Part shown: positions 1 to 64,000 of the stretch, piece by piece
Numbering within the stretch: position 1 is the stretch's first letter
Layout of the letters: each line of letters opens with the position of its first letter
Assembly (NCBI GenBank): GCA_002067705.1
Contig: MVRL01000087.1
Coordinates: 1 to 64,000, forward strand
DNA: 64,000 bases
Origin: Methanosaeta sp. PtaU1.Bin112
GTDB lineage: Archaea; Halobacteriota; Methanosarcinia; Methanotrichales; Methanotrichaceae
Reading direction: 5' to 3'
The notes under the pieces: generated by a model
Told to the model about the DNA's origin: nothing
Database searches by the model: none
What the model saw: only the letters and a program-made list of their open reading frames with translations
Translations under genes and position numbers: made by a program

Positions 1-2
1 TG

Positions 3-398
3 TGTCCTCCTTATTCCCAAAGTAATGATGGATACAGGGCCTTAATAACAATTTACAGAAAATTAGCTACACTGCCTGTGGCTCTAATTAATGTCAGTCG
101 AAACACTGCGGCAATAGAATGTCTTAATCGGGCAATTGATCTAAATTCTTCAAACTCTGAAAGCTGGAATAATAAGGGAGTTGCACTTTTTAATTTAAAG
201 GATTATTATGAAGCCATTAAATGCTATCGTCTGGCTACGTCTCTAAATCCTAGATATATAGATGCGTGGCAAAATCTGGCTCTCGCCTACTTTGAGATAG
301 GAGAGACTGTTGAAGGAAACGCAGCTCGAGTCAAAGCCGATCAGTTGAAACGACCCACATCTATCTTCCGTGGCACGTGGCAGGTTTCGCGTGCTTGA
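3..398 (+). CDS. TPR-repeat protein, partial or remnant
   Basis: The reading frame is open to the left edge of the window, so the gene may begin outside it; the first in-window start is GTG at 78. From there about 106 residues contain roughly two tetratricopeptide units, with the consensus pattern W-N-K-G-x-A-L-F and an A-I-x-C-Y followed by L-N-P-R. Residues upstream of 78 do not look like TPR. TPRs are protein-protein interaction scaffolds, and short TPR proteins are abundant in methanogens. The short length and non-TPR tail suggest either a small stand-alone TPR protein or a fragment of a longer one. No specific partner can be named. Confidence 0.5.
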   Translation, partial: CPPYSQSNDGYRALITIYRKLATLPVALINVSRNTAAIECLNRAIDLNSSNSESWNNKGVALFNLKDYYEAIKCYRLATSLNPRYIDAWQNLALAYFEIGETVEGNAARVKADQLKRPTSIFRGTWQVSRA

Positions 399-414
399 GG
401 ATCTGACATTCAGG

Positions 415-440
415 CTGGCGAAAGTGGCCAGCATAATTTT
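415..440 (+). terminator. possible hairpin terminator after the TPR gene
   Basis: CTGGC (415-419) and GCCAG (427-431) form a 5-bp stem around a 7-nt loop, followed by an AT-rich stretch with TTTT, 17 nt after the TPR stop codon. The stem is short, so this is tentative. Confidence 0.3.
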
Positions 441-623
441 ATAAACCTGCTTTCGCCCTTGTGAGGTTCCTGATGTCCGGAGAGCTTCAGTCAGCAAGAG
501 ACTCCTGGGTCCCTGTCACTTATCCGCTTTCATGATGTCCTACAGCGTTGCTAGCCTTCTTGTACTTGAGAGCCTGAGCAAACTGCGATTGGTGAATTGA
601 ATTCTCAAATCGTCTCTCTATGA

Positions 624-1649
624 TTATGTCAAGGATCTCAATGTCAAATCAGGCTTTTTTACCCGGAAGTCGATGACCACATTATATCTGTGAGGAGCAT
701 AGCTTCTTACCGTATTTCTGTACAGCATCTCTACCTCAAGGCCAATCTCATCAGCCTCACTCTTTATCAGCGCCAAGTCTCTGTAAAGGTCAACTTCAGG
801 CGCTATGCAGTAGTAGTGGATTATTCCCTGCTGCTTTGCAGCCCTCAGAGCGGGATTGAGAAACTCTGAGGCGCTGTGGGGAAGGTTCATGATCACATGA
901 TCAGCCTGATTTTCGGAGCGAATAGCAAGTTCAGCCGCATCGCCTTCCTGAATATCTATATCGACTATTTTGTTTAGACGCGCATTTTCTCTCAGGTATT
1001 TCACAGCAACGGGATTCTTGTCTATGGCAATCACCCTTGCCCCTTTCCTGGCGAGGAGCAGAGAGAACGGACCCACGCCGGCAAACATATCAAGCACTAC
1101 TTCACCAGCCCTGACCAGGCCGGCAATGCGCTGCCTCTCCGTGCCCAGGCGAGGAGTGAAATAGGCTCCTTCCAGGTCCACACGGTAGCGCAGACCATTT
1201 TCTCTGTGAAGGGTGACAGTGCGAGCTTCTCCGGCCACATGACGAAAGCGGCGGGTACGAAATTCTCCTTCCACATCGGATACTGGTGAAATGACGGTCT
1301 TTATGCTCCGATTGGTGGACATGAGGGCAGCGGCCACGCGCTCTGCATCGCGATCTTCTACCATCGCAATGTCGCCTACTATCTCAAAGCTGGGCCGAAA
1401 GCCCAGGATATCTTCCGGGTTGATTGCTTTCTCTTCCGGCTGGAAATTGATTTCCACCATTTCAAACTGCCCAATTCTGCCAAGCTTTGCTGCCAATCTT
1501 TCATCAATCTCCAGAATGGGCAGAAAGACGTGGGAAGCATCCGAGGAAATCTTGCGGCTGCGATCGAAGACGCCCGCTTCCACGAGAGCCTTGCGAATCC
1601 TTTCGCCGTCTTTTCGCTCAACTTTCAAACCCAGGGTTTTTTCCGGCAT
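624..1649 (-). CDS. trm5: tRNA (guanine37-N1)-methyltransferase, Trm5 family
   Basis: A 341-residue Trm5-type enzyme that methylates N1 of G37 in tRNA using S-adenosylmethionine, which protects reading-frame maintenance. Visible signatures are a class I methyltransferase fold with the SAM motif DMFAGVGPFSLLLA (about residues 187-200), the acidic AIDKNP segment that binds the ribose, and the catalytic-site motif NLPHSA (about residue 255). An N-terminal D1-like region and a central RFRHVAGEARTVT segment are typical of archaeal Trm5. The length fits the aTrm5b class. It is monocistronic and transcribed away from the gene at 1840. Archaeal Trm5 paralogues can also act in wyosine synthesis, so the exact subclass (a, b or c) needs phylogeny. 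Confidence 0.88.
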   Translation of the reverse strand: MPEKTLGLKVERKDGERIRKALVEAGVFDRSRKISSDASHVFLPILEIDERLAAKLGRIGQFEMVEINFQPEEKAINPEDILGFRPSFEIVGDIAMVEDRDAERVAAALMSTNRSIKTVISPVSDVEGEFRTRRFRHVAGEARTVTLHRENGLRYRVDLEGAYFTPRLGTERQRIAGLVRAGEVVLDMFAGVGPFSLLLARKGARVIAIDKNPVAVKYLRENARLNKIVDIDIQEGDAAELAIRSENQADHVIMNLPHSASEFLNPALRAAKQQGIIHYYCIAPEVDLYRDLALIKSEADEIGLEVEMLYRNTVRSYAPHRYNVVIDFRVKKPDLTLRSLT

Positions 1650-1839
1650 CCGAATATACTAATGAGGGGCTTGTATTAATATGATATTGCATCGCCGTTC
1701 TTGCTCACAGGTTGCCTGGCATGAGGAAGAAATAGTAAGCTGCTTTGCGATCTCCTTTTATCAAGTATCTTTCGGAATGCGACCGTTTTCATCATGCGGC
1801 CCATAGTTTTAACTTCTTTGGCAGCGCCAGGAGCGCTCG

Positions 1840-3804
1840 ATGCTCACTCTTGAGGTGACGAATGGAGCGCGAATGGTCCCGGCCTTCTTGGGTTTTATCG
1901 GGGGCGCGGCGGCTATTGCCGTGGGCTTGATATTTCTCCTCTTTGCTTTTCCCTCACTGGGTCAGCCGGGTGAGCTGGACTTTTTCTTCTCTCAAGCAGC
2001 CGGCGGTCTTCTCATCATTCTGCTGGGGCTGGATGGGATGATGGCAGCTGCTCTCGTCTGGCCCGGTGGCAGAGCATGGCGAGCGCTGCTCATCCTGACA
2101 GGGCTGTATGCTCTCTCTCTCCTTGCCGCTCTTGGATATTATCATGAATGGAATGCCTGCATAGCGATCCTGGCAATTTCTGCAGTCACTGCCGCAGCCC
2201 TGCGCTTTAGCAAAAATGCCGCCTGCCATCTCCTCCTCTTGGCGGGACTCTTCGGGTTTGCTCTCTGCCAGGCGGCCATAACTCTCCTCCCTTACGGCTG
2301 GAAGGCCTGGTCGGTCTCAGGGACTCTTTTCCTCTATAGCGGTCTGGCTTGCTCTTTTCCTGAGCACCTCCGCCGCTTGCTTCTGCCCTCAGGTCCGAAA
2401 AGCCGAAGGTGGAGCTACCTGGGCAATGCTCTCGGAAGCCTGGCGTTAATTGTCCTGGCCATAGCCGCTCTTGCTCATCTTCCCGGGCCGGCTGGTCCCG
2501 GGCAGATGGAAACCGGGGCATCATTTGAGCCGAGCCTAAATGTTGCGGCAGAGAAGCCGGATGTGACGGAGTGCGGCTGCGGCGGCAGATCTCCGGAGGA
2601 CCGGCTGGTGTTGCCGATCGAGAACGTGAGCCTGCCGGGCGGAATTTCGGAAGAAGGTGCCAGCAGCATTGAGGGGGATATGACGAATGGCCAGCTCAGG
2701 GCACGGATTCACACCCCAGGAGACGTCCGCACCTTTCCTCATGGCGAGAGCGTTCTCTTTTCCGCCGGAACCTGTGGAACAGGTGCTCTGGATTATTTGT
2801 GGCGATCGAGCCAGGACGGAATCATCGGCAGAAATCAATCATTTCGCCTGAATAACCTCAGCTTAGGATGGCATAATATCACCCTTACGGTCAGAAACGC
2901 CTCCGGCTCTTCGGACCAGGCGTATGCAGAGATCGCAATCGCACCACCCTGGGTTTGCGGCAAAGTCATTCCAAGGCCGAAGTACTATCCTCCGGATACG
3001 CCCTGTCAGGACATCTGGCCCAATGCGTCGGAGCAGTGCCAGGAGATGGAGGTCTGCCACCCTGATCTGGACTGGATTGTCGATGAGGCCATCAATGCCT
3101 GTGCCGGCTACGACGGGGACCGGAAGAGATGCCGGGGGCTTTACATCATTAACTCCTTCGGGCCGCAGGCCCGCTATATTCAAGGGTATGCGGTCTTCAA
3201 AGCCTGCTGCTCAGGCTATCCGGAATGCATCCGCATCTGTAGCCCGGACTTGGCCGGTACCTGCTCCTTTAGGGATGGCTTCAACGATAATGTGGCGAAC
3301 CTCTCCTGCCGTCCAGAGGAGTGGGGGGTCTCAGCTTGGCGTTCGGACAGCAACATGAGCGAGAACAGTGCTGTGCTGGGCATGTTTCCCACTCATGCCA
3401 CTGTCAACATCCTGCAGACTGGCGTATGCGTGGATTATGCGGCGGCTGTGACCACGATGCTGCGAAAAGCAGGCTACAATAAGAGCGAGGCCTTCAGCAC
3501 CTTCAGCACGGGGTACGATCTGCCTCTGGTTGGGGAGCATCCCGGTCATGCCTACAACCTAGTGATCCTGCCGGGGGACGCAAAGTATCACATCGTGGAT
3601 ACCACTGGAAATGGCGACGGCATCAATCTGGGCGACGTTCCCGGATACTTCCGCTTCACGGGCTGCTTTTTGGGAATGCCATCCCAGATTCGGGTGATGG
3701 ATTGGTGGGTGGGCTACTGCAGCAGGATATCGCCTATGAGCTACAACGATGCCGGTGAGGCCAGGACCCCGGAAAAAGGCAAGATCTATGGGTGCGCTGG
3801 ATGA
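1840..3804 (+). CDS. membrane protein with extracytoplasmic transglutaminase-like domain
   Basis: A 654-residue protein. Residues about 1-220 hold around seven hydrophobic segments. A PKD/Ig-like segment follows (about 285-365), then a Cys-rich stretch, then a transglutaminase-like core. In the core a Cys in TGVCVDYA (about 530), a His in PGHAYN (about 572) and an Asp in IVDTTGN (about 587) are ordered as the Cys-His-Asp triad of the papain/transglutaminase superfamily. A good Shine-Dalgarno (AGGAGCG) precedes the ATG. The helical N-terminus plus outward-facing domain suggests a cell-surface protease or crosslinking role, but the substrate is unknown. High Cys content suggests disulfides outside the cell. 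No operon partner is evident. Confidence 0.7.
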   Translation: MLTLEVTNGARMVPAFLGFIGGAAAIAVGLIFLLFAFPSLGQPGELDFFFSQAAGGLLIILLGLDGMMAAALVWPGGRAWRALLILTGLYALSLLAALGYYHEWNACIAILAISAVTAAALRFSKNAACHLLLLAGLFGFALCQAAITLLPYGWKAWSVSGTLFLYSGLACSFPEHLRRLLLPSGPKSRRWSYLGNALGSLALIVLAIAALAHLPGPAGPGQMETGASFEPSLNVAAEKPDVTECGCGGRSPEDRLVLPIENVSLPGGISEEGASSIEGDMTNGQLRARIHTPGDVRTFPHGESVLFSAGTCGTGALDYLWRSSQDGIIGRNQSFRLNNLSLGWHNITLTVRNASGSSDQAYAEIAIAPPWVCGKVIPRPKYYPPDTPCQDIWPNASEQCQEMEVCHPDLDWIVDEAINACAGYDGDRKRCRGLYIINSFGPQARYIQGYAVFKACCSGYPECIRICSPDLAGTCSFRDGFNDNVANLSCRPEEWGVSAWRSDSNMSENSAVLGMFPTHATVNILQTGVCVDYAAAVTTMLRKAGYNKSEAFSTFSTGYDLPLVGEHPGHAYNLVILPGDAKYHIVDTTGNGDGINLGDVPGYFRFTGCFLGMPSQIRVMDWWVGYCSRISPMSYNDAGEARTPEKGKIYGCAG

Positions 3805-3862
3805 GCTACCCAGGCCGGAATGAGTAGGGGGGGCGAATTGTCATTGTCCTGCCTGGAAAAGA

Positions 3863-4327
3863 TCAGGCAGGAACAGCAGCAGCAATGCATTGAAGCATGC
3901 TCTTCTCTATCGTGGCATCAAGGGCAATGCGCATCTCCTCTTTTTGCGCCTCCTCGAAGCTGCCGTTTTCCAATAGGTCTTCCATCATGCCGCTGATTAT
4001 ATCATCCATAACCTCCATCTTGAAGTAAAGCCGCTGCCTCTGTGCATAATAGGAATTCATCTGCAGCTGCAGAAAGGGATTTGCAGAAGCTTGCTCGTTA
4101 CTGATGAGAACGGCCAGATCGTCATCCGTCTTCTTGGCTTTATCCTTGATCTTATTGTAAAGGTCAAACCAGGTGAGAATTGCAGAGGAATCGAGTTTGG
4201 AGAGCTTGGGCATCATGCGCCCAAATCTCTGAGATAGCTTGATGAGGTCCTCGTTTGCGGAGCGAATGACATCCTGATGGCGGGCAATATCGGATCCGTA
4301 TTTTGCGAATTCTGGATTCTTGGACAT
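3863..4327 (-). CDS. helical hypothetical protein
   Basis: Start chosen at the ATG at 4327 because AGGTGAT lies about 8 nt upstream; a longer frame to 4390 exists but lacks a ribosome site and adds a hydrophobic stretch. About 154 residues, almost entirely predicted alpha-helical, with charged amphipathic segments and no signal peptide, Cys pairs or recognised catalytic motif. The helices near the C-terminus (MEVMDDIISGMMED) look coiled-coil-like. I do not recognise the family. It is divergent from the YkgJ-family gene at 4465, so the two could share a regulatory region. Confidence 0.6.
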   Translation of the reverse strand: MSKNPEFAKYGSDIARHQDVIRSANEDLIKLSQRFGRMMPKLSKLDSSAILTWFDLYNKIKDKAKKTDDDLAVLISNEQASANPFLQLQMNSYYAQRQRLYFKMEVMDDIISGMMEDLLENGSFEEAQKEEMRIALDATIEKSMLQCIAAAVPA

Positions 4328-4407
4328 CTCTATCACCTGAACGGAGATTATTGCAAAGCAGTCAATTATGAGATAGAATAACATAGGCAAAGCAGATAAT
4401 TAAAGCA

Positions 4408-4428
4408 AAGCCGTGCGGGGCGAAAGTG
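4408..4428. repeat. dispersed 21-bp word, copy 1
   Basis: AAGCCGTGCGGGGCGAAAGTG, intergenic between the genes at 4327 (minus) and 4465 (plus). It matches 20 of 21 bases with copy 2 at 46021. Confidence 0.5.
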
Positions 4429-4464
4429 ATTGTATGATACGCAAATCGTATTCGGAGCTGCAAT

Positions 4465-5109
4465 ATGAGCAGTAGTAGCAAGATCCGTCAGGTTCGCCGC
4501 CTCTGCCATCAGCTCTGCTTCGCCTCCTGCGTGGAGGAGAAGCGACAGGGCCGGCATGTTGAGCTATTGCGCTTGCGGCCCCACTGGTCAGTTTTGAAGA
4601 GAGAGGAGCAGGTGGCAATCATCGACCGGGGAGCGGCTATTCCCTTCGATATCTCTCTGCCCTTGCCAGCCAGAGACGAGCGGGAGGGCTCAGATTCTGG
4701 AGTTCGGCTCTTTTGGGAGCATTTTAATTGTCAGCAGTGCGGCAGGTGCTGCTATACCCCTGGTGCGGGCCTGTACCTGGAAAAAGAGGATTTTGAGAGA
4801 ATTGCCAGGCACGTCGGAAAGAAGAGGCTCAAGAGCCTCTGCCGGTACGACAAGGGGCTTCATGCCTGGGTGCTCAGGCAGCCCTGTCCGTTTTACGATA
4901 AGGACCGGAAAGGATGCAGCATCTATGAGATCAGGCCTCTCACCTGCGCCAAGTACCCGCTTCACCCGCCGCTAAATGAGATGCCCTACCATTTGGCGGT
5001 CGATGCCTTCTGTCCGGCGGCGCGCGAACTGGCCAAGGAGTCGCTGGGATGGTGGATCATCTGCGAGAACAACTGGGCGGCGATACTGAGAAAGCTCTCC
5101 CCGGATTAG
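4465..5109 (+). CDS. YkgJ-family cysteine-cluster (putative Fe-S/zinc) protein
   Basis: A 214-residue protein with the YkgJ (CxxCxxxCC) signature: CQQCGRCC near residue 90, a second group C-P-F-Y-D-K-D-R-K-G-C-S-I-Y about 60 residues later, then RPLTCAKYP. In this family the cysteines are thought to bind a metal, probably an Fe-S cluster, but the biochemical role is unknown. The start has GGAG 8 nt upstream. The stop codon overlaps the convergent phosphoglycolate phosphatase gene by 4 nt. A second YkgJ member is at 31791, so the window carries two diverged copies. Confidence 0.8.
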   Translation: MSSSSKIRQVRRLCHQLCFASCVEEKRQGRHVELLRLRPHWSVLKREEQVAIIDRGAAIPFDISLPLPARDEREGSDSGVRLFWEHFNCQQCGRCCYTPGAGLYLEKEDFERIARHVGKKRLKSLCRYDKGLHAWVLRQPCPFYDKDRKGCSIYEIRPLTCAKYPLHPPLNEMPYHLAVDAFCPAARELAKESLGWWIICENNWAAILRKLSPD

Positions 5110-5792
5110 AGCATTCCTTTCTCAGTCATGTAATTCACAATCTCAGCGAATCCGTTTCCGTATTTGGCTTTGGCCACATAATCGGAGATCTGCTTCAAAG
5201 CGGTTGTGGCGTTTCCTACGGACGCCCTAAATCCGGCCAGCCGGTACATGGGCAGGTCGCCGTTGCTGTCGCCGATTGCGGCAAACTGGGATAGGTCGAT
5301 CTGCATGCGCTCGGCAATGCGGATCAGGCCCGTTCCCTTATCGACCCGCCGGTCTTTGATGTGTATGGCATAAGTGGTATCGATTATCTCCACCGGGAGG
5401 CCTAGCTCCTGAGCGCGCTTGTCTGCGGCCTTTGCATCGAAGGTGCGCTGCAGGGCAATATCTGTATAGCGGTAGCGTGCGGAGTTGTACCTATGCATGG
5501 GAAATTCCGCCGAGAGCTTGCTGAAGGCATCCTCGCAGACCTCTAGGTCCGCCAGGATCTCCATCTCCTCTTCGGAATAGGAGAGGACACCTCCGTTCTC
5601 GGCGATGTAGATGCGAGGAGTGCCCAGGAGAACAGAGACTGTTCTTGTAAAGCAGTGGGTGTTGCCTGTGCTCAGCACCACAGGGATCTTCTGCCGGCGC
5701 AGCTGCCTCAGGGCAATGATGGCAGATGGGCAGAGCACCCGGCTCTCGTCGCTGAGGGTGCCATCGATGTCCACCACCAGCGCGCGGATCAT
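5106..5792 (-). CDS. pgp: phosphoglycolate phosphatase, archaeal HAD type
   Basis: A 228-residue HAD hydrolase of the IIB subclass. Motif I is DIDGTLSDES with nucleophile and acid Asp. Motif II is VLSTGN. A C2 cap lies in the middle, and motif IV is AIGDSNGDLPMYRLAG near residue 175. The length and motifs match the archaeal phosphoglycolate phosphatase family (TIGR01487 type), which dephosphorylates 2-phosphoglycolate, though related sugar-phosphate phosphatases share this architecture. A strong GAGGAGG Shine-Dalgarno precedes the ATG. It overlaps the convergent YkgJ gene by 4 nt. Confidence 0.85.
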   Translation of the reverse strand: MIRALVVDIDGTLSDESRVLCPSAIIALRQLRRQKIPVVLSTGNTHCFTRTVSVLLGTPRIYIAENGGVLSYSEEEMEILADLEVCEDAFSKLSAEFPMHRYNSARYRYTDIALQRTFDAKAADKRAQELGLPVEIIDTTYAIHIKDRRVDKGTGLIRIAERMQIDLSQFAAIGDSNGDLPMYRLAGFRASVGNATTALKQISDYVAKAKYGNGFAEIVNYMTEKGML

Positions 5793-6107
5793 TGCCGCCT
5801 CCTCTGTTTTTCCGGCAGCATAAATTTCGCCCCTTGATCGTCTTTTCTTCTATCTTCTATTTCCAATGCTTTTTGGCAGATGCAATTGAGTGTAAAGTCC
5901 AACGCCTCCAGAGTATGGTCATAGCGATTTCAGCACAAAAAAATGTTTCGTCTGCGAAAGGAATCTGCAAATCCGCTAAGGTAAGACTGGATGTATCTGA
6001 TATCATATGATTGCTCATATTCTATTACTCAACAAAAATCTTTAAATCCTGAAAATAGCTCAGTACTTAAAATAGGTGCATTGAAAAATTTATTTAGGCT
6101 GATATAA
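5793..6107. other. intergenic region with AT-rich promoter segment
   Basis: 315 bases between divergent genes. The right half (about 6020-6105) is strongly AT-rich and contains TTTAAAT- and TTAAAATA-like boxes that could be the TATA element for the SNase-like gene at 6108. No open frame here looks coding. Confidence 0.5.
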
Positions 6108-6965
6108 ATGTCATTTACTCTCATCAAAGGAACCTTCCATGTGCAGGGATACAGCCCAGATGGCGATTCCGTCCGCTTTAAGGCAAAGGACTCCGCGCTC
6201 TGGAAGAGGCTCTCCGGTCCGGCTGTGGAGCTGAATGCTCGCGGCCATGCCCAGTTGAGAATCGAAGCGGTCGATGCTCTGGAGACACACTACCAGGGGT
6301 GCTGCCAGCCTCTGCGGCCCGCGCGGGCAGCGGCACGCTTCCTCCTCTCCCAGCTGAAAATCTCCGATGTTGTCTGGAATGGGCCGCACAGCACAGTGAC
6401 CAAGGCCCAGGATGCAACTGAGGGATATATCCTGGCGCGCTCTACGGAGAGCAGACGCCGACCGGTAGCCTTCGTTTTTCCCGGTGAAACCGAGGAGAAA
6501 GATGGAGCTGAAATCAACCTTGATCAGTCGCTCCTCAAAGAGAGCTACAACTATCAGCTCCTCGCTCAGGGCCTTGCTTATCCCATGTACTACAATGGCC
6601 TCTTCTCGGACCTGCGCCTCTCAATGACCGCAGCGGTAGCATCCGCCCGGTCGGCAGAAAAGGGACTGTGGCTATACGATCGGACCACGCGAGGATTCTC
6701 TGCCTCTGGCCTGAAGAGCATTACAGAGGATGTGGCAATCCTGCCCAAGCTCTTTCGTCGAATTGTGAATTATATGGGTGAGGGCGGGAGGATCGAGGGC
6801 TTCAAGGAGCACCTGCAGAAGAGCTGCGAGCCACTGGTGCGAATCCCGCAGGTCCACTTCACGAGATTTGATGCCATCGTTGAGACGAGAGGAGAAAAGG
6901 TGAGGCTGGCCGAAGCTCCTGAGAATCTGATATTCATGGACAGGGTGCTCTGCAAGAAGAGCTGA
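6108..6965 (+). CDS. staphylococcal nuclease-like (SNase/OB-fold) protein
   Basis: A 285-residue protein whose N-terminal two-thirds resembles thermonuclease: a GDSVRF strand near residue 24, RIEAVDALETHY (about 52-63) matching the R-I-x-G-I-D-A-P-E active-site strand, and a later LLAQGLAYPMYYNG plus SAEKGLWLYD block corresponding to the conserved L-V-x-x-G-x-A and GKGIW segments. Several catalytic Arg/Glu positions of classical SNase are not obviously conserved, so nuclease activity is uncertain. No signal peptide is seen, so it is probably cytoplasmic. The C-terminal 90 residues are lineage-specific. It stands alone. Confidence 0.65.
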   Translation: MSFTLIKGTFHVQGYSPDGDSVRFKAKDSALWKRLSGPAVELNARGHAQLRIEAVDALETHYQGCCQPLRPARAAARFLLSQLKISDVVWNGPHSTVTKAQDATEGYILARSTESRRRPVAFVFPGETEEKDGAEINLDQSLLKESYNYQLLAQGLAYPMYYNGLFSDLRLSMTAAVASARSAEKGLWLYDRTTRGFSASGLKSITEDVAILPKLFRRIVNYMGEGGRIEGFKEHLQKSCEPLVRIPQVHFTRFDAIVETRGEKVRLAEAPENLIFMDRVLCKKS

Positions 6966-7026
6966 ATTGCTTGGTGGTCCCTTTTAAAAGTTCAACTATT
7001 TATCCAAAGAGAACCATTTATCATTC

Positions 7027-7443
7027 ATGCCCATTCTTCGCGAAGATGAGGACTTGAGAAACGCCCTGACAAGTTGCCGAACCATCTGCGTGGTCGGCAT
7101 CTCCCCAGATCCATACCGGCCCAGCTACTTCGTCTCCGATGTCCTGAAGAGCCACGGCTTCAAGCTCTATCTGGTCAATCCCAATTATGCCGGGCGCATA
7201 ATACTCGGCGAAAAGGTCTATGCCTGCATGGATGACATACCGGATGAGATAGACATTGTGGATGTGTTCCGAAGGCCTTCCGTCGTGCCTGCTCTGGCGG
7301 AAGAGGCCAAGCTTAAGGGCTTCAAGGTCTTCTGGATGCAGCCGGGAACAGAAAGCCCGGATGTCATAAAGAAGCTTGATGAAGAAGGATATGACGTAGT
7401 AGCTGGAAGGTGCACAAAGATAGAGTCCAACCGACTATTATAA
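7027..7443 (+). CDS. CoA-binding domain protein (YccU type)
   Basis: A 138-residue single Rossmann domain of the CoA_binding_2 family: CVVGISPDPYRPSY (about 17-30) is the nucleotide-binding loop, followed by VNPNYAG, VDVFRRP and WMQPGTES. Related domains occur in succinyl-CoA synthetase and ADP-forming acetyl-CoA synthetase, and stand-alone copies bind CoA but have no assigned reaction. In a methanogen that handles acetyl-CoA it may sense or shuttle CoA, which is inference. Its 3' end abuts and slightly overlaps the remnant TetR gene on the other strand. Confidence 0.82.
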   Translation: MPILREDEDLRNALTSCRTICVVGISPDPYRPSYFVSDVLKSHGFKLYLVNPNYAGRIILGEKVYACMDDIPDEIDIVDVFRRPSVVPALAEEAKLKGFKVFWMQPGTESPDVIKKLDEEGYDVVAGRCTKIESNRLL

Positions 7444-7665
7444 TTTAAAGTTATTCGATTTATGCTCTTCTCCACAACTGCCTCCAGAATATCCTCTTTG
7501 GAGCGGAAGAAGAGGTAGCAGTAATAGAGTTCCATGAGCAATATTAAGCTCTTTGACGATGCCGCTGATTGCTGTATGCTCATATCCCCTTTCTATGAAG
7601 AGTCGCTCAGCAGCATCAATCAATTCAAGTCTTCGCTCTTCCGGATCATTGCTGATTCTTTTCAT
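7441..7665 (-). pseudogene. TetR/AcrR-family regulator, frameshifted and truncated
   Basis: From ATG at 7665 the first 46 residues form a normal TetR DNA-binding domain (LIDAAERLFIERGYEHTAIS, then VKELNIAHGT). At about 7530 the frame breaks into a Leu/Pro-rich tail. The continuation FRSKEDILEAVVEKSI, typical of TetR helix 4, is found in the adjacent frame from about 7515. Even after that correction no ligand-binding domain follows, because the sequence runs into the convergent CoA-binding gene. The gene has therefore lost its frame and its C-terminal domain. Its start overlaps the usp stop codon by 4 nt, so it was the last gene of the CDF-usp-tetR operon. A truncated HTH peptide could still be made. 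Confidence 0.75.
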
Positions 7666-8120
7666 ATCTCGTCTTCGGCCCTTGCAGGAACCACCAAAAC
7701 AGGAATATTGGCATTTCGCACCACCCTCTCGGCAACGCTGCCAAGCAGAAGCTTATCCAGACCGCTCTTTCCGATGCTGCCAAGTACGATCAGGTCGAAT
7801 CCCTTGTCGCGGCAGAGCTTGAGCAGCTCTTCGCCCGGATCGCCCTCCGCAGTTCCTCTCTCATAAGCCACCCCTGCATCGCGGGCTTTGTCTCCGATCT
7901 CTCCCAATGCTTCCTCCCCTTCCTTGATCATAAGCTCCATGAGTCTGTCCTTTATTCCAGGCATTATCGCATATCCGGGAAGCTGAGCCAGTCGATGAAC
8001 ATCGATAACATAAACGGCTGATAACCTTGCACCTGCCCTCTTGCCAATGCTGAGGGCTATATCCGCAGCTCGCATGCTGCTCTCGGATCCATCAGTAGCT
8101 ATCAATATCTGTTTCAGCAT
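7662..8120 (-). CDS. universal stress protein, UspA family
   Basis: A 152-residue Usp domain. The N-terminus has ILIATDGSESSMRA, and the C-terminal ATP-binding pattern G-x2-G-x9-G-S is present as GSIGKSGLDKLLLGS, followed by ERVVRNANIPVLVVP. ATP-binding Usp proteins act in stress responses, often as homodimers. It is translationally coupled with the upstream cation transporter (stop and start overlap by one base at 8120) and the downstream TetR remnant, suggesting a metal-stress operon. Confidence 0.88.
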   Translation of the reverse strand: MLKQILIATDGSESSMRAADIALSIGKRAGARLSAVYVIDVHRLAQLPGYAIMPGIKDRLMELMIKEGEEALGEIGDKARDAGVAYERGTAEGDPGEELLKLCRDKGFDLIVLGSIGKSGLDKLLLGSVAERVVRNANIPVLVVPARAEDEI

Positions 8121-9112
8121 TATAATCCGACTCTGGTATTATCCAAAGTGAGCTCTCTTTTCTCTTGATCGCTGAGCAGACAGCCGCAGGAGCCTTCCTT
8201 GGACAGGGCACAATTGCAGGGTTCGATATGAATGGTAACTGTCGTCCCGGGATAGTGCTGCTTGATTGAATCGGCAACCATATCGGTAATGCGATGTGAC
8301 TCGTCCACAGACATCGATGCATCGACGCGGATGTGAAACTCAGCAAAGCGGCTGGAACCAGCTTTTCGCGTGCGCAGACGGTGAAATCCTCTAATGGTTG
8401 GAGCAAACGCGCTGATATGCCTGCGAATATCCTCCACCTCTTCAGGAGGAAGGCCTACATCCACCAGATCGCGGGCAGATTCAACCGTTAGACGATAGGC
8501 AGCTTTTGCAATCAGCAGGGCGACAGCGATCGCAGCCACAGGATCTACCCATCGCAGATCAACATCCGGAATGATGAGCTCTCCTGAGAAGATTACTGCC
8601 AGACCACCGAAGACACCCAGTGAAGTATAAATATCAGTTCGCAAGTGCCATGCATCCGCCATAAGGGCAATGGAGTCGGTCTCTTTGCCAACTCTGAAGA
8701 GATTCCTGGAGACGATGATATTCGCTATGACGGAGATCAGCATTACAGCAATCCCGAGCCAGGCATCATCCATCGGCTCAGGATATCTCAGCTTTTCGAT
8801 TGCCTCAAAGATTATCCAGCCGGCAGCGAGAAAAATGAGCAACGCTTCAATGGTCCCGGATATATTCTCGACCTTTCCGTGCCCGAAAGGATGGCCCTCA
8901 TCAGCCGGTTTGCCGGATTTCCTCACTGCAAGCAATGCGATGGTCGCTGCCAGCAGGTCCACACAGGAATGGATGGCCTCGGATATCACAGAGACAGATC
9001 CGATCGCCGTCCCCACAGCAAGCTTGAGAAGCACAAGGGTGGCATTTGAGATTACGGAGAGCAGAGCCACTCTTGATTTTTGCCGATTTTTTTCTGCTAG
9101 ATCAAGCTGCAT
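8120..9112 (-). CDS. cation diffusion facilitator (CDF) family transporter
   Basis: A 330-residue CDF antiporter that would export divalent metal ions (Zn, Fe, Co, Mn or Cd) in exchange for H+ or Na+. Six membrane helices occupy about residues 14-215. The metal-site motifs HSCVD in TM2 and HLRTD in TM5 are present, as is the signature GHPFGHGK. A cytoplasmic metallochaperone-like domain (about 215-300) ends in a Cys-rich tail, CNCALSKEGSCGC, that may sense or bind metal and is not general to the family. First gene of a three-gene operon with usp and a broken tetR; a palindrome upstream probably controls it. Confidence 0.87.
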   Translation of the reverse strand: MQLDLAEKNRQKSRVALLSVISNATLVLLKLAVGTAIGSVSVISEAIHSCVDLLAATIALLAVRKSGKPADEGHPFGHGKVENISGTIEALLIFLAAGWIIFEAIEKLRYPEPMDDAWLGIAVMLISVIANIIVSRNLFRVGKETDSIALMADAWHLRTDIYTSLGVFGGLAVIFSGELIIPDVDLRWVDPVAAIAVALLIAKAAYRLTVESARDLVDVGLPPEEVEDIRRHISAFAPTIRGFHRLRTRKAGSSRFAEFHIRVDASMSVDESHRITDMVADSIKQHYPGTTVTIHIEPCNCALSKEGSCGCLLSDQEKRELTLDNTRVGL

Positions 9113-9137
9113 AGCCTGTAACCTTGGATCCTGTATA

Positions 9138-9154
9138 TGACTGACTGTCAGTCA
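9138..9154. promoter_or_regulatory. 17-bp palindrome, probable TetR-type operator
   Basis: Perfect 7-bp inverted arms TGACTGA and TCAGTCA around a 3-nt centre, ending 25 nt before the CDF transporter start codon. Size, symmetry and position suit a TetR-family operator overlapping the promoter. The operon it precedes encodes a TetR protein, now broken. Confidence 0.65.
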
Positions 9155-9266
9155 CAATATGTCGGTACGACGATACTATTTGTCCATTCTGGCATGACCC
9201 GGCTTCCTAGATTCTTATGAGGCCTTGGCTTTCAAAGTCAACCTGGCAAATGTGGCCGCATCGTCA

Positions 9267-10769
9267 TTAATATTGTCTGGCCATGTAGGTTCGACCCGTG
9301 CTCTTCTTGCCGCATACAGCGCAGGCCGCCTCAGGGAAGTTGAGGTACTGCGGCTCGCCCAGCATGTTCGCTTCCACCTGATCCTCCAGATTGTGGCCGC
9401 ATTCTATCTCTCCGCACCAGGGCACAAGAGCCACGCCCACCAGCGTCTGCGCCTTGGCCTGCTCGATGCTGGCAACCTCTTTTACCTTGGATTCATGGAA
9501 ATTGCCGGCCTTAGTGTAGAGTGCGGTCTGCAGCTCATCTGCCTCTTTGTTGATGGCAGAAACCAACTCTATCATGGGCACCGCTTTCTTGACTTTGTCG
9601 CGACGCACTAATGTGACGACCCCTTTCTCGATGTCCTTCGGCCCGACTTCCAGTCGAATGGGAACTCCCTTCATCTCCCACTTGTAGAACTTGGCGCCCG
9701 GTCGCTCATCGCTGGTATCAAGCTGAACGCGCATCTGGGCAGAACAGAGCTCCTTCTCTATCTGTCTGCAGACTGCTACGACCTTCTCCTTGTCTCCCAG
9801 AAGAATGGGTACTATTACCACCTGAGTGGGGGCTACGGTCCAGGGCAGAACCAGGCCGGTTTCGTCTCCGTGCACGGAGATGAGGGCGGCAATGCAGCGC
9901 TCCGAGATGCCGTAGCAGGTCTGAGATACCAGCTTCTGCTCACCGTTTTCTGCTTCATAGGTGATCTCGTAGGTCTTGGCGAAGGTAGAGCCCAGATGGT
10001 GCGCCGTGCCCACCTGAAGCGTCCTGCCATCAGGCATGATGACATCAATGGCTGTGGTGTAATCCGCTCCGGGAAACTTATCCCAGCTTGGACGGCGGCT
10101 CACCAGAAATGGCAATGCCAGCCGGCGGTAGAACTCCGAGTACCTGGCAATGGCCACCTCAACCTGCTCTGCCGCATCTTCCCAGGTGGCATGAACGGTG
10201 TGCGCCTCTTTGAAGGATGTGATCTCCCTCAGGCGAATCAGCGGCCTGGTGTGCTTGGTCTCATAGCGGAAGGTATTGACGATCTGATAAATTCGCAGCG
10301 GCAGGTCGGCATGAGACCTGATCCAGACTTTGAACATGGGATAGATCGCCGTCTCGCTTGTAGGCCGAAGGGCGAGCTTGACATCCAGTGGCGATGTCCC
10401 GCCGCTGGTCACCCAGTAGACCTCCTCCTCAAAGCCCTTGATGTGCGCCGCCTCTTTCATGAATTCGTTTTCCGGAATCAAAAGAGGAAACTGGGTCTCC
10501 TGATGATCGGGGTCCAGAAGCTGCCGAATGATGGCATAGACATTCTTCTTGATGGCGTAGCCGAAGGGGAACCAGACGCACATGCCCTTCACTGGATAGC
10601 GATTATCTACAACCTCCGCGGTCATGAGCAGCTCGTGATACCACTCGCTAAAGTTCTCTTTCGCCGGAAGCTTGGCCTGCTGCTTAGCTTGTTGATTGGC
10701 CTGTTGCTTGCTTTGCTTATTGTCCTTTGCCTTGGATTTTGAGTCGAACATAATCTTGGAATCGGTCAT
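9267..10769 (-). CDS. proS: prolyl-tRNA synthetase, archaeal/eukaryotic type
   Basis: A 500-residue class II synthetase attaching proline to tRNA-Pro. Visible are motif 2 ([20 protein letters not shown]), the proline-site segment [14 protein letters not shown], and motif 3 near [18 protein letters not shown]. An anticodon-binding domain follows, then a C-terminal zinc-like domain (CGEIECGH and CAVCGKK) ending in Tyr, as in the eukaryote/archaeal class. The first 40 residues are an unusual Lys/Gln/Ala-rich low-complexity extension. The start ATG overlaps the SpoIIM-family stop codon by 4 nt, so the two genes are translationally coupled. Confidence 0.95.
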
Positions 10770-11365
10770 GTAACCACCGAAATTGCAATGGGGGTGATAA
10801 AGGTTTCAATGGCCGCCGCCAGGAAGAGCAGCGGCGCAACATAGCGCTTGAGGAAATGGATAGCGACCCGTGTCTCGCCTGAGACGTCTGCCTTCTCCCT
10901 GGCTAAAGTGAGGGCCAAAAGGTAGCCCAGACGGAAGCCGATGGCAATGCTGACCAGCACCACCGGCAGCTCAATAATGCCGTGAGGCAGGATGCCTGCC
11001 GCCAGGAAGAGCGGGCCAGCCTTCTGCAGGGAAGCGTAACCTACTATGCCCAGCAGAAAGCCGTTGCTGGTGACGACCATCAAAGGAACCAGACCCAGGC
11101 CGAGTCCCAGGAGAATGGCCATAGCCGAGGCCAGGAGATTTTTAAGGAATATTATCAGCATTATGAGAACCGGCGGCTGATCCAGGATCCACTTGAGCAT
11201 CTCCAGCTCTTTCGTCCATTCGGATGCCAGCTCAGGATCGACCGCTGCGGCATAGTAGCCCATCACGGTCGTCAGAGCGAAGATGAAGACGGACAGGCCG
11301 ATGAATATTCGAATCGACTTCAGATAGGCCAGATCATCCTTTATTGACAAGCAATATCTCCACAT
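10766..11365 (-). CDS. SpoIIM (stage II sporulation protein M)-family membrane protein
   Basis: A 199-residue integral membrane protein with about five helices. The signature block of the SpoIIM/DUF95 family, [14 protein letters not shown] (about 130-143), is clear, together with GLGLGLVPL and SNGFLLG upstream. In bacteria SpoIIM is part of a peptidoglycan-remodelling complex; archaeal members have no known role and are often next to unrelated housekeeping genes. It is upstream of and overlaps proS, so transcription is probably shared. No sporulation function is implied. Confidence 0.82.
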
Positions 11366-11411
11366 TAGCCTCGTTCGGCTTTTATATAAGGATGGCGCGA
11401 TTTTGCTGGGG

Positions 11412-12017
11412 TCAGGCGTTCAGGAAATAGAGGCCAAAGCAGATCAAGAAGACGCCGCATACTCCCAGGACCCTTCGATAATTCCTCTTGGACAGAATGC
11501 TGCGCCCCCGGTCCAGGCTTATCGAGACCAGTGCCAGCCAGCCGAAGTCCGCAAGCCAGTGGCCGATCATGAAAACGCCGGCCATGATCGCTCCCGACTG
11601 CAGTCCGGAGAGGACCAGGGCGCCACCGACTGAGAGCCACCAGATCCAGAAGTAGGGATTGGCTGCACTGGTGATGATTCCTGCCAGGAGGGCGTTGTCT
11701 GCCATCTTTCCATCCGATATGGTCATGGTGGCATTTCGGCTGCCCAGCAGAGTCATAAATCCAAATATCACCAGAGCCAGGCCGCCCAGCAGAGCGATGG
11801 CGCGGGAATATCCTTGCATGGCATCGGCCAGGCCGCCGATGATGAGGAAGAATATCAGGGTCTCAACCAGTGCGTGGCCTGCTGCCACCTTTGGCCCTGC
11901 CGTCCAGCCGTCTTTAAGGGAGATGTTGATGGTCGCTACTAACGTCGGCCCTGGCGCCAGAGCCCCAGTAAGGCCGATGGTAAAGGCCATCGCAAGCATC
12001 TGGAGAATCTCGTACAT
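11412..12017 (-). CDS. LysE-family translocator
   Basis: About 201 residues from ATG 12017, chosen because GAGGAAGAG lies immediately upstream and the longer frame to 12047 begins with TTG and adds a charged leader. Six predicted helices and the LysE-superfamily N-terminal motif GLTGALAPGPTLVA are present; later blocks SAANPYFWIWW and IGHWLADFGWL also fit. Family members export amino acids such as lysine, homoserine or threonine; the substrate here is unknown. It reads away from the tRNA-Ala gene on the same strand with a 130-nt gap. Confidence 0.82.
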   Translation of the reverse strand: MYEILQMLAMAFTIGLTGALAPGPTLVATINISLKDGWTAGPKVAAGHALVETLIFFLIIGGLADAMQGYSRAIALLGGLALVIFGFMTLLGSRNATMTISDGKMADNALLAGIITSAANPYFWIWWLSVGGALVLSGLQSGAIMAGVFMIGHWLADFGWLALVSISLDRGRSILSKRNYRRVLGVCGVFLICFGLYFLNA

Positions 12018-12150
12018 CTCTTCCTCTTTTGCCGGATCTTCAGGCAAGATAAGCCTTTGCTTGGCTTATTGATGCATTGCTCATTGGTGCAATAAAGAAT
12101 TGAGCAAAGATGGATACAAGGAAATTAAGCCTCAGAAAAGCAGCTCGAAA

Positions 12151-12223
12151 TGGACAGGTCGGGATTTGAACCCGAGGCCTCTACCATGCCAAGGTAGCGA
12201 TCTTCCAGCTGATCTACCTGCCC
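12151..12223 (-). tRNA. tRNA-Ala (GGC)
   Basis: A 73-nt cloverleaf with acceptor stem GGGCAGG/CCTGTCC and discriminator A. The third pair is G3:U70, the identity element of alanine tRNA. The anticodon loop TTGGCAT gives anticodon GGC, which reads GCC. The T-loop is TTCAAAT with stem CGGG. CCA is not encoded. No intron. Confidence 0.95.
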
Positions 12224-12250
12224 AGCAGGACTGAAGGTAAGCCGTACCCC

Positions 12251-12258
12251 ATTTAAAC
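12251..12258 (-). promoter_or_regulatory. TATA box of the tRNA-Ala gene
   Basis: Read on the minus strand the sequence is GTTTAAAT, lying about 28-35 nt upstream of the mature tRNA 5' end, the correct spacing for an archaeal promoter with a very short leader. Confidence 0.55.
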
Positions 12259-12465
12259 ATGTCGGTAGGATGGAAGATGACTGGCTCTGCTCCAGTCCAA
12301 TTCACCCAATACATGTCGCTGGAAATGATGCCTCCTGCACTTAAATGTGGCCAAGAGATGCGGTTTTAATGTCGCCGCCATCGTGCGCGGAATGCAGGTG
12401 CTGCTATTTGCCTGCACAAAGATGCCAATCATTATATCCATCTTATCAGAATTGTGTCGACTATC

Positions 12466-12999
12466 ATGAAACACCGGACACTGATATCTCTCCTGATCAT
12501 ATTTCTGGCAGGCAGCAGCGAGGGGACGATGTACCTCTACGGCGGCAGCGATGCCTACGGCAAGGGACTGAGCTATCCTGGCTACGGCACTCCCCTCACC
12601 TTCAGCGCCATTATTCCCGGCAACAATACCACCGCAGTCTCCCCGGTCCTGCTGATGGCCACCATCTACCGGCCCGAGACAGGATTCGGAAGAGACGGGA
12701 ACGCCACCGGCTATTACCATCCCCTCCTGCCCCTCTGGAATCAGTTTACCTTCTATCTGCCATTTCTGAGCGGCGAAGACTGGTCCTTCGGCAGCTACAA
12801 TGGCTATGCTCCGTCGGTCAAGAATTTCCTGAAAGACGACTGGGGCCCGGCGGGCGCTGACTATGAGACCTCTGCGGTAAGGCGGTTTATTCAATCGGAC
12901 AGCTTTCATGAAGGGGTAGAGCCGCATAACGATCCGACTCGCCTGGGCATCAATCATTTTCTGGATAGCGATGAGCCGCCGGGCAGACCGCTGTTGTGA
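12466..12999 (+). CDS. secreted hypothetical protein
   Basis: About 177 residues from ATG 12466. The start was chosen because a TATA-like ATTATAT sits about 30 nt upstream, suggesting a near-leaderless mRNA; a GTG 12 nt earlier is possible. A typical signal peptide (TLISLLIIFLAGSSEG) is followed by a Gly/Tyr-rich mature region (YLYGGSDAYGKGLSYPGYG) with several Asn-x-Ser/Thr sites. The C-terminus is polar (LGINHFLDSDEPPG). I do not recognise the family. It is convergent with the beta-CASP nuclease gene. Confidence 0.6.
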   Translation: MKHRTLISLLIIFLAGSSEGTMYLYGGSDAYGKGLSYPGYGTPLTFSAIIPGNNTTAVSPVLLMATIYRPETGFGRDGNATGYYHPLLPLWNQFTFYLPFLSGEDWSFGSYNGYAPSVKNFLKDDWGPAGADYETSAVRRFIQSDSFHEGVEPHNDPTRLGINHFLDSDEPPGRPLL

Positions 13000-13009
13000 T
13001 ATGATGGAT

Positions 13010-14434
13010 CTATGAGATCTCGAAGCGGTCTCCTCTCGCCGGAATCGCGACGTTGCCGAAACCATTCCTGCTTAGCCCCGCGGCCAATGCGGCTGCAGCA
13101 TTCGTCTCGCCGTGGACCACAAAGATCTTTTCAGGTTTCTTGGGCATCGCGGAGATGAAATCGAGCAGCTCGCCTCCGTCCGCATGGGCGCTGTATCCAT
13201 CGATCTCCTCGATTCTCGCTCTCACGACGTACTCCTCGCCGTATATGCGAGCCGTCCTGTCTCCGGAGAGGAGCTTTCGTCCCAGAGTATTCTCCGCCTG
13301 AAATCCTACGAAGAGAATCGTGGTCCTTGGATCTCCAATATTGCGGCGCAGGTGATGCAGCACTCTGCCGCCCTCGCACATACCCGAAGCACTGATGATA
13401 ATAGCAGGCCTTGGTGCATCGTTGAGCCTCTTTGAATCCTCAGTGCTATGGGTATACATAAGCCTGGCAAAGCCAAAGGGGTCCCTCCCTCCGTCTTGCA
13501 GCAAAAGGCGCTCTGTCTCCTCATCATAACACTCTGGATGCTGCCGGAAGATCTCCGTGATATTGGTTGCCAGGGGGCTGTCCACATAGACAGGAACAGA
13601 GGGAATCTGCTTTTCTTCCATCAACTCGTGCAGATGATAGACCACATCCTGAGTTCTGCCCACGGCAAATGCTGGAATTATGAGCAGGCCTCTCTTAAGC
13701 GCAGTTTCATTTACGATTCTGGCCAATTTCTCTTTGGCCTCTTCCATCGGACCATGATAGCGTCCCCCATAGGTCGACTCTGTGATGAGGACATCGGCCC
13801 GCTCAAAGACCTCGGGGTCCCGAACCACGGCGGCGCCTTTTCGCCCCAGATCTCCGGTGAAAGCCAGCCTTGTCACCTTCCTTTCCCCCTGCCCTTCGTC
13901 AATCTCAAGCATAGCCGTGGCCGAGCCCAGGATGTGTCCTGCATCTCTGAAGGTGAGCTTGATTGCTGGAAGAATCTCCGCAGTCCGGCCATATTCAAGG
14001 GTCTGAAAGAGGCGCAGACAATCCCTGACATCATGCATCGAGTATAGCGGCTTGAAAAAAGGCAGCCCCATCTTCGCATTCAACTTATTTACATATTTTG
14101 CGTCCATCTCTTGAAGTGAGGCAGAATCGAGCAGCATGGCGCTGCACAGATCACGCGTTGCCGACGTGGCAAAGATGCTGCCGTCAAAGCCATTTTTAAC
14201 CAGCATGGGCAATTTGCCGCTATGGTCAAGATGGGCATGAGATAAAACCACGGCATTGATGCTCTTTGCGTCAAAGGGAAATTCCGAATTCAGCTTCCTG
14301 GATTCCTGTCTTCTCCCCTGCACCAATCCGCAGTCCAGCAGTATATGATGACTATTTGCCTGCACCAAATGCATAGATCCGGTGACAGACTGTGCAGCCC
14401 CAAAAAATTGCAGTATCAATGTACAACCACCCAT
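13010..14434 (-). CDS. metallo-beta-lactamase / beta-CASP RNA nuclease
   Basis: About 474 residues from ATG 14434 (AGGAAG upstream; an ATG at 14452 is also possible). The core metal-binding motif is SHAHLDHSG. Further ligands fit DAGHILGSA and FTGDLGRKG, with the C-terminal His in SAHADGGEL. The beta-CASP cap carries AFAVGRTQ and ASGMCEGGR. This architecture matches CPSF73/RNase J-like processing nucleases. It lacks the N-terminal KH domains of archaeal aCPSF1, so it belongs with the shorter aCPSF2 or MBL-exonuclease group. Function is probably 3'-end processing or 5'-3' RNA decay. Confidence 0.85.
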   Translation of the reverse strand: MGGCTLILQFFGAAQSVTGSMHLVQANSHHILLDCGLVQGRRQESRKLNSEFPFDAKSINAVVLSHAHLDHSGKLPMLVKNGFDGSIFATSATRDLCSAMLLDSASLQEMDAKYVNKLNAKMGLPFFKPLYSMHDVRDCLRLFQTLEYGRTAEILPAIKLTFRDAGHILGSATAMLEIDEGQGERKVTRLAFTGDLGRKGAAVVRDPEVFERADVLITESTYGGRYHGPMEEAKEKLARIVNETALKRGLLIIPAFAVGRTQDVVYHLHELMEEKQIPSVPVYVDSPLATNITEIFRQHPECYDEETERLLLQDGGRDPFGFARLMYTHSTEDSKRLNDAPRPAIIISASGMCEGGRVLHHLRRNIGDPRTTILFVGFQAENTLGRKLLSGDRTARIYGEEYVVRARIEEIDGYSAHADGGELLDFISAMPKKPEKIFVVHGETNAAAALAAGLSRNGFGNVAIPARGDRFEIS

Positions 14435-14531
14435 TCTCAAATTCTTCCTCATGATAAATATTCTCTGCCAGGCAAATCGGGAAACTATTTAATGAATAGA
14501 AGAAACCGGTAGTAATTAGCTGGTGAAGATC

Positions 14532-14903
14532 ATGATTCATCCTGAGCGCATATTTTCCTTCAAGGAGCTGGAAAGTGAAGATGATCTGGTAGAGGCTATG
14601 ATAAATCATAAGTGGCCGATATGCTACGGCTTTTACTACGGCAACCTTCTCTATCTAGGTGACGGAGACAGCGAAGATAATCCCGAGTATGCGATCATTA
14701 CCATCGACAAGATGCAGGGCCACCACGGAGTCATAGGCCGTGAGGTCGGGAGAATCAAACCTCTTGGCATGTCTGCGGAGCAGGTCCATGAGTTCATCCA
14801 GAGGATGATGGCAGGCCGCTACGATCGCGAAAATCCCATTCAGGTAGAAGCAGAGCCTATGTGGCATCATAGCTGCCAGTACTGCCGGCTGGAGGAAGAT
14901 TGA
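14532..14903 (+). CDS. conserved-looking hypothetical protein with C-terminal CxxC
   Basis: 123 residues from ATG 14532, selected because GGTGA lies 5 nt upstream; a GTG at 14523 is in frame. It is a globular soluble protein with mixed helix and strand, an HKWPICYGFYYGN strand and a C-terminal HHSCQYCRLEED that could bind a metal. The family is not recognised. It is divergent from the beta-CASP gene. Confidence 0.6.
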   Translation: MIHPERIFSFKELESEDDLVEAMINHKWPICYGFYYGNLLYLGDGDSEDNPEYAIITIDKMQGHHGVIGREVGRIKPLGMSAEQVHEFIQRMMAGRYDRENPIQVEAEPMWHHSCQYCRLEED

Positions 14904-15588
14904 AGAGATCTTTCAGGTCAACCGGGTGTTTTTTAAGCCAATTGGCAATTATGGCGGCAAGAGTCCCCATTTTAACCTAATGGTCGGCAATCAGGTGTGG
15001 TTCCGCATCGCCTTCAATGTTAAATCCCAGGCAGAGCCATCGACTCTGCTCTACGACGCAGATGATTGCTTCGATCAACCCATACTGAAATATCTGCAGC
15101 AACTTCCCTAATGGCTGCCCTGGTAAATCCCATGGGACTTGACAGGGGACTGGAGAGCGTTACCCTCTTCCACATCATATCTGAGCCTATTATTCTTAAG
15201 GGCTGGAACCTGGCAGATAGCGAGAAGAAGAACGCGCCCAATCCGGAATTCTGAAGGCGGGACAGACGATGACGTTTTCTCTCCCGGTACGGGAATTGAT
15301 TGGGCGAGTCACTGGATTTTTTTCTTCCTATCTTCCACTGTGTTTCTATCAATACTGCAAAAGAGAGACTGATAGAAGCATGCAGATATCTTCTCCAGTG
15401 GATACGGATTGCGCGCATGATAAGAGCTATGCCTGAGTTCCGGGCTCTGCTTCGGGCATCTATATCTTTTTTGAGGAAATATTCAGAGTAAATCGCTTGC
15501 CATCAAGATAAAATTAATATAATGGTATTCTGTATAACAATAATTCAAATATCATCGGTCCGAATGGGAAGCACGGAGGGAATGTTTT
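14904..15588. other. gene-poor region
   Basis: About 685 bases with only short open frames on both strands, none with a recognisable domain, convincing ribosome site or signal peptide. It may contain decayed coding sequence. The last 60 bases are AT-rich and probably carry the MC1 promoter. Confidence 0.4.
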
Positions 15589-15861
15589 ATGGCTGAGACA
15601 AGGAATTTCGCCCTCAGGGACAAGAAGGGCAATGAAATTGGAGTATTTACAGGAAAGCAGCCTAGACAGGCCGCATTGAAAGCGGCCAACAGAGGCATAA
15701 CGGACATACGGCTCAGAGAGCGCGGCACAAAAAAGGTGCATATATTTGCAGGGGAGAGGGTCCAGGTAGCAAAGCCCAAAGGAGCGCCCGCCTGGATGCC
15801 GGACAAGATCTGGAAGCCAAAGGTCAAAAAAATGGGCGTAGAGAAGCTGGAAGAGCTTTGA
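15589..15861 (+). CDS. mc1: chromatin protein MC1
   Basis: A 90-residue MC1 (Methanosarcina chromosomal protein 1) homologue. The whole protein matches: RNFALRDKKGNEIGVFTGKQ at the start, QAALKAANRG, the Arg-rich RLRERGTKK and the C-terminal PDKIWKPKVKKM. MC1 is an abundant monomeric protein that bends and compacts DNA in Methanosarcinales and haloarchaea. The strong Shine-Dalgarno GGAGGG and monocistronic context are consistent with high expression. Confidence 0.95.
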   Translation: MAETRNFALRDKKGNEIGVFTGKQPRQAALKAANRGITDIRLRERGTKKVHIFAGERVQVAKPKGAPAWMPDKIWKPKVKKMGVEKLEEL

Positions 15862-16267
15862 GTGCGTATTTGTCAACAATGAGACCTGTACGTTCTTGTC
15901 TGTGAGCGAACAGGAATCATTATGCAATTTTTATAATTAACTACCTAATCGCTTTGATTTATCATCTATTTCCAGATACAGCTTGGCGGCGATTATGTTC
16001 TCATGCACACATGATATGGAAAAGAACGCAACTGCAGAAAAACCTCGCGAAGTCTGGATGCGAGAATCAAGTTCATTTAGACGAAACAGATGATGGGGTC
16101 GATGAATTCATAGCGGGCATGAATCTCGTGGCAGGGAAAGACGCTGGACTGCAGTATCCTGATTTTTCCGCCATTTCGCAGAGAAATGAAGCTGCCAAAT
16201 GCCTGAATGCCGCCGCCCAATAGGCGCAATCTATATCAATTTTGACACTCACCGGAACATGGTAATT
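15862..16267. other. intergenic region without convincing gene
   Basis: About 400 bases after MC1. Short overlapping frames exist on both strands but none resembles a known domain or has a good ribosome site, so I see no supported gene here. Confidence 0.4.
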
Positions 16268-16504
16268 ATGGCAAAAAACAATAAGAAGAGCAAGGGTCCC
16301 CAAGATCGCAATAGCAATTTTCAGATGAAAAACGGCAATTCCGTCTCCAAGAGGAAGGAAAAGAAACCAAATGCTGCCAAGTCCGTGGAGACGAAATCAG
16401 CAGCTCAGATAAAGCCCGCAACCGGGCAAAAGAGCTTCCTGTCAGGGATCTCCAGCAGCATCAGCAGTGCCACAAACAGCATTAGCAAGATGTTCAAACG
16501 ATAA
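16268..16504 (+). CDS. small basic, disordered protein
   Basis: 78 residues from ATG 16268 (an in-frame ATG at 16259 is an alternative). The N-terminal half is dominated by Lys, Asn, Ser and Gln (KNNKKSKGP, KRKEKK). The C-terminus contains a short amphipathic Ser-rich helix (SGISSSISSATNSISKMFKR). Composition suggests nucleic acid or membrane-surface binding, but no family is recognised. The Shine-Dalgarno is weak, so confidence is moderate. Confidence 0.45.
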   Translation: MAKNNKKSKGPQDRNSNFQMKNGNSVSKRKEKKPNAAKSVETKSAAQIKPATGQKSFLSGISSSISSATNSISKMFKR

Positions 16505-16713
16505 AAGACGCTTATCTCCGGTTGCCTTGGAATGATGGGCGCTGGATTTCATTGTCCTTTTTTTCCAATTAATATCAAGAGCATTCACAGCCCTGCCAAG
16601 CAGCCATCCCGGTTGAAAGGAGTCTGTGCGGAGATGTATTTTAGCTGCGGCAGCAATTGTTATGTACGAAGAGACCGCTTCTAATTGCTATTATGCATTT
16701 GTGGGGATTTGCC

Positions 16714-18042
16714 ATGAAGTTGATTGCTCTCATAGTATGCTTTACCCTATCCGTCTGCCTGATGCCTTCTGTGGTTGCAGCCGAAGAGATGGCGTCAGAT
16801 CAGACGTATGTGCCGCCGGTTGCCAGTGAAACCGACCGGATGGATCTTCTTGCCTTTTTGGAAGACGCCCGAAATTTTGCATTGAGTAATGGAACTGAGG
16901 ATGCGCTCAAGGCCTTTAACGATCCGAATGGTGAGTTTGTCAAGGGCGAGAGGTATATCTTCGCCTATGATTTCAAGGGGACGCTTCTGGCTCATCCCTA
17001 TCTGCACAAGCTGATCGGCAGAAATAACCTCGATCTGGCGGATCCAAACGGAGTGCATTACGTAAAGAATCTGATGGAAATAGCAAAGACAGGCCAGGGC
17101 TTTGCTTTAAATGTCTATCCCAATCCCAATAAATCAAACCAGACTCAGCTCAAGCTCCTCTATGTAGTCAAGATTGATGACAACCTGTGGATAGGCTCCG
17201 GCATTTACCTGCCCGGACAGGCTCCCCTCTTCAGCTTTGAGGACCAGCGTGCTTTGAGGGAGTTTGTAGATGAGGCAAAAGACTATGCGCAGCAGAACGG
17301 CAAGGAAAAGGCGCTCCAGCTCTTCAATGATCCGTCAGGCCAATTCATCAAGGAAGATCTGTACATATTTGCCTATGACTATTCTGGCAATGTTCTGAGT
17401 CTGCCATTCCAGCCTGAGCTGTTGGGCAAGAATCGGCTGGATGCCAGGGATGCCAATGCAGTTGCCTTTGTCAGGGACAATCTCCAGCTTGCGGCCGCCG
17501 GAGGAGGACAGACCTATTACCTCTATCCCAATCCTGACAAAGATATGAGAGAGGAATTGAAGCTGAGCTATACTGCCAAGGTGGACGATAGCTGGTGGCT
17601 GGGATCGGGGATTTTCAGCAGCTCATCTTCATCCCATAATGCTTCTGCCATGAAGCCGACCAGCAGAGAAGAGCTGAAGACCTTTGTGGATGAGGCCTAC
17701 AGCTATGCTCTGGTGACGAGCAGAGAAAAGGCACTCAGCGATTTCATGGATCAGAGCGGCAGCTGGGTGAGAGGCGACGTCTACATCTTCGCCCAGGATT
17801 TCAATGGAACATCTCTCTGCCTGCCTTACCTGCCCGATGCGGTCGGAACCAACCGGCTGGACCTTCAAAACGACCAGGGCGTTTACATCAACCAGGAGAT
17901 GCGGGCCATAGCTATGAACGGCAGCGGCTATTACGAGTACACCTGGACCAATCCGATCACCAATCAGAGCGAGCCCAAAGTGAGCTATGTTACCAGAGTA
18001 GATGATAGCTGGTGGCTGGGAGCGGGTATCTATAAGACCTGA
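16714..18042 (+). CDS. secreted protein with three tandem Cache domains
   Basis: About 442 residues from ATG 16714; earlier starts would spoil the signal peptide. After the signal peptide (LIALIVCFTLSVCLMPSVVA) come three repeats of about 130 residues, each with F-V/L-x-D/E-A-x-x-Y/F-A, an F-N-D-P-x-G-x-F-type stretch, Y-I-F-A-Y-D, N-R/N-L-D, and ending D-S-W-W-L-G-x-G-I-F/Y. This is the single-Cache (sCache_2-like) pattern used in extracellular ligand sensing by chemoreceptors and kinases. Here there is no membrane anchor or cytoplasmic output domain, so the protein is probably a soluble or surface-held ligand-binding protein. The ligand is unknown, possibly a small carboxylate. Confidence 0.8.
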   Translation: MKLIALIVCFTLSVCLMPSVVAAEEMASDQTYVPPVASETDRMDLLAFLEDARNFALSNGTEDALKAFNDPNGEFVKGERYIFAYDFKGTLLAHPYLHKLIGRNNLDLADPNGVHYVKNLMEIAKTGQGFALNVYPNPNKSNQTQLKLLYVVKIDDNLWIGSGIYLPGQAPLFSFEDQRALREFVDEAKDYAQQNGKEKALQLFNDPSGQFIKEDLYIFAYDYSGNVLSLPFQPELLGKNRLDARDANAVAFVRDNLQLAAAGGGQTYYLYPNPDKDMREELKLSYTAKVDDSWWLGSGIFSSSSSSHNASAMKPTSREELKTFVDEAYSYALVTSREKALSDFMDQSGSWVRGDVYIFAQDFNGTSLCLPYLPDAVGTNRLDLQNDQGVYINQEMRAIAMNGSGYYEYTWTNPITNQSEPKVSYVTRVDDSWWLGAGIYKT

Positions 18043-18071
18043 AAAATGTTGAATTTTTTTATTTTTTCCAC

Positions 18072-19943
18072 TCACCGCACCTTATCCCAGGCGCGCAGCA
18101 CCTCAGCTACCGACCAGGCCTGAGAGATGCATCCTCCCGGACGGTGGGGGCAGTCTCCGTCAAAGACCTCAGGGATGGTGCCAATCCCGCCGGATTGCAT
18201 CTCTATGAGTGGCCGGAGAAGCTCCCTGGCCTGAGCGAGAGCCGCCTGGGATCTGCCTTGTACAATGAGCAGAGCATCAATGTAGGGCCCCATGAGCCAG
18301 GGCCAGACGGTTCCCTGGTGATAGCTGCCATCCCGGTGGCGCATGTCGCCCTCATATCTACCGATATAGCGGGGATCGCGAGGGGAGAGGGTCCTCAGAC
18401 CGAAAGGCGTGAGCAGTTCCCTGGTAACGACATCAAAAATGCTCATTTTCATGACATCCGGAAGCAGATCCGCGATTCCTGCGGCAATGATCTGGTTGGG
18501 GCGAATGGAGGCGTCCTCGTGATCAATCACATCAAAGAGGCAACCGGTTTCACTATTCCAGTATTTCAGATAGCTCTTTTTAACCTCTTCTGCAAGGCTG
18601 GCAAATTCGATATCCTGGGATCGGCCCAAAGCATCGGTCAGCTTCTGCATATCTCTCAAAGCCGAATACCAGAGGGCATTTATCTCACAGCATTTTCCCG
18701 AGCGGGGCGATACCGGTTGGCCATCCAGTCGCGCGTCCATCCAGGTCAAGGCCGGTCCGGATGCGATGAGGCCGTCCTCCTGGCAGGCAAAGTCCCCTCC
18801 AGAAATCCCTTCCGGCCGGGAATAGCGAGTGAATACCTCCACCAATCTGGGCCAGATCTCCCTCACAAACTCCAGGTCTTTGGAATAAGCAAAATATCTG
18901 CCCAACGCTCGGACAAACCACAGGGATGCATCTACCGTATTATAGGATCCCGCTCCCAGATCGTTGGGTAGAACCCCCTCTTTCATGGCAGCGGCGAAGG
19001 ATCTCAGGACATGCTTCGCATCCTCAAAGCGCCCTGTGCATAGCAATAGTCCGGGCAGTGAGATCATGGCGTCTCTGCCCCAGTCATCAAACCAGTGGTA
19101 TCCGGCGATGAGGCTCTTGCCTTCTCCCCTTTTTGCCAGGAATGTGTCTGCGGCGGCTGCCAGATCAGGAACGGGGGCAATGAGCCCTTTCAGGCGTTCC
19201 TTCTCTTTCTCCTGCTCTGCTCGCCAGTCAGGCATGGCGTTTCTCCAGGTGGAGGCGGCTATGGCAAAACAGGAATCTCCTGACAGCTTGATCTCGAAGC
19301 TGCCCGGACAGAGGAGGTCCTCCTTGCTGGCCAGGCCCCGCAGTCGCTCCGCCTCGTACTCGAAGTTGTAATAAATCGTATCCTGTGGAGCATAATTAGG
19401 CCCATCCGAGAGGATGTTGAGGCGGATCTCCGGACGGATTTTCGATCGAATGGCAGTACCCTTAAAAAGAGGCTCCTGCATCATGCCAGGCAAGGAGCAA
19501 GCGGCATGAAAGCTCCTGCTGTGCACCAGCGGAAGAATGCGCATCATTCCCTTGCCATTTTTTATTCTGTAGTTGATGATGACGGTATTCTCGCCGCGAA
19601 TCATGAATACCGTCTTCTCAATGAGGCAGCTTTCGATCTTATAGCAGAATCGTGGAAATGGATCACAGCGGAATTCCTGCAGATATTTGAATCCCTGGGG
19701 ATGGATCACACCGGGATACTGGTGATTGGCCAGCTGGACGCCTTCCAGCTCCTCATCCAGAGAGCTGAGCAAGAGCCAGCGGTCGACGGGAGGCTTCAGC
19801 GCCGCCACCAGAAGGCCGTGATAGGCCCGGGTGTTGCTGCCTACGGCGGTGGCGGAGGCATATCCGCCCAGGCCATTGGCCAGCAGCCACTCGCGGCCTG
19901 AGCCGTCTTCGTATCCCTGAGGACGGAAGGAAAAGCCAGCCAT
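18072..19943 (-). CDS. amylo-alpha-1,6-glucosidase / glycogen debranching enzyme, archaeal type
   Basis: A 623-residue protein with an N-terminal GDE_N domain (EWLLANGLGGYASATAVG, TRAYHGLLVA) and a C-terminal six-hairpin GDE_C glucosidase domain (YHWFDDWGRDAMISLPGLLL, NTVDASLWFVRALG, HQGTVWPWLMGPYIDAL). It would hydrolyse alpha-1,6 branch points in stored glycogen. The start ATG shares one base with the stop codon of the upstream GH57 amylase, so the two are co-translated as a storage-polysaccharide degradation unit. Confidence 0.92.
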   Translation of the reverse strand: MAGFSFRPQGYEDGSGREWLLANGLGGYASATAVGSNTRAYHGLLVAALKPPVDRWLLLSSLDEELEGVQLANHQYPGVIHPQGFKYLQEFRCDPFPRFCYKIESCLIEKTVFMIRGENTVIINYRIKNGKGMMRILPLVHSRSFHAACSLPGMMQEPLFKGTAIRSKIRPEIRLNILSDGPNYAPQDTIYYNFEYEAERLRGLASKEDLLCPGSFEIKLSGDSCFAIAASTWRNAMPDWRAEQEKEKERLKGLIAPVPDLAAAADTFLAKRGEGKSLIAGYHWFDDWGRDAMISLPGLLLCTGRFEDAKHVLRSFAAAMKEGVLPNDLGAGSYNTVDASLWFVRALGRYFAYSKDLEFVREIWPRLVEVFTRYSRPEGISGGDFACQEDGLIASGPALTWMDARLDGQPVSPRSGKCCEINALWYSALRDMQKLTDALGRSQDIEFASLAEEVKKSYLKYWNSETGCLFDVIDHEDASIRPNQIIAAGIADLLPDVMKMSIFDVVTRELLTPFGLRTLSPRDPRYIGRYEGDMRHRDGSYHQGTVWPWLMGPYIDALLIVQGRSQAALAQARELLRPLIEMQSGGIGTIPEVFDGDCPHRPGGCISQAWSVAEVLRAWDKVR

Positions 19944-21418
19944 TATTTATCCTCCGAGAGAGCGGCATCGACCGCTGCAATCAGGCTCTTTCGCAGTCTT
20001 TCTCCCTTAAGGCTCTCCAATTTCGCGAGCTGCTCTGCGAGAGGGGCATCTGCAAGGCTGGTCTCTGCCCAGAGGGCCAGATCCCCCTGCCTGCTGTGGT
20101 ACTCTAGCGATTCAAGCGAGACCGTTTTTAGGATGTTTTTCAGGCCGGCCAGGCTCCAGGCAACCTCTCCCGTATACTGATCCTTGCCGGTGGCAAATCG
20201 GAATGGAGAATCCGCCAGATGGACCCTTTTCTTAAGACGGTAGTGCAGATCGCAGAGAACGCTGAAGTAGGTTACTGAAGCATCAAAAGGAAGGCCGTAG
20301 GGGCTGAAGTAGCTGTGCACCTCTCCCGGGCCTCCGCCGTGGGTGAAGATGTAGTAGAGATGATCGGATAAGAGAAGGGTCCTCCAGACCTTGATGAGAT
20401 CTCCGTCTCCGCTCTCTTTGACCGGGGCCTCCAGTCTCTTCTGGTAGATGAAGCCGGCCTGCTGCAGAGCGTTTCCCAGCCAACAGCTGGTATCCCTCTC
20501 CAGATCTGCCCAGGAGACATAGCTCTGCACCGATAGCTCCTTTTCCGGAGGAATGGCGGCTGCAATCTCAGCCGGGGTGGCAAAACTGAGGTTATCATGC
20601 CTCAGGATCTCATCAGGCAGGTGGCGCAGGAACTCGAAGATGCCCGTCTCCACCCAATGATGCTCGCCAAAGGTCTCATAATCGCAGAATATGTTTATGC
20701 ACTTTCCTGGGGTTGCAGAGAGCCAGGATGCATATTTGTCGGCAGTGAGTGGATACTCTTCCCAGCCCCGCGATGAGAAGCGAAATCCGATGTCATCGGT
20801 GAGCTTGTAGTTTCTCAGGAGCAATGCTACTTCCGTCTTCGGCGGCCGGTAGACGTAGTTGGGATCAGCCATAATCCCCTCGGTGAATACTGATTTGTAT
20901 CCCATTTGCCCGGCCATTGCCGCGATCTGGTCATTGTAGATCAGCTCGGTATTCTCAAAAGTAGTGGGGCGCAGCCCAAATATATCCCAGATAAGCTCCC
21001 TGTGCATCTTGACCTGCTCGAAGAACTCGCTCTTGTCCTCGTATAGGCTGGCCAGAGAGTGATAATAGGTCTGCTCCATCACCTCTACCCCTCCGGTCTC
21101 CACCAGCTTGACAAAGGAATCCAGAACCTCGGGACGATAGGCTTGACACTGCTCCAGAAATACCCCTGAGAAGCTGTAGGCGACCTTAAAGGGCCGGTCT
21201 GCTCCCTCATGCTTTCTAATGCTATCGAAAATCACCTTGTTGGCAGGAATATAGCATTTGTCGGATACGCGCCCAAAGATCCTCCGATTCTCGGAATCAT
21301 CGAAGTAGAAATCATGCAGATCCGGCACGCCTTCCTTCAGGGGTGAGCCGTCCCAGAAGAAATTTTTCTTGAGACGGAGGGGCTGGTGGACCTCAAAGCA
21401 GAGGGATATCAGAGTCAT
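19943..21418 (-). CDS. glycoside hydrolase family 57 alpha-amylase-like enzyme
   Basis: About 491 residues from ATG 21418, chosen because homology begins with the GH57 opening strand (LCFEVHQPLRL) right after it; an upstream frame to 21541 is probably untranslated leader. GH57 landmarks are HEGADRPFKVAYSFSG, TFENTELIYND with the catalytic Glu nucleophile, and NIFCDYETFGEHHW with the acid-base Asp. The enzyme would cleave or rearrange alpha-1,4-glucans inside the cell. It is coupled to the debranching enzyme. Its promoter appears to share a TATA region with the divergent gene at 21542. Confidence 0.9.
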   Translation of the reverse strand: MTLISLCFEVHQPLRLKKNFFWDGSPLKEGVPDLHDFYFDDSENRRIFGRVSDKCYIPANKVIFDSIRKHEGADRPFKVAYSFSGVFLEQCQAYRPEVLDSFVKLVETGGVEVMEQTYYHSLASLYEDKSEFFEQVKMHRELIWDIFGLRPTTFENTELIYNDQIAAMAGQMGYKSVFTEGIMADPNYVYRPPKTEVALLLRNYKLTDDIGFRFSSRGWEEYPLTADKYASWLSATPGKCINIFCDYETFGEHHWVETGIFEFLRHLPDEILRHDNLSFATPAEIAAAIPPEKELSVQSYVSWADLERDTSCWLGNALQQAGFIYQKRLEAPVKESGDGDLIKVWRTLLLSDHLYYIFTHGGGPGEVHSYFSPYGLPFDASVTYFSVLCDLHYRLKKRVHLADSPFRFATGKDQYTGEVAWSLAGLKNILKTVSLESLEYHSRQGDLALWAETSLADAPLAEQLAKLESLKGERLRKSLIAAVDAALSEDK

Positions 21419-21488
21419 CACTGTTATTCCGGCTGCAAAATATTTACATCCTTCGCGCGACCTATCCATTGCATTGAGCTGGGCAAAA

Positions 21489-21498
21489 GATATAAATA
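21489..21498. promoter_or_regulatory. shared AT box, possible back-to-back promoters
   Basis: GATATAAATAATC on the plus strand reads as GATTATTTATATC on the minus strand, so the same bases can act as TATA boxes for both the plus-strand gene at 21542 and the minus-strand GH57 gene at 21418, with acceptable spacing on each side. Confidence 0.5.
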
Positions 21499-21541
21499 AT
21501 CTGACTGAATTGCAGAGGGTTTCAGTGGGGGTTTCTGGCAC

Positions 21542-21820
21542 ATGTTATTTGGAATGACGATGATTAAGGTTAGTGGCGGTCAGGAACGATCGGTTTATAA
21601 TCACCTTCAAAGAAGTCCCGAAGTTACTAATATCTATCGTCTCTTCGGCGAGTATAGCCTCTTTCTGGTCATGCAGGCGGAAGAGAGAAATAGCCTCACT
21701 CGGATGCTCAGCGATCTGGGATCTCGGGAGAATGTCATCAAGACCGGGCCGGTCCTTCTCACTGCTGATGAGGGCCGTCCGGATCGCTCCAGGAAAGATT
21801 TTGCCGCCACATGGGCCTAG
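21542..21820 (+). CDS. stand-alone AsnC/Lrp ligand-binding (RAM) domain protein
   Basis: A 92-residue protein consisting of one RAM domain: MIKVSGGQERSVYNHL is strand 1 and helix 1, EVTNIYRLFGEYSLFLVMQA carries the conserved G-E-Y-x-L, and VIKTGPVLLTADEG is the last strand. No HTH is attached. Stand-alone RAM proteins form oligomers that bind amino acids or modulate partner Lrp regulators. In-frame ATGs at 21554 and 21560 are alternative starts. It is divergent from the glycogen-degrading pair, and may sense a metabolite relevant to it, which is inference. Confidence 0.7.
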   Translation: MLFGMTMIKVSGGQERSVYNHLQRSPEVTNIYRLFGEYSLFLVMQAEERNSLTRMLSDLGSRENVIKTGPVLLTADEGRPDRSRKDFAATWA

Positions 21821-21831
21821 ATATTCGATCT

Positions 21832-22266
21832 TTATCTTCTGCTTTTTTCCGAACAGCTGGGCTCGATGAGCGGCGCAAACTTGGTGCCGTAGTAGATTAT
21901 GCCCTTGTCGCCTTCCTTTCCCAGGATGCGAAATACGGCCTTTACGCGCATGCCGATCTTCACGTTAGCAGAGCTGGAGACGATCTGGCCGGTGATCTTG
22001 GGGCCCTCGTCAAGCTGAATGATGGCCAGATTGTAGGGTGTCAGCCTCTCAAAGTCCTCGGTGGCGTTATAAATGGTAGTATTGGTGATAACCGTACCCG
22101 TCCCCTTGAAGGTGTAATCCTCCATATGCGCCCCGCGACGGCAATTGGGACAGAGATTTCTGGGGGGGAAGAAGTATTCGTTGCAGCAGGTGCAGTGGGT
22201 GCCGGAAAGGTTGTACCTTTGTGGTATGCTTCTCCAGAATCTGGGCGCTTGATTGGTCATATTCAC
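21832..22266 (-). CDS. DUF35 Zn-ribbon/OB-fold scaffold protein
   Basis: 144 residues with a rubredoxin-like zinc ribbon, [18 protein letters not shown] (about 26-43), and an OB-fold ([33 protein letters not shown]). In methanogens the DUF35 protein bridges acetoacetyl-CoA thiolase and HMG-CoA synthase in one complex that channels acetoacetyl-CoA, as established structurally for Methanothermococcus. The gene order thiolase then DUF35, with a 4-nt overlap, fits that complex exactly. Confidence 0.92.
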
Positions 22267-23426
22267 CTCGAAAATATGTGGACCAGGGCAGTTCCGCCTG
22301 ATCCGCCTACGTTATGGGCAAGGCCTATCTCCGCCTCATCCACCTGACGCTTGCCTGCCTTTCCGCGAAGCTGCAACACTATCTCATAAGCCTGTTTTAT
22401 TCCCGTAGCACCAACGGGATGGCCGCAAGCCTTCAGCCCTCCTGAGGTGTTGATAGGCAGAGGCCCTCCCAGGGCCGTCGTCCCTTCTCCTATGGCTTTG
22501 CCGCCCTGGCCCTTCTCCACAAATCCCAGGTCCTCTATGGCCAATATCTCCGCAATGGTGAAGCAGTCGTGAACCTCGGCCACATCAACCGCCCGGGGCT
22601 CGATCCCGGCCTGGGCAAAGGCGGCCCGCCCGGCATGGACGGTGGCATCCAATGTGGTCAGATCGCGACGATCATGCAGGGCTAAGGTATCGCTCGCCTG
22701 GGCGCAGCCTATGATCTTAATGGGATCTTCGGAAAAACTTCTTGCCATATCCGTAGGAGCAAGAACCAGTGCTGCCGCCCCATCGGAGATGGGTGAGCAG
22801 TCCAGGATGTGAAGCGGATCGGCCACCATTGGAGACTTGAAGACATCATCGACCGTGATCTCCATGTGGTACTGCGCTATGGGATTCATGCAGGCATGAT
22901 GGTGGTTCTTCACCGCTACCTGGGCCATCTGCTCATTTGTTGTGCCGTAGCGACGCATATGCAGCTTGGCGATCATGGCGTAAAGTGCCGGGAAGGTGGC
23001 GCCGAAGAAACATTCCCATTCCCTATCTGCCGCCGAGGCCAGTGCGTCGGCAGCCGTGCCTGAGGAGACATCGGTCATCTTCTCGACTCCTGCGGCGATG
23101 ACAATATCGCTATAGCCGCTGGCCACCGCTAAAACCGCCTGGCGTAGCGCGAGGCCACCGGATGCACAGGCGGCTTCCACGCGGGTGGAAGGCAGGTGCA
23201 GGCGAGAGAGGCCAGCACAGTCGGCGATGAGCGCCCCTATGTGCTCCTGCTCGATGAATCGCCCGCCGCTCATGTTTCCCACATAAAGAGCATCGATCTG
23301 CTCGCCGGTGATCTCGGCATCCCCGATGGCCATTACACCGGCCTCAGCGATCATGTCGCGCAGAGAGACATCCCATCTCTCTCCGAATTTGGTGCAGCCT
23401 GCGCCAATTATGGATACGCTTCTCAT
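22263..23426 (-). CDS. acetyl-CoA C-acetyltransferase (archaeal thiolase)
   Basis: 387 residues of the archaeal thiolase class that condenses two acetyl-CoA to acetoacetyl-CoA, the first step of the mevalonate pathway. The nucleophilic Cys lies in [14 protein letters not shown] (about 85). [17 protein letters not shown] (about 334-350) holds the catalytic His, and [14 protein letters not shown] closes the protein. The gene overlaps HMG-CoA synthase by 4 nt upstream and DUF35 by 4 nt downstream, so the three partners are made together. Confidence 0.93.
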
Positions 23427-24460
23427 ATTCTCAGCTTGCCCTTATGCTTGGCATACATGGCATAATCAATATACTCTGCATCGCCGATGCAGTCACGAAC
23501 GCTCAAAGCGCCGCAGCGGATGCTATCGATCTCGTCTTTTACACTTATGCTGAAGGCATCGCTTCCCGCTCCTGAGCCGAAGCTGGTTACAAAGATGCGC
23601 TCACCAGGCTTGGCGATATCCAAAGTGGCAGCAAGGCCGATGAGACAGGACGCTGAGTACGTGTTTCCAATGAGGGGCACAATCAATCCTGGCTCGATCT
23701 GCTTTTTGGAAAATCCCAGCATCTTGGCCACGCGCAATGGAAACTTTCCATTGGGCTGATGGAAAACGGCATAATCATAATCATCGGGCACCCTTTTCAT
23801 GCGCTCCAGAAGACCGCGAGCGGCGCCCGCCACGTGCTTGAAGTAAGCCGGCTCACCCGTGAATCTTCCGCCGTGTTCGGGATAAGGCATGCCCTCCCGT
23901 CTCCAGAAATCAGGGGTATCTGATGTGAAGGAATAGGTGCCTTCGATCTCGGCGGCCACATCCCGGCTGCCTATAACATAGGCTGCGCCGCCGGCTGCAG
24001 CCGTGTATTCCAGCATGTCGCCGGGTGCTCCCTGGCTCACATCCGCCCCTATGGCCAGGCCGAGGTCGATCAGATTGGAGCTGACCAGACCGAGACAGGC
24101 CTGCAAGGCAGCAGTTCCCGCTTTGCAGGCAAACTCAAAATCGGCAGCTGTAAAAGATGATGAGGTGCATGCTGCCTGGCCCACGATGGTGGCGGTAGGC
24201 TTTACGGCATAAGGATGGCTCTCCGAGCCTGCATAGATCGCACCAATTCTCTTCGGATCGATCCTCGCGCGCTGCAAGGCATTTCTTGCCGCCTCCACTG
24301 CAATGGTCACTGTATCCTCATCCAGATCGGGCACGGACTTCTCAAAGACCCGGAGACCCTCCGTGATCTCCTCACCATTACCCCAAACCCGGGCGATTTC
24401 GTCCAGCCTTATGCGAAATCGCGGGATATAGACGCCATAGCTGACAATACCTGAGACCAA
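23423..24460 (-). CDS. hmgS: hydroxymethylglutaryl-CoA synthase
   Basis: 345 residues of the archaeal HMG-CoA synthase family, which adds acetyl-CoA to acetoacetyl-CoA. The catalytic Cys is in [12 protein letters not shown] (about 112), the His in [12 protein letters not shown], and [17 protein letters not shown] forms the conserved late motif. The N-terminus ([13 protein letters not shown]) is typical. It sits second in the operon, 6 nt after the HTH regulator and overlapping the thiolase by 4 nt. It feeds isoprenoid lipids together with egsA, carS and phosphomevalonate dehydratase found elsewhere in the window. Confidence 0.95.
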
Positions 24461-24466
24461 CAGATT

Positions 24467-25186
24467 TCACCCTTTGCTCAATGCGGTGGTGAGTTCGTCA
24501 ACGGAAAAATGTGTCGTTAGAAGAGGGATATTCTCGACCTGTGCAATTTTAATGGCAATAGGGTCGACCTCGGAAGGGGTTATTCCCTGCAGGACCACCG
24601 CACCGGGCTTGAGGTTGCTGACCCGCACGGCCACCATAGGCGATTTGCCAGAGTGAGCGCCGGTGAATATCAGAGCGCGGGCAGTGCTGCGTCCGTAGAT
24701 CTTCTGGAACTGGTCGGGGAGCATTTCAACAATGGCCTTCATGCTATCTATTACCGTATATCCCCATATGGTGATATCAGTGCGACCGAAGATCACCTCG
24801 GCATTGAGTCTTTCGACGATGGTCGCGAGATGGATGGGGTCCTGGTACTCGCAGACGCTGCAGATGGAGTCCAGCCCCAAAATGTCACCCCACATGTTCT
24901 CGTAAGCACGGAGAACATTGCAGCCGCGGCTTTCATCTATGCGCAGGAGAGCATCAATGATCTTGCTTACAATCATTATGCCAGGGGACTTTCTCCTGCC
25001 GCTCTCATAATCGGATATGACGGAAGGAGACATGCCCATATAATTGGATAGATCGGTCTGGGTTATGGCAAAGTTTCTGCGCCATTTCCTCAGGGTATCG
25101 CCTGGATTTTGGGAAAGGGTGATCTCTCCTGCGATCTTCTCAGCCAACAATCCTCGTGCGTTGGAGATCTCCCCACCGGAATTCAT
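24467..25186 (-). CDS. HTH transcriptional regulator (COG1709 type), candidate mevalonate-pathway regulator
   Basis: About 239 residues from ATG 25186; a TATA-like TTTATAT about 25 nt upstream predicts a leaderless mRNA starting there. The N-terminal Cro/C1-type HTH reads ITQTDLSNYMGMSPSVISDY then ESGRR (about 47-71). The C-terminal half is a conserved archaeal domain (IVERLNAEVIFGRTDITIWG, TGAHSGKSPMVAVRVSNL). It is the first gene of the operon with HMG-CoA synthase, thiolase and DUF35, only 6 nt apart, which suggests feedback control of isoprenoid synthesis. The C-terminal domain may bind a pathway metabolite. Regulatory target is inferred from position. Confidence 0.8.
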   Translation of the reverse strand: MNSGGEISNARGLLAEKIAGEITLSQNPGDTLRKWRRNFAITQTDLSNYMGMSPSVISDYESGRRKSPGIMIVSKIIDALLRIDESRGCNVLRAYENMWGDILGLDSICSVCEYQDPIHLATIVERLNAEVIFGRTDITIWGYTVIDSMKAIVEMLPDQFQKIYGRSTARALIFTGAHSGKSPMVAVRVSNLKPGAVVLQGITPSEVDPIAIKIAQVENIPLLTTHFSVDELTTALSKG

Positions 25187-25294
25187 AAAGCAATTACTGG
25201 CTAAACTAGGATATAAATCTAGCGAAAATAATACGGCATTCAACGTAGAATTTGCCGATAAAGCCATTATTCAGAGGATTACTTGAAAAAGAAG

Positions 25295-25391
25295 TGCGTC
25301 GACCGGGATTCGAACCCGGGTTGTAGGCTTGCTTCGCAGATATTAAGATCTGCCTGGAAGGCCCAAGTCATAACCACTAGACCATCGACGC
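25295..25391 (-). tRNA. tRNA-Gly (UCC) with a 25-nt canonical intron
   Basis: Acceptor GCGTCGA/TCGACGC with discriminator A, T-arm CCGGG-TTCGAAT-CCCGG, anticodon TCC. The mature tRNA is 72 nt. A 25-nt intron (25330-25354) interrupts between positions 37 and 38. It folds a bulge-helix-bulge: central helix CTTC/GAAG, 3-nt bulges CAG and CAA, and an inner 6-bp stem GCAGAT/ATCTGC, the standard substrate of archaeal tRNA endonuclease. TTTTT follows at 25286-25290 on the minus strand as terminator. CCA is not encoded. Confidence 0.96.
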
Positions 25392-25625
25392 CCGCCCCTT
25401 AGGTGGAAGAGGTTGAACTTAACTGTTTCGATTGAAAGACCTCTGCTTATCCGCTTGTCTATTGGGATATTGGGATGATACGCCAAGATGAGATGGCATC
25501 CATGTAGAAAATGGACCTGCTCCGCGAGGTGAATAATGGTGAATAAAAGACTTCCTTGCTGGCCGATTTGGCCACCAAGGAAACACAATCGTTTGCTTCG
25601 AATCATTCAGGCTAATTTTCCCCGA

Positions 25626-25712
25626 TTAAGCTCCAACGGTTAAGCCGTATCCGATTAGCAGCAAAACGGCCAGCACCAAAAGTCCAATCCAGTAATGAAA
25701 TACGCCATCCAT
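25626..25712 (-). CDS. 28-residue single-helix membrane protein
   Basis: ATG at 25712 preceded by GGGTGAT with a 4-nt spacer, a convincing ribosome site. The peptide begins MDGVFHYWIG, then has one hydrophobic helix (LLVLAVLLLIGYG) and ends LTVGA before TAA. The upstream region is AT-rich with repeated TTTTACC-like words. Below usual gene-calling limits. Family not recognised; size and single helix suggest a small subunit or regulator of a membrane complex. Confidence 0.55.
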   Translation of the reverse strand: MDGVFHYWIGLLVLAVLLLIGYGLTVGA

Positions 25713-26069
25713 TTCTATCACCCATGTCCTGGCCAAGTGGCCAAATAGCTTTTTACCTATTATGGTATTTACCTTTTTTGGTTTTTAAAATTAAAGGTTT
25801 AAACCTATTTTGCTTTTTACCCATAATACCTTTTCAATCAAAAAATTATCCGCTCGCCATAACTGTGATTCATGTCGCATTGATACTCAATTTAGAATTT
25901 AATAACTAATAATAATATTTTATTATAATATTATAAAAAAAAGCGAGCTGCCCTTATTAAGAGATCTTCTTAGATGATCCTTGAAGTGGAATATAATACA
26001 TGCTGATGAATATGCAAATCATGCCATCAGATAATTTGATATACAGGTGAGGCGGCGAGGGAGCAAGGC
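25713..26069. other. AT-rich intergenic region with TTTTACC words
   Basis: About 360 bases, markedly AT-rich, between the 28-residue membrane protein and carS. It contains TTTTACCTATTATGG, TTTACC and TTTTTACCCATAATACC, which look like related, partly inverted words, and a run of AATAATATTTTATTATAATATTA-like sequence near 25910. Probable promoters for genes on both sides; no gene seen. Confidence 0.4.
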
Positions 26070-26606
26070 ATGAATTTACTGATAACGGCCTTCTGGCTAA
26101 TGCTGCCCGCATATCTGCCCAATAACTGTGCAGTTCTATTTGGGGGGGGCACTCCTCTAGACTTCGGTAGGTCCTTCCATGATGGAAATCGTATGCTAGG
26201 TGATGGGAAGACCTTCCGAGGGACGATAGCGGGCACGCTGGGTGGCCTGATTATAGGTCTGCTCCTCAACGGCCTTGCGCCAAACCTTGGTCTTCCCAGC
26301 TTCGGCTCTGGCATCAGTCAGTTGCCTATCATCTTTGGTCTCTCTTTTGGCGCCATGCTGGGAGACATTGTAGCTGCCTTTTTTAAGCGAAGGATGGGCC
26401 TGAAGCGCGGAGCCCAGCTGTTCATCATCGATCAGCTGGATTTTGTCATAGGCTCCTGGATTTTGACCATGATTCTCGCGCCAGAGTGGTTTTGGCAGAA
26501 CTTCACGCCACCAATCATAGTATTGGTGCTAGTGATAACACCAATACTCCATCGCGCCATGAACATCATCGGTTATCGCATGGGTTCAAAAAGAGAACCC
26601 TGGTAA
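26070..26606 (+). CDS. carS: CDP-archaeol synthase
   Basis: 178-residue integral membrane enzyme that activates unsaturated archaetidic acid (DGGGP) with CTP to give CDP-archaeol, the branch point of polar ether-lipid synthesis. The CarS/DUF46 signature [10 protein letters not shown] then [12 protein letters not shown] (about 23-55) is clear, and [19 protein letters not shown] plus QLDFVIGS form the second conserved block. About five membrane helices. GTGAGGCGG lies about 15 nt before the ATG. It is just upstream of the mtr operon but separated from it by a strong promoter. Confidence 0.93.
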
Positions 26607-26700
26607 GGGCATTTTCCATCAAATCCTTTTACCAGTGCCTAATTTCCTTCATTATTTCCTTTCGCATCATCTCCGCACTTGCCATCTCTCTTGCGAACCG

Positions 26701-26715
26701 CGAAAGGTTTATAAG
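26701..26715 (+). promoter_or_regulatory. promoter of the mtr operon (BRE + TATA)
   Basis: CGAAAGGTTTATAAG is a near-ideal archaeal BRE/TATA element. Transcription should begin about 25 nt downstream, giving a leader of roughly 60 nt before mtrE, whose ribosome site GGAGGAGG is also very strong. This fits one of the most highly expressed operons of a methanogen. Confidence 0.75.
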
Positions 26716-26800
26716 TTTAGGTAATTGATAACGATAGCGTCATAGCCAATTTTATAGTGAAAAAGCATGAAATTGGTGAAATGAAAAGGAGGAGGAACAA

Positions 26801-27706
26801 ATGGACGCATTTAGCATGGGGCTTATAGCTGCGATGGGTGCCCTTGCGACGGTTGCTGGTGCTTCTGAGGATATAGAATCAGATATAGGATCTCAGAGCA
26901 ATCCCAACTCGCAAGTACAACTGGCTGCCCAGGTAGGTAACCCCCACAGGATTTATAACAAGGCCATCTCAGGGGAACCCCCGGCCAATGCCCTGTGGGC
27001 TGCCACTGCTGCTATAGTGGCCTATACTCTTATTACGGCCTTCCAGATGTCCGCACTGCTTGCCCTGGTAGCAGGCGCATCAGTTGCCGCTCTGTTCAAC
27101 GGTGTCTTATCGATGAGCGCCTATTTTGGCAGGAATTCCAGCCAGAAGAGGTTCAATCAGTGGGTCTATCTGGATATCATCAGATACACTACGCCATCAA
27201 TTATGGCACATGCTTGGATAACATCGTTTTGTATTGCAACTATATCTTACATCATGGTATACATGTTGCCCACTCCACATCCCTTCCCGATGGCCGTCAT
27301 CGCCTTGATCTGGGGATTGGCGGTAGGTGCTATCGGCTCGTCTGTGGGCGATATTCACTATGGTGGTGAGCGTGAGTTTCAGAACAGGCAATTCGGCTGC
27401 GGTCTGAACACTATGCTGTCCGGCCAGATTGTAAGAAAGGCTGAGGCAGGCCTGCGAAACTCCATAGATAACGCCTGGTTCTGTACCAAGTTCGGCGGCC
27501 CTGCCACAGGAATGGGCTTTGGCCTGACGGTCTTCCTGGACAACTGGAGAACAACTGTATTCGACCCAGTTACTCAGGCGCCATACGCCATCGCCATGGG
27601 GCTGTTCTTTATCATTGTGATGGTAGTCTATAACAACTACATCGAAAAGTCCGCCCGGAGAAAGTACGGACCATATCCGGAGTACAAGGGGGATATTGCA
27701 GCATGA
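26801..27706 (+). CDS. mtrE: tetrahydromethanopterin S-methyltransferase subunit E
   Basis: 301 residues, about six membrane helices. Subunit E with C and D forms the Na+-translocating membrane part of the Mtr complex, which moves the methyl group from methyl-tetrahydro(sarcina)pterin to coenzyme M and exports Na+. Recognisable blocks include SNPNSQVQLAAQVGNPHRIY, PANALWAAT and IGSSVGDIHYGGEREFQ. First gene of the operon, with GGAGGAGG 6 nt before ATG. Its stop codon overlaps the mtrD start by 4 nt. Confidence 0.97.
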   Translation: MDAFSMGLIAAMGALATVAGASEDIESDIGSQSNPNSQVQLAAQVGNPHRIYNKAISGEPPANALWAATAAIVAYTLITAFQMSALLALVAGASVAALFNGVLSMSAYFGRNSSQKRFNQWVYLDIIRYTTPSIMAHAWITSFCIATISYIMVYMLPTPHPFPMAVIALIWGLAVGAIGSSVGDIHYGGEREFQNRQFGCGLNTMLSGQIVRKAEAGLRNSIDNAWFCTKFGGPATGMGFGLTVFLDNWRTTVFDPVTQAPYAIAMGLFFIIVMVVYNNYIEKSARRKYGPYPEYKGDIAA

Positions 27707-28392
27707 ACTTTGATATTAATACTATTGTCTACATCCTGGAGATCATTGTCGGAGGGCTCCTGGTAGGCATTGGTGTTCACTTTGTGCCGGTAGGTGGCGC
27801 TCCTGCCGCTATGGCTCAAGCCGCCGGTATCGGCACGGGCACTGTGCAGCTCGCTGCAGGCTCCGGCCTGACAGGTTTATTAGCCGCAGGTCTGATGATG
27901 TCCGTCACAGACAACCTATGGTTGATCCTGGCCTCTGGTGCAGTAGGTGCAGGGATCATGATGGGCTCAACAATGCTCACAGGCTCCTGGATCTATGCTT
28001 ATGCAGTAGGTGCGCCCTTTGCTTCCGCCAAGGTCAACTACGACCCAATAACTGGATTCTCTCAGCCGCCTTATGTGGCTCCGGGAACAGTTGGCCAGGG
28101 CATACCCACAGTCTGCTTCACCAGCGGCCTGATCGGCGGCATGATGGGCGGCCTCGGCGGCGCTATGATCTACTATCCACTCTATCTGATCAACGGCAAT
28201 GCCGCATTGAGCGCCATGTTCGCCATTGGTATCTTCCTGGTGAATGCCGTTATAGCATCCTGGAACATCCAGGGAACCATTGAAGGCTTCCACGATCCCA
28301 AGTTCAAGAAGTGGCCCTTCGCCTTCAAAGCCTGCCTCATCGCCAGCGTACTGCTCGCTTTAGCATCTGTGCTGATCACAGGAGGTGCCTGA
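27703..28392 (+). CDS. mtrD: tetrahydromethanopterin S-methyltransferase subunit D
   Basis: 229 residues, about six hydrophobic helices. Conserved segments include GGLLVGIGVHFVPVGGAPAA, LTGLLAAGLMMSVTDN and TGFSQPPYVAPGTVGQGIPT. It is part of the C-D-E membrane module that carries the Na+ path. The GGAGGTG at its 3' end is the ribosome site for mtrC, so the two are tightly coupled. Confidence 0.97.
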   Translation: MNFDINTIVYILEIIVGGLLVGIGVHFVPVGGAPAAMAQAAGIGTGTVQLAAGSGLTGLLAAGLMMSVTDNLWLILASGAVGAGIMMGSTMLTGSWIYAYAVGAPFASAKVNYDPITGFSQPPYVAPGTVGQGIPTVCFTSGLIGGMMGGLGGAMIYYPLYLINGNAALSAMFAIGIFLVNAVIASWNIQGTIEGFHDPKFKKWPFAFKACLIASVLLALASVLITGGA

Positions 28393-28393
28393 A

Positions 28394-29221
28394 ATGTCCT
28401 TAGGAGGAGCTGCAGGCGGAGCGCCGTCTGCATTTGATCCCAAGAAGCTGAGAATGTACGGCCTCGTCGGTTCCATCGTGGGAATATATCTGGGTGCCAT
28501 CCTCAATAGTGCCCTGAATACCAATGTGTTCTCCTTTATCGGTGCTGTAGCTGCCATATTTGCTGTGGTAATGGGTGCCAACGCCGTTAGAAGGGTCTGC
28601 GCTTACGGTATCGGCACGGGTGTTCCGTCTATCGGCATGCTTGCACTCGGTATGGGTATCATTGCCGTCATGTTCGGGCTGTCGATGGCTGAGACATTGG
28701 GCTCGATACTGGTAGGTCCAATCATCATTCTGGTCTATGCCGGAGTCTTTGGTTACATCATAGGCGTCATCGCCAATAAGGTCATCAAGTTCAACATTCC
28801 CGTAATGGAAGAGGGAAATGCCGACCTGTCTATGGCAGGCGCAATGGCAATTCTCGGCTGGAGCTTTGCCATATCCGGAACCTTGGGCTATGTCGATATC
28901 TTGAACAATGTTCTTATGAGTGGCTACATCGCCATCATCTTCATCGCCGGCGGTCTTGCTATCCTGCATCCTTTCAACGCCAATCTCGGCCCGGATGAGC
29001 AGCAGGATAGGACCCTGGTTAATGCGATAATGGTGAGCGGAATGGCCATGATTGCTACGGGAATTGGCGCTATCGCAACACAGGGCCTAGCATCCGGACT
29101 ATTGCAGCTTGTTATCGGTTTTGCCATATGGTTCTACTTCTTCAAGATGTACTACCGTCTGGTCAAGAGAGACGCAGCTGCCGTGGTAGGAACAGGACTA
29201 TTGCCGCCAACGGTGCAGTGA
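28394..29221 (+). CDS. mtrC: tetrahydromethanopterin S-methyltransferase subunit C
   Basis: 275 residues from ATG 28394. This ATG is preferred to an in-frame GTG 9 nt earlier because GGAGGTG in the end of mtrD lies 6 nt before it. About seven membrane helices; NADLSMAGAMAILGWSFAIS and NANLGPDEQQDRTLVNAIM are typical of MtrC. Third gene of the operon, part of the membrane Na+ module. Confidence 0.97.
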   Translation: MSLGGAAGGAPSAFDPKKLRMYGLVGSIVGIYLGAILNSALNTNVFSFIGAVAAIFAVVMGANAVRRVCAYGIGTGVPSIGMLALGMGIIAVMFGLSMAETLGSILVGPIIILVYAGVFGYIIGVIANKVIKFNIPVMEEGNADLSMAGAMAILGWSFAISGTLGYVDILNNVLMSGYIAIIFIAGGLAILHPFNANLGPDEQQDRTLVNAIMVSGMAMIATGIGAIATQGLASGLLQLVIGFAIWFYFFKMYYRLVKRDAAAVVGTGLLPPTVQ

Positions 29222-29233
29222 GGAGGTCTAGAA

Positions 29234-29587
29234 ATGGGATTTGTTAGAGTTTCACCAGAACTGGGCCTGATCTTCGACCCCATGAAAGGAGTGGTTTCGG
29301 AGCAGAGGGCGGACGTGGTTCTGTACACATTCGATCCGGTTTACGAAAGGCTGGATAAAATGGATAAGATAGCAGATGATCTGGTCAATCAGCTTGTGCC
29401 GGACAACGAGCTTCTCTCGTCATACGCCAATAGGGGCAAGGCCTCCTACATCGCCGGCCTGTACACCAATATATGGATGGGCTTCATCATAGGATTGGTC
29501 ATCTCCTTTGTGGTGCTGCTGGCTATGGCTTTCACCGATCCTGCGACCTTTGAGATCGTAAAGAAGGCACTGGGCGGAGGTGCTTAG
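29234..29587 (+). CDS. mtrB: tetrahydromethanopterin S-methyltransferase subunit B
   Basis: 117 residues: a soluble N-terminal region (FVRVSPELGLIFDPMKGVV), a linker helix (YERLDKMDKIADDLVNQL) and one C-terminal membrane helix (GFIIGLVISFVVLLAMAF). MtrB is one of the single-helix stalk subunits of the Mtr complex. GAGGAGG precedes the ATG. The linker has a coiled-coil pattern also seen in MtrG. Confidence 0.95.
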   Translation: MGFVRVSPELGLIFDPMKGVVSEQRADVVLYTFDPVYERLDKMDKIADDLVNQLVPDNELLSSYANRGKASYIAGLYTNIWMGFIIGLVISFVVLLAMAFTDPATFEIVKKALGGGA

Positions 29588-29590
29588 GAA

Positions 29591-30322
29591 ATGGTACTTA
29601 AGAAGAAGCCATCTGATCCCTGGCCGACTATTACCGGCGAGTATGAGGTGGGCAATCCTGAGAGTCCAGTGGCAGTATGCACATGCGGCTCGCACCTTCA
29701 TAACGCAGATATGATCAAAGCCGGCGCGGCTCTAGCCGGACCATGCAAGACCGAGAACATCGGCATCGAAAAGATGGTGGCCAATGTCATCTCCAATCCC
29801 AATATCAGATATGTGCTGGTCACGGGAATGGAGGTCAAGGGGCACATCACCGGACAGGCTGTCGAAGCTTTTACCCAGAGCGGAATTGACAAAGAAGGAA
29901 GGATTATTGGAGCCAAGGGCGCTATTCCCTTTATCCAGAACCTGACGCCTGAGTCGATTGAGCGCTGGAAGACGCAGGTGCAGGCTGTCATGATGATGAA
30001 TACCGAGGACATGGGAGCCATAACTGGCAAGATAAAGGAGCTTGTCTCCAAGGATCCAGGCGCTCTTGATGTCGATCCTATGACCATCGAGATCAAAGAA
30101 GGCGGCGAGGAGGAGAGCGCCGGCGGATTGCGGCCTATGGCTGCAGAGATGGTCGAGGTAAGAGGGAGGATGCGGATCATAGATACTGCGGTAACCGGCA
30201 ATGGTCTTCTCAACAAGCTTCAGGCAGGAATCTATGCCGGCAAGATTGAGGGCATAGCAGTCGGTATGACTGTAGTTCTTGTCCTCTTCGGAATAATTCT
30301 CAAAGTGGCAGGAGGAAGTTAA
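29591..30322 (+). CDS. mtrA: tetrahydromethanopterin S-methyltransferase subunit A (corrinoid protein)
   Basis: 243 residues: a cytoplasmic corrinoid-binding domain and a C-terminal membrane helix (GIAVGMTVVLVLFGIILKVA). The lower axial His for cobamide is expected in MEVKGHITGQ (near residue 84), and TCGSHLHNADMIKAGAA is the strongly conserved N-terminal block. MtrA carries the methyl group between MtrH and coenzyme M. It is 3 nt after mtrB with GGAGGTG in the mtrB end. The acidic Glu/Gly linker (EGGEEESAGG) connects head and anchor. Confidence 0.97.
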   Translation: MVLKKKPSDPWPTITGEYEVGNPESPVAVCTCGSHLHNADMIKAGAALAGPCKTENIGIEKMVANVISNPNIRYVLVTGMEVKGHITGQAVEAFTQSGIDKEGRIIGAKGAIPFIQNLTPESIERWKTQVQAVMMMNTEDMGAITGKIKELVSKDPGALDVDPMTIEIKEGGEEESAGGLRPMAAEMVEVRGRMRIIDTAVTGNGLLNKLQAGIYAGKIEGIAVGMTVVLVLFGIILKVAGGS

Positions 30323-30323
30323 A

Positions 30324-30551
30324 ATGGCTGAGGAGATTGCATACGGCCAGGGAATTGCAACCGTGGTCGAGCCCAATATGCCCATGATCGACGCAATAGT
30401 GGAGGACTTAAGGTACAAAGGCCAGCTCCTGGCCAGAGAGACCAAGCTGAGCTCCGGCGTCTTGGCTACGGTATCTATTGGATTTGCTATCGGCTTTGTC
30501 CTTGCCATCGTGATGATGTTAGGGCCTTTCGCTTTCATGGGGGGGCTATAA
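30324..30551 (+). CDS. mtrF: tetrahydromethanopterin S-methyltransferase subunit F
   Basis: 75 residues. The N-terminal half resembles the MtrA tail (PNMPMIDAIVEDLRYKGQLL, ARETKLSSGV), followed by one membrane helix (GFAIGFVLAIVMMLGPFAFM). Single-helix subunit of the Mtr stalk. Ribosome site GGAGGAAG. Sequence resemblance between MtrA C-terminus and MtrF is known for the family. Confidence 0.95.
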   Translation: MAEEIAYGQGIATVVEPNMPMIDAIVEDLRYKGQLLARETKLSSGVLATVSIGFAIGFVLAIVMMLGPFAFMGGL

Positions 30552-30554
30552 ACT

Positions 30555-30803
30555 ATGGCAGAAGAAGAGACTAAACCAGTAGTGCCGGTTGCCGTTGTCG
30601 ACCCGGATCAACTCAGAGAGGTTATGGCAAAGCTGGACAAGATTGAGGAGAAGATTGAATTCTACTCCGCAGAGAAATACATGAGAGCCGGCAAGTCCAT
30701 CGGCAGAGATCTGGGTGCAGCTTATGGTGTTTGCGCCGGGTTGATCTTGGTTATAGCATACATACTATTCGTATACGCAGGCAATTGGAAAGCGGTGATT
30801 TGA
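30555..30803 (+). CDS. mtrG: tetrahydromethanopterin S-methyltransferase subunit G
   Basis: 82 residues: a charged helical N-terminus (QLREVMAKLDKIEEKIEFY) and one C-terminal membrane helix (AAYGVCAGLILVIAYILFVY). The SIGRDLGAAYG motif is typical of MtrG. Its stop codon is directly followed by the mtrH ATG. Confidence 0.95.
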   Translation: MAEEETKPVVPVAVVDPDQLREVMAKLDKIEEKIEFYSAEKYMRAGKSIGRDLGAAYGVCAGLILVIAYILFVYAGNWKAVI

Positions 30804-31739
30804 ATGTTCAGATTTGATAGGAAGCAGGAAGTCTTCGATTTCGGTAAATTCAAGATAGGAGGCCAGCCGGGCGAGTACCCCACATGCTGCATTGGCACCA
30901 TGTTCTACGCCAGGCATAAGATTGTCTCCGATCCAGAGCACGGAGTATTTGATGCGGCAGCCGCAGAGAGACTCTGGAACACACAGGTTGAGATGAGCGA
31001 TGTTACAGGCAACTCCTGTATGAACCAGATCGTGGCCGAGAGCAATGAGGCCATGAAGAAGGAGATCGACTGGTTTGTTGGCATATCAGACTATCCGTTC
31101 CTCATCGACTCCTCTGCACCCGAGGTTCGTGCCTTTGGCGTAAAGTACGCTTCTGAAATTGGCGTGGCCGACAGGGCAGTTCACAACTCCATCAATGCCT
31201 CCATCACAGACGAGGAGCTGAAAGCGGTCAAAGAGAGCAAGCTCGACTCGGCTATCGTCCTTGCCTTCAATGCCATGGAGAAAGGAACCAAGGGCAAGAT
31301 GGATATCCTTACCAAGGCAGCAGGCGGCGCAAAGAAGGGCATGCTGGAATATGCCAAAGAGTGCGGCATCACCAGACCGCTCATCGACACTGCGGCTATG
31401 CCTCTGGGCGCTGGATCAGGCGCAACATATCGCGCTTGCATTGCCGTCAAGGCTCAGCTCGGCCTGCCGGTCGGCGGAGGATTCCATAATGGTGCCTCTG
31501 CCTGGGACTGGATGAAGAAGTGGAAGAAGCAGCACAAGGAGGCGTTCTCTCCTGTCGATATCGGCTCCAACCTGGTGGCCGGAATCGTAGGTGCTGACTA
31601 CTACCTCTACGGGCCTATTGAAAATGCCCCCATGATCTTCCCCGCAGCAGCAATGGTGGACATCATGAAGGCAGAGTCCGCAGAAGAGCTTGGATTAGCG
31701 GTCCTGGCCGAGAAGCATCCCAGGAAGACGACTCTTTAA
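30804..31739 (+). CDS. mtrH: tetrahydromethanopterin S-methyltransferase subunit H
   Basis: 311-residue soluble TIM-barrel methyltransferase that passes the methyl group from methyl-tetrahydro(sarcina)pterin to the corrinoid of MtrA. Conserved: MFRFDRKQEVFDFGKFKIGG at the start, then PGEYPTCCIGTMFYARHKIV and DSSAPEVRAFGVKYASEIGV. Last gene of the operon; a T-rich tract follows at once as terminator. The complete set E-D-C-B-A-F-G-H is the order seen in Methanosarcinales. Confidence 0.97.
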   Translation: MFRFDRKQEVFDFGKFKIGGQPGEYPTCCIGTMFYARHKIVSDPEHGVFDAAAAERLWNTQVEMSDVTGNSCMNQIVAESNEAMKKEIDWFVGISDYPFLIDSSAPEVRAFGVKYASEIGVADRAVHNSINASITDEELKAVKESKLDSAIVLAFNAMEKGTKGKMDILTKAAGGAKKGMLEYAKECGITRPLIDTAAMPLGAGSGATYRACIAVKAQLGLPVGGGFHNGASAWDWMKKWKKQHKEAFSPVDIGSNLVAGIVGADYYLYGPIENAPMIFPAAAMVDIMKAESAEELGLAVLAEKHPRKTTL

Positions 31740-31744
31740 AGTCG

Positions 31745-31764
31745 CCTTCTTTTTCCTTTTTTTA
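31745..31764 (+). terminator. T-rich terminator of the mtr operon
   Basis: Starting 6 nt after the mtrH stop, TTCTTTTTCCTTTTTTT provides the oligo-T signal sufficient for archaeal termination. Confidence 0.6.
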
Positions 31765-31790
31765 GGGGAATCATTCTGCCCCGCATTATT

Positions 31791-32411
31791 GTGAAGGCTT
31801 CGTTTCAAGACATTAGGTTCCGGTGCCAGAGGTGCGGGTCCTGCTGTCATCATAAGAGACCTCTGGATTTCGATGATCTTGTTCCTATGGATCGGATTAA
31901 GGAGTTCTGGCATAAGTCCAATCTGATCTATCTCACTGAGAATGATGTCTCAGCTATCTCTAAAGAAACGGGAAGAAAGGCGGAGGAGTTCGTAGATACA
32001 CTCTACGACTATGACGGCTGCTATGTAAAAATCAGCGATAGCGGCCATAAGGTGATCCTTGACCTGCCGGTGATGAAGAGCAAGGAAGATACCACTTGCG
32101 TTTACTATCGGGACGGATGCACCATTTACTCTGTGCGACCCATTGCCTGTCGTCTCTTTCCCTTCCGGGTTGAAGAAGATACTCTATCTAGCGGCGACAT
32201 CATTCTCAATATTAGCTACAATCCCACATGCCCGGGTGTAGGAAAAGGACATAAGGTTGACAAGAGGAAGCTGGAGAATCTCGTCGTGGATCAATTTTTG
32301 CATAGGACACAGGATATAAATCCACATGTTCAGAGACTAAATGCAGCTGGTGTCATCTGCAAAGATGCCAGGATCTTCAGAACCCTTCCAGGGAGACGAG
32401 GCAAGCAGTAG
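31791..32411 (+). CDS. YkgJ-family cysteine-cluster protein (second copy)
   Basis: 206 residues starting with GTG. The N-terminal CQRCGSCCHHKRPL, central CVYYRDGCTIYSVRPIACRLFP and a later PTCPG make up the YkgJ metal-binding signature, with eight or more Cys. Function of the family is unknown; an Fe-S cluster is likely. It follows mtrH by 51 nt but the intervening T-tract suggests a separate transcript. It is distantly related to the protein at 4465. Confidence 0.8.
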   Translation: MKASFQDIRFRCQRCGSCCHHKRPLDFDDLVPMDRIKEFWHKSNLIYLTENDVSAISKETGRKAEEFVDTLYDYDGCYVKISDSGHKVILDLPVMKSKEDTTCVYYRDGCTIYSVRPIACRLFPFRVEEDTLSSGDIILNISYNPTCPGVGKGHKVDKRKLENLVVDQFLHRTQDINPHVQRLNAAGVICKDARIFRTLPGRRGKQ

Positions 32412-32419
32412 CTTGTCTT

Positions 32420-32881
32420 TTACATCCAATTGCCTGATTCGATCTCATTTAGGTTCTCTATAAGATAAGCAGCCATCTTTACCGAGAGTTTATAGCGCCT
32501 ACAGATGGCCATAACCCTATGAAGTTCATCCCTTTCCATTGAAGCGGTATGCTGGGCTACATAAAGCATTGCCTCTTGGTATCCATTCTCTAAAATGGCG
32601 TCCTTTACGGTCTTCAATGTCTGCTCTCCAATGTGCATGCCGGTGGACCCTATCTTTTTAATTACCTTCCATGTCTCCTCATCAAATTCCATCTCTTGCC
32701 ATCCGGTGGCGGGGGGCATAGCGGCATCCTGAACAAAATCGAGAGCTTTCTGGGATACGCCCTTTAGTATCAACTCTGAGGCAAGTTTCTTTAATGTTTT
32801 TCCTTGCAGAATCGCCTCCGCCTCCAAAGAACGATAGGCATCAGGAGTTATCTCGATTCTGGTATATTTAATGCTGGGCAT
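32420..32881 (-). CDS. hypothetical protein, possible ribbon-helix-helix N-terminus
   Basis: 153 residues. The N-terminal 45 residues (KYTRIEITPDAYRSLEAEAI, LQGKTLKKLASELI) look like a CopG/RHH-type strand-helix-helix used for DNA binding. The remainder is helical (LKTVKDAILENGYQEAMLYV, RRYKLSVKMAAYLIENLNEI). Not recognised beyond this. Convergent with the YkgJ gene, 8 nt apart. Possible DNA-binding regulator or antitoxin-like protein, but there is no toxin neighbour. Confidence 0.6.
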   Translation of the reverse strand: MPSIKYTRIEITPDAYRSLEAEAILQGKTLKKLASELILKGVSQKALDFVQDAAMPPATGWQEMEFDEETWKVIKKIGSTGMHIGEQTLKTVKDAILENGYQEAMLYVAQHTASMERDELHRVMAICRRYKLSVKMAAYLIENLNEIESGNWM

Positions 32882-33120
32882 TTTAATTGGGCGCCTCTTT
32901 GCTCTCGCTTGATCCCTTAAAGCTGCTTTACACGAATATGCTTATCCTACATATTAAAAGACTGCGATTTGATATTTCGATCATCTTTGATGCTCCATAG
33001 AATTAAAAAATTAAAGGATTTATGATAACTCTAAAAATATTTATATATTTTCAATTGGTTCCCTGTAATGAGAGATAGCACAAGATGAATCCGATACAAT
33101 GATTATTATATTCTCTTAAT

Positions 33121-33297
33121 CTATGCCAGATTTCCAGTCAGTGCTGCAATAATGAATATTATCGCAGATATAAGGATTAGGTAGAATCCGGCATCTTCTG
33201 ATGAAATTGCTCCCTTAACATCGATTTCGTGCCCAATATTGGGCGGTTCACTATGTATAAAGCCAGCCATATTCATTTCCTGTATGCTAACCTTCAT
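33121..33297 (-). CDS. 58-residue protein with C-terminal membrane helix
   Basis: ATG at 33297, stop TAG at 33121. The N-terminal 36 residues are polar (ending HEIDVKGAISSEDA) and the C-terminus is one hydrophobic helix (GFYLILISAIIFIIAALTG). The Shine-Dalgarno is weak (GGGAATC), in-frame ATGs lie 7 and 9 codons later, and the upstream region is AT-rich. The tail-anchored layout suggests a membrane-associated small subunit. Family not recognised. Confidence 0.5.
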   Translation of the reverse strand: MKVSIQEMNMAGFIHSEPPNIGHEIDVKGAISSEDAGFYLILISAIIFIIAALTGNLA

Positions 33298-33599
33298 GAT
33301 TCCCGAAGGGATGCCATACGAATCGGAAAAAGATCCTCTAGCTATTTAAGCCTTTTCCAATTTTAGTCATCTTTACCTCGCTTAATTTTAATTAAAACTT
33401 CAAAATGATCTATTTTTTACCATTATAGGCAAAATTAATAAATAGGATTTTCACCAATTCATTGAATACCTTTTTTACCATTTTTTCTAAATTGCCTTTG
33501 GATCAATCGAATCTCTTCATTACGAATCGTGCAGCAAAAAGTTTATCATGGTCGGACACTAAAACCCCAAAAGGTATAATTGCCCGGAGGTGAAAAAGG
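33298..33599. other. AT-rich intergenic region between two small membrane protein genes
   Basis: About 300 bases, very AT-rich, containing TTTTTTACCATTATAGG, ACCTTTTTTACC and AAAGGTATAATTG words similar to those upstream of the 28-residue gene at 25712. Probably holds promoters for the divergent genes at 33297 and 33600. Confidence 0.4.
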
Positions 33600-33707
33600 A
33601 TGGATATCATGTCTCAGATATACGCTATTGTGATATTTGGCATACTTGTAGTAGCTCTTCCTACTATCCTGAACAAATGGTCGGATAGCAGGTCCGGCAT
33701 ACGATAA
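33600..33707 (+). CDS. 35-residue single-helix membrane protein
   Basis: ATG at 33600 with a perfect GGAGGTG 7 nt upstream. The peptide starts MDIMSQIYAI, forms one helix (IVIFGILVVALPTIL) and ends with a positively charged tail (NKWSDSRSGIR) before TAA. The strong ribosome site in an otherwise AT-rich, gene-free island makes it a likely real gene. Positive-inside rule predicts the C-terminus in the cytoplasm. Family not recognised. Confidence 0.65.
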   Translation: MDIMSQIYAIVIFGILVVALPTILNKWSDSRSGIR

Positions 33708-33757
33708 GCAAAAACGGATCTCCTGTATGGTCCTGGCCTAGGCTGGGACTACTATTA

Positions 33758-34003
33758 TCATCTCATTTTGCATTTCGTATTATAGTGTGGGCATTTCATG
33801 TTGGTACAAACATCACGCGATGCTTCCGTTAATGATAATAAAAGAGCATCTAGCCGGTCGATCAGTTCAACCTCATAGTGAGCCGATTCCGCTCTATCAA
33901 GAATTCTTTCAATTTCTTCTTTAAGAATTCTGGCCTTTTCGCCTTTGAGGTATGCGGCCCGGTCTTCCAGTTCGCGCAATTCTTCCTCTGAGATTGGTTC
34001 CAT
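33758..34003 (-). CDS. small coiled-coil protein with C-terminal Cys motif
   Basis: 81 residues. The first 60 are strongly helical and charged (ELEDRAAYLKGEKARILKEE), followed by a C-terminal VCTNMKCPHYNTKCKMR with Cys-x5-Cys-x6-Cys plus His, which could bind zinc or an Fe-S cluster. It lies 25 nt downstream of the methanogenesis marker 12 gene on the same strand, so is likely co-transcribed. Family not recognised; co-occurrence with marker 12 would be informative. Confidence 0.6.
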   Translation of the reverse strand: MEPISEEELRELEDRAAYLKGEKARILKEEIERILDRAESAHYEVELIDRLDALLLSLTEASRDVCTNMKCPHYNTKCKMR

Positions 34004-34028
34004 AAAGATTCATTATCATATGGCCAAA

Positions 34029-34988
34029 TCAATCTTTCTTTGAAGAAAGGGCGAATTCATCTACCTCAAGTCCCAGAATTCTCTCTGCTCCGCCAAATAC
34101 ATCTTTCGCAATCCAGGCGCATCCTCGGGCTGCAGCGCATCTCCCCAAGGGCCGGACCCACTGGCCCAGAAGCTTTGACACAAGCGGGCTTATCTCTGCG
34201 GCAGGGCTTCCCGCCAGGAATATCTCAGGGCCCGGCGTGCCCCAATCGCGGCAGAGCACCAGAAGGCCATTTATCTCCATGGCCGCGAACAGCGAAAGCG
34301 ATTCTAGGGCAAATCTCATCTCCTCAGGATGGCATTCATCGAGGCCCGCTCGCCCCATTTTGGAGAGAATGCCGCCCATGTTGAATGCCTGGTTGGCCGT
34401 CATCTTCCCTGAATCGACGTCCCTTATGGCAGCCACATCCAGCGGACCTTGCTTCAGTCCCGGAGCAAAAATGGGCGCATCGATCGCCCCGATTATCCTT
34501 CCCTCCAGCACGGCAAAAGTCACGGTATTAGAGCTGGCATCACAGATTATGAAGTTCCTGCTCTTTTCTCTAAATACGCCATAGGCCAGTCCCACCTTTT
34601 CCGGGCTCATGCCGTGGGAGAAGACCTTCAAGCGAGCATCGACATCGCTGGCGCGATGAATTCCAGGAAGAAGGATGGCGGGCCAGCCCGATGCTCTGAT
34701 GGCCTCGAAGACCTGTGTTCCACCGCCCACATGCTGGCCAGCTCCATCCTGCTGAATCAGGCCGCGATTTGGTGCGTCCTGCAGCCGGACAATTCTGGTG
34801 AGCCCATCACCCATAGAGTAGCTGAGGGCCACCAGATCGACGACATCGCTCCCCAAATTCCGGGCAATCAGCTCCACAATCTCCTCAGCAGAATGGCGGC
34901 TGGCCTCGCGCCTTCCAATCTCCCAGCAGCGTCCTTCTGGGGTTGCAAACCTTATGGCAGTGGTCCCGTGGTCTACTCCTATGAACAT
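34029..34988 (-). CDS. methanogenesis marker protein 12
   Basis: 319 residues from ATG 34988, where the conserved opening MFIGVDHGTTAIRF begins; an upstream extension to 35063 is unlikely. This is an ASKHA-fold (acetate/sugar kinase, Hsp70, actin) protein: phosphate-1 loop VDHGTTAIRF, later NFIICDASSNTVTFA and EIFLAGSPA. The family (TIGR03281) occurs in methanogens and has no known reaction; ATP-dependent maturation of a methanogenesis enzyme or cofactor is a common suggestion. Likely operon with the small protein at 33758. Confidence 0.9.
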   Translation of the reverse strand: MFIGVDHGTTAIRFATPEGRCWEIGRREASRHSAEEIVELIARNLGSDVVDLVALSYSMGDGLTRIVRLQDAPNRGLIQQDGAGQHVGGGTQVFEAIRASGWPAILLPGIHRASDVDARLKVFSHGMSPEKVGLAYGVFREKSRNFIICDASSNTVTFAVLEGRIIGAIDAPIFAPGLKQGPLDVAAIRDVDSGKMTANQAFNMGGILSKMGRAGLDECHPEEMRFALESLSLFAAMEINGLLVLCRDWGTPGPEIFLAGSPAAEISPLVSKLLGQWVRPLGRCAAARGCAWIAKDVFGGAERILGLEVDEFALSSKKD

Positions 34989-35092
34989 GTTATCAGCCCT
35001 ATGCCTGGATTGCAGGCAGCAGGGTATTTTTGCTGGACCTTGATAAGTGTATCCGGCCTTCAAAGATCAGGATAAAGGCCGCGGAAAAAGGA

Positions 35093-35800
35093 TTATCGAT
35101 GAGATCTTATTCCGATCTTGCTCTTTATCAACTGGATGTCCTTTTCCATTCTTCTTAACCGTTCTGTATTGCTGTAATGCACTACATCATCGCGCAGGTC
35201 CCGGATCTCGGCAGTTGTTTCCTCTTGCTTGTCGAGCATCTGATCCAGCTTGCCGATCGTTTTATCTTGCTTGCCGATCATTTGATCTTGCTTGTCAAGC
35301 ATTTGATCTTGTTTGTCGAGCATTTGATCTTGCTTGTCGAGCATTTGATCTTGCTTGTCGAGCATTTGATCTTGCTTGTCGAGCATTTGATCTTGCTTGT
35401 CGAGCATCTGATCCAGCTTGCCGATCGTTTTATCTTGCTTGTCAAGCATTTTATCCATTTTATTATTCATGCCTAAAAGAAGTGGAATTGCTTTATTAAG
35501 CTGAGCTGAGGTATTTATTGCAGCATACGATTCCAGAGGCATAACCGTCCCTGCATACTCTTCGGTCTCGATGCGATCTACCTCTGCAAACTCGGGCTTA
35601 TTCGACCGTACCTGTTCAATAAAGCAGGAAATGCACTCTTCATCCCCTTCTGCCTGGATAACGACGGTTGAGTTTTTTCCTTCAATGCGGTTTCCTGCAT
35701 AAAATCCTTGCAGTCCGGCATTCATAGCAACATCAGTAAGCCAAGGTCGATAGCCTACACCATGCACTTTGCAGCCAGTAATTTTAATCTTTACCTTCAT
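35093..35800 (-). CDS. acylphosphatase-domain protein with heptad-repeat coiled-coil tail
   Basis: About 235 residues from ATG 35800, where the acylphosphatase fold begins; the longer frame overlaps cofD and is unlikely. Residues 1-90 match acylphosphatase: GCKVHGVGYRPWL contains the catalytic Arg, and GFYAGNRIEG the catalytic Asn. After a linker, residues about 115-195 are heptads of the type M-L-D-K-Q-D-Q, six of them identical, flanked by T-I-G-K-L-D-Q variants on both sides, then a charged tail. The tail should form a long coiled-coil that multimerises or displays the domain. It lies 50 nt after cofD on the same strand. Role unknown. Confidence 0.78.
   Translation of the reverse strand: MKVKIKITGCKVHGVGYRPWLTDVAMNAGLQGFYAGNRIEGKNSTVVIQAEGDEECISCFIEQVRSNKPEFAEVDRIETEEYAGTVMPLESYAAINTSAQLNKAIPLLLGMNNKMDKMLDKQDKTIGKLDQMLDKQDQMLDKQDQMLDKQDQMLDKQDQMLDKQDQMLDKQDQMIGKQDKTIGKLDQMLDKQEETTAEIRDLRDDVVHYSNTERLRRMEKDIQLIKSKIGIRSHR
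35217..35463. repeat. 21-bp tandem repeat array inside the acylphosphatase gene
   Basis: Successive 21-bp units (plus strand pattern TTGATCTTGCTTGTCGAGCA) run through the region. The central six are nearly identical, differing at single bases, while the flanking ones are diverged. Each unit encodes one heptad, so copy number changes keep the reading frame. Confidence 0.9.
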
Positions 35801-35850
35801 GTCAAACTGCCTTATTTTGCTTGGGACATATATATCGATTTCCGCGTCCC

Positions 35851-36744
35851 TCAATATGTCTCGATGATTTCCAGCAACTTTTTCGCCACCTTGCCGCTCT
35901 CTCTCTTCGTTCTCATGAGGGTGCTCATGCGCTGGCATTCTCCCCTGTAGCTGCTCTTTTTGTCTACTATGAATAGGTCCACCTTGCCGAGAATAGATCG
36001 CACCCCCTCATCATTGGCTGGGACGCGCATCGCGGACATGAATTTGGCAGCAGGGCCGCTCACCGGCCTATCTCCGATAAACGGACTCATAGCCACAACT
36101 CTTTTTCCCTGCAATCTCTCTCGCACACCCTGCAGCGCCAAGATAGGGCCGATGCTGGTCACGGGATTGCTGGGGCCGATGAGAATTGTGTCCTCCTTTT
36201 CCAGGATATCCAGAAAAGCTTGACAGGGAAGGGCAGCGTCCATTCCGGCGAAAATTATGGAGCGAACCTCGGGCAATCCCCGCCGACCTACCCAGAATTC
36301 CTGGAAGTGCATAACTCCCTCCGGGGTGGAAACTACGGTAGAGACAATATCATCGGTCATGGGAACGACCCGCTGAGCAACTCCCAGGGATTCGGCCAGC
36401 GCCTGGGTGGCATGACTGAGTTTAACCCCCCGGCGAAGCAGCTCAGAGCGAAAGATATGAACTGCTCTATCTTTGTCACCCACCAGCAGCTTCTCTTTGA
36501 TGCCCATCATTATAAGAAAATCATGAGTTAGAGTTTTATCGCCCTTAATGCCCCACATCTTTTTATCATCGATTATGTCTGCCAGGGTGTAAATCACTGA
36601 ATCAATATCCGGCGAGATGTAATTTCCGGAGATCCAAAGGTCTTCTGCCGTATTAACGACTACCGAAAGCTCCTCTGGTCTCAAAAGCTCCTTTAGACCC
36701 ATAAGGAGCTTGGGAGTGCCCGTGCCACCGCTTAATATCAGCAT
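35851..36744 (-). CDS. cofD: 2-phospho-L-lactate transferase
   Basis: 297 residues. CofD transfers the lactyl- (or PEP-derived) phosphate moiety from the activated guanylyl donor to Fo, giving F420-0, the redox cofactor of methanogenesis. Signatures: LSGGTGTPKLLMGL at the N-terminus, VVNTAEDLWISGNYISPD (about 28-45), and ILIGPSNPVTSIGPIL (about 187-202). It is third in the operon sepF-zpr1-cofD, 1 nt after zpr1. The product feeds Mtd at 46 kb, which uses F420. Confidence 0.96.
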   Translation of the reverse strand: MLILSGGTGTPKLLMGLKELLRPEELSVVVNTAEDLWISGNYISPDIDSVIYTLADIIDDKKMWGIKGDKTLTHDFLIMMGIKEKLLVGDKDRAVHIFRSELLRRGVKLSHATQALAESLGVAQRVVPMTDDIVSTVVSTPEGVMHFQEFWVGRRGLPEVRSIIFAGMDAALPCQAFLDILEKEDTILIGPSNPVTSIGPILALQGVRERLQGKRVVAMSPFIGDRPVSGPAAKFMSAMRVPANDEGVRSILGKVDLFIVDKKSSYRGECQRMSTLMRTKRESGKVAKKLLEIIETY

Positions 36745-36745
36745 T

Positions 36746-37315
36746 TCAAACGTCCACTATAATCATGCCCGTCTTGAGATGGGCCAGATCTTCGTCCGAG
36801 ATGGTTGATTTAACTGCTCTCTCGCAGTCAATGGCGCTGTTTCCCAGGGGATCTTCGAGAATGAGGGTCAGAGGAAACCGTCCTTCCCTGGCAAGTGTGA
36901 TCTTTTCCAGGATTTCTTCTCCTCTCCGAACGCTTTCCTGGCTTTCTGCCTCTCTGGCCGATCGGGTGGCAAAGCTTACCACACTTTCGATTCGTTCCAG
37001 GACACCCTCGACATTGGTTACGTAAGAATCCGATGAGAATCCCGGCTCGACGTCTACGCCAATCTCAGGAATGCGTAGGGTACCACTGGATGAACGAATC
37101 ACTCTCGCGTCCAGATCCTCAATGCTCGTCACCGGCATGGTGAATCGCACCGGCTCCTTTTGCGTAAGGAGAATGGTATCGTTGTGTCTGAAGCCGCAGC
37201 AACAGACCCCGGCTATCACCAGGGCTTCTCCAAAATGGGGTATGTTCACAGTCTCCCAACTGAATTGCATCTCTTCTGAGCAGATGGGGCATCTCGCGCT
37301 GGTTGTAAGATTCAA
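36746..37315 (-). CDS. ZPR1-related zinc-finger protein
   Basis: 189 residues with one ZPR1 zinc finger: CPICSEEM near residue 9 and VCCCGFR near residue 38 provide the four Cys. The downstream ZPR1 beta-domain is visible as FTMPVTSIEDLDARVIRSSS and TLILEDPLGNSAI. Archaeal members are single-unit versions of eukaryotic ZPR1, which binds or chaperones translation elongation factor 1A. The start overlaps the sepF stop by 4 nt. Confidence 0.9.
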   Translation of the reverse strand: MNLTTSARCPICSEEMQFSWETVNIPHFGEALVIAGVCCCGFRHNDTILLTQKEPVRFTMPVTSIEDLDARVIRSSSGTLRIPEIGVDVEPGFSSDSYVTNVEGVLERIESVVSFATRSAREAESQESVRRGEEILEKITLAREGRFPLTLILEDPLGNSAIDCERAVKSTISDEDLAHLKTGMIIVDV

Positions 37316-37677
37316 TCTTTGCTCCCGACCACCATCTCGCGGTCGATCTTTATGCCGCTAGGCACCAGAATTATCAGATCATCACCAACTCCGGCAATAT
37401 CTCCGGTGACATCATCGATTGCTTTTTTAAGTTCACCAATGGCTCGATCCAGAGCGGCCTTATCCCTCTTCAGACCGGCAATATCCACCAGGATTATATT
37501 GCCAGCGTAAATTTCCTGTTTAATCTCGGGAAGGACTTCAACCCTTCCCAGCTCAGCTACCCTTAAAATGATATCCGGGGAGCCGCTGCCTTCCTCGAAC
37601 TGACCAAGATCGACCTCGGAGTAATCCTGCTCCTTAGACTTTCCAATGAGCTTGAGCTTTTCTAGGAATCCTGCCAT
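37312..37677 (-). CDS. sepF: SepF-like cell division protein
   Basis: 121 residues. The C-terminal DUF552 core (YAGNIILVDIAGLKRDKAAL, AIDDVTGDIAGVGDDLIILV) is preceded by an amphipathic N-terminus (MAGFLEKLKLIGKS) expected to bind membrane. In archaea SepF anchors FtsZ to the membrane at the division site. First gene of an operon with zpr1 and cofD; AATATAAATATA about 35 nt upstream is a probable TATA region. Confidence 0.92.
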   Translation of the reverse strand: MAGFLEKLKLIGKSKEQDYSEVDLGQFEEGSGSPDIILRVAELGRVEVLPEIKQEIYAGNIILVDIAGLKRDKAALDRAIGELKKAIDDVTGDIAGVGDDLIILVPSGIKIDREMVVGSKD

Positions 37678-37728
37678 CTATAAACCCCGCTAGCAAAATG
37701 TGTATTATTATATTTATATTTAACGCAG

Positions 37729-37908
37729 TTACATGTTCACGAGTTTCAACCCCACGAAGCCCATGATCACCATGAAGAGCAGGACGATCAAAGCAAAGCT
37801 CGAAGACCTCATCTCGGCAGGAAGGACCATTTGTGCTCCTAAAATGAGGACGATCATCAGAAATACCAGACCAGTACTCAATCCAATCTCAAGCCAATTC
37901 TTCTTCAC
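37729..37908 (-). CDS. 59-residue two-helix membrane protein
   Basis: GTG start at 37908 with GGAGGA 10 nt upstream, located in the last codons of cofG; stop TAA at 37729. Two hydrophobic helices (GLSTGLVFLMIVLILGAQMV and SFALIVLLFMVIMGFVGLKL) are separated by a short polar loop (LPAEMRSS). The N-terminus is basic (MKKNWLE). It lies 20 nt after cofG and is probably part of the egsA-UPF0179-cofG transcript. Family not recognised. Confidence 0.65.
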   Translation of the reverse strand: MKKNWLEIGLSTGLVFLMIVLILGAQMVLPAEMRSSSFALIVLLFMVIMGFVGLKLVNM

Positions 37909-37928
37909 AAGACTATTGTCCTCCTGCC

Positions 37929-38930
37929 TTAGAAGATATACTTTTTCGCCCGAAGGCCGTCCTCCCCGGCCAGATCACTCACCAGCGATCGGGTTCTATG
38001 GCCATGCCATCCCAGGGCAATAAAGCGAGGATAAACAGGCAGCCTCTCTCTCAAGCTATAGGCCGAGAGATGGTGGTGCAGCTCTTCTTCGCCCGGCCAG
38101 GGACAATCTGGATTAATGCTGTCAACGGTAACAGAGCTAATTCCTCCAAGATCATTCGCACCTACATCAAGAGCTGGTCGCGGGTCCACCAGGTTTGGGG
38201 GGATTTGGATCGCTACCTCAGCAGGAAGAATCCTGCGCGCCATCTCCACCGTTCTGCACAGGTCCGCCATTTCCGGTCGGGGCGCATTCTCCAGATCAGT
38301 CCCAAGCTTCGGATCCAGAGGCTGGATGATAACCTCCTGAATATGGCCATAGTTACTTTGCAGCTGGGCAATCTTGCCGACCGCTTCTATCCGGTCCTGC
38401 ATGCTCTCTCCAATGCCGATCAGTATGCCGGTGGTAAAGGGAATGCGAAGCTCTCCGGTCATGGCTATGTACTGCAGCCTATGGTCCGGTCTCTTGCCGG
38501 GCGATCTTTCGTGGGCCTGCACCTTTGCAGTCGTCTCCAGCATCAGTCCCATTGAGGCATTAAAGGGCTGCAAGCGCAGTAGGTCCTCCCGATCCAGCAG
38601 GCCGGCATTGCAGTGCGGCAGGAGACCGAACTCTATGGCCATCTCGCATAGCTCGACCATGTAGTCGATCAAATCTGCGATGCCAGATTTTGCCTGCAGA
38701 CGATCAAAGCCAGCAACAGCCCAGGGCGCTTCACCCATAGTAAAAAGCGCCTCACTGCATCCGTGAAGAGCTCCCTGTTCCAATAAACGCGCTGCTTCGG
38801 TTCTGGAGAGCAGATGGGCATCTCGAAGTTCCTTTCGAAAAGAGCAATATCCGCAGCGATTCCTGCAGAGATCTGTCACGGGAAGAAAAATATTTTTAGA
38901 GTAGGTAACTGTTTTCATCATTGGATTCAT
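37929..38930 (-). CDS. cofG: FO synthase subunit 1 (7,8-didemethyl-8-hydroxy-5-deazariboflavin synthase)
   Basis: 333-residue radical SAM enzyme. With CofH it makes FO, the deazaflavin chromophore of F420. The 4Fe-4S motif is CRNRCGYC (about 22-29), followed by [14 protein letters not shown]. Other family blocks are [20 protein letters not shown] and [13 protein letters not shown]. It is 3 nt after the UPF0179 gene. CofH is not in this window. Together with cofD 2 kb away this makes a partial F420 gene neighbourhood. Confidence 0.95.
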
Positions 38931-38933
38931 TAT

Positions 38934-39383
38934 TCAGCGACGAAACTCCACCAGCTTCAAGATATTTCCGAGCGGACAGTCTTCCGGAGCCTCGCCCACG
39001 ATATCCACAATGGTGCATCTTTCGCCATCCTTCAGTCCAGATGGATGGCACATATCATACATGCTGCATTCGGAATCATCGCATTTAACGGCTTCAAAGA
39101 CTATCTTAGAACCTGGAAATGCTTTTCTGGCGTCAAAGGCGGCGATTATTGGACTTTCTGCTACCTCTACCGCCCTCACTCCAGCCTCATGGATAGGACA
39201 ATCATGGATCAGATCTCCCCGTGTCCCCAGTATTCTGTAGCGCCTTCTAGGCTCCAGATTGATACACGTGTTTCTTAGCTTGCAGGTCTCGCATTCAGGG
39301 GTGGCGCCCATGAAGGTGAACTCCAGGCCAATGCTGGCCAGCTTCGTTCCGATCAATGTAATTTGTGTGGATGCTTCAGACAT
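38934..39383 (-). CDS. UPF0179 family protein
   Basis: 149 residues containing nine or more Cys in paired groups ([24 protein letters not shown]), characteristic of the UPF0179 archaeal family, for which no function is established. The Cys pattern suggests metal or Fe-S binding. Located between egsA (33 nt upstream) and cofG (3 nt downstream) on the same strand, so likely co-transcribed with both. Confidence 0.88.
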
Positions 39384-39416
39384 GGTTTATTCTCCTTTTT
39401 CATGATTATTATCAAA

Positions 39417-40466
39417 TCAGATTATCCCGGTCGCTTCTGCAGCCTTTTCTGCCGCTATTTTGTTCAGACCCAAATCCAGTATGGTATAGCGTTCCGGTCG
39501 AATTTCGCGGGCATTTACAAGGGCCAGGATTACGCTATCTGCATCTAAATTCGCTTCTGCAGCTGAGGTAGGTGCACCGACCAACTCCAGCGCCCTTTTT
39601 ATCATCTTCCAATCTCCGCCATGCAGGTACATCATCATTATGGTGCCCAGACCGCAGAGCTCTCCATGCAGAGCCCTTCCCGGTGCAATCTTGTTCATGG
39701 CATGAGCGAACTTATGCTCTGAGCCGCTTGCCGGACGCGACGACCCGGCTATGCTCATTGCCACTCCACTGGATATCAGGGCTTTGATTACTATGCGAGC
39801 TGATTCTTCCAGTCCGGGCCGAATGTCTGCTGCCAGCTCTACAATCATGCGCGCCGTCATGCTGGAGAGCGCGGAAGCATATTCGCTGTACTCCTCATCT
39901 CTCAGGCGATGAGCCAGTTGCCAGTCCAGGATGGCAGTGTAATTGGATATGATGTCGCCGCACCCCGCTGATAGAAGCCTGGCAGGAGCCTGAGATATTA
40001 TCTGGCTGTCCGCTACAATTGCCAGAGGGGATTGAGCCTTGATGGATGTAGTCTCCCCGTTAATCGTTAAAGATGCCTGGGATGAGCAGATGCCGTCATG
40101 CGAAGCCGCAGTGGGGACCGAGAGAAAAGGCACACAGACCCCCAGTGAAGCGAGCTTGGCGATATCTATCGATCTGCCCCCTCCAGCCCCGATCAGAAAG
40201 CCAGCTTTTCTCTCCTGTGCCAGGAGCTTTACGCGATCTACTTCCTCCAGCTTGGAGGCGCTGCAAACGATGGTTTCGAACTCGTAGCCTCGGCTTTCCA
40301 GGAGATCTGATATGGTTTTTCCTATCACATTCCGGGTACGCGGGCCGGAGATGATAAGGGCTGGCCCTTGCAGCTGGAGCTGACGGCAGATATCGGGCAA
40401 CTCCTGTATAGCGCCACTGCCTACCGCTACAATGCGCGGGAGTTCCATCCACCTAGATCCGATCAT
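39417..40466 (-). CDS. egsA: sn-glycerol-1-phosphate dehydrogenase
   Basis: 349 residues (ATG at 40448 is an alternative start). It reduces dihydroxyacetone phosphate to sn-glycerol-1-phosphate, setting the stereochemistry of archaeal lipids. The nucleotide-binding site is IGAGGGRSIDIAKLA. The Zn ligands are in SAGCGDIISNYTAILDW (Asp), SEHKFAHAMNKIAPGRALHG (two His). Upstream gene of a run with UPF0179 and cofG. CarS and the mevalonate genes elsewhere in the window act in the same lipid pathway. Confidence 0.95.
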   Translation of the reverse strand: MIGSRWMELPRIVAVGSGAIQELPDICRQLQLQGPALIISGPRTRNVIGKTISDLLESRGYEFETIVCSASKLEEVDRVKLLAQERKAGFLIGAGGGRSIDIAKLASLGVCVPFLSVPTAASHDGICSSQASLTINGETTSIKAQSPLAIVADSQIISQAPARLLSAGCGDIISNYTAILDWQLAHRLRDEEYSEYASALSSMTARMIVELAADIRPGLEESARIVIKALISSGVAMSIAGSSRPASGSEHKFAHAMNKIAPGRALHGELCGLGTIMMMYLHGGDWKMIKRALELVGAPTSAAEANLDADSVILALVNAREIRPERYTILDLGLNKIAAEKAAEATGII

Positions 40467-40531
40467 TGCTCTCTCACCAGCGAAAAAACAGGGTAAGATA
40501 ATAGTGGTCTATTGCGATATAAAATCATATG

Positions 40532-41290
40532 CTAACAGGTCACAATCTCAGAGCGCAGATCGCCGAGTATGCGATCCCTTATGACATTTACCGCGGAGCT
40601 GGTTCTGTTGCGGGGGCGGGTGATGGGTATCTCAATGATGTCCTTAATCCTCCCCGGTCGAGCAGACATGATGACGATGCGGTCCGCGAGGTAGATGGCT
40701 TCGTCAACGCTGTGGGTCACAAAGACAACGGTCTTTCTCTCCTCTTGCCAGATGCGCAGGAGCTCAGCCTGCATGAGGTTGCGAGTCTGGGCGTCCAGGG
40801 CTCCAAATGGCTCATCCATGAGCAGCGCTTTAGGGCGGTTGACCAGAGCGCGGGCGATCGCCACCCTCTGCTTCATCCCCCCAGATAGCTCATGAGGATA
40901 CCGTGTTTCAAATCGTTCCAGGCCCACCATCTTGAGATATTGCCTGCCCTGAGCCAGTCGCTCTCCAGCAGGTATGCCCTTTAATTCCAGGCCGAAGATG
41001 ATGTTGTCTATGACCGTTCTCCAGGGAAATAATGAGTATTCCTGGAAGACCATGCCCCTCTCAGGGCCAGGACCTCTTATGGGATCGCCATCAAGGGTCA
41101 CTGTGCCTTCCGTCGCTTCTTCGAGACCTGCCACTATGCGCAGCAGTGTAGTCTTGCCGCAGCCTGATGGGCCGATAAAGCAGATAAATTCATTTTCCTC
41201 TATCTCCAGGTTGATGTCCTGAAGGGCTATCATCTCTTTTCCGTCCGCAAAGAATTGCTTGGATACTCCCTTGATCTCCAGCAGAGCCAT
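40532..41290 (-). CDS. ABC transporter ATP-binding protein, nitrate/sulfonate/taurine type
   Basis: About 252 residues from ATG 41290; the longer frame to 41359 adds an unlikely Arg-rich leader. Walker [11 protein letters not shown]-loop [10 protein letters not shown], signature LSGGMKQR, Walker [13 protein letters not shown] and switch His THSVDEA are all intact. The overall type is the SsuB/TauB/NrtD class that imports oxyanions or sulfonates. No permease or binding protein lies next to it, so it is an orphan here. In a coenzyme M-dependent organism, sulfonate or molybdate-like uptake would be plausible, but this is inference. Confidence 0.9.
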
Positions 41291-41430
41291 TCGGGCTAGG
41301 GTATCGCTGCGGTTAGGTATAGATCTTTCTATTCGAGGTGGTAGTGTACGCGCTGTCAATTGTCAGATTTGTCAAATGTCAGAGCTTGTTCATGTTTTTT
41401 CCGCTTGATCGTAGCTAATCATTAAAAAAA

Positions 41431-41438
41431 TATAAATA
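41431..41438 (+). promoter_or_regulatory. TATA box of the giant surface protein gene
   Basis: TATAAATA preceded by an A-rich stretch lies 24-31 nt before the ATG at 41462, implying a leaderless or near-leaderless mRNA and supporting that start. Confidence 0.6.
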
Positions 41439-41461
41439 GATTGAACGAATAACAGAATTTG

Positions 41462-44400
41462 ATGCGGATTGCCTTTGTATGCGAGTCTGTATGCCCAATC
41501 GCCGCTTTATTAGTAATGATTTTCTATGCCAATAATGTCTTTGCCGATACGTCAAATGATGAGAATGTAAGCATGCAACACGATTCTAAAATTATCAATC
41601 CGATCGCCTGGAATGATGAAGTTGACGAGATCAATAGCTCAGAGGCGGTCTCATCAATTCATCCAATGCCACTTACCTTGAAGGAGTATCGTTGGAATGG
41701 AATGTCTGGCTCTATAAACTCCAGCGCCTCGATGTTCAAAGACGATCAAGGCCAAACCCACATCCTGGCACGAGGTCCAGATAATGAGCTTTGGGATAAC
41801 GTTGATGGAGTCTGGCAAGGGGTGGGAGGAGCTATAGCCTCTGACCCTTGCGCAGTCAAAGATAATCTGGGCGTGGTCCATATTTTTGCCATCGGGAGTG
41901 ATAGCGCTCTCTTTGATTGGGTATCGGGCACTGGTTGGGTAAATTTGGGTGGCCATCTCACCTCTAATCCAAGCGCGGCTCTGTCTCCGGATGGGCATAT
42001 CAAGATAGCAGCAAAGAGCAGTGACGATGAATTATTGATAAAAGATCTGACCACGGGTGAATGGTCGAATCTTGGCGGCAAAATTGAGTCGAATCCCCAG
42101 CTGATTTTCGATATTCAGGGCAAAATGCATGTTCTGGCACAAGGGAGGAGCGGAGCCCTCTGGGACAACGTAGACGGCACCTGGCAAAACCATTCGGGGA
42201 TGGTTGCATCTGATCCCCGGCCGATCATTAACCCATTTAATCCGGGAGTCATTTTAACCTCTGTTCGTGGTGAGAATGGTGCTCTGTGGATCAATTCTCT
42301 GGATACCGCATCGGGCATCTCTACATGGACCGATCTTGGCGGCACGATTGTGGGAGTTCCATCACCTTCTGTAGATACTGATGGTGTGCTACATAACTTT
42401 GTTCGGGGCAGTGATGGCGGGCTATGGGATAATGCGGACGGCAGCTGGTATAGCCTGGGCGGTTCTATTATCTCGGATCCAAGCGTCTTTCGGGATAGAG
42501 ACGGAAAGCTGCATGTTTCAGCTGCAGGCCAAGGCAATGAATTGTGGATCAACACCGTGGGAATGGGCAGGACGCCCACAACTTTGGTAGGCTCATTTGC
42601 CTGTGACGAAAATAAAATACAGTCCGCAATAGACGCAATGAGTTCAGGCGGAATAATAAAGATACTCAGTGGCAGCTACCCTGAGAATGTGGTCCTCAAC
42701 AAAAACGTGACTATTATCGGAATGGGCAATCCTACCGTAACAAGCTTTACGCTCAATGCGATATTAGGAATCGGCTCCAGCGGAATAACTGCTCCCATAG
42801 TGGTCGTGAACGCCGGATCAAGCATCCTGCAGGCAATTGAGCTGGCAAGTTCAGGCGCGTCGATAAGGATAAACGGGGCAGTAGGATACATTTACAGCGA
42901 TGATTTAACCCAGAGCTTTTATGAAAAAGGCATTACCTTAAATGGTGTCGATAATCCGGAAACGAAGAGCATTTCCCTGGACCAGGATGTAGCTGGAAAG
43001 ATCAGTGGCATTGTAGCCAATACTGTAAACGTGAATCCCGGTGCCAGCATATTGCAGGCGATCGATCTGGCAAACACGGGCGCGCTAGTCAATGTAAACG
43101 GAGCTTTTGGGTTTACTTACAGCGATGACCTAGACCAGAGCTTCTATGCTAAAGGAATCGTCCTTATCGGCATCAATAATCCCGTCATCAACAGCTTCAC
43201 ACTGACTCAAGACGCAGCTGGAACGATTAGTGGCATTGTATCCAATACAGTAAACGTAAATCCTGATGCCAGGATACTGCAAGCAATTGAACTGGCAAAT
43301 GCTGGCGGGTCCATCAACATAAATGGAGCGGAAGGATATACCTATAGCGATGACCTCACCCAGGGCTTCTATAAAAAAAACATCTCTCTGGCTGGATTCA
43401 ATAATCCCGTCATCAACAGCTTCACATTGACACAGGACATAGCTGGGAAGATCTGTGGCATTGCGGTCAATACTGTAAATGTGAATCCTAATGCCAGCAT
43501 CCTGCAGGCAATTGAACTAGCAAACACGGGCGCGCAAGTTATGGTAAACGGTGAAGTGGGATACACTTACAACGATGATCTAACCCAGGAATTCTATGCA
43601 AGAGGCATCACCTTAATTGGCATCGATAACCCGGAAACGAAGAGCATTACCCTTGACCAGGACGTAGATGGAAGGATCCGCGGCATTGCAGCCAATACAT
43701 TAAACGTTAATGCAAATGCAAAGATACTGCAGGCAATTGAACTGGCAAATACATGCGCGAAAATTATAGTAAATGGGTCCGCGGGATATGCTTACGGCGA
43801 TGACCTGGACCAGAGCTTTAATGCAAAAGGCATCGTGCTTATTGGTGTAAATGATCCCGTTATCAACAGCTTCACGCTGACTCAGGACGTAGCTGGAACG
43901 ATCAGTGGCATTGCAGCCAATACTGTAAATGTGAATCCTGATGCCAGAATACTGCAGGCAATTGATCTGGCAAATGCTGGCGGGTCGGTCAATATAAACG
44001 GGGCAGTTGGATACACTTACGACGACGATCTTGTCCAGGGCTTTTATGCTAAAGGCATCACCTTGATCGGCATCAATAATCCGGTGACAAAGAGCATCTC
44101 ACTGGACCAGGATGTAGCTGGAAAGATCAATGGCATTGCAGCCAATACTGTAAATGTGAATCCTGATGCCAGCATCCTGCAGGCAATCGATCTGGCAAAT
44201 GCTGGCGGGTCGGTCAATGTAAACGGGGCAGAAGGATACACGTACAGCGATGACCTGACCCAGAGCTTCTATGCAAAAGGTATCGCCTTAACAGGATTTG
44301 ATAGCCCGGTGACAAAGAGCATCTCACTGGACCAGGATGTAGCCGGAAAGATCAGTGGCATAAATGCCAATGTAGCAAATGTTCTCAATCCCAATGCAAA

Positions 44401-45901
44401 GATACAGGATGGTATCCTCCTTGTCTCCTCTGCAGGAACGGTCAACGTGGCATCTGGGACTTATAAGGAGAACATTGTCGTTGACAAGTCACTGACCTTA
44501 AACGGTGTGGGAGCGGGCAGCAGTATAGTGGACGGCAATAATGCGGGCTCTGTGTGCACAATGGGCAAGGATGATGCCCATGTGAACGTTTCTCTTTCGG
44601 GCATAACGTTAACCGGTGGCACTGGCACTTCCGATGCCGGTGGGACATCTGGCGGTGGGATCCTCAACTATGGCAACTTGATGGTAACGGGCTGCGCGAT
44701 ATCTGGAAACACGGCAGGCTGCGGCGGCGGCATTCAAAATTTCGGCATAGCGACTATATCCGATTCCACAGTATCGAGCAACATCGCCCAAACCGATGGT
44801 GGAGGGATTTGGAGCAGTGGAACCCTAAACCTGAAAGATAGCGACATATCCGGCAATATCGCAGAAGAGAGCGGTGGAGGCATCGGCAACAGTGGAACTT
44901 TGGACCTGCAAGCAGGCAGCGTTAGCGGCAATACCGCTTTATGGGGTGGCGGGATTAGCAACAGTGGTTCCATGACACTAAAAAGCGGCAGCATAGCGGA
45001 GAACACAGCAATTGAGGGCGGGGGGATTAGAAATAGCGGAACCCTGACCCTGAAAGGCGGCAGCATAAATGTAAATGCTGCAAATGTGAACGGCGGCGGG
45101 ATCGGCAATAGTGGAACCTTGAACCTTCATGGAGGCAGCATAACCGGAAACAAGGCGGTCTATGGTGGCGGGATCGGCAACAGCGGCACGCTAACTCAGA
45201 GTAGCGGCATCATAGCGGAGAACACAGCAACCAACGGCGGCGGGATTTTCAGCGACAACCATGGCACAATAAACGTGGTAGGAGGCAACATAGACAGGAA
45301 CATCGCTAATTCGAGCGGTGGCGGAATTTACAGCTTGGGTAGCACTGTGAACATAGATGGCGGCGGCATAACAAAAAACACTGCAAACGTAAGTGGTGGC
45401 GGGATCTACGGCAACAGCTATGTCACAATGAACCTATTAGGCGGAGGGATCGTCGAGAACTCTGCGGTCTATTACGGTGGTGGGATTTACAGCCAGGGCA
45501 CTGCACATCTGCATGGAAGCAACATTACTGGGAACAATGCATCGGACGGAGGGGGAATTTACAGCAGCGGAGCCATTACCATGAGCAGCGGCAGTATAGA
45601 TCGCAACGCTGCAAATAACGGTTCAGGCGGCGGATGTTTCAATGCAGGGACCTTAGACTTGAGCGGAGGCATCATAGCCGAGAACGAGGCAATCAATGGC
45701 GGGGGAGTTTATTCAGCCATCGATTCGCACATTGCGTTTGATGGCGTGCAGGTTTTTGTAAGATTTAACAAGGCACATCTGCCATCGCCTTCAGAGTATA
45801 GCTGGTATCAGGGATGGGGAGTCTATCTGGAAGATGGCACGCCTGATATAAAATGCAATTTTGATCAGGCCACACAAGTGACTGGCAATATCCTGGCTTA
45901 G
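41462..45901 (+). CDS. giant secreted surface protein: beta-propeller, 75-residue repeats, beta-helix
   Basis: 1479 residues from ATG 41462. After a signal peptide (CPIAALLVMIFYANNVFA) residues about 80-370 form seven blades with repeats of the type D-G-x-x-H-x-x-A-x-G-x-x-x-x-L-W-D-N-x-D-G-x-W-x-x-x-G-G, like PLL-type lectin propellers. Residues about 448-972 are seven near-identical 75-residue units. Residues about 973-1479 are a right-handed beta-helix with short G-G-G-I-x-N-S-G-T-L and G-G-S-I-x-x-N-A repeats as in polymorphic outer-membrane/pectate-lyase-fold proteins. Many Asn-x-Ser/Thr sites exist. No C-terminal anchor helix or sorting signal is seen, so attachment is unclear. Probable adhesion or sheath/carbohydrate-binding role; no catalytic site recognised. 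Confidence 0.85.
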   Translation: MRIAFVCESVCPIAALLVMIFYANNVFADTSNDENVSMQHDSKIINPIAWNDEVDEINSSEAVSSIHPMPLTLKEYRWNGMSGSINSSASMFKDDQGQTHILARGPDNELWDNVDGVWQGVGGAIASDPCAVKDNLGVVHIFAIGSDSALFDWVSGTGWVNLGGHLTSNPSAALSPDGHIKIAAKSSDDELLIKDLTTGEWSNLGGKIESNPQLIFDIQGKMHVLAQGRSGALWDNVDGTWQNHSGMVASDPRPIINPFNPGVILTSVRGENGALWINSLDTASGISTWTDLGGTIVGVPSPSVDTDGVLHNFVRGSDGGLWDNADGSWYSLGGSIISDPSVFRDRDGKLHVSAAGQGNELWINTVGMGRTPTTLVGSFACDENKIQSAIDAMSSGGIIKILSGSYPENVVLNKNVTIIGMGNPTVTSFTLNAILGIGSSGITAPIVVVNAGSSILQAIELASSGASIRINGAVGYIYSDDLTQSFYEKGITLNGVDNPETKSISLDQDVAGKISGIVANTVNVNPGASILQAIDLANTGALVNVNGAFGFTYSDDLDQSFYAKGIVLIGINNPVINSFTLTQDAAGTISGIVSNTVNVNPDARILQAIELANAGGSININGAEGYTYSDDLTQGFYKKNISLAGFNNPVINSFTLTQDIAGKICGIAVNTVNVNPNASILQAIELANTGAQVMVNGEVGYTYNDDLTQEFYARGITLIGIDNPETKSITLDQDVDGRIRGIAANTLNVNANAKILQAIELANTCAKIIVNGSAGYAYGDDLDQSFNAKGIVLIGVNDPVINSFTLTQDVAGTISGIAANTVNVNPDARILQAIDLANAGGSVNINGAVGYTYDDDLVQGFYAKGITLIGINNPVTKSISLDQDVAGKINGIAANTVNVNPDASILQAIDLANAGGSVNVNGAEGYTYSDDLTQSFYAKGIALTGFDSPVTKSISLDQDVAGKISGINANVANVLNPNAKIQDGILLVSSAGTVNVASGTYKENIVVDKSLTLNGVGAGSSIVDGNNAGSVCTMGKDDAHVNVSLSGITLTGGTGTSDAGGTSGGGILNYGNLMVTGCAISGNTAGCGGGIQNFGIATISDSTVSSNIAQTDGGGIWSSGTLNLKDSDISGNIAEESGGGIGNSGTLDLQAGSVSGNTALWGGGISNSGSMTLKSGSIAENTAIEGGGIRNSGTLTLKGGSINVNAANVNGGGIGNSGTLNLHGGSITGNKAVYGGGIGNSGTLTQSSGIIAENTATNGGGIFSDNHGTINVVGGNIDRNIANSSGGGIYSLGSTVNIDGGGITKNTANVSGGGIYGNSYVTMNLLGGGIVENSAVYYGGGIYSQGTAHLHGSNITGNNASDGGGIYSSGAITMSSGSIDRNAANNGSGGGCFNAGTLDLSGGIIAENEAINGGGVYSAIDSHIAFDGVQVFVRFNKAHLPSPSEYSWYQGWGVYLEDGTPDIKCNFDQATQVTGNILA
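42803..44377 (+). repeat. seven tandem 225-bp (75-residue) repeats
   Basis: Units begin with N-V-N-P-x-A-x-I-L-Q-A-I-x-L-A-N, pass through Y-S-D-D-L-x-Q-x-F-Y and end G-I-x-A-N-T-V. Two versions of the inner segment alternate: V-I-N-S-F-T-L-T-Q-D in units 2, 3 and 5, and x-T-K-S-I-S/T-L-D-Q-D in units 1, 4, 6 and 7. Diverged half-units flank the array on both sides. Confidence 0.92.
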
Positions 45902-45962
45902 CATCCTGCGGATGAAATGGGGTGAATGGGAAGACTGCCTATCTTCACCCAGAAGCGTGTAG

Positions 45963-46006
45963 GGCCGGTGCAGTCTCCCTTGCCACAGGTACTAATTGCA
46001 CCGGCC
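45963..46006. terminator. stem-loop between convergent genes, likely bidirectional terminator
   Basis: GGCCGGTGCA (45963-45972) and TGCACCGGCC (45997-46006) are perfect 10-bp inverted arms with a 24-nt loop, located between the stops of the surface-protein gene and mtd, which converge here. Confidence 0.55.
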
Positions 46007-46020
46007 TTCTATAAAGCCTC

Positions 46021-46041
46021 AAGCCGCGCGGGGCGAAAGTG
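46021..46041. repeat. dispersed 21-bp word, copy 2
   Basis: AAGCCG followed by CGCGGGGCGAAAGTG, lying one base beyond the mtd stop codon. It differs from copy 1 at one base. Confidence 0.5.
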
Positions 46042-46042
46042 T

Positions 46043-46867
46043 TCAGATCTTCTCCGGCTTTTCCAGCAGTCCGGTCTTGCTCATGATCTCGCCGGTGCGG
46101 GCATGAGGACGACGGGAGACGCTGTCATTGGCCTTCTCCATTTCTCGGGATTCGTCTGCCAGGCGGCCAGCGGCCCGCATGACCTCGTGACCTGCGGCAG
46201 CGGCAAGAGCTATCGCCTCAAGCTCCTTGAGGCGGAAGCAGGCTGCCGCATCGATGCTGGCCACGGTCTGTGCCATATAAAGGGCCCCCACGGCCTTAGC
46301 TCGAGCGTATGGATTGCCAAAGCGCATCCGTTCAGCGCACTTCTCTGGTGTGGCCAGGATGGTCGGCAGCTTTGCCTCTCCTGCGGCAATGCTGGCCATG
46401 GCAAGGTCCAACTCCTCTGATACTAGCCGAATGGCTCCGCAGGCGGCTAGAACCTTCAATGCGTCTGAGTTGAAGAGGGCCATCTCTGTCGGATCGAGGA
46501 ACTCTCGTTTGGCACCGATAAGCGGGTCCATGGGCAGGATGATATAACCGAAGCCCTCAGCTGCCAAGGCATCGCGAGACTCTTTCTTGGAAGGGCCGTC
46601 GGAGATGACAATGGTGGGCACGCCTTTAAGCAGCTCGCGCGCGATCGTAGGGCCGGCGGTAGCAGCGTTGGGGCTGCTGATGACCACTAATTGTGGCTGC
46701 CAGGCCAGCAATTCAGCTGCCGCCTCGCCCTCCTTTTTAGTCATCTTAGGGCCGAAACTGACGATCTTGAATTCTATGTCCGTTCTTTCCGCAATTTCAT
46801 CCAGGGAGAGATCAACAGCCGTAGATGTGGCTATATTCCCAAGCTTAACAAAACCGATCTTGAACAT
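46043..46867 (-). CDS. mtd: F420-dependent methylenetetrahydromethanopterin dehydrogenase
   Basis: 274 residues from ATG 46867, where the conserved start MFKIGFVKLGNIATST lies; a longer frame to 46933 is leader. Mtd interconverts methylene- and methenyl-H4M(S)PT with F420. Family blocks: FGPKMTKKEGEAA, VVISSPNAATAGPTIARE, VISDGPSKKES, GYIILPMDPLIGAKREFLDP. In acetate-using Methanothrix, which lacks net CO2 reduction for energy, Mtd may serve biosynthesis or the reverse oxidative branch, which is inference. Monocistronic; TATA-like TTATAT upstream near 46908. Confidence 0.96.
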   Translation of the reverse strand: MFKIGFVKLGNIATSTAVDLSLDEIAERTDIEFKIVSFGPKMTKKEGEAAAELLAWQPQLVVISSPNAATAGPTIARELLKGVPTIVISDGPSKKESRDALAAEGFGYIILPMDPLIGAKREFLDPTEMALFNSDALKVLAACGAIRLVSEELDLAMASIAAGEAKLPTILATPEKCAERMRFGNPYARAKAVGALYMAQTVASIDAAACFRLKELEAIALAAAAGHEVMRAAGRLADESREMEKANDSVSRRPHARTGEIMSKTGLLEKPEKI

Positions 46868-47179
46868 GCCGGCGGTAAAGGCCGAGAAAAGATAAAAGGG
46901 TTTTGTTGCAGGATATAAGAAGGAGGGAGGCAAAAGTCAATTGGGTGTAGGAGGGAGAAAATAGGCCATCGACCTTTGCCAATCTAATATACGTCAATTG
47001 TCGAATAAATAGTTTTCGGTACCTTCTGGAAAAATTCTCCAGTCCATGCCAAAACAAAAAAATGAGATAAACCAGCAAGGCGGATTTTAGCGCTGCATGA
47101 TGACGTCGCTTCGTGCCCACAATGCTATTCGATCGCATGAAGCGGCAGACTAATAGCTTGGGCAGCAGAGCCTGCAGGT

Positions 47180-47587
47180 CTATGCGATTATCTTGGTCTT
47201 GGCGATGTACTTGATCAGGTCAGATCCCAAGCGGGCCTTTCTCTGAATTTGATCAGCTACTTCATCTGCCGTGGCTCCATTGGCTGCCAGGGAACGAATT
47301 TCTGCGAGGGTGGAATCATCCACGGTGAAGTACTCATCCAGATCTTTTCTGTGGCCCCATACGTCACCTTCTAACATATCGATTCCCTGCATCTCCAGGA
47401 ATACCTGGATGGCATTTGACATGGTCTTGCGGTAGGAGGGAGGTACCTGAATCATTCTCAGTCTGGGACATCTCTGCATCAGATTAAGGAAATCGACATT
47501 GCTGGCCCGAAAAGCCAGATGAACAGCTTTCTCATTAGGATTCAAACCGGGGATCTCATTTCTGGAACTGATAACTCTGATTCTCAT
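47180..47587 (-). CDS. DUF1699 family protein
   Basis: 135 residues. The opening MRIRVISSRNEIPGLNPNE and central RCPRLRMIQVPPSYRKTMS, then MLEGDVWGHRKDLDEYF match my recollection of DUF1699, a family restricted to Methanosarcinales-type methanogens without known function. The C-terminal third is a helical HTH-like stretch (EIRSLAANGATADEVADQIQ), so nucleic-acid binding is possible. Stand-alone gene. Confidence 0.75.
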   Translation of the reverse strand: MRIRVISSRNEIPGLNPNEKAVHLAFRASNVDFLNLMQRCPRLRMIQVPPSYRKTMSNAIQVFLEMQGIDMLEGDVWGHRKDLDEYFTVDDSTLAEIRSLAANGATADEVADQIQRKARLGSDLIKYIAKTKIIA

Positions 47588-47781
47588 TTAATCACACCAG
47601 ATCATAGAGTGCATTCATAATATTAATAGACACTTTCGCTGTACACATCATAATAAAACGATTGCAGCCGATGCTATCTGCTGCAGAAAATTTGATTTAA
47701 TTCCGGAGATGAAGCCGAGTGCAAGGCGGCGAAATAGGATGCATTGGGCTTCCTGCTCTTGCCAGGTGCGAAAATGGCTGT

Positions 47782-48705
47782 CTATATGCCAATTCCCTGC
47801 CCTGCGCCCAGAGACAGGCCTGATTGCAGCAGGACATCGGCAATAATGGCAGCAAAAAGAACGGCGCGATAGTTGGCAGACTGGTAGAAGAGCTCTTCAC
47901 CCCTCTTCGCGGTAGGGTTGCGCACGAAGTCCAGATTTTGCAGAAGCAGCCAGCCGCCTGCGATGGCGGCTGCCGCCAGGTAGAGCCATCCTAGATTGGC
48001 AGAAAGACCTAAGGCCAGGGAGAGAATCACCCCGATTGCCCAGAAGATCGCTACAATCTTGGCGGTGGCAGCAATGCCGTAGGTGGCAGGTGTGGTGGGA
48101 ATGCCTTTCTCTTTATCTCCAGCCACATCTCGTGAGGCGTCGCAGTTGGTAAAGCCCCAATCGGTGATGATGATCATGGCCGTCAGGATCAGGGCAGATG
48201 GATGAAGGCCGGAGCCGGCTTTAAGCAGTCCGGCCGGCTCCAGCGCCAGCCAGACACCCAGGGGCACCAGGCCGAAGGACAGTCCCACAAAGATCCAGGA
48301 GAAAGGCGTATTTCTCTTCGCCCAGGCAGAATAGATGGTGATGAGCAGTGTAGCGAGAAGGAGTATTACAAAGCTCTCCGGATTCAGATACAGGGCAGTA
48401 GCCGCAGCCATGAGAAAGAGAAATAAAGACCAGAGTTGTGCATCGCGCTTGCTGAGCATGGCCGCAGGCAGAGGCCGGTCAGGCATGGCGACGCTGTCAA
48501 CGTCTATGTCGCAGCAATCGTTGTAGACATAGGAGCTGGTGATGGCGCAGTAGGCCCCAATGGTGGCGATGATGAACGGCAACAGAGGCGGTAGAGTTCC
48601 CCCTACGGCGTAGACCGCAAGGAGCGCAGATGCGGCGGGCATTGCCAGATCCATAGGCGCAAGCGGAGGCCGCAGCAGTTCGATATGGGCCTTGAATCGG
48701 TTCAT
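47782..48705 (-). CDS. UbiA-family prenyltransferase
   Basis: About 307 residues from ATG 48705 (an ATG at 48726 is possible). Eight to nine membrane helices and the two Mg2+-prenyl diphosphate motifs: NDCCDIDVD (about 63-71) and NCDASRDVAGD (about 190-200). Such enzymes attach isoprenoid chains to an acceptor. In archaea the options are digeranylgeranylglyceryl phosphate synthase (lipid), heme O synthase or quinone/methanophenazine-type synthases; motif details do not settle which. It is 21 nt after the glucose-6-phosphate isomerase gene, likely co-transcribed. Confidence 0.82.
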   Translation of the reverse strand: MNRFKAHIELLRPPLAPMDLAMPAASALLAVYAVGGTLPPLLPFIIATIGAYCAITSSYVYNDCCDIDVDSVAMPDRPLPAAMLSKRDAQLWSLFLFLMAAATALYLNPESFVILLLATLLITIYSAWAKRNTPFSWIFVGLSFGLVPLGVWLALEPAGLLKAGSGLHPSALILTAMIIITDWGFTNCDASRDVAGDKEKGIPTTPATYGIAATAKIVAIFWAIGVILSLALGLSANLGWLYLAAAAIAGGWLLLQNLDFVRNPTAKRGEELFYQSANYRAVLFAAIIADVLLQSGLSLGAGQGIGI

Positions 48706-48726
48706 TTTCGACGGCTTCCTGGGCAC

Positions 48727-49443
48727 TCAAACCATTCTCTCAAAGAGCTCAAGATTCTCCTCTGGCTTTGTCAAGAAATCCAGAAGACCAGGCTCTCTGA
48801 GCAGCGGATACATCTCTCTATTCAGGCTCAGGCCAAGTCTGCGAAGGCTGCTATTATCAGGTGCCTGCACTCTGCGCAGCTCTGCCGCTTCCGGGCATCG
48901 CTCGTTTTTGATCCAGCCGTCTTTTGTTAAGTAGTAAGCTCCTCCTTTCTTCTCTTTGTATGGCTCATAAAGCGATAAGAAGTTCCTGGCCACAAAGTTG
49001 GCCATCTTCAGAGTCTTATTGGAGCGATTGATAGTGACATGGCCATAACCGGGCGGCACGAGCACCTTGTCTCCAGCTGAGGCATAGACCGCGACCACAT
49101 CGCTTAGATCCTGGTTTTGCAGAAGATAGAGGGCCTCTCCCTCCAGGACCTCGTATAGCTCAGGATAGGTGACGCTGCCGGCTGCATTGGGATGGTAATG
49201 GCCTGCTGTTTTGATGTATTCGCATCCGAGCATATTTGGCGGAATAATGGTGATATCGTAGCGAAGATTGTTTTGCAGGAGCTTCTCTTTATCCGCCCGG
49301 CTCAGAGAGAGATCGCGAAACATGTAATAGAGTTCAAAGTCACTGGCTCCGGCTAGCCATTCCTGATCCAGGATCACTTCCTTCATGTCGTACAGCCGAC
49401 GAACATCGCCCGCCAGCATTTTTCCGCTAAACTCCAGCTGCAT
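48727..49443 (-). CDS. pgi: glucose-6-phosphate isomerase, archaeal cupin type
   Basis: 238 residues of the cupin-fold phosphoglucose isomerase family. Metal-binding residues lie in TAGHYHPNAAGSVTYPELYEV (two His and Glu) and GYGHVTIN (His). It interconverts glucose-6-P and fructose-6-P, in gluconeogenesis toward stored glycogen, whose breakdown enzymes (GH57 and debranching) are at 18-21.4 kb. Followed closely by the UbiA gene. Confidence 0.9.
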   Translation of the reverse strand: MQLEFSGKMLAGDVRRLYDMKEVILDQEWLAGASDFELYYMFRDLSLSRADKEKLLQNNLRYDITIIPPNMLGCEYIKTAGHYHPNAAGSVTYPELYEVLEGEALYLLQNQDLSDVVAVYASAGDKVLVPPGYGHVTINRSNKTLKMANFVARNFLSLYEPYKEKKGGAYYLTKDGWIKNERCPEAAELRRVQAPDNSSLRRLGLSLNREMYPLLREPGLLDFLTKPEENLELFERMV

Positions 49444-49596
49444 TTTTTTATGCCACCAGTTGATGTTCTCTCTCTTTTCAAAGATAAATTATTTTGCTTG
49501 CTAAAAAGGCCACCCGCAAGGCTATATACGAATGATTGCTATAGCTACATCGTTTTATCGGCCTGCTGCCAGGGCGGATTTTGCGGTCCGCCAGCT

Positions 49597-50046
49597 CTAG
49601 CAAGCTTCAGGACTGGTGATGGTGAAGTACTCGGTGAGAACCTTTCTGTAATCCACAATCACGTCTACCTTCCAGGTTCCAGGCAGACGGGCTACATCGG
49701 TTCCCTTGATCTTCAGGCAGCTCCAGACCGGTGCGGCCCACATCCCCGTGAATCCGTCGATAGGCGGTATGGTGCTGAAAGACCGGGCATATGTTCTGCC
49801 CTCTGGCCAGTACCATCTCCACTCCACGCTGTGCACCTTTGCATCTCGCCAGATCAGCAGCCAGGAGGCGACCTGCTCGTCATCGGTGGTGAATGTATAT
49901 GTCCGGTAAAGCGGCATGCCGTTCGAGCTGATCTCTTTGGCGATGGTGTGTTCGGAAAGCGGAAAGAACATGGGATGGGATGCCTGGCCTGCTCCGCCCA
50001 GGATCAATAGCGCCAGAACAACTGAAGCTAGAACTCTCTTTCTCAT
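49597..50046 (-). CDS. secreted hypothetical protein
   Basis: 149 residues. Signal peptide MRKRVLASVVLALLILGGAG then ASHPMFFPLSEH. The mature part is a beta-rich single domain with VASWLLIWRDAKVHSVEWRW and LPGTWKVDVIVDYRKVLTEY, resembling an Ig-like fold, ending in Cys. GGTGA lies 6 nt before the ATG. Family not recognised; conserved Trp/Tyr pattern suggests an extracellular beta-sandwich. Confidence 0.65.
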   Translation of the reverse strand: MRKRVLASVVLALLILGGAGQASHPMFFPLSEHTIAKEISSNGMPLYRTYTFTTDDEQVASWLLIWRDAKVHSVEWRWYWPEGRTYARSFSTIPPIDGFTGMWAAPVWSCLKIKGTDVARLPGTWKVDVIVDYRKVLTEYFTITSPEAC

Positions 50047-50173
50047 TGCTACTCACCTATAACTCTGTAAGTTTATTGTAACCCTAATAGTATAATAATT
50101 TTATGCGCCATAGAACGATGATGATTGATTCCTTCCTAAAGCCCCCTCATGAAGGCTTTTTGGCAGAGAACGT

Positions 50174-50773
50174 CTAAATCAATAGCGGTCGTATGCAACG
50201 CCTTCGGGCAATCTCCCCCGGAAGATCTATCGCTGCTGCTGTGGCATCAATTACATTTCCGTCGCTGGTGGCAATTATGCAGCCGCATGCCTTGATAAGT
50301 TGGTCTACATTCCGGGCGCACCGGGCCTCTCCCGGCAGGCACCGCGCTGCCATCATTCTCCTCACCTCTCCAGCCAGCTCTCCGCTCCGGCTTATTTGCT
50401 GATCCAGCAGGACTTGCACATGTAAAGGACGGGCAGAAGCCAGCAGATCAAGGATCTCAGAGAATGCGATAGCAGCAACATGCAAATCTCCGCTCCTCCG
50501 GAAAAATGCTCTCGTATCGCGCAAAAAACCGTCGTCGCAGAAGTACACCGGATGCCCTGCCAGCAGACTGTGTGCCGTGATGGCAGTGTTGTACCCGTCC
50601 ACAAACACGACCTTGCCAAGCAGAGAATGCAGTCGAGTGGCTTTGGCCATTCTGGCGAGCGCTGTGTCAGCAGAAACGATTACCCTCCGCAGGATGAACC
50701 TTTTCACCTCCGGCAGACGGTGGTGGTCCGAGACGAAGCGGACCGCCGAGTCGCTGGGATAGCCGCGGTCCAC
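50174..50773 (-). CDS. DUF434/DUF5616 domain protein
   Basis: 199 residues from GTG 50773. The N-terminal VDRGYPSDSAVRFVSDHHRL is DUF434-like, and VVFVDGYNTAITAHSLLAGH plus VYFCDDGFLRDTRAF match a DUF5616-like domain. Homology seems to extend upstream in frame (residues R-Q-A-A-R-D-V-R-F-L immediately before the GTG) although there is no ATG, GTG or TTG further upstream. The true start may use a rare codon or lie elsewhere. Last gene of the DUF166-fumarase operon. Function unknown. Confidence 0.72.
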   Translation of the reverse strand: MDRGYPSDSAVRFVSDHHRLPEVKRFILRRVIVSADTALARMAKATRLHSLLGKVVFVDGYNTAITAHSLLAGHPVYFCDDGFLRDTRAFFRRSGDLHVAAIAFSEILDLLASARPLHVQVLLDQQISRSGELAGEVRRMMAARCLPGEARCARNVDQLIKACGCIIATSDGNVIDATAAAIDLPGEIARRRCIRPLLI

Positions 50774-50808
50774 CAGGAACCGGACATCACGGGCGGCCTG
50801 CCTGAGGA

Positions 50809-51336
50809 TTAAATCCGCATCTGGGCAGACCTTCTCACCTCCTGATAGAGATCCTTTCCTTGGGAATCTATGGCCACAATCATGGGACCGAATTCTTTTG
50901 CCTCAAAGACCCAAAGGGATTCGGCCATGCCCAGCTCCGGCAGATGCACGGCTCTCGCGCTAAGCTGCCTTGCCGCAGCCGCTCCGCATCCTCCCGGATA
51001 GGCGAGATAGACTGCTCTATTCCGGAAGGGCTCGCCAGGAAGGCCACCCTTGCCGATGATGGCTCGCACCCCCTGCTCCAGTATCTGTTCAGTGTAACGG
51101 GCCATGCGTCCGCTGGTTGTCGGTCCGGCGGACAGGACCCGGCTGTCCTGGATGATTGGGCCGCAATGGTAAAGGGCTGCTCCTTCTAGAGATATAGGGC
51201 TTCCAGCGCGGTGAATTAAGGCATGAGCTTTGTCACGAGCGGTAAAGAGCAGACCGCTCAAAAAAACCACATCTCCAGCCACGAGCTTTTCCACATCCTT
51301 GCCAGAGAGGGGGGTCTGCAGATAATAGGTGGTCAT
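50809..51336 (-). CDS. fumB: fumarate hydratase class I, beta subunit
   Basis: About 175 residues from ATG 51336, which overlaps the alpha-subunit stop by 4 nt. This is the C-terminal half of class I fumarase: TPLSGKDVEKLVAGDVVFLS, ALYHCGPII, TTSGRMARYTEQIL, GKGGLPGE and AKEFGPMIVAIDSQGKDLY. It forms the active site with the alpha subunit, hydrating fumarate to malate in the partial TCA cycle. Confidence 0.93.
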   Translation of the reverse strand: MTTYYLQTPLSGKDVEKLVAGDVVFLSGLLFTARDKAHALIHRAGSPISLEGAALYHCGPIIQDSRVLSAGPTTSGRMARYTEQILEQGVRAIIGKGGLPGEPFRNRAVYLAYPGGCGAAAARQLSARAVHLPELGMAESLWVFEAKEFGPMIVAIDSQGKDLYQEVRRSAQMRI

Positions 51337-52148
51337 TGCACCACCTCCGTTGCGCTGCGGTTTGCCCAGCATTGAAAGTTTATGGCTACCGGCAGGGAAG
51401 CAGTGTGGCATAAGGCCGTCTCAATCTTTACGCCAAGGGCGGTGATGTCTCCACCCAAGCCCATGGGACCGATGCCAAGGGAATTGATCCTCTCTAACAG
51501 TCTCATCTCCTCCTGGGAGCTGCCGGGCATATTAAGCAGAGCCCGCTTGGCCAGGCGTGCTGCCAGATCGAAGCTGCCGCCCAGGCCGATGCCCAGGAAG
51601 AGAGGAGGACAGGCGTTAGCCGCCCTTTCGGCCACTGTCTTCACAATGAAATCAAATGGGTCGTCCGCCGGGTTTAGCATTCCCACCAGGCTCATGTTCT
51701 CAGAGCCCGCTCCCTTGGGAAAGGCGGTGATGGAAAGACCGCAGCCATCCACATAATCCAGGATGACATCCGGCATGCCTGGGCCGGTGTTGTCTCCGCT
51801 GTTCTTTCGGGTGAGTGGATGGACAGCATTGGGGCGCAGAGGGATCTTTTCGGTGGCGATTCTCACTCCTTCCGCTATCGCCTCGTAGAGACTAAAGTCC
51901 AGACAGAGGTCGCGGCTCATCTTGACATGGAAGATGGCAAGGCCGGTGTCCTGGCAGAGGGGCAGACTGCTCTGTCCGGCGATCTTTACGTTCTCCAGCA
52001 TGAACTGCAGATGCTGTCTGGCAAGCGCATTGCTCTCTCTTTTCGCAGCCTGCCGGATTGCCTCTAAGACCCAATCAGGCAGAGATGTCTCTGCTCTCTC
52101 CAGGGCACGGACCGTGGCCTGCACCACCTGATCCTTCATATCGCTCAT
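51333..52148 (-). CDS. fumA: fumarate hydratase class I, alpha subunit
   Basis: 271 residues, the Fe-S half of class I fumarase. Cluster Cys lie in SLPLCQDTGLAIF (about 61), in NACPPLFLGIGLGGS and near ETALCHTASLPVAIN; GLGGDITALGVKIE is also conserved. The start overlaps the DUF166 stop by 4 nt; a second in-frame ATG is three codons later. Two-subunit fumarases are usual in archaea. Oxygen-labile 4Fe-4S dehydratase. Confidence 0.95.
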   Translation of the reverse strand: MSDMKDQVVQATVRALERAETSLPDWVLEAIRQAAKRESNALARQHLQFMLENVKIAGQSSLPLCQDTGLAIFHVKMSRDLCLDFSLYEAIAEGVRIATEKIPLRPNAVHPLTRKNSGDNTGPGMPDVILDYVDGCGLSITAFPKGAGSENMSLVGMLNPADDPFDFIVKTVAERAANACPPLFLGIGLGGSFDLAARLAKRALLNMPGSSQEEMRLLERINSLGIGPMGLGGDITALGVKIETALCHTASLPVAINFQCWANRSATEVVQ

Positions 52149-52879
52149 GCCTTTCTCCCCTTCTTTCCCTGCTCGATTTTGATGGGTTGGGACTGGAGAG
52201 GCAGCTTGAGGTTGGTCAATTTGCCCAGAGCCCTTTCCATGGCGTCTTTATGCAGGTCTCCGGAGGTGTGAATGCCTCCTGGAGTTCCGCGCACTGCCCG
52301 ACAGGGATACTGCTGGCAGAAGAGGCCGGTCATGGAGGCCGCTTCATCGACCGTCTTTCCAGTAACGCCGGCGGCTGCATGCCAGGTGGCCCCGCAGGGA
52401 GAGCCGCGCAGGACCTTTACCTTGCTTATCCGTCCGCCCTTAGTTTCAACTTCCAGCTCCGGTTTGCCCAGCTTCCTGGCAAACTCGTCGATGACGGGAA
52501 CGCCACACTCTTCCAGGGTGCAGCAGATCTCATCCACCTCTATATGAATGCCAAACTCATCTGCGATCTTCTCCAGCTCACCAATAGAGCCGGCCCGGCC
52601 AATTCCGCCTGGGATTATGGCCGCTTTGACTCCTGCGGCGCCTGCAAGGCGCACGATCTCCGGAGTCAGGTCGGGATGAAATGTGTAGAGAATGAGCAGG
52701 TCCGTCTGGAAGATCCTGGGATCGAGGTTCAGCTCTTTGACAAACTCTTCCGGGTCCTCGATGAAGCCGGGCAGCACCTGGGGAACCTCTACTGAGACCA
52801 CCCTAAAGTCGGTTTTGGTCTTTATGGTATCTATAAGGCGCTCGCCGTACTTTCCTCTCTTAACTACGCCTACCAGCAT
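52145..52879 (-). CDS. DUF166 family protein (Cys-containing)
   Basis: 244 residues. Family features: MLVGVVKRGKYGERLIDTI, VEVPQVLPGFIEDPEEFV, AAIIPGGIGRAGSIGELE, GSPCGATWHAA and CQQYPCRAVRGTPGG. DUF166 proteins of archaea were once annotated as thymidylate synthase without good evidence. The Cys set near the C-terminus and link to the Fe-S enzyme fumarase hint at cluster assembly or sulfur chemistry, which is inference. First gene of the operon with fumarase alpha and beta. Confidence 0.85.
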   Translation of the reverse strand: MLVGVVKRGKYGERLIDTIKTKTDFRVVSVEVPQVLPGFIEDPEEFVKELNLDPRIFQTDLLILYTFHPDLTPEIVRLAGAAGVKAAIIPGGIGRAGSIGELEKIADEFGIHIEVDEICCTLEECGVPVIDEFARKLGKPELEVETKGGRISKVKVLRGSPCGATWHAAAGVTGKTVDEAASMTGLFCQQYPCRAVRGTPGGIHTSGDLHKDAMERALGKLTNLKLPLQSQPIKIEQGKKGRKA

Positions 52880-53039
52880 GAATCATGGAATGAATGATGG
52901 TAGTTAATAGATATTTGCTGAGGAGCGCAGGCCTCTGGGATGAGTGGGCAACAACCATCGCCGGTCTCATCAAGCTGCTTCATTTTCAAATCAATCCCGC
53001 ATGTCTTTATATCAAAGCAGTTGCATTATGCGCACTGCA

Positions 53040-54395
53040 ATGACCGAAATAGAGAGCTCTTGCGGTGGTGTCCGATGTATTCCTTCCCTTCTCATCGCAG
53101 GCACCCACAGCGGTGTGGGCAAGACTACAGTCACTATGGGCCTCATGGCAGCCCTCCGTGCTCGCGGCCTGAAGGTGCAGCCTTTCAAGGTAGGCCCTGA
53201 CTTCATCGATCCCTCTCATCACAGTGCAATCTGCGGGCGAACATCGCGCAATCTCGATCCTTTCATGATGGGCGAAGAGGGGGTGCGTCGCTCCTTCTCC
53301 TCGGCTCTTGAGGGCGCTGATGTGGCTATTGTCGAGGGAGCAATGGGCATTTTCGACGGCATGGATGGAACAGAGATAGGCAGCTCCGCCCAGGTGGCCA
53401 AGATACTCGGACTTCCGGTTCTGCTGGTCATAAATGTGCACGGCATGTCGCGCAGTGCTGCCGCCCTTGAGAAGGGATTTGCAGAATATGATCAAGATGT
53501 GCGCCTGGCAGGGACAATTCTCAATCAGGTGGGAAGCGAGCGGCACCTGGCTATGCTGAAGAGCTGCCTGCATAAGCCAATCTATGCTGCTCTGCCTCGT
53601 GAGAGAGAGATGGAGATGAAGAGCCGTCACCTGGGCCTGGTGATGGGCTTTGAGAAGGAGCATGACGTGACTGCTCTGGCTGCCTGGCTGGAAAAGCATG
53701 CTGCCATCGACGAGATCCTCTCGCTCAGTGCTCCTGCCTGTTCGGCAGGGACTGAGAAGCCCCTTGGGCAGAGATCGGTGCGCATAGGCATTGCTAAGGA
53801 TGAAGCATTCTGCTTTTATTACTACGACAATCTGCGCGAGCTGGAGAGGCAGGGCGCAGAACTGATCTATTTCAGCCCGTTAGATGATGATCTGCCTGAT
53901 GTGGACGGCTTGTATATCGGTGGCGGCTATCCGGAATTGCATGCAGATCGGCTGGAGTCGTCTCCTGCCAGAAGACAGATCAAGAGAGCATCAGAGGATG
54001 GAATGCCCATTTATGGGGAATGCGGCGGTCTAATGTACCTGGGCCGCGCCATTGAGATGGAGACGGGCTCATTTCAGATGGTCGGTGCACTGCCTGGTTA
54101 TACTATTATGACCAAACGACTTGCGGCTCTGGGGTATGCTCAGGCAGAGGTTGTCGGAGAAAATCCCATAGCCGGGATGGGCAAGATCCTTCGCGGTCAT
54201 GAGTTTCATTATTCGCGATTTAGCTGTGACCGGGATGCACACTTTGCTTTTCGGTTAGGCAGGGGCAAAGGAATTCAGGAGGGATGGGACGGCCTGATGG
54301 AGCATAACACCGTGGGTGGATATCTTCATGCCCATTTTTTTTCCTTCTCCGTAGAACGTTTCATAGGGAGTTGCAGGAATTACCGGAAAAAATAG
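53040..54395 (+). CDS. cobyrinate (or Ni-sirohydrochlorin) a,c-diamide synthase
   Basis: About 451 residues. ATG 53040 is favoured because TTTATAT at about 53007 predicts a leaderless mRNA; ATG 53028 is an alternative. P-loop AGTHSGVGKTTVTMGLMAAL, PFKVGPDFIDPSHH, VEGAMGIFDGMDG and the C-terminal glutaminase GECGGLMYLGRA give the CbiA fold, which amidates the a and c side chains with glutamine and ATP. The same fold is used for cobamide (CbiA) and for coenzyme F430 (CfbB) synthesis in methanogens; sequence alone, without cfbC/D neighbours, does not decide. Confidence 0.88.
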   Translation: MTEIESSCGGVRCIPSLLIAGTHSGVGKTTVTMGLMAALRARGLKVQPFKVGPDFIDPSHHSAICGRTSRNLDPFMMGEEGVRRSFSSALEGADVAIVEGAMGIFDGMDGTEIGSSAQVAKILGLPVLLVINVHGMSRSAAALEKGFAEYDQDVRLAGTILNQVGSERHLAMLKSCLHKPIYAALPREREMEMKSRHLGLVMGFEKEHDVTALAAWLEKHAAIDEILSLSAPACSAGTEKPLGQRSVRIGIAKDEAFCFYYYDNLRELERQGAELIYFSPLDDDLPDVDGLYIGGGYPELHADRLESSPARRQIKRASEDGMPIYGECGGLMYLGRAIEMETGSFQMVGALPGYTIMTKRLAALGYAQAEVVGENPIAGMGKILRGHEFHYSRFSCDRDAHFAFRLGRGKGIQEGWDGLMEHNTVGGYLHAHFFSFSVERFIGSCRNYRKK

Positions 54396-54714
54396 CTTTG
54401 GTGGGATGGAGCCTGCCTGAGCAAGAAAATCTGAAACAATGGGTCAAGAATAAAAAATCGTGTGTACTGAATAGATCTTGTCCATCACCGCTTTTGCATC
54501 TTTTTAAAAATACATATTTATTTCAAGAGATGCTTTATGTTTTTTATATTTAGAGCAATCCACTAATAAGGTGAACATGTGATATTATAGTTTTGTATTT
54601 AGAGTAAATACTTTGGCGATTTAAGCATTATGGAATATATAGACTCAATTTAGAGAAAAGTTTAAATGCAGGACCACATTCATGCAGCTTTATAGTGCAA
54701 ATGGAGTGTAAACT
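54396..54714. other. AT-rich intergenic region
   Basis: About 320 bases without a supported gene. Its right end contains AAAAGTTTAAATG (about 54655-54667), a probable BRE/TATA element for the gene at 54715. Confidence 0.45.
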
Positions 54715-54927
54715 ATGAGCAAAATCAATAGCGGACTTGTGCTCTTCTCTCTCCTGATGGCACTCTCTCTGGGAGTCGCCATTGGTGAGGAAGTTGTGGC
54801 CAATGAGAATGTCAGTGAAAATGCAACTGAGAACGCCAGCGAGAACCTGACCATCAACGATACCGATAACGCAACCATCGAGGTTGCCGAGAACGATTCC
54901 GTTGAGACAACAGAAGTTAAGGCTTAG
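54715..54927 (+). CDS. small secreted sequon-rich peptide
   Basis: 70 residues. A signal peptide (GLVLFSLLMALSLGVAIG) is followed by about 46 mature residues made almost only of Glu, Asn, Thr, Val, Asp and Ser, with seven Asn-x-Ser/Thr sequons (NVS, NAT, NAS, NLT, NDT, NAT, NDS). If N-glycosylated, the mature product would be mostly glycan. Ribosome site GGAGTG, a good promoter and a hairpin terminator argue for a real, separately transcribed gene. No known family. Confidence 0.7.
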   Translation: MSKINSGLVLFSLLMALSLGVAIGEEVVANENVSENATENASENLTINDTDNATIEVAENDSVETTEVKA

Positions 54928-54968
54928 GCAGGTTAGAGTACAATTTCGTCCTTTTGGGCGGAAAGACT

Positions 54969-54995
54969 GGCAGGATCTTCCTGCCGACAATTTTT
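54969..54995 (+). terminator. hairpin terminator after the sequon-rich peptide gene
   Basis: Perfect 7-bp stem GGCAGGA/TCCTGCC with a TCT loop (54969-54985), then GACAATTTTT. It lies about 40 nt after the stop codon. Confidence 0.65.
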
Positions 54996-55094
54996 CTCAT
55001 CAGCAACATATTCGCATTAATGGATCCAAATACAACGAAATTTTTAGAAAGGCTTATATTTTTCTTAGAAAAAAGCATTGTTTGAGGTACGAAT

Positions 55095-55796
55095 ATGAGA
55101 AGCTCAAGTGCATTGATACTATTAGCTGCATTAGTGACTTTATCATCGGGATGCGTCCTGGCTCAGGACGCCTCGAATGCTACAATTGATCTGAATGCCA
55201 CAAATGAGACGGCAACTACCGAGGTTGCGCCAGTTGCAGAAGCCGTCGCTCCTCAGACAGATGCCGTGCAGACCTCGCAAGCTGCACCTCAGGAGACCGC
55301 GTCAAGGTTCAAGCAGCTGTCCACCTTCGTCAAGGGTGCTACCACAATCCTGGGAAAGAATGCCGCCCAGGAATACTCGGATGTGTCCAAAACAGCTAAT
55401 CGTGATACCGTATTCACTCGCGATGCGGGTGTCTCTGCTCCTGCTGTCAAGGTAGGCATCACCAAGGTAAGCACGGGAGATGACAAGTATGTCCAGGTAG
55501 CCAACAAGGCAGTCGGTGCCTGGGATCTGATGGGATGGACACTGGCCTCAGCCGGAAGTACCACCTTTACCTTCCCATCGCTGACCCTGGATGAGGGGGC
55601 TTTTGTGCGCGTCCATGAAGGAGAAGGTTCGGGCAGCAAGACCGATATTTACAGCAATAGCACAGTACCGCTCTGGACCGATAATCTGGTATCCCTGCAG
55701 GATGCGGATGGAACTGTCATATCCACTTATGATATCTCAGCTGCTCCCGCAGAGAGTGCATGGGTCGATCCACTGGCCAGCCAGATTCAGTACTAG
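55095..55796 (+). CDS. secreted lamin-tail (LTD) domain protein
   Basis: 233 residues. Signal peptide ALILLAALVTLSSGCVLA is followed by a Thr/Ala/Gln-rich linker (about 25-70) with three Asn-x-Ser/Thr sequons (NAT, NAT, NET). The C-terminal 110 residues match the lamin-tail Ig-like domain: KVGITKVSTGDDKYVQVANK, WDLMGWTLASAG, FTFPSLTLDEGAFVRVHEGE and SLQDADGTVISTY. Prokaryotic LTDs are extracellular and often attach to nucleases or surface structures. The Cys at the signal-peptide end could also be a lipobox. GAGGT is upstream; a terminator hairpin follows. Confidence 0.8.
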   Translation: MRSSSALILLAALVTLSSGCVLAQDASNATIDLNATNETATTEVAPVAEAVAPQTDAVQTSQAAPQETASRFKQLSTFVKGATTILGKNAAQEYSDVSKTANRDTVFTRDAGVSAPAVKVGITKVSTGDDKYVQVANKAVGAWDLMGWTLASAGSTTFTFPSLTLDEGAFVRVHEGEGSGSKTDIYSNSTVPLWTDNLVSLQDADGTVISTYDISAAPAESAWVDPLASQIQY

Positions 55797-55800
55797 TTCG

Positions 55801-55820
55801 CAGCTGGCCGCAGCTTTTTT
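55801..55820 (+). terminator. hairpin terminator after the LTD-protein gene
   Basis: AGCTG/CAGCT stem with a GCCG loop, directly followed by TTTTTT, beginning 5 nt after the stop codon. A second T-run lies at 55832-55838. Confidence 0.6.
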
Positions 55821-55858
55821 AAGCGGTATACTTTTTTTAAAAAATTTGGCTGGTTAGT

Positions 55859-56488
55859 TCATTCAAACATAACTGGATCAGTATCCAACAGCCAATTTAT
55901 CAGGACGATGCAGTGGTCGGCATGCAAGCTAACCGGTCCCAGGGAGACTACTCTCGCTCCAGCCTGCTCCAGCAGAGCCTCCTCCTCGGGCATCATTCCG
56001 GTGTGGTCGCCCAGGATGAATGCCATCTCTCCGGAGGGGCTGGCGCAAGCCATGCATTCCTTGCCACTTTCCTTACTGATCGGTCGAATATCCGTGCCGT
56101 CCTCCCGCAGGTAAATCAGTCTTGCATCTTTTAAGTCGGATAGCAGCTCGGGAAAGCCGCCCGTGCGAACGAAGATTCCCGATGTGGACATCGCCCATTG
56201 GGGAGTTGCCGGAACTGCCAGGGCCTTCTTGAGCAGAGCTGCGGTGGTGCGCTCGTCTGGATTGAGGTGGCGCAGCGTCTCGCCCCGAAGCTGAATGGTC
56301 TTGGCGGTCTCGCCGCCCAGGAGCACCAGGTAGACGCAGACGTCCTTTCGAATGCCATGCGATAGGACGAAGGCGGAGGTGACCGCCCGGCAGAGAATGT
56401 CCAGGCGGCCGGAGGTCCCGGGGATGTCTTCCAGGGAGAAGTTCGGAGTAGTAGTGGCCTTGTGGCCGACGACGATAAAATTACGCAT
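55859..56488 (-). CDS. trmY: tRNA (pseudouridine54-N1)-methyltransferase TrmY
   Basis: About 209 residues from ATG 56488, where the conserved MRNFIVVGHKA opening lies. SPOUT-class methyltransferase that makes m1-pseudouridine at position 54 of archaeal tRNA. Features: LCRAVTSAFVLSHGIRKD, GETLRHLNPDERTTAALL, FILGDHTGMMPEEEALL and the C-terminal knot LGPVSLHADHCIVLINWLLD. Monocistronic. Confidence 0.93.
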   Translation of the reverse strand: MRNFIVVGHKATTTPNFSLEDIPGTSGRLDILCRAVTSAFVLSHGIRKDVCVYLVLLGGETAKTIQLRGETLRHLNPDERTTAALLKKALAVPATPQWAMSTSGIFVRTGGFPELLSDLKDARLIYLREDGTDIRPISKESGKECMACASPSGEMAFILGDHTGMMPEEEALLEQAGARVVSLGPVSLHADHCIVLINWLLDTDPVMFE

Positions 56489-56602
56489 GGCCGTACTGGC
56501 GAGCAGGAGATACAAGCATCTTTCGGACTCGAAGGATACTGGTTCAGCCCAAAAGAATAATAACCCCTAGAGCAACCCAGTTATCTTCAAGCGGAGAATT
56601 AG

Positions 56603-57241
56603 ATGATTCGCGTCATATCCCTGGACATGGACGGCACCCTGGTCAACACCAGATTTGTGGACAAGGTTTGGATGGAAGGCATACCAATGCTTTATGCCGA
56701 AAAGACCGGCCTGGATTTTCTTGCTGCCAGGAGCTACGTTGTCGGCGAGTACATGAATATCGGCAGCGATCATTTAGAGTGGTATGACTTGCTCTACTGG
56801 ATTGACGGGTTCGGGCTGAAGGTGGGCAAGGAAGAGCTCTTGCAGATGTATGAGGATGAGATCGAGATCTTCCCTGAGGTTCCGGAGGTTCTGGATTATC
56901 TCTCCGAGAGCTACGATCTGGTAGTGACCTCCAACGCAGCTCGCGAGTTCATCGACTTTGAGCTGGACGGCCTGTCGGAATACTTTAGGGAGATCTTTTC
57001 CGTTACCTCTGATTTCCGGGAGGTAAAGAAATCACCTCTGATCTACGGTAAGGTCTGCGCTCATATGGGTGTGAAGCCTTTCGAGGTTCTGCATATCGGC
57101 GATCATTATAATTACGATTACGAGTCTCCTCTGGAGGCCGGTCTGGATGCTCTCTTCCTGGATCGTAAGGGGGAGCGCTCCGGCCCTGAGGTAGTGGGCG
57201 ATTTGCGAGAGGCACTGGCTTTGATCGAGGGGTGTGTTTAA
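56603..57241 (+). CDS. HAD-superfamily hydrolase
   Basis: 212 residues. Motif [11 protein letters not shown], motif II VVTSNAA, motif III EVKKSP and motif [22 protein letters not shown] make a HAD subfamily I phosphatase with a helical C1 cap (about 15-90). Substrate unknown; phosphoglycolate, phosphonate or nucleotide phosphates are typical. GGAG precedes the ATG. It directly precedes the decayed pyrF. Confidence 0.85.
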
Positions 57242-57290
57242 GGCCGAATGCCATCGGAAAGAAATCGATGCGCCGGTTAAATTGCAGAAT

Positions 57291-57590
57291 ATGAGGAAAA
57301 AGATCGGTTACCCGCTAATCCTCAGCGCAGGTCTTGGAATAGTAACCGAGATCCGCTCTTTTGCTCCGGTCATTGCCGATCTTAAGGTGGCTGACACTCC
57401 CAATACCAATCGGCTCATCGGTCAGGCGGTGCTTGATGCCGGAGCAGGCGGCATTATCGCTCAGGCTTTCCCTGGAAAGGACTCTCTGTAGGCCGGAGCC
57501 GATTACCTGATAGTGGGCAGATCGATCTATGATTAGCAGGAGCTGGCCATCGCGGCAAAGAAGCTTCTCGCTCTTCTTTCGTCCTCTTAG
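57291..57590 (+). pseudogene. pyrF: orotidine 5'-phosphate decarboxylase remnant
   Basis: Starting at ATG 57291, one frame gives [15 protein letters not shown] then [20 protein letters not shown] and [16 protein letters not shown], the central strands of archaeal OMP decarboxylase with the catalytic D-x-K-x-x-D loop (ADLKVAD). TAG follows at once. In the same frame after that stop comes AGADYLIVGRSIYD, the C-terminal phosphate-binding strand, a second TAG, then QELAIAAKKLLALLSSS and the final TAG. The N-terminal strand and about one-third of the middle are missing. This is a multiply deleted pyrF with two internal stops; a functional copy must exist elsewhere or the pathway be replaced. Confidence 0.85.
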
Positions 57591-57996
57591 CCTCTCGTCT
57601 CCTGGATCCATTTGCTCGGTTCGGCTGCTAAGCTGCTCATTAATCACGTTTTGCTGATGCAGCTAGCTCAATGCCGGGCAAATAATGGCTGATTGACCTT
57701 TTTTCTGGATCTTCGGATCTAATGATCGTCGCGCAATTATCCACCCTTTCCCTTGGACATGGGGCCTGTCCACCTTAAATACACACAGATCATTCATGAT
57801 CTATTGAGAGAGTCCGGCATCATATTCATTGAAGGACCCATGTCCTCCGCCATTAAAGCAAGCAGCCTTTTTAAGGTAATCAAGGACGTCAATAAACGGA
57901 CGGCAGAAGCAGTTGCGGAGACGGAAATCACTTTTAGGGATATCTATTATATCAAGGATAAGTCTGCATCACTCAGTCGATATTGTGCATATCGAA
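57591..57996. other. region between pyrF remnant and histidine kinase
   Basis: About 400 bases. A plus-strand frame of 84 codons (57753-58007) begins MDMGPVHLKYTQIIHDLLRE and overlaps the kinase start. It has a helical look, but no known domain and no convincing ribosome site, so it may be a remnant. No other gene is seen. Confidence 0.35.
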
Positions 57997-60648
57997 ATGA
58001 ATATTAATGAGGATGAGTTATCTCTTTTTTATCTTGGTGTCTTAGTTATGGGCAGCTACTTTAGCGATAAGATAAACGGTCTCAGCATCACTCTTGATGA
58101 GTTGAAGCACAGGAGTGATGTGAGGCAAAATATTGAAGAGATCTGCTCAGATCACCAAGCGGTATTGGAATTGATTGAGCATCTTAAGGTCGGCCTGGAA
58201 GAGCTGGAAGATCGCAGTCGTAATATAACCAGTATCATCGAAAATGCTCCCCTGGCCATCGCCATTATCGAAAGAGATGGGTCCTTCAGCAGCATAAATC
58301 CAAAATTTATCGATCTTTTCGGCTATGCACCGGAGGAGATTACCTGCGGAAGAGAATGGTTCCGAAGAGCTTATCCTGATCCTGATTATCGAAAGCTTGC
58401 CATAGGCAGTTGGATCGGTGATCTGAAGGAGATCGGTGCCGGGGTTAAAAGGATCCGCACTTTTATAGTAACCTGCAAGGATGGGACGAAAAAAGCCATA
58501 AAATTCGCTGCCGTTTCCCAGGAAAATGGAGCGAATCAGCTCATTTGCGAGGAATTAAAGACAGGATACGGCCCAGAGGAGGTGAATCTCACTCGCCGTC
58601 AACTAATGGATATTATTGATTTCCTGCCTGATGCCACCTTCGTAATAGATAGAAACCGGAAGGTGATTGCCTGGAACCGGGCCATAGAGGAGATGACCGG
58701 CGTCAAGAAACAGGATATAATCGGAAAAGGAGATTATGCTTACGGAGCTTCATTCTATCGAGAGCGAGGGCCTATCCTGATCGACTTGATATATGAAGAA
58801 GACCCGGATATAAGGTCTCGATACCGGTATGTCGATCGAAAAGGTGATACATTATTTGCCGAATCAGCTTCGTCTTTTATGCTATGTGGACGGAGAACAT
58901 ATATCTGGGCTAAGGCGTCTCCTCTCCTTGATGATGAAGGGGAGCTGATTGGAGCTATTGAATCCATTAGGGACATAACTGAACGAATCGAGGCAGAGGA
59001 AGCGCAAAGAGACTCGGAGCGTCGCCTGGCTGATATCATTAATTTCCTTCCCGACGCAACCTTTGTTATTGACAGAACAGGAAAAGTCATAGCCTGGAAT
59101 CGGGCAATCGAGATTATGACCGGTATTGTCGCCGGGGAGATGCTTGGAAAAGGCAACCATGAGTATGCGCTTCCTTTTTATGGTGAGCGTCGGCCGATGC
59201 TTGCCGATCTCGTGCTCGAATTGAATAAAGCATCAACGGATCGATATGATCAGTGGGGCAGAAAAGAATGGAGCATCGATAGTCTCTTTAAAAATCTGGT
59301 CAGACAGGAAGATGGAAGCTTATTCATGGAAGCTTTTATGCCTAAAATGAGAATTTGCGAGGCTTATTTGCAGGGCAGTGCAACAGCACTTTATGATTCG
59401 GATGGCAATATCACTGGTGCCATTGAATCAGTGCGCAATATTACAGAGAGCAAAAAGGTGCATGAGGCCCTTTCCGCTGCCAAAGATCAAGCTGAAGCTG
59501 CAGCTCGCGCTAAATCAGAGTTTCTGGCAAACATGAGCCATGAGATCAGAACTCCCCTCAATGCCATCATTGGCATGACGGGAATACTCCTCGATACTTC
59601 TTTAGAGTCGGATCAAAGAGACTATCTTGAGACGGTTCGCAGCAGTGGTGAGGTCCTTATGTCCGTTATCAACAATATTTTGGACTTCACCAAGATCGAG
59701 GAAGGCAAAAGAGAGATTGAGAGGCTGCCTTTCGAACTTGCCGGATGCATTGAAGAGGCAATGGATCTGCTCACACCCATCGCCGCGGAGAAGTATATCA
59801 ACTTCTATTATGATATTGATGCAGCTGTTCCCAAGAGGCTGCTTGGAGATGCCATCAGCATCTCCCAGATACTGATAAACCTCTTGAGCAATGCGATCAA
59901 GTTTACAGATAGTGGAGAAATATCCGTGCATGTCTCCAGCGAGCTGTTGAATAGCAGAAATGTCAGGCTCTTCTTCTCGGTCAAAGATACGGGGATTGGA
60001 ATTCCCCTGGATCGCATGCACAGTATCTTTCAGTCATTCAGCCAGGTCGATATGTCGACCACTCGCAGGTATGGCGGAACGGGACTGGGTCTGGCCATCA
60101 GCAAGAGGCTGGTAGAGCTTATGGGTGGGACCATTTGGGTGGAGAGCGAGATGGGCAAGGGAAGCACATTTTGCTTTACAGTTATGGCTGAAGCCGCAAC
60201 GCCCGAGCAATGCTTGCAGATGAGAGCAAAACCCCCTGAGGTCGATTTTCATTATGACATTCCAAAGCATTTGAGTCTATTGTTGGCGGAGGACAATCTC
60301 GTAAATCAGAGGGTCGCTTTGCTTATGCTCAAGAAGCTTGGACTTAAGGCAGATGTAGCTGCTAACGGCAGAGAGGTTCTGCAGGCTTTGGAGCGCAAGA
60401 GATACGACATTGTTCTGATGGATGTGCAGATGCCGGAGATGGACGGATTTGAAGCCTCAAAAGCCATTCGGGAACGGTGGAGAGATGGGTTGCCTTACAT
60501 AATAGCCGTTACAGCTCACGCTTTGGAGGGCGACAGGAAGAAATGCATCGAAGCAGGCATGGATGACTACATCAGCAAACCGGTTCGCTTGGGAGATCTG
60601 GCTCGCGTTCTGGCAGAGTTTTCGCTTCAACGGAAATTTGCCACATAG
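57997..60648 (+). CDS. hybrid histidine kinase: PAS x3, HisKA, HATPase_c, receiver
   Basis: About 883 residues from ATG 57997 (ATG 58048 is an alternative). It has no membrane helices and so is cytoplasmic. Three PAS domains lie at about 76-190, 201-325 and 342-480; the second and third share [11 protein letters not shown] and [10 protein letters not shown], so arose by duplication. HisKA carries [10 protein letters not shown] with phospho-acceptor His at about 515. HATPase motifs are [20 protein letters not shown] and [13 protein letters not shown]. The receiver (about 758-880) has EDN acid residues, phospho-acceptor Asp at about 809 in [12 protein letters not shown], and a Lys in YISKPV. 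It has no neighbouring regulator; output would pass to another protein. Confidence 0.92.
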
Positions 60649-60813
60649 AAGAGGGCATTAAACAAGATCCCGACACCTAGAAGAAGATCTGGGTGGATTG
60701 GATACAGCAGAGATTATGCTGGGCTTTTCCGAAAATTTAAATTGTAAAAGGTAATAATAGTATATTGGCTAAACCTCGCTTGTTAATTTGGCTATTGAGT
60801 TGAGGTGGATAAC

Positions 60814-61230
60814 ATGAGGAAAATATTGGCGTTGGTGCTATTGCTGGCTCTTTGCATTCCAGCTATGGCAATTGAGTTGCCTGATATGAAAGGCAACTGG
60901 TCCGGAGTTATGGATTTTGTTGGATATGACAAGAATACAGCGTGGATGCCGAATGAGACTGTCTCCTACTGGCCTAATGAAGAATGGAGCTTGACCATCA
61001 CAGAGCAACAAGGAAGATCGTTTTCGGGGACGATGGTTCCAGGCGCAAGCCCCTTGTCTAAGGAAGTTGTCCTGGGGGTGTTGTGTTCCGAAAACGAGTC
61101 TATCACAATGGTGGACGAGAACGGTTACTGGTGGGGCGATGTGATCTCGCCTACGGAGATTGAGCTAAACTACCAGGAAATCGACATGGACGGAATGGTT
61201 ACAGGAAGCGGAGTGTTCAAGAAAGAATGA
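60814..61230 (+). CDS. secreted hypothetical protein
   Basis: 138 residues from ATG 60814, with GAGGTGG about 6 nt upstream (GTG at 60805 is part of that site). Signal peptide MRKILALVLLLALCIPAMA. The mature part is beta-rich: GNWSGVMDFVGYD, EWSLTITEQQGRSFSGTM, GYWWGDVISPTEIELNYQE. The pattern of alternating strands with G-x-W near the start resembles lipocalin-like/avidin-like extracellular barrels. No defined function. Confidence 0.68.
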   Translation: MRKILALVLLLALCIPAMAIELPDMKGNWSGVMDFVGYDKNTAWMPNETVSYWPNEEWSLTITEQQGRSFSGTMVPGASPLSKEVVLGVLCSENESITMVDENGYWWGDVISPTEIELNYQEIDMDGMVTGSGVFKKE

Positions 61231-61345
61231 TGTCGATTTCATCCTCCGCATATAACTTTTTTCTAATACTTTATATAATAACATGCTATTATGCAATGCC
61301 GTTGCAGGAAAAGAGTTTATTGCTAGGGGAAGAAAGCCGTTAATC

Positions 61346-62521
61346 ATGTATCTGTCCCGTGAGGAAGAAGCGATTTATCAGGGAGAGCGAGGCGAGACCC
61401 CGCGGCGCATGATGGAGATCCTGGTCGCTCTGGGCGATATTTACGGTGCCGAGAAGCTCGTGGCCGTGAAATCTGTTCAGATCGCCGGCGTCTCCTATAA
61501 AAACATTGGCGAAGCCGGCCTGGAATGGATATCCGACCTGCAGGGCCAGGTGGTGGTTCCCAGCATCCTCAATCCGGCGGGAATGGACCTTTGCCGCTGG
61601 CAGGAGATGGGCGTTGGCGAAGATTTCGCCCAAAAGCAGCAGCAGATCATCGAAGCCTATCGCAAGCTGGGCGTTATCATAGACTGCACCTGCACTCCCT
61701 ATCAGATATACGAAGGCATTGCCGGTCTGGGCGATCACCTGGCCTGGAGCGAGTCCTCAGCCGTCTCTTATGCCAACTCGGTCATCGGCGCCCGCACTAA
61801 CCGGGAGGGAGGTCCTTCTGCCCTGGCCGCTGCCCTGGTGGGAAAGACAGCCCTTTACGGCTACCACCTGGACGAGAACCGACTGCCAACGCATCTGGTA
61901 GAGGTCGAGGCGGAGCTGCAAGGATCGGACTACGGTGCTCTGGGATTTCTGGTAGGCAGGATCGTCAAGGACGGCGTTCCCTTCTTCCGGCTGCAGGGCC
62001 CGAGGCCCTCTGCAGATGAACTCAAGGCCTTAGGCGCAGCCATGGCAGCCAGCGGATCAGTGGCCCTCTACTACGTGAAGGAGGTCACACCCAGGCCGCC
62101 GCCCTCAGCCGGTCAGCCGGAGGAGACGCTTAATCTGGGCAGAAAAGATATCGATGAGGTCTATGCTCAGTACCCTGCAGGGGGTGCCGAGGCTGTGGCT
62201 CTGGGCTGTCCTCACTGCTCGATGGAGGAACTGGTGAAGATTGCCGGACTGCTACAGGGCCGGAAGGTGCAAAAGGAGCTATGGATCTGCACCGCCCGCA
62301 AGATCGCACAAGCCAATCCTCATCTGGTGGCGGTGATCGAGGAGAGTGGGGCGCGCGTCTTTTGCGATACCTGCATGGTCGTCTCTCCAGCCACGGAGCG
62401 CTTTGCCAGGATGCTGACCAGCTCCGGCAAGGCACTGGCCTACCTGCCCGGCCTGGCCGGAGTTGGAGCGGGCCTGGGAAGCCTTGAGGATTGCATCGAT
62501 GCCGCGCTGGGGAGGGGGTAA
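61346..62521 (+). CDS. phosphomevalonate dehydratase large subunit (aconitase X)
   Basis: About 391 residues from ATG 61346, where MYLSREEEAIYQGERGE matches the family start; an upstream in-frame ATG at 61283 sits on the probable promoter (TTTATATAAT at about 61270). Aconitase X large subunit: Fe-S Cys in DCTCTPYQ (about 128), GCPHCSMEEL (about 299) and FCDTCMVVSP (about 352). In archaea this enzyme dehydrates mevalonate-5-phosphate to trans-anhydromevalonate-5-phosphate in the modified mevalonate pathway. Small subunit follows 2 nt later. Confidence 0.93.
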   Translation: MYLSREEEAIYQGERGETPRRMMEILVALGDIYGAEKLVAVKSVQIAGVSYKNIGEAGLEWISDLQGQVVVPSILNPAGMDLCRWQEMGVGEDFAQKQQQIIEAYRKLGVIIDCTCTPYQIYEGIAGLGDHLAWSESSAVSYANSVIGARTNREGGPSALAAALVGKTALYGYHLDENRLPTHLVEVEAELQGSDYGALGFLVGRIVKDGVPFFRLQGPRPSADELKALGAAMAASGSVALYYVKEVTPRPPPSAGQPEETLNLGRKDIDEVYAQYPAGGAEAVALGCPHCSMEELVKIAGLLQGRKVQKELWICTARKIAQANPHLVAVIEESGARVFCDTCMVVSPATERFARMLTSSGKALAYLPGLAGVGAGLGSLEDCIDAALGRG

Positions 62522-62523
62522 GA

Positions 62524-62916
62524 ATGGAGATCAAATGCCACAGAGTTGCCTGCGGCTTCGCCTCCGGCCCGGCGCTGGTGACACGAGAGGCCATCTCATT
62601 TCTGGGAAATGTCGATGCCAGGACCGCCATAGTGGTCGATCCGGCGCACGAGCTATTTGGCCAGTGCATTGCCGGAAAGGTGCTCATCTTTCCGGGTGGC
62701 AAAGGCTCCACGGTGGGCTCTTATGTCATCTATCAGCTCAAAAAGAGAGGCCTTGCTCCCTCGGCCATGATCAACATCCGATCCGAGCCGATAGTAGCCG
62801 TGGGGGCTATCATCAGCGGCATTCCTCTCGTGGACAGAGTGGGCGAGGAGATCCTTCAGATAGAGAGCGGAAGAGCTGTAATGGTTGATGCTGACGGTGA
62901 GAGGATCGTAGTTTAG
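62524..62916 (+). CDS. phosphomevalonate dehydratase small subunit (DUF126)
   Basis: 130 residues: the swivelling domain of aconitase X. Features: FASGPALVTREAISFLGNVD, GKVLIFPGGKGSTVGSYV and the active-site Ser/Gly loop within it, then AIISGIPLVDRV. ATG is 2 nt after the large-subunit stop, so the two are translated together. Completes the archaeal mevalonate step downstream of HMG-CoA synthase at 23-24 kb. Confidence 0.93.
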   Translation: MEIKCHRVACGFASGPALVTREAISFLGNVDARTAIVVDPAHELFGQCIAGKVLIFPGGKGSTVGSYVIYQLKKRGLAPSAMINIRSEPIVAVGAIISGIPLVDRVGEEILQIESGRAVMVDADGERIVV

Positions 62917-63061
62917 GGAAATAAAGCAATACTTGCCCGCAGTCCTCTCACAGGTTAATACACACGCGACATGTCGATTGTATGAATAATTTAACCATTA
63001 TAAAACTGTGACGGACGCAAAATAATTTTGGACTTCATATCGTCTCCTGTCAGGCGAATCT

Positions 63062-63069
63062 TTTATATA
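63062..63069 (+). promoter_or_regulatory. TATA box of the thermosome gene
   Basis: CGAATCTTTTATATAG at about 63055-63070 is a typical BRE/TATA, giving a leader of about 25-30 nt before the TTG start with a GGGGAGGA ribosome site. Confidence 0.6.
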
Positions 63070-63116
63070 GAACTTCAAACTGGTAGTAAGAAAAAAAGTC
63101 GGGGAGGACTATAGGT

Positions 63117-64000
63117 TTGGCAGGTTTGAGTGGCGTACCGATAATCATATTGAAAGAAGGAAGCAAACGAGAGACCGGGAAGGATGCGCAGCGCAAGAAC
63201 ATCCTGGCTGCAAAGGCGGTCGCAGAGGCTGTTCGGACCACCCTTGGACCCAAAGGGATGGATAAGATGCTTATCGCTGGTGGAGATGCAACTATAACCA
63301 ACGACGGAGCCACTATTCTCAGAGAGATGGATATTGAGCATCCAGTGGCCAAGATGATAGTCGAGGTGGCAAAAGCCCAGGATGACGAGATCGGAGACGG
63401 GACCACCACGGCGGTGATTATCGCTGGCAAGCTGCTGGAAAAAGCAGAAGCGCTGCTGGATCAGGATGTCCACCCCACAGTCATTGTGCAGGGATATAAG
63501 CAGGCAGCAGCCAGGGCGCAGGACGTGCTATCTTCCATTTCTATTGATGCTTCAGGCGACGAAGGAGTGCTGCTCAAGATTGCCCAGACAGCCATGAGAG
63601 GAAAGGGCATTGAAATCGCCATGGATAAGCTGGCAAAGATATCCGTGGAGGCTGCACGAGCGGTTGCCGGATTTACGGGCAAGGACATTGAAGAGAATAT
63701 CAAGATGGTTCTGATTCCGGGCGGCAAGATTGAGGACTCGAGCATCAATCACGGAATAGCAATCGAAAAAGAGAGGACCTCGCCGGAGATGCCAAAGCGC
63801 ATAAACGCAGCCAAGATTATGCTCCTGGAAGGTACCCTCGAACTCAAAAAGCTGGACACAGATGCCAAGATCACCATAACTGAGGCAAAGAATCTCGCCG
63901 GATTCAAAGAGGGCGAGGAGCTTGTCATCAAGTCCCAAGTTGATGCTATTATCGCGGCAGGAGCCAATGTTGTCTTCTGCGAGAAAGGCATTGGAGTTAC
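63117..64000 (+). CDS. thermosome (group II chaperonin) subunit, partial
   Basis: The gene runs off the right edge; 294 codons are visible. TTG at 63117 is chosen as start because GGGGAGGA lies 8 nt upstream and there is no ATG near. Equatorial motifs [28 protein letters not shown] and [15 protein letters not shown] are intact, so ATP binding and hydrolysis are expected. The intermediate/apical region is shorter and more diverged than in main thermosome subunits ([33 protein letters not shown]), so this may be a minor paralogue. Thermosomes fold proteins in an ATP-driven double ring. Confidence 0.92.

Follow-up and report, generated by a model that had tools for sequence, protein, structure and literature searches.

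On the reverse strand of the window, which here means the whole 64,000-nucleotide stretch of Methanosaeta sp. PtaU1.Bin112 DNA that was analysed (contig MVRL01000087.1), an open frame encodes a protein with an acylphosphatase (AcP) head, a conserved linker and a stalk of helical heptads (Table 1), and we use "AcP-stalk" as a working name for the family to which it belongs. The start codon, an ATG at 35800, coincides with a Met1 that is invariant in an alignment of 43 family members. The gene adjoins cofD and is co-directional with it, within an F420/methanogenesis cluster (34029-38930) that extends from the methanogenesis marker 12 gene (MMP12) to cofG (37929-38930) and also holds a ZPR1 zinc finger protein gene (36746-37315). 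The real start of MMP12 is probably about 24 codons internal to its ORF.

Table 1. Coordinates of the AcP-stalk gene, its parts and its neighbours in the window
Feature	Coordinates	Strand	Basis
AcP-stalk gene, 235 residues plus stop	35093..35800	-	Open frame (ORF translation); PF00708; head under purifying selection
Acylphosphatase-fold head, residues 1-85, including Arg18 and Asn37	35546..35800	-	Profile, alignment, AlphaFold, Foldseek
Conserved linker and helix start, residues 86-113 (ends QLNKAIPLLLGMNNK)	35462..35545	-	Family-wide conservation
Stalk of 12 heptads, residues 114-197	35210..35461	-	Heptad listing; TRF array 35223-35455
Strictly perfect portion of the 21-bp array, 95 bp	35313..35407	-	Sequence comparison
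C-terminal helix region, residues 198-235 (EIRDLRDD..MEKDIQLIKSKIG)	35096..35209	-	Lys226 conservation; AlphaFold
Putative promoter-like element GGAAATCGATATATAT, 28-43 nt upstream of the ATG	35828..35843	-	Sequence only
cofD neighbour, 2-phospho-L-lactate transferase (outside the system)	35851..36744	-	TIGR01819, 344.9 bits
MMP12 neighbour (outside the system)	34029..35063	-	TIGR03281 (289.2 bits), aligned from residue 27 onward

Residues 4-83 of the head match PF00708 (E = 1.2e-13, 51.6 bits against a curated cut-off of 22.5), a profile that all 43 aligned members match at E ≤ 0.001. Modelled as a monomer from the 43-sequence family alignment, the protein was predicted by AlphaFold (mean pLDDT 92) to consist of an AcP fold followed by a single continuous helix at residues 89-228, with pLDDT dropping from about residue 200 onward. 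The predicted order of elements in the head, strand-helix-strand-strand-helix-strand, is that of the ferredoxin-like AcP fold, and a Foldseek search of the PDB with this model ranked acylphosphatases and HypF N-terminal domains first. Acylphosphatases such as PDB 3br8 and 2bjd share the fold of the head with TM-scores of about 0.65-0.78, according to target length, and their Arg and Asn are kept in it at 28-32% identity; known members are mostly single domains of about 90 residues, whereas the window protein adds a long helical stalk and one residue in each of the two active-site loops. The N-terminal AcP-like domain of HypF (PDB 3vth and 1gxu) gave the best phmmer match (E = 1.2e-5) and has a similar loop (V-H/Q-G-V-G-Y/F-R-P), but the other HypF domains are absent and a helical stalk stands in their place; the full-length HypF model TIGR00143 scored 31.8 bits against a cut-off of 466.1. 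The cut-off of none of the NCBIfam acylphosphatase equivalogs was reached, the best scoring 32.2 bits where 106 are required.

A sequence-only reading of this DNA had described an acylphosphatase fused to a heptad-repeat stalk, with the catalytic Arg and Asn in place, and the profile, the model and the family alignment bear out both points. Arg18 and Asn37 are each present in 91 of 93 distinct heads, so the loss of catalytic residues in relatives that the same reading named as evidence against itself was not seen, while Gly9, His13 and Pro69 occur in all 93. Because Asn37 lies outside the patterns used in the search, of which one included Arg18 and His13, its conservation was not produced by the search; copies from the window genome that were found without patterns also keep Arg18 and His13, the exception being Arg18 in a degenerate copy (C181). 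The loops of canonical acylphosphatases read G-x-V-Q-G-V-x-F-R and G-W-V-x-N. This spacing is not present in the window head, His replaces Gln, and position 14, which is Gly in canonical enzymes, is Asp in 63, Glu in 15 and Gly in 12 of the 93 heads. Heads of related genes are under purifying selection, with dN/dS mostly in the range 0.15-0.25; the values come from simple counting, and synonymous sites approach saturation for distant pairs. The head is a conserved, selected and divergent AcP domain. The retention of Arg18 and Asn37 suggests that the phosphate site is still in use, and catalysis by the head is plausible from its residues; given the loop insertions and the prevalence of Asp or Glu at the loop glycine, catalysis may also have been lost. 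These same changes would suit a head that serves as a non-enzymatic ligand-sensing or protein-binding domain, with the stalk making the protein a scaffold or adaptor and the copies specialised for different partners, as would the numerous diverged copies and the presence in the window genome of C138, a canonical standalone acylphosphatase (motifs VQGVFYR and GWVRN) that already covers the supply of enzyme. Such a role sits poorly with the near-universal Arg18 and Asn37, and we regard it as a real but minor possibility.

The stalk is encoded by an array with a period of 21 bp and 11.1 copies (TRF score 326), which amounts to 12 heptads at the protein level. The sequence-only reading had counted about ten, and its six identical heptads were confirmed (in the DQMLDKQ register). 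Its description of the array stands, except that the 21-bp repeat it called perfect is strictly perfect over only about 4.5 copies. A two-heptad block at residues 121-134 recurs exactly at 177-190, near the opposite ends of the array, indicating that block duplication has also contributed. On either side of the stalk, Lys103 of the linker is kept in 90 of the 93 heads and Lys226 of the C-terminal helix is nearly invariant among the 43 members. The KQDQMLD heptad places its two hydrophobic residues, Met and Leu, next to each other and off the usual a/d spacing that is present in sister copies with KEMKGDI heptads; as a coiled coil, the window stalk is thus less typical than those KEMKGDI arrays. 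On the model, the stalk may nonetheless form a coiled coil, through which the protein would oligomerize.

Stalk length differs between species by whole heptads. Compared with the 12 of the window gene, related genes of the window type have six (G001, G024 and G006) or seven (G007), and two measured chimeras have six and five; the differences are always in frame, as expected from the proposal that the stalk can change length without a frame break. The window gene is a recently lengthened member of its family. Across the main subfamily, the part of the tail that lies between two anchors is 45-139 residues long, and the lengths modulo 7 concentrate in a few classes, a distribution that fits heptads plus an occasional 17-residue module, the module being our own reading of the sequences.

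A profile search of the window genome recovered 22 PF00708 domains, most with helical tails. About a dozen intact genes share the divergent head type of the window gene, several others are stalked with more canonical heads, and several are fragments or degenerate copies. Of 156 genomes searched in the class, this one has the most PF00708 domains (21 in that search), and a congener represented by two contigs at 99% completeness (G004) contains 14 such domains, so the expansion is not merely a MAG artefact; the sampled genomes of one large family within the class, which we take to be Methanosarcinaceae, mostly encode 1-3 PF00708 genes. Named relatives are chiefly Methanothrix MAGs, with some Candidatus Methanoperedens and one titled Methanosuratincola, the few record titles that give other taxa being open to mis-binning, and strong matches were also obtained in several further families of the phylum. 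The family extends across Methanotrichaceae and into parts of Halobacteriota. Most copies sit amid unrelated housekeeping genes, and no operon partner was seen to recur apart from those in local synteny groups, of which prs-AcP-aroC is one. A virus or plasmid origin was set aside, as no relatives were found in viral contigs or phages and the sole plasmid match was a HypF.

With some 20 relatives in the same genome, the gene is not the protein without obvious precedent that it was first taken for. A further precedent is the Red Borg subfam0779, a PF00708 acylphosphatase with the 7-residue aaTR KLVEGQN (Schoelmerich et al. 2023, PMC9879509, Table 2), which, as described in that table, shares both the domain and a 7-residue tandem repeat with the window protein; its host, Methanoperedens, is related at the level of the class. 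Borg aaTRs are presented in that paper as commonly disordered and virtually missing from host genomes, whereas the repeats of the window family are chromosomal and predicted to be helical. That table line was the sole direct precedent in a literature search of mostly open-access journal papers, which returned no description of the AcP-stalk family.

The position of the gene beside cofD had also prompted the suggestion of a link to CofD, for which adjacency in other Methanothrix would be the check; the linkage proved not to be conserved. Among close relatives, the gene at the cofD-MMP12 junction is intact, chimeric (three relatives), frameshifted or decayed (two relatives), or absent in at least nine, namely G007, G018 and at least seven more. 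The junctions of G020 and G010 carry a different head, with 45-46% DNA identity to that of G001, on a tail 93-96% identical to the G001 tail; after this comes a window-type head that is truncated or lacks its tail. The chimera of G008 is the same as that of G020, and the foreign heads on near-identical tails in these three relatives indicate that copies recombine. Two broken heads are found at the cofD locus of G021 and a tail remnant only in G019, which the CofD tree places as sister to the window genome. In G006 the copy that follows cofD is intact, and MMP12 is missing downstream. A role in coenzyme F420 synthesis, in which the protein would handle a phosphorylated intermediate together with CofD, is recommended by the adjacent, co-directional cofD and the nearby cofG. 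The range of junction states leads us to reject a conserved partnership, the decay in G019 already arguing against it, and with paralogues scattered elsewhere such a role is hardly credible; the position beside cofD looks accidental. The decayed remnant in G019 (C376, L144:1461-1620 after orientation) holds a short tandem repeat of its own, in TCGAGAAGAATAGAAAAG units, and repeats may have gone on expanding there during decay.

Pairs of copies within the window genome share only about 33-135 bp of flank outside the gene. Many Methanothrix paralogues carry the promoter-like consensus GGAAACAAYCAAATAG about 34 nt before the ATG, whereas the element of the window copy is of the ordinary TATA-like kind. 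The sequence GAAANNNYCAAATAG has nine exact genomic sites, seven of them upstream of family genes; we did not adopt a family-wide regulon, as inheritance of the promoters accounts for these sites just as well as co-regulation does. Of 86 family genes, 15 have flanking direct repeats, compared with 7 of 386 controls (Fisher p = 1.6e-7), a value that is indicative only, with controls drawn from the same loci after exclusion of CRISPR-array ORFs, family loci partly related to one another and the 15 cases hand-picked. On inspection, the flanks showed paralogues in tandem or partly duplicated neighbouring genes (L099, L114, L055/L061, L060 and L095), so that tandem duplication and loss explains the repeats more simply than insertion with a long target-site duplication, which was rejected. 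At L095:4776-5744, and also at L060, L061 and L055, fragments of neighbouring genes (the 5' end of aroC, a hydrolase-like gene and the 3' end of the gene upstream) occur in duplicate on either side of the AcP-stalk gene and are probably relics of tandem duplication. If the flanking repeats are taken as such relics, they would suit a weakly selected family that proliferates by tandem duplication, dispersal and decay, with stalk length drifting by slippage to little functional effect; the mixture of whole, chimeric, truncated and remnant copies that close relatives show at a single locus and the gene fragments elsewhere in the genome point the same way. Purifying selection on the heads, nearly invariant key residues and the retention of a promoter-like element by many copies make this explanation improbable.

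We instead favour, with moderate confidence, an expanded family with fast turnover that carries AcP-fold heads on rods of evolvable length and probably binds or hydrolyses a phosphate or acyl-phosphate. The gene would be one of many dispersed single genes of a lineage-expanded family in Halobacteriota, built to a common plan of AcP-fold head, conserved linker, stalk of helical heptad modules and, in most cases, a conserved helix at the C-terminus. Each protein would contribute to a short rod, presumably oligomeric, that presents several heads, and these most likely still bind, and may hydrolyse, their ligand. Changes in stalk length would come from 21-bp units and larger blocks being duplicated in frame, with heads and tails swapped between copies by recombination. 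Of this picture, the fold, the retained residues, the whole-heptad length differences, the chimeric genes and the turnover beside cofD come directly from computation, whereas oligomer, ligand and catalysis are inferences. Few enzymes are simpler than acylphosphatases, whose physiological role is a matter of debate. A lineage with about 10-20 of them on variable rods offers natural variation with which to ask what the domain binds and why it has multiplied, as well as a clear archaeal case of head-tail shuffling and in-frame heptad duplication.

A few copies lie in CRISPR-cas neighbourhoods. In G000, the C128 gene (L168:37-3789) has a CRISPR array of 15 repeats on one side and a cas4-cas1 fusion on the other; the order of array, AcP-stalk gene and cas4-cas1 is repeated in another genome (L108:128-4480). 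C157 (G000, L165:99-5672) adjoins type I-G (I-U) cas3g and cas8g, C155 is near a gene for an Mrr-type nuclease, and lone C128-type CRISPR repeats flank both sides of C121 (G000, L172:1480-1995), with no array near. The link of these copies to CRISPR-cas is a lead only; should the association hold, it would give some copies a testable cellular context. Such neighbourhoods would be expected if the family took part in conflicts with mobile elements, for instance as a CRISPR-cas accessory, which would also explain its diversification and turnover. With the majority of copies among unrelated housekeeping genes and no match to the head in a PADLOC search, we think this quite improbable. More speculatively, and rather unlikely in our view, AcP-stalk may be an archaeal diversity-generating multigene system in which heptad arrays, as recombination handles, shuffle heads and rods and tune rod length, with a subset tied to CRISPR-cas by function or spread with CRISPR repeats. 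A degenerate CRISPR repeat also directly follows the AcP-stalk gene in the arrangement of C128 and L108, the direct repeat flanking C121 measures about 99 bp, and a degenerate C128-type repeat follows C117 (G000, L169:10008-10661), again with no array near. Elsewhere in the window, repeats of 225/450 bp form a long array at positions 42821-44361 (TRF score 1489) that probably encodes a repetitive protein.
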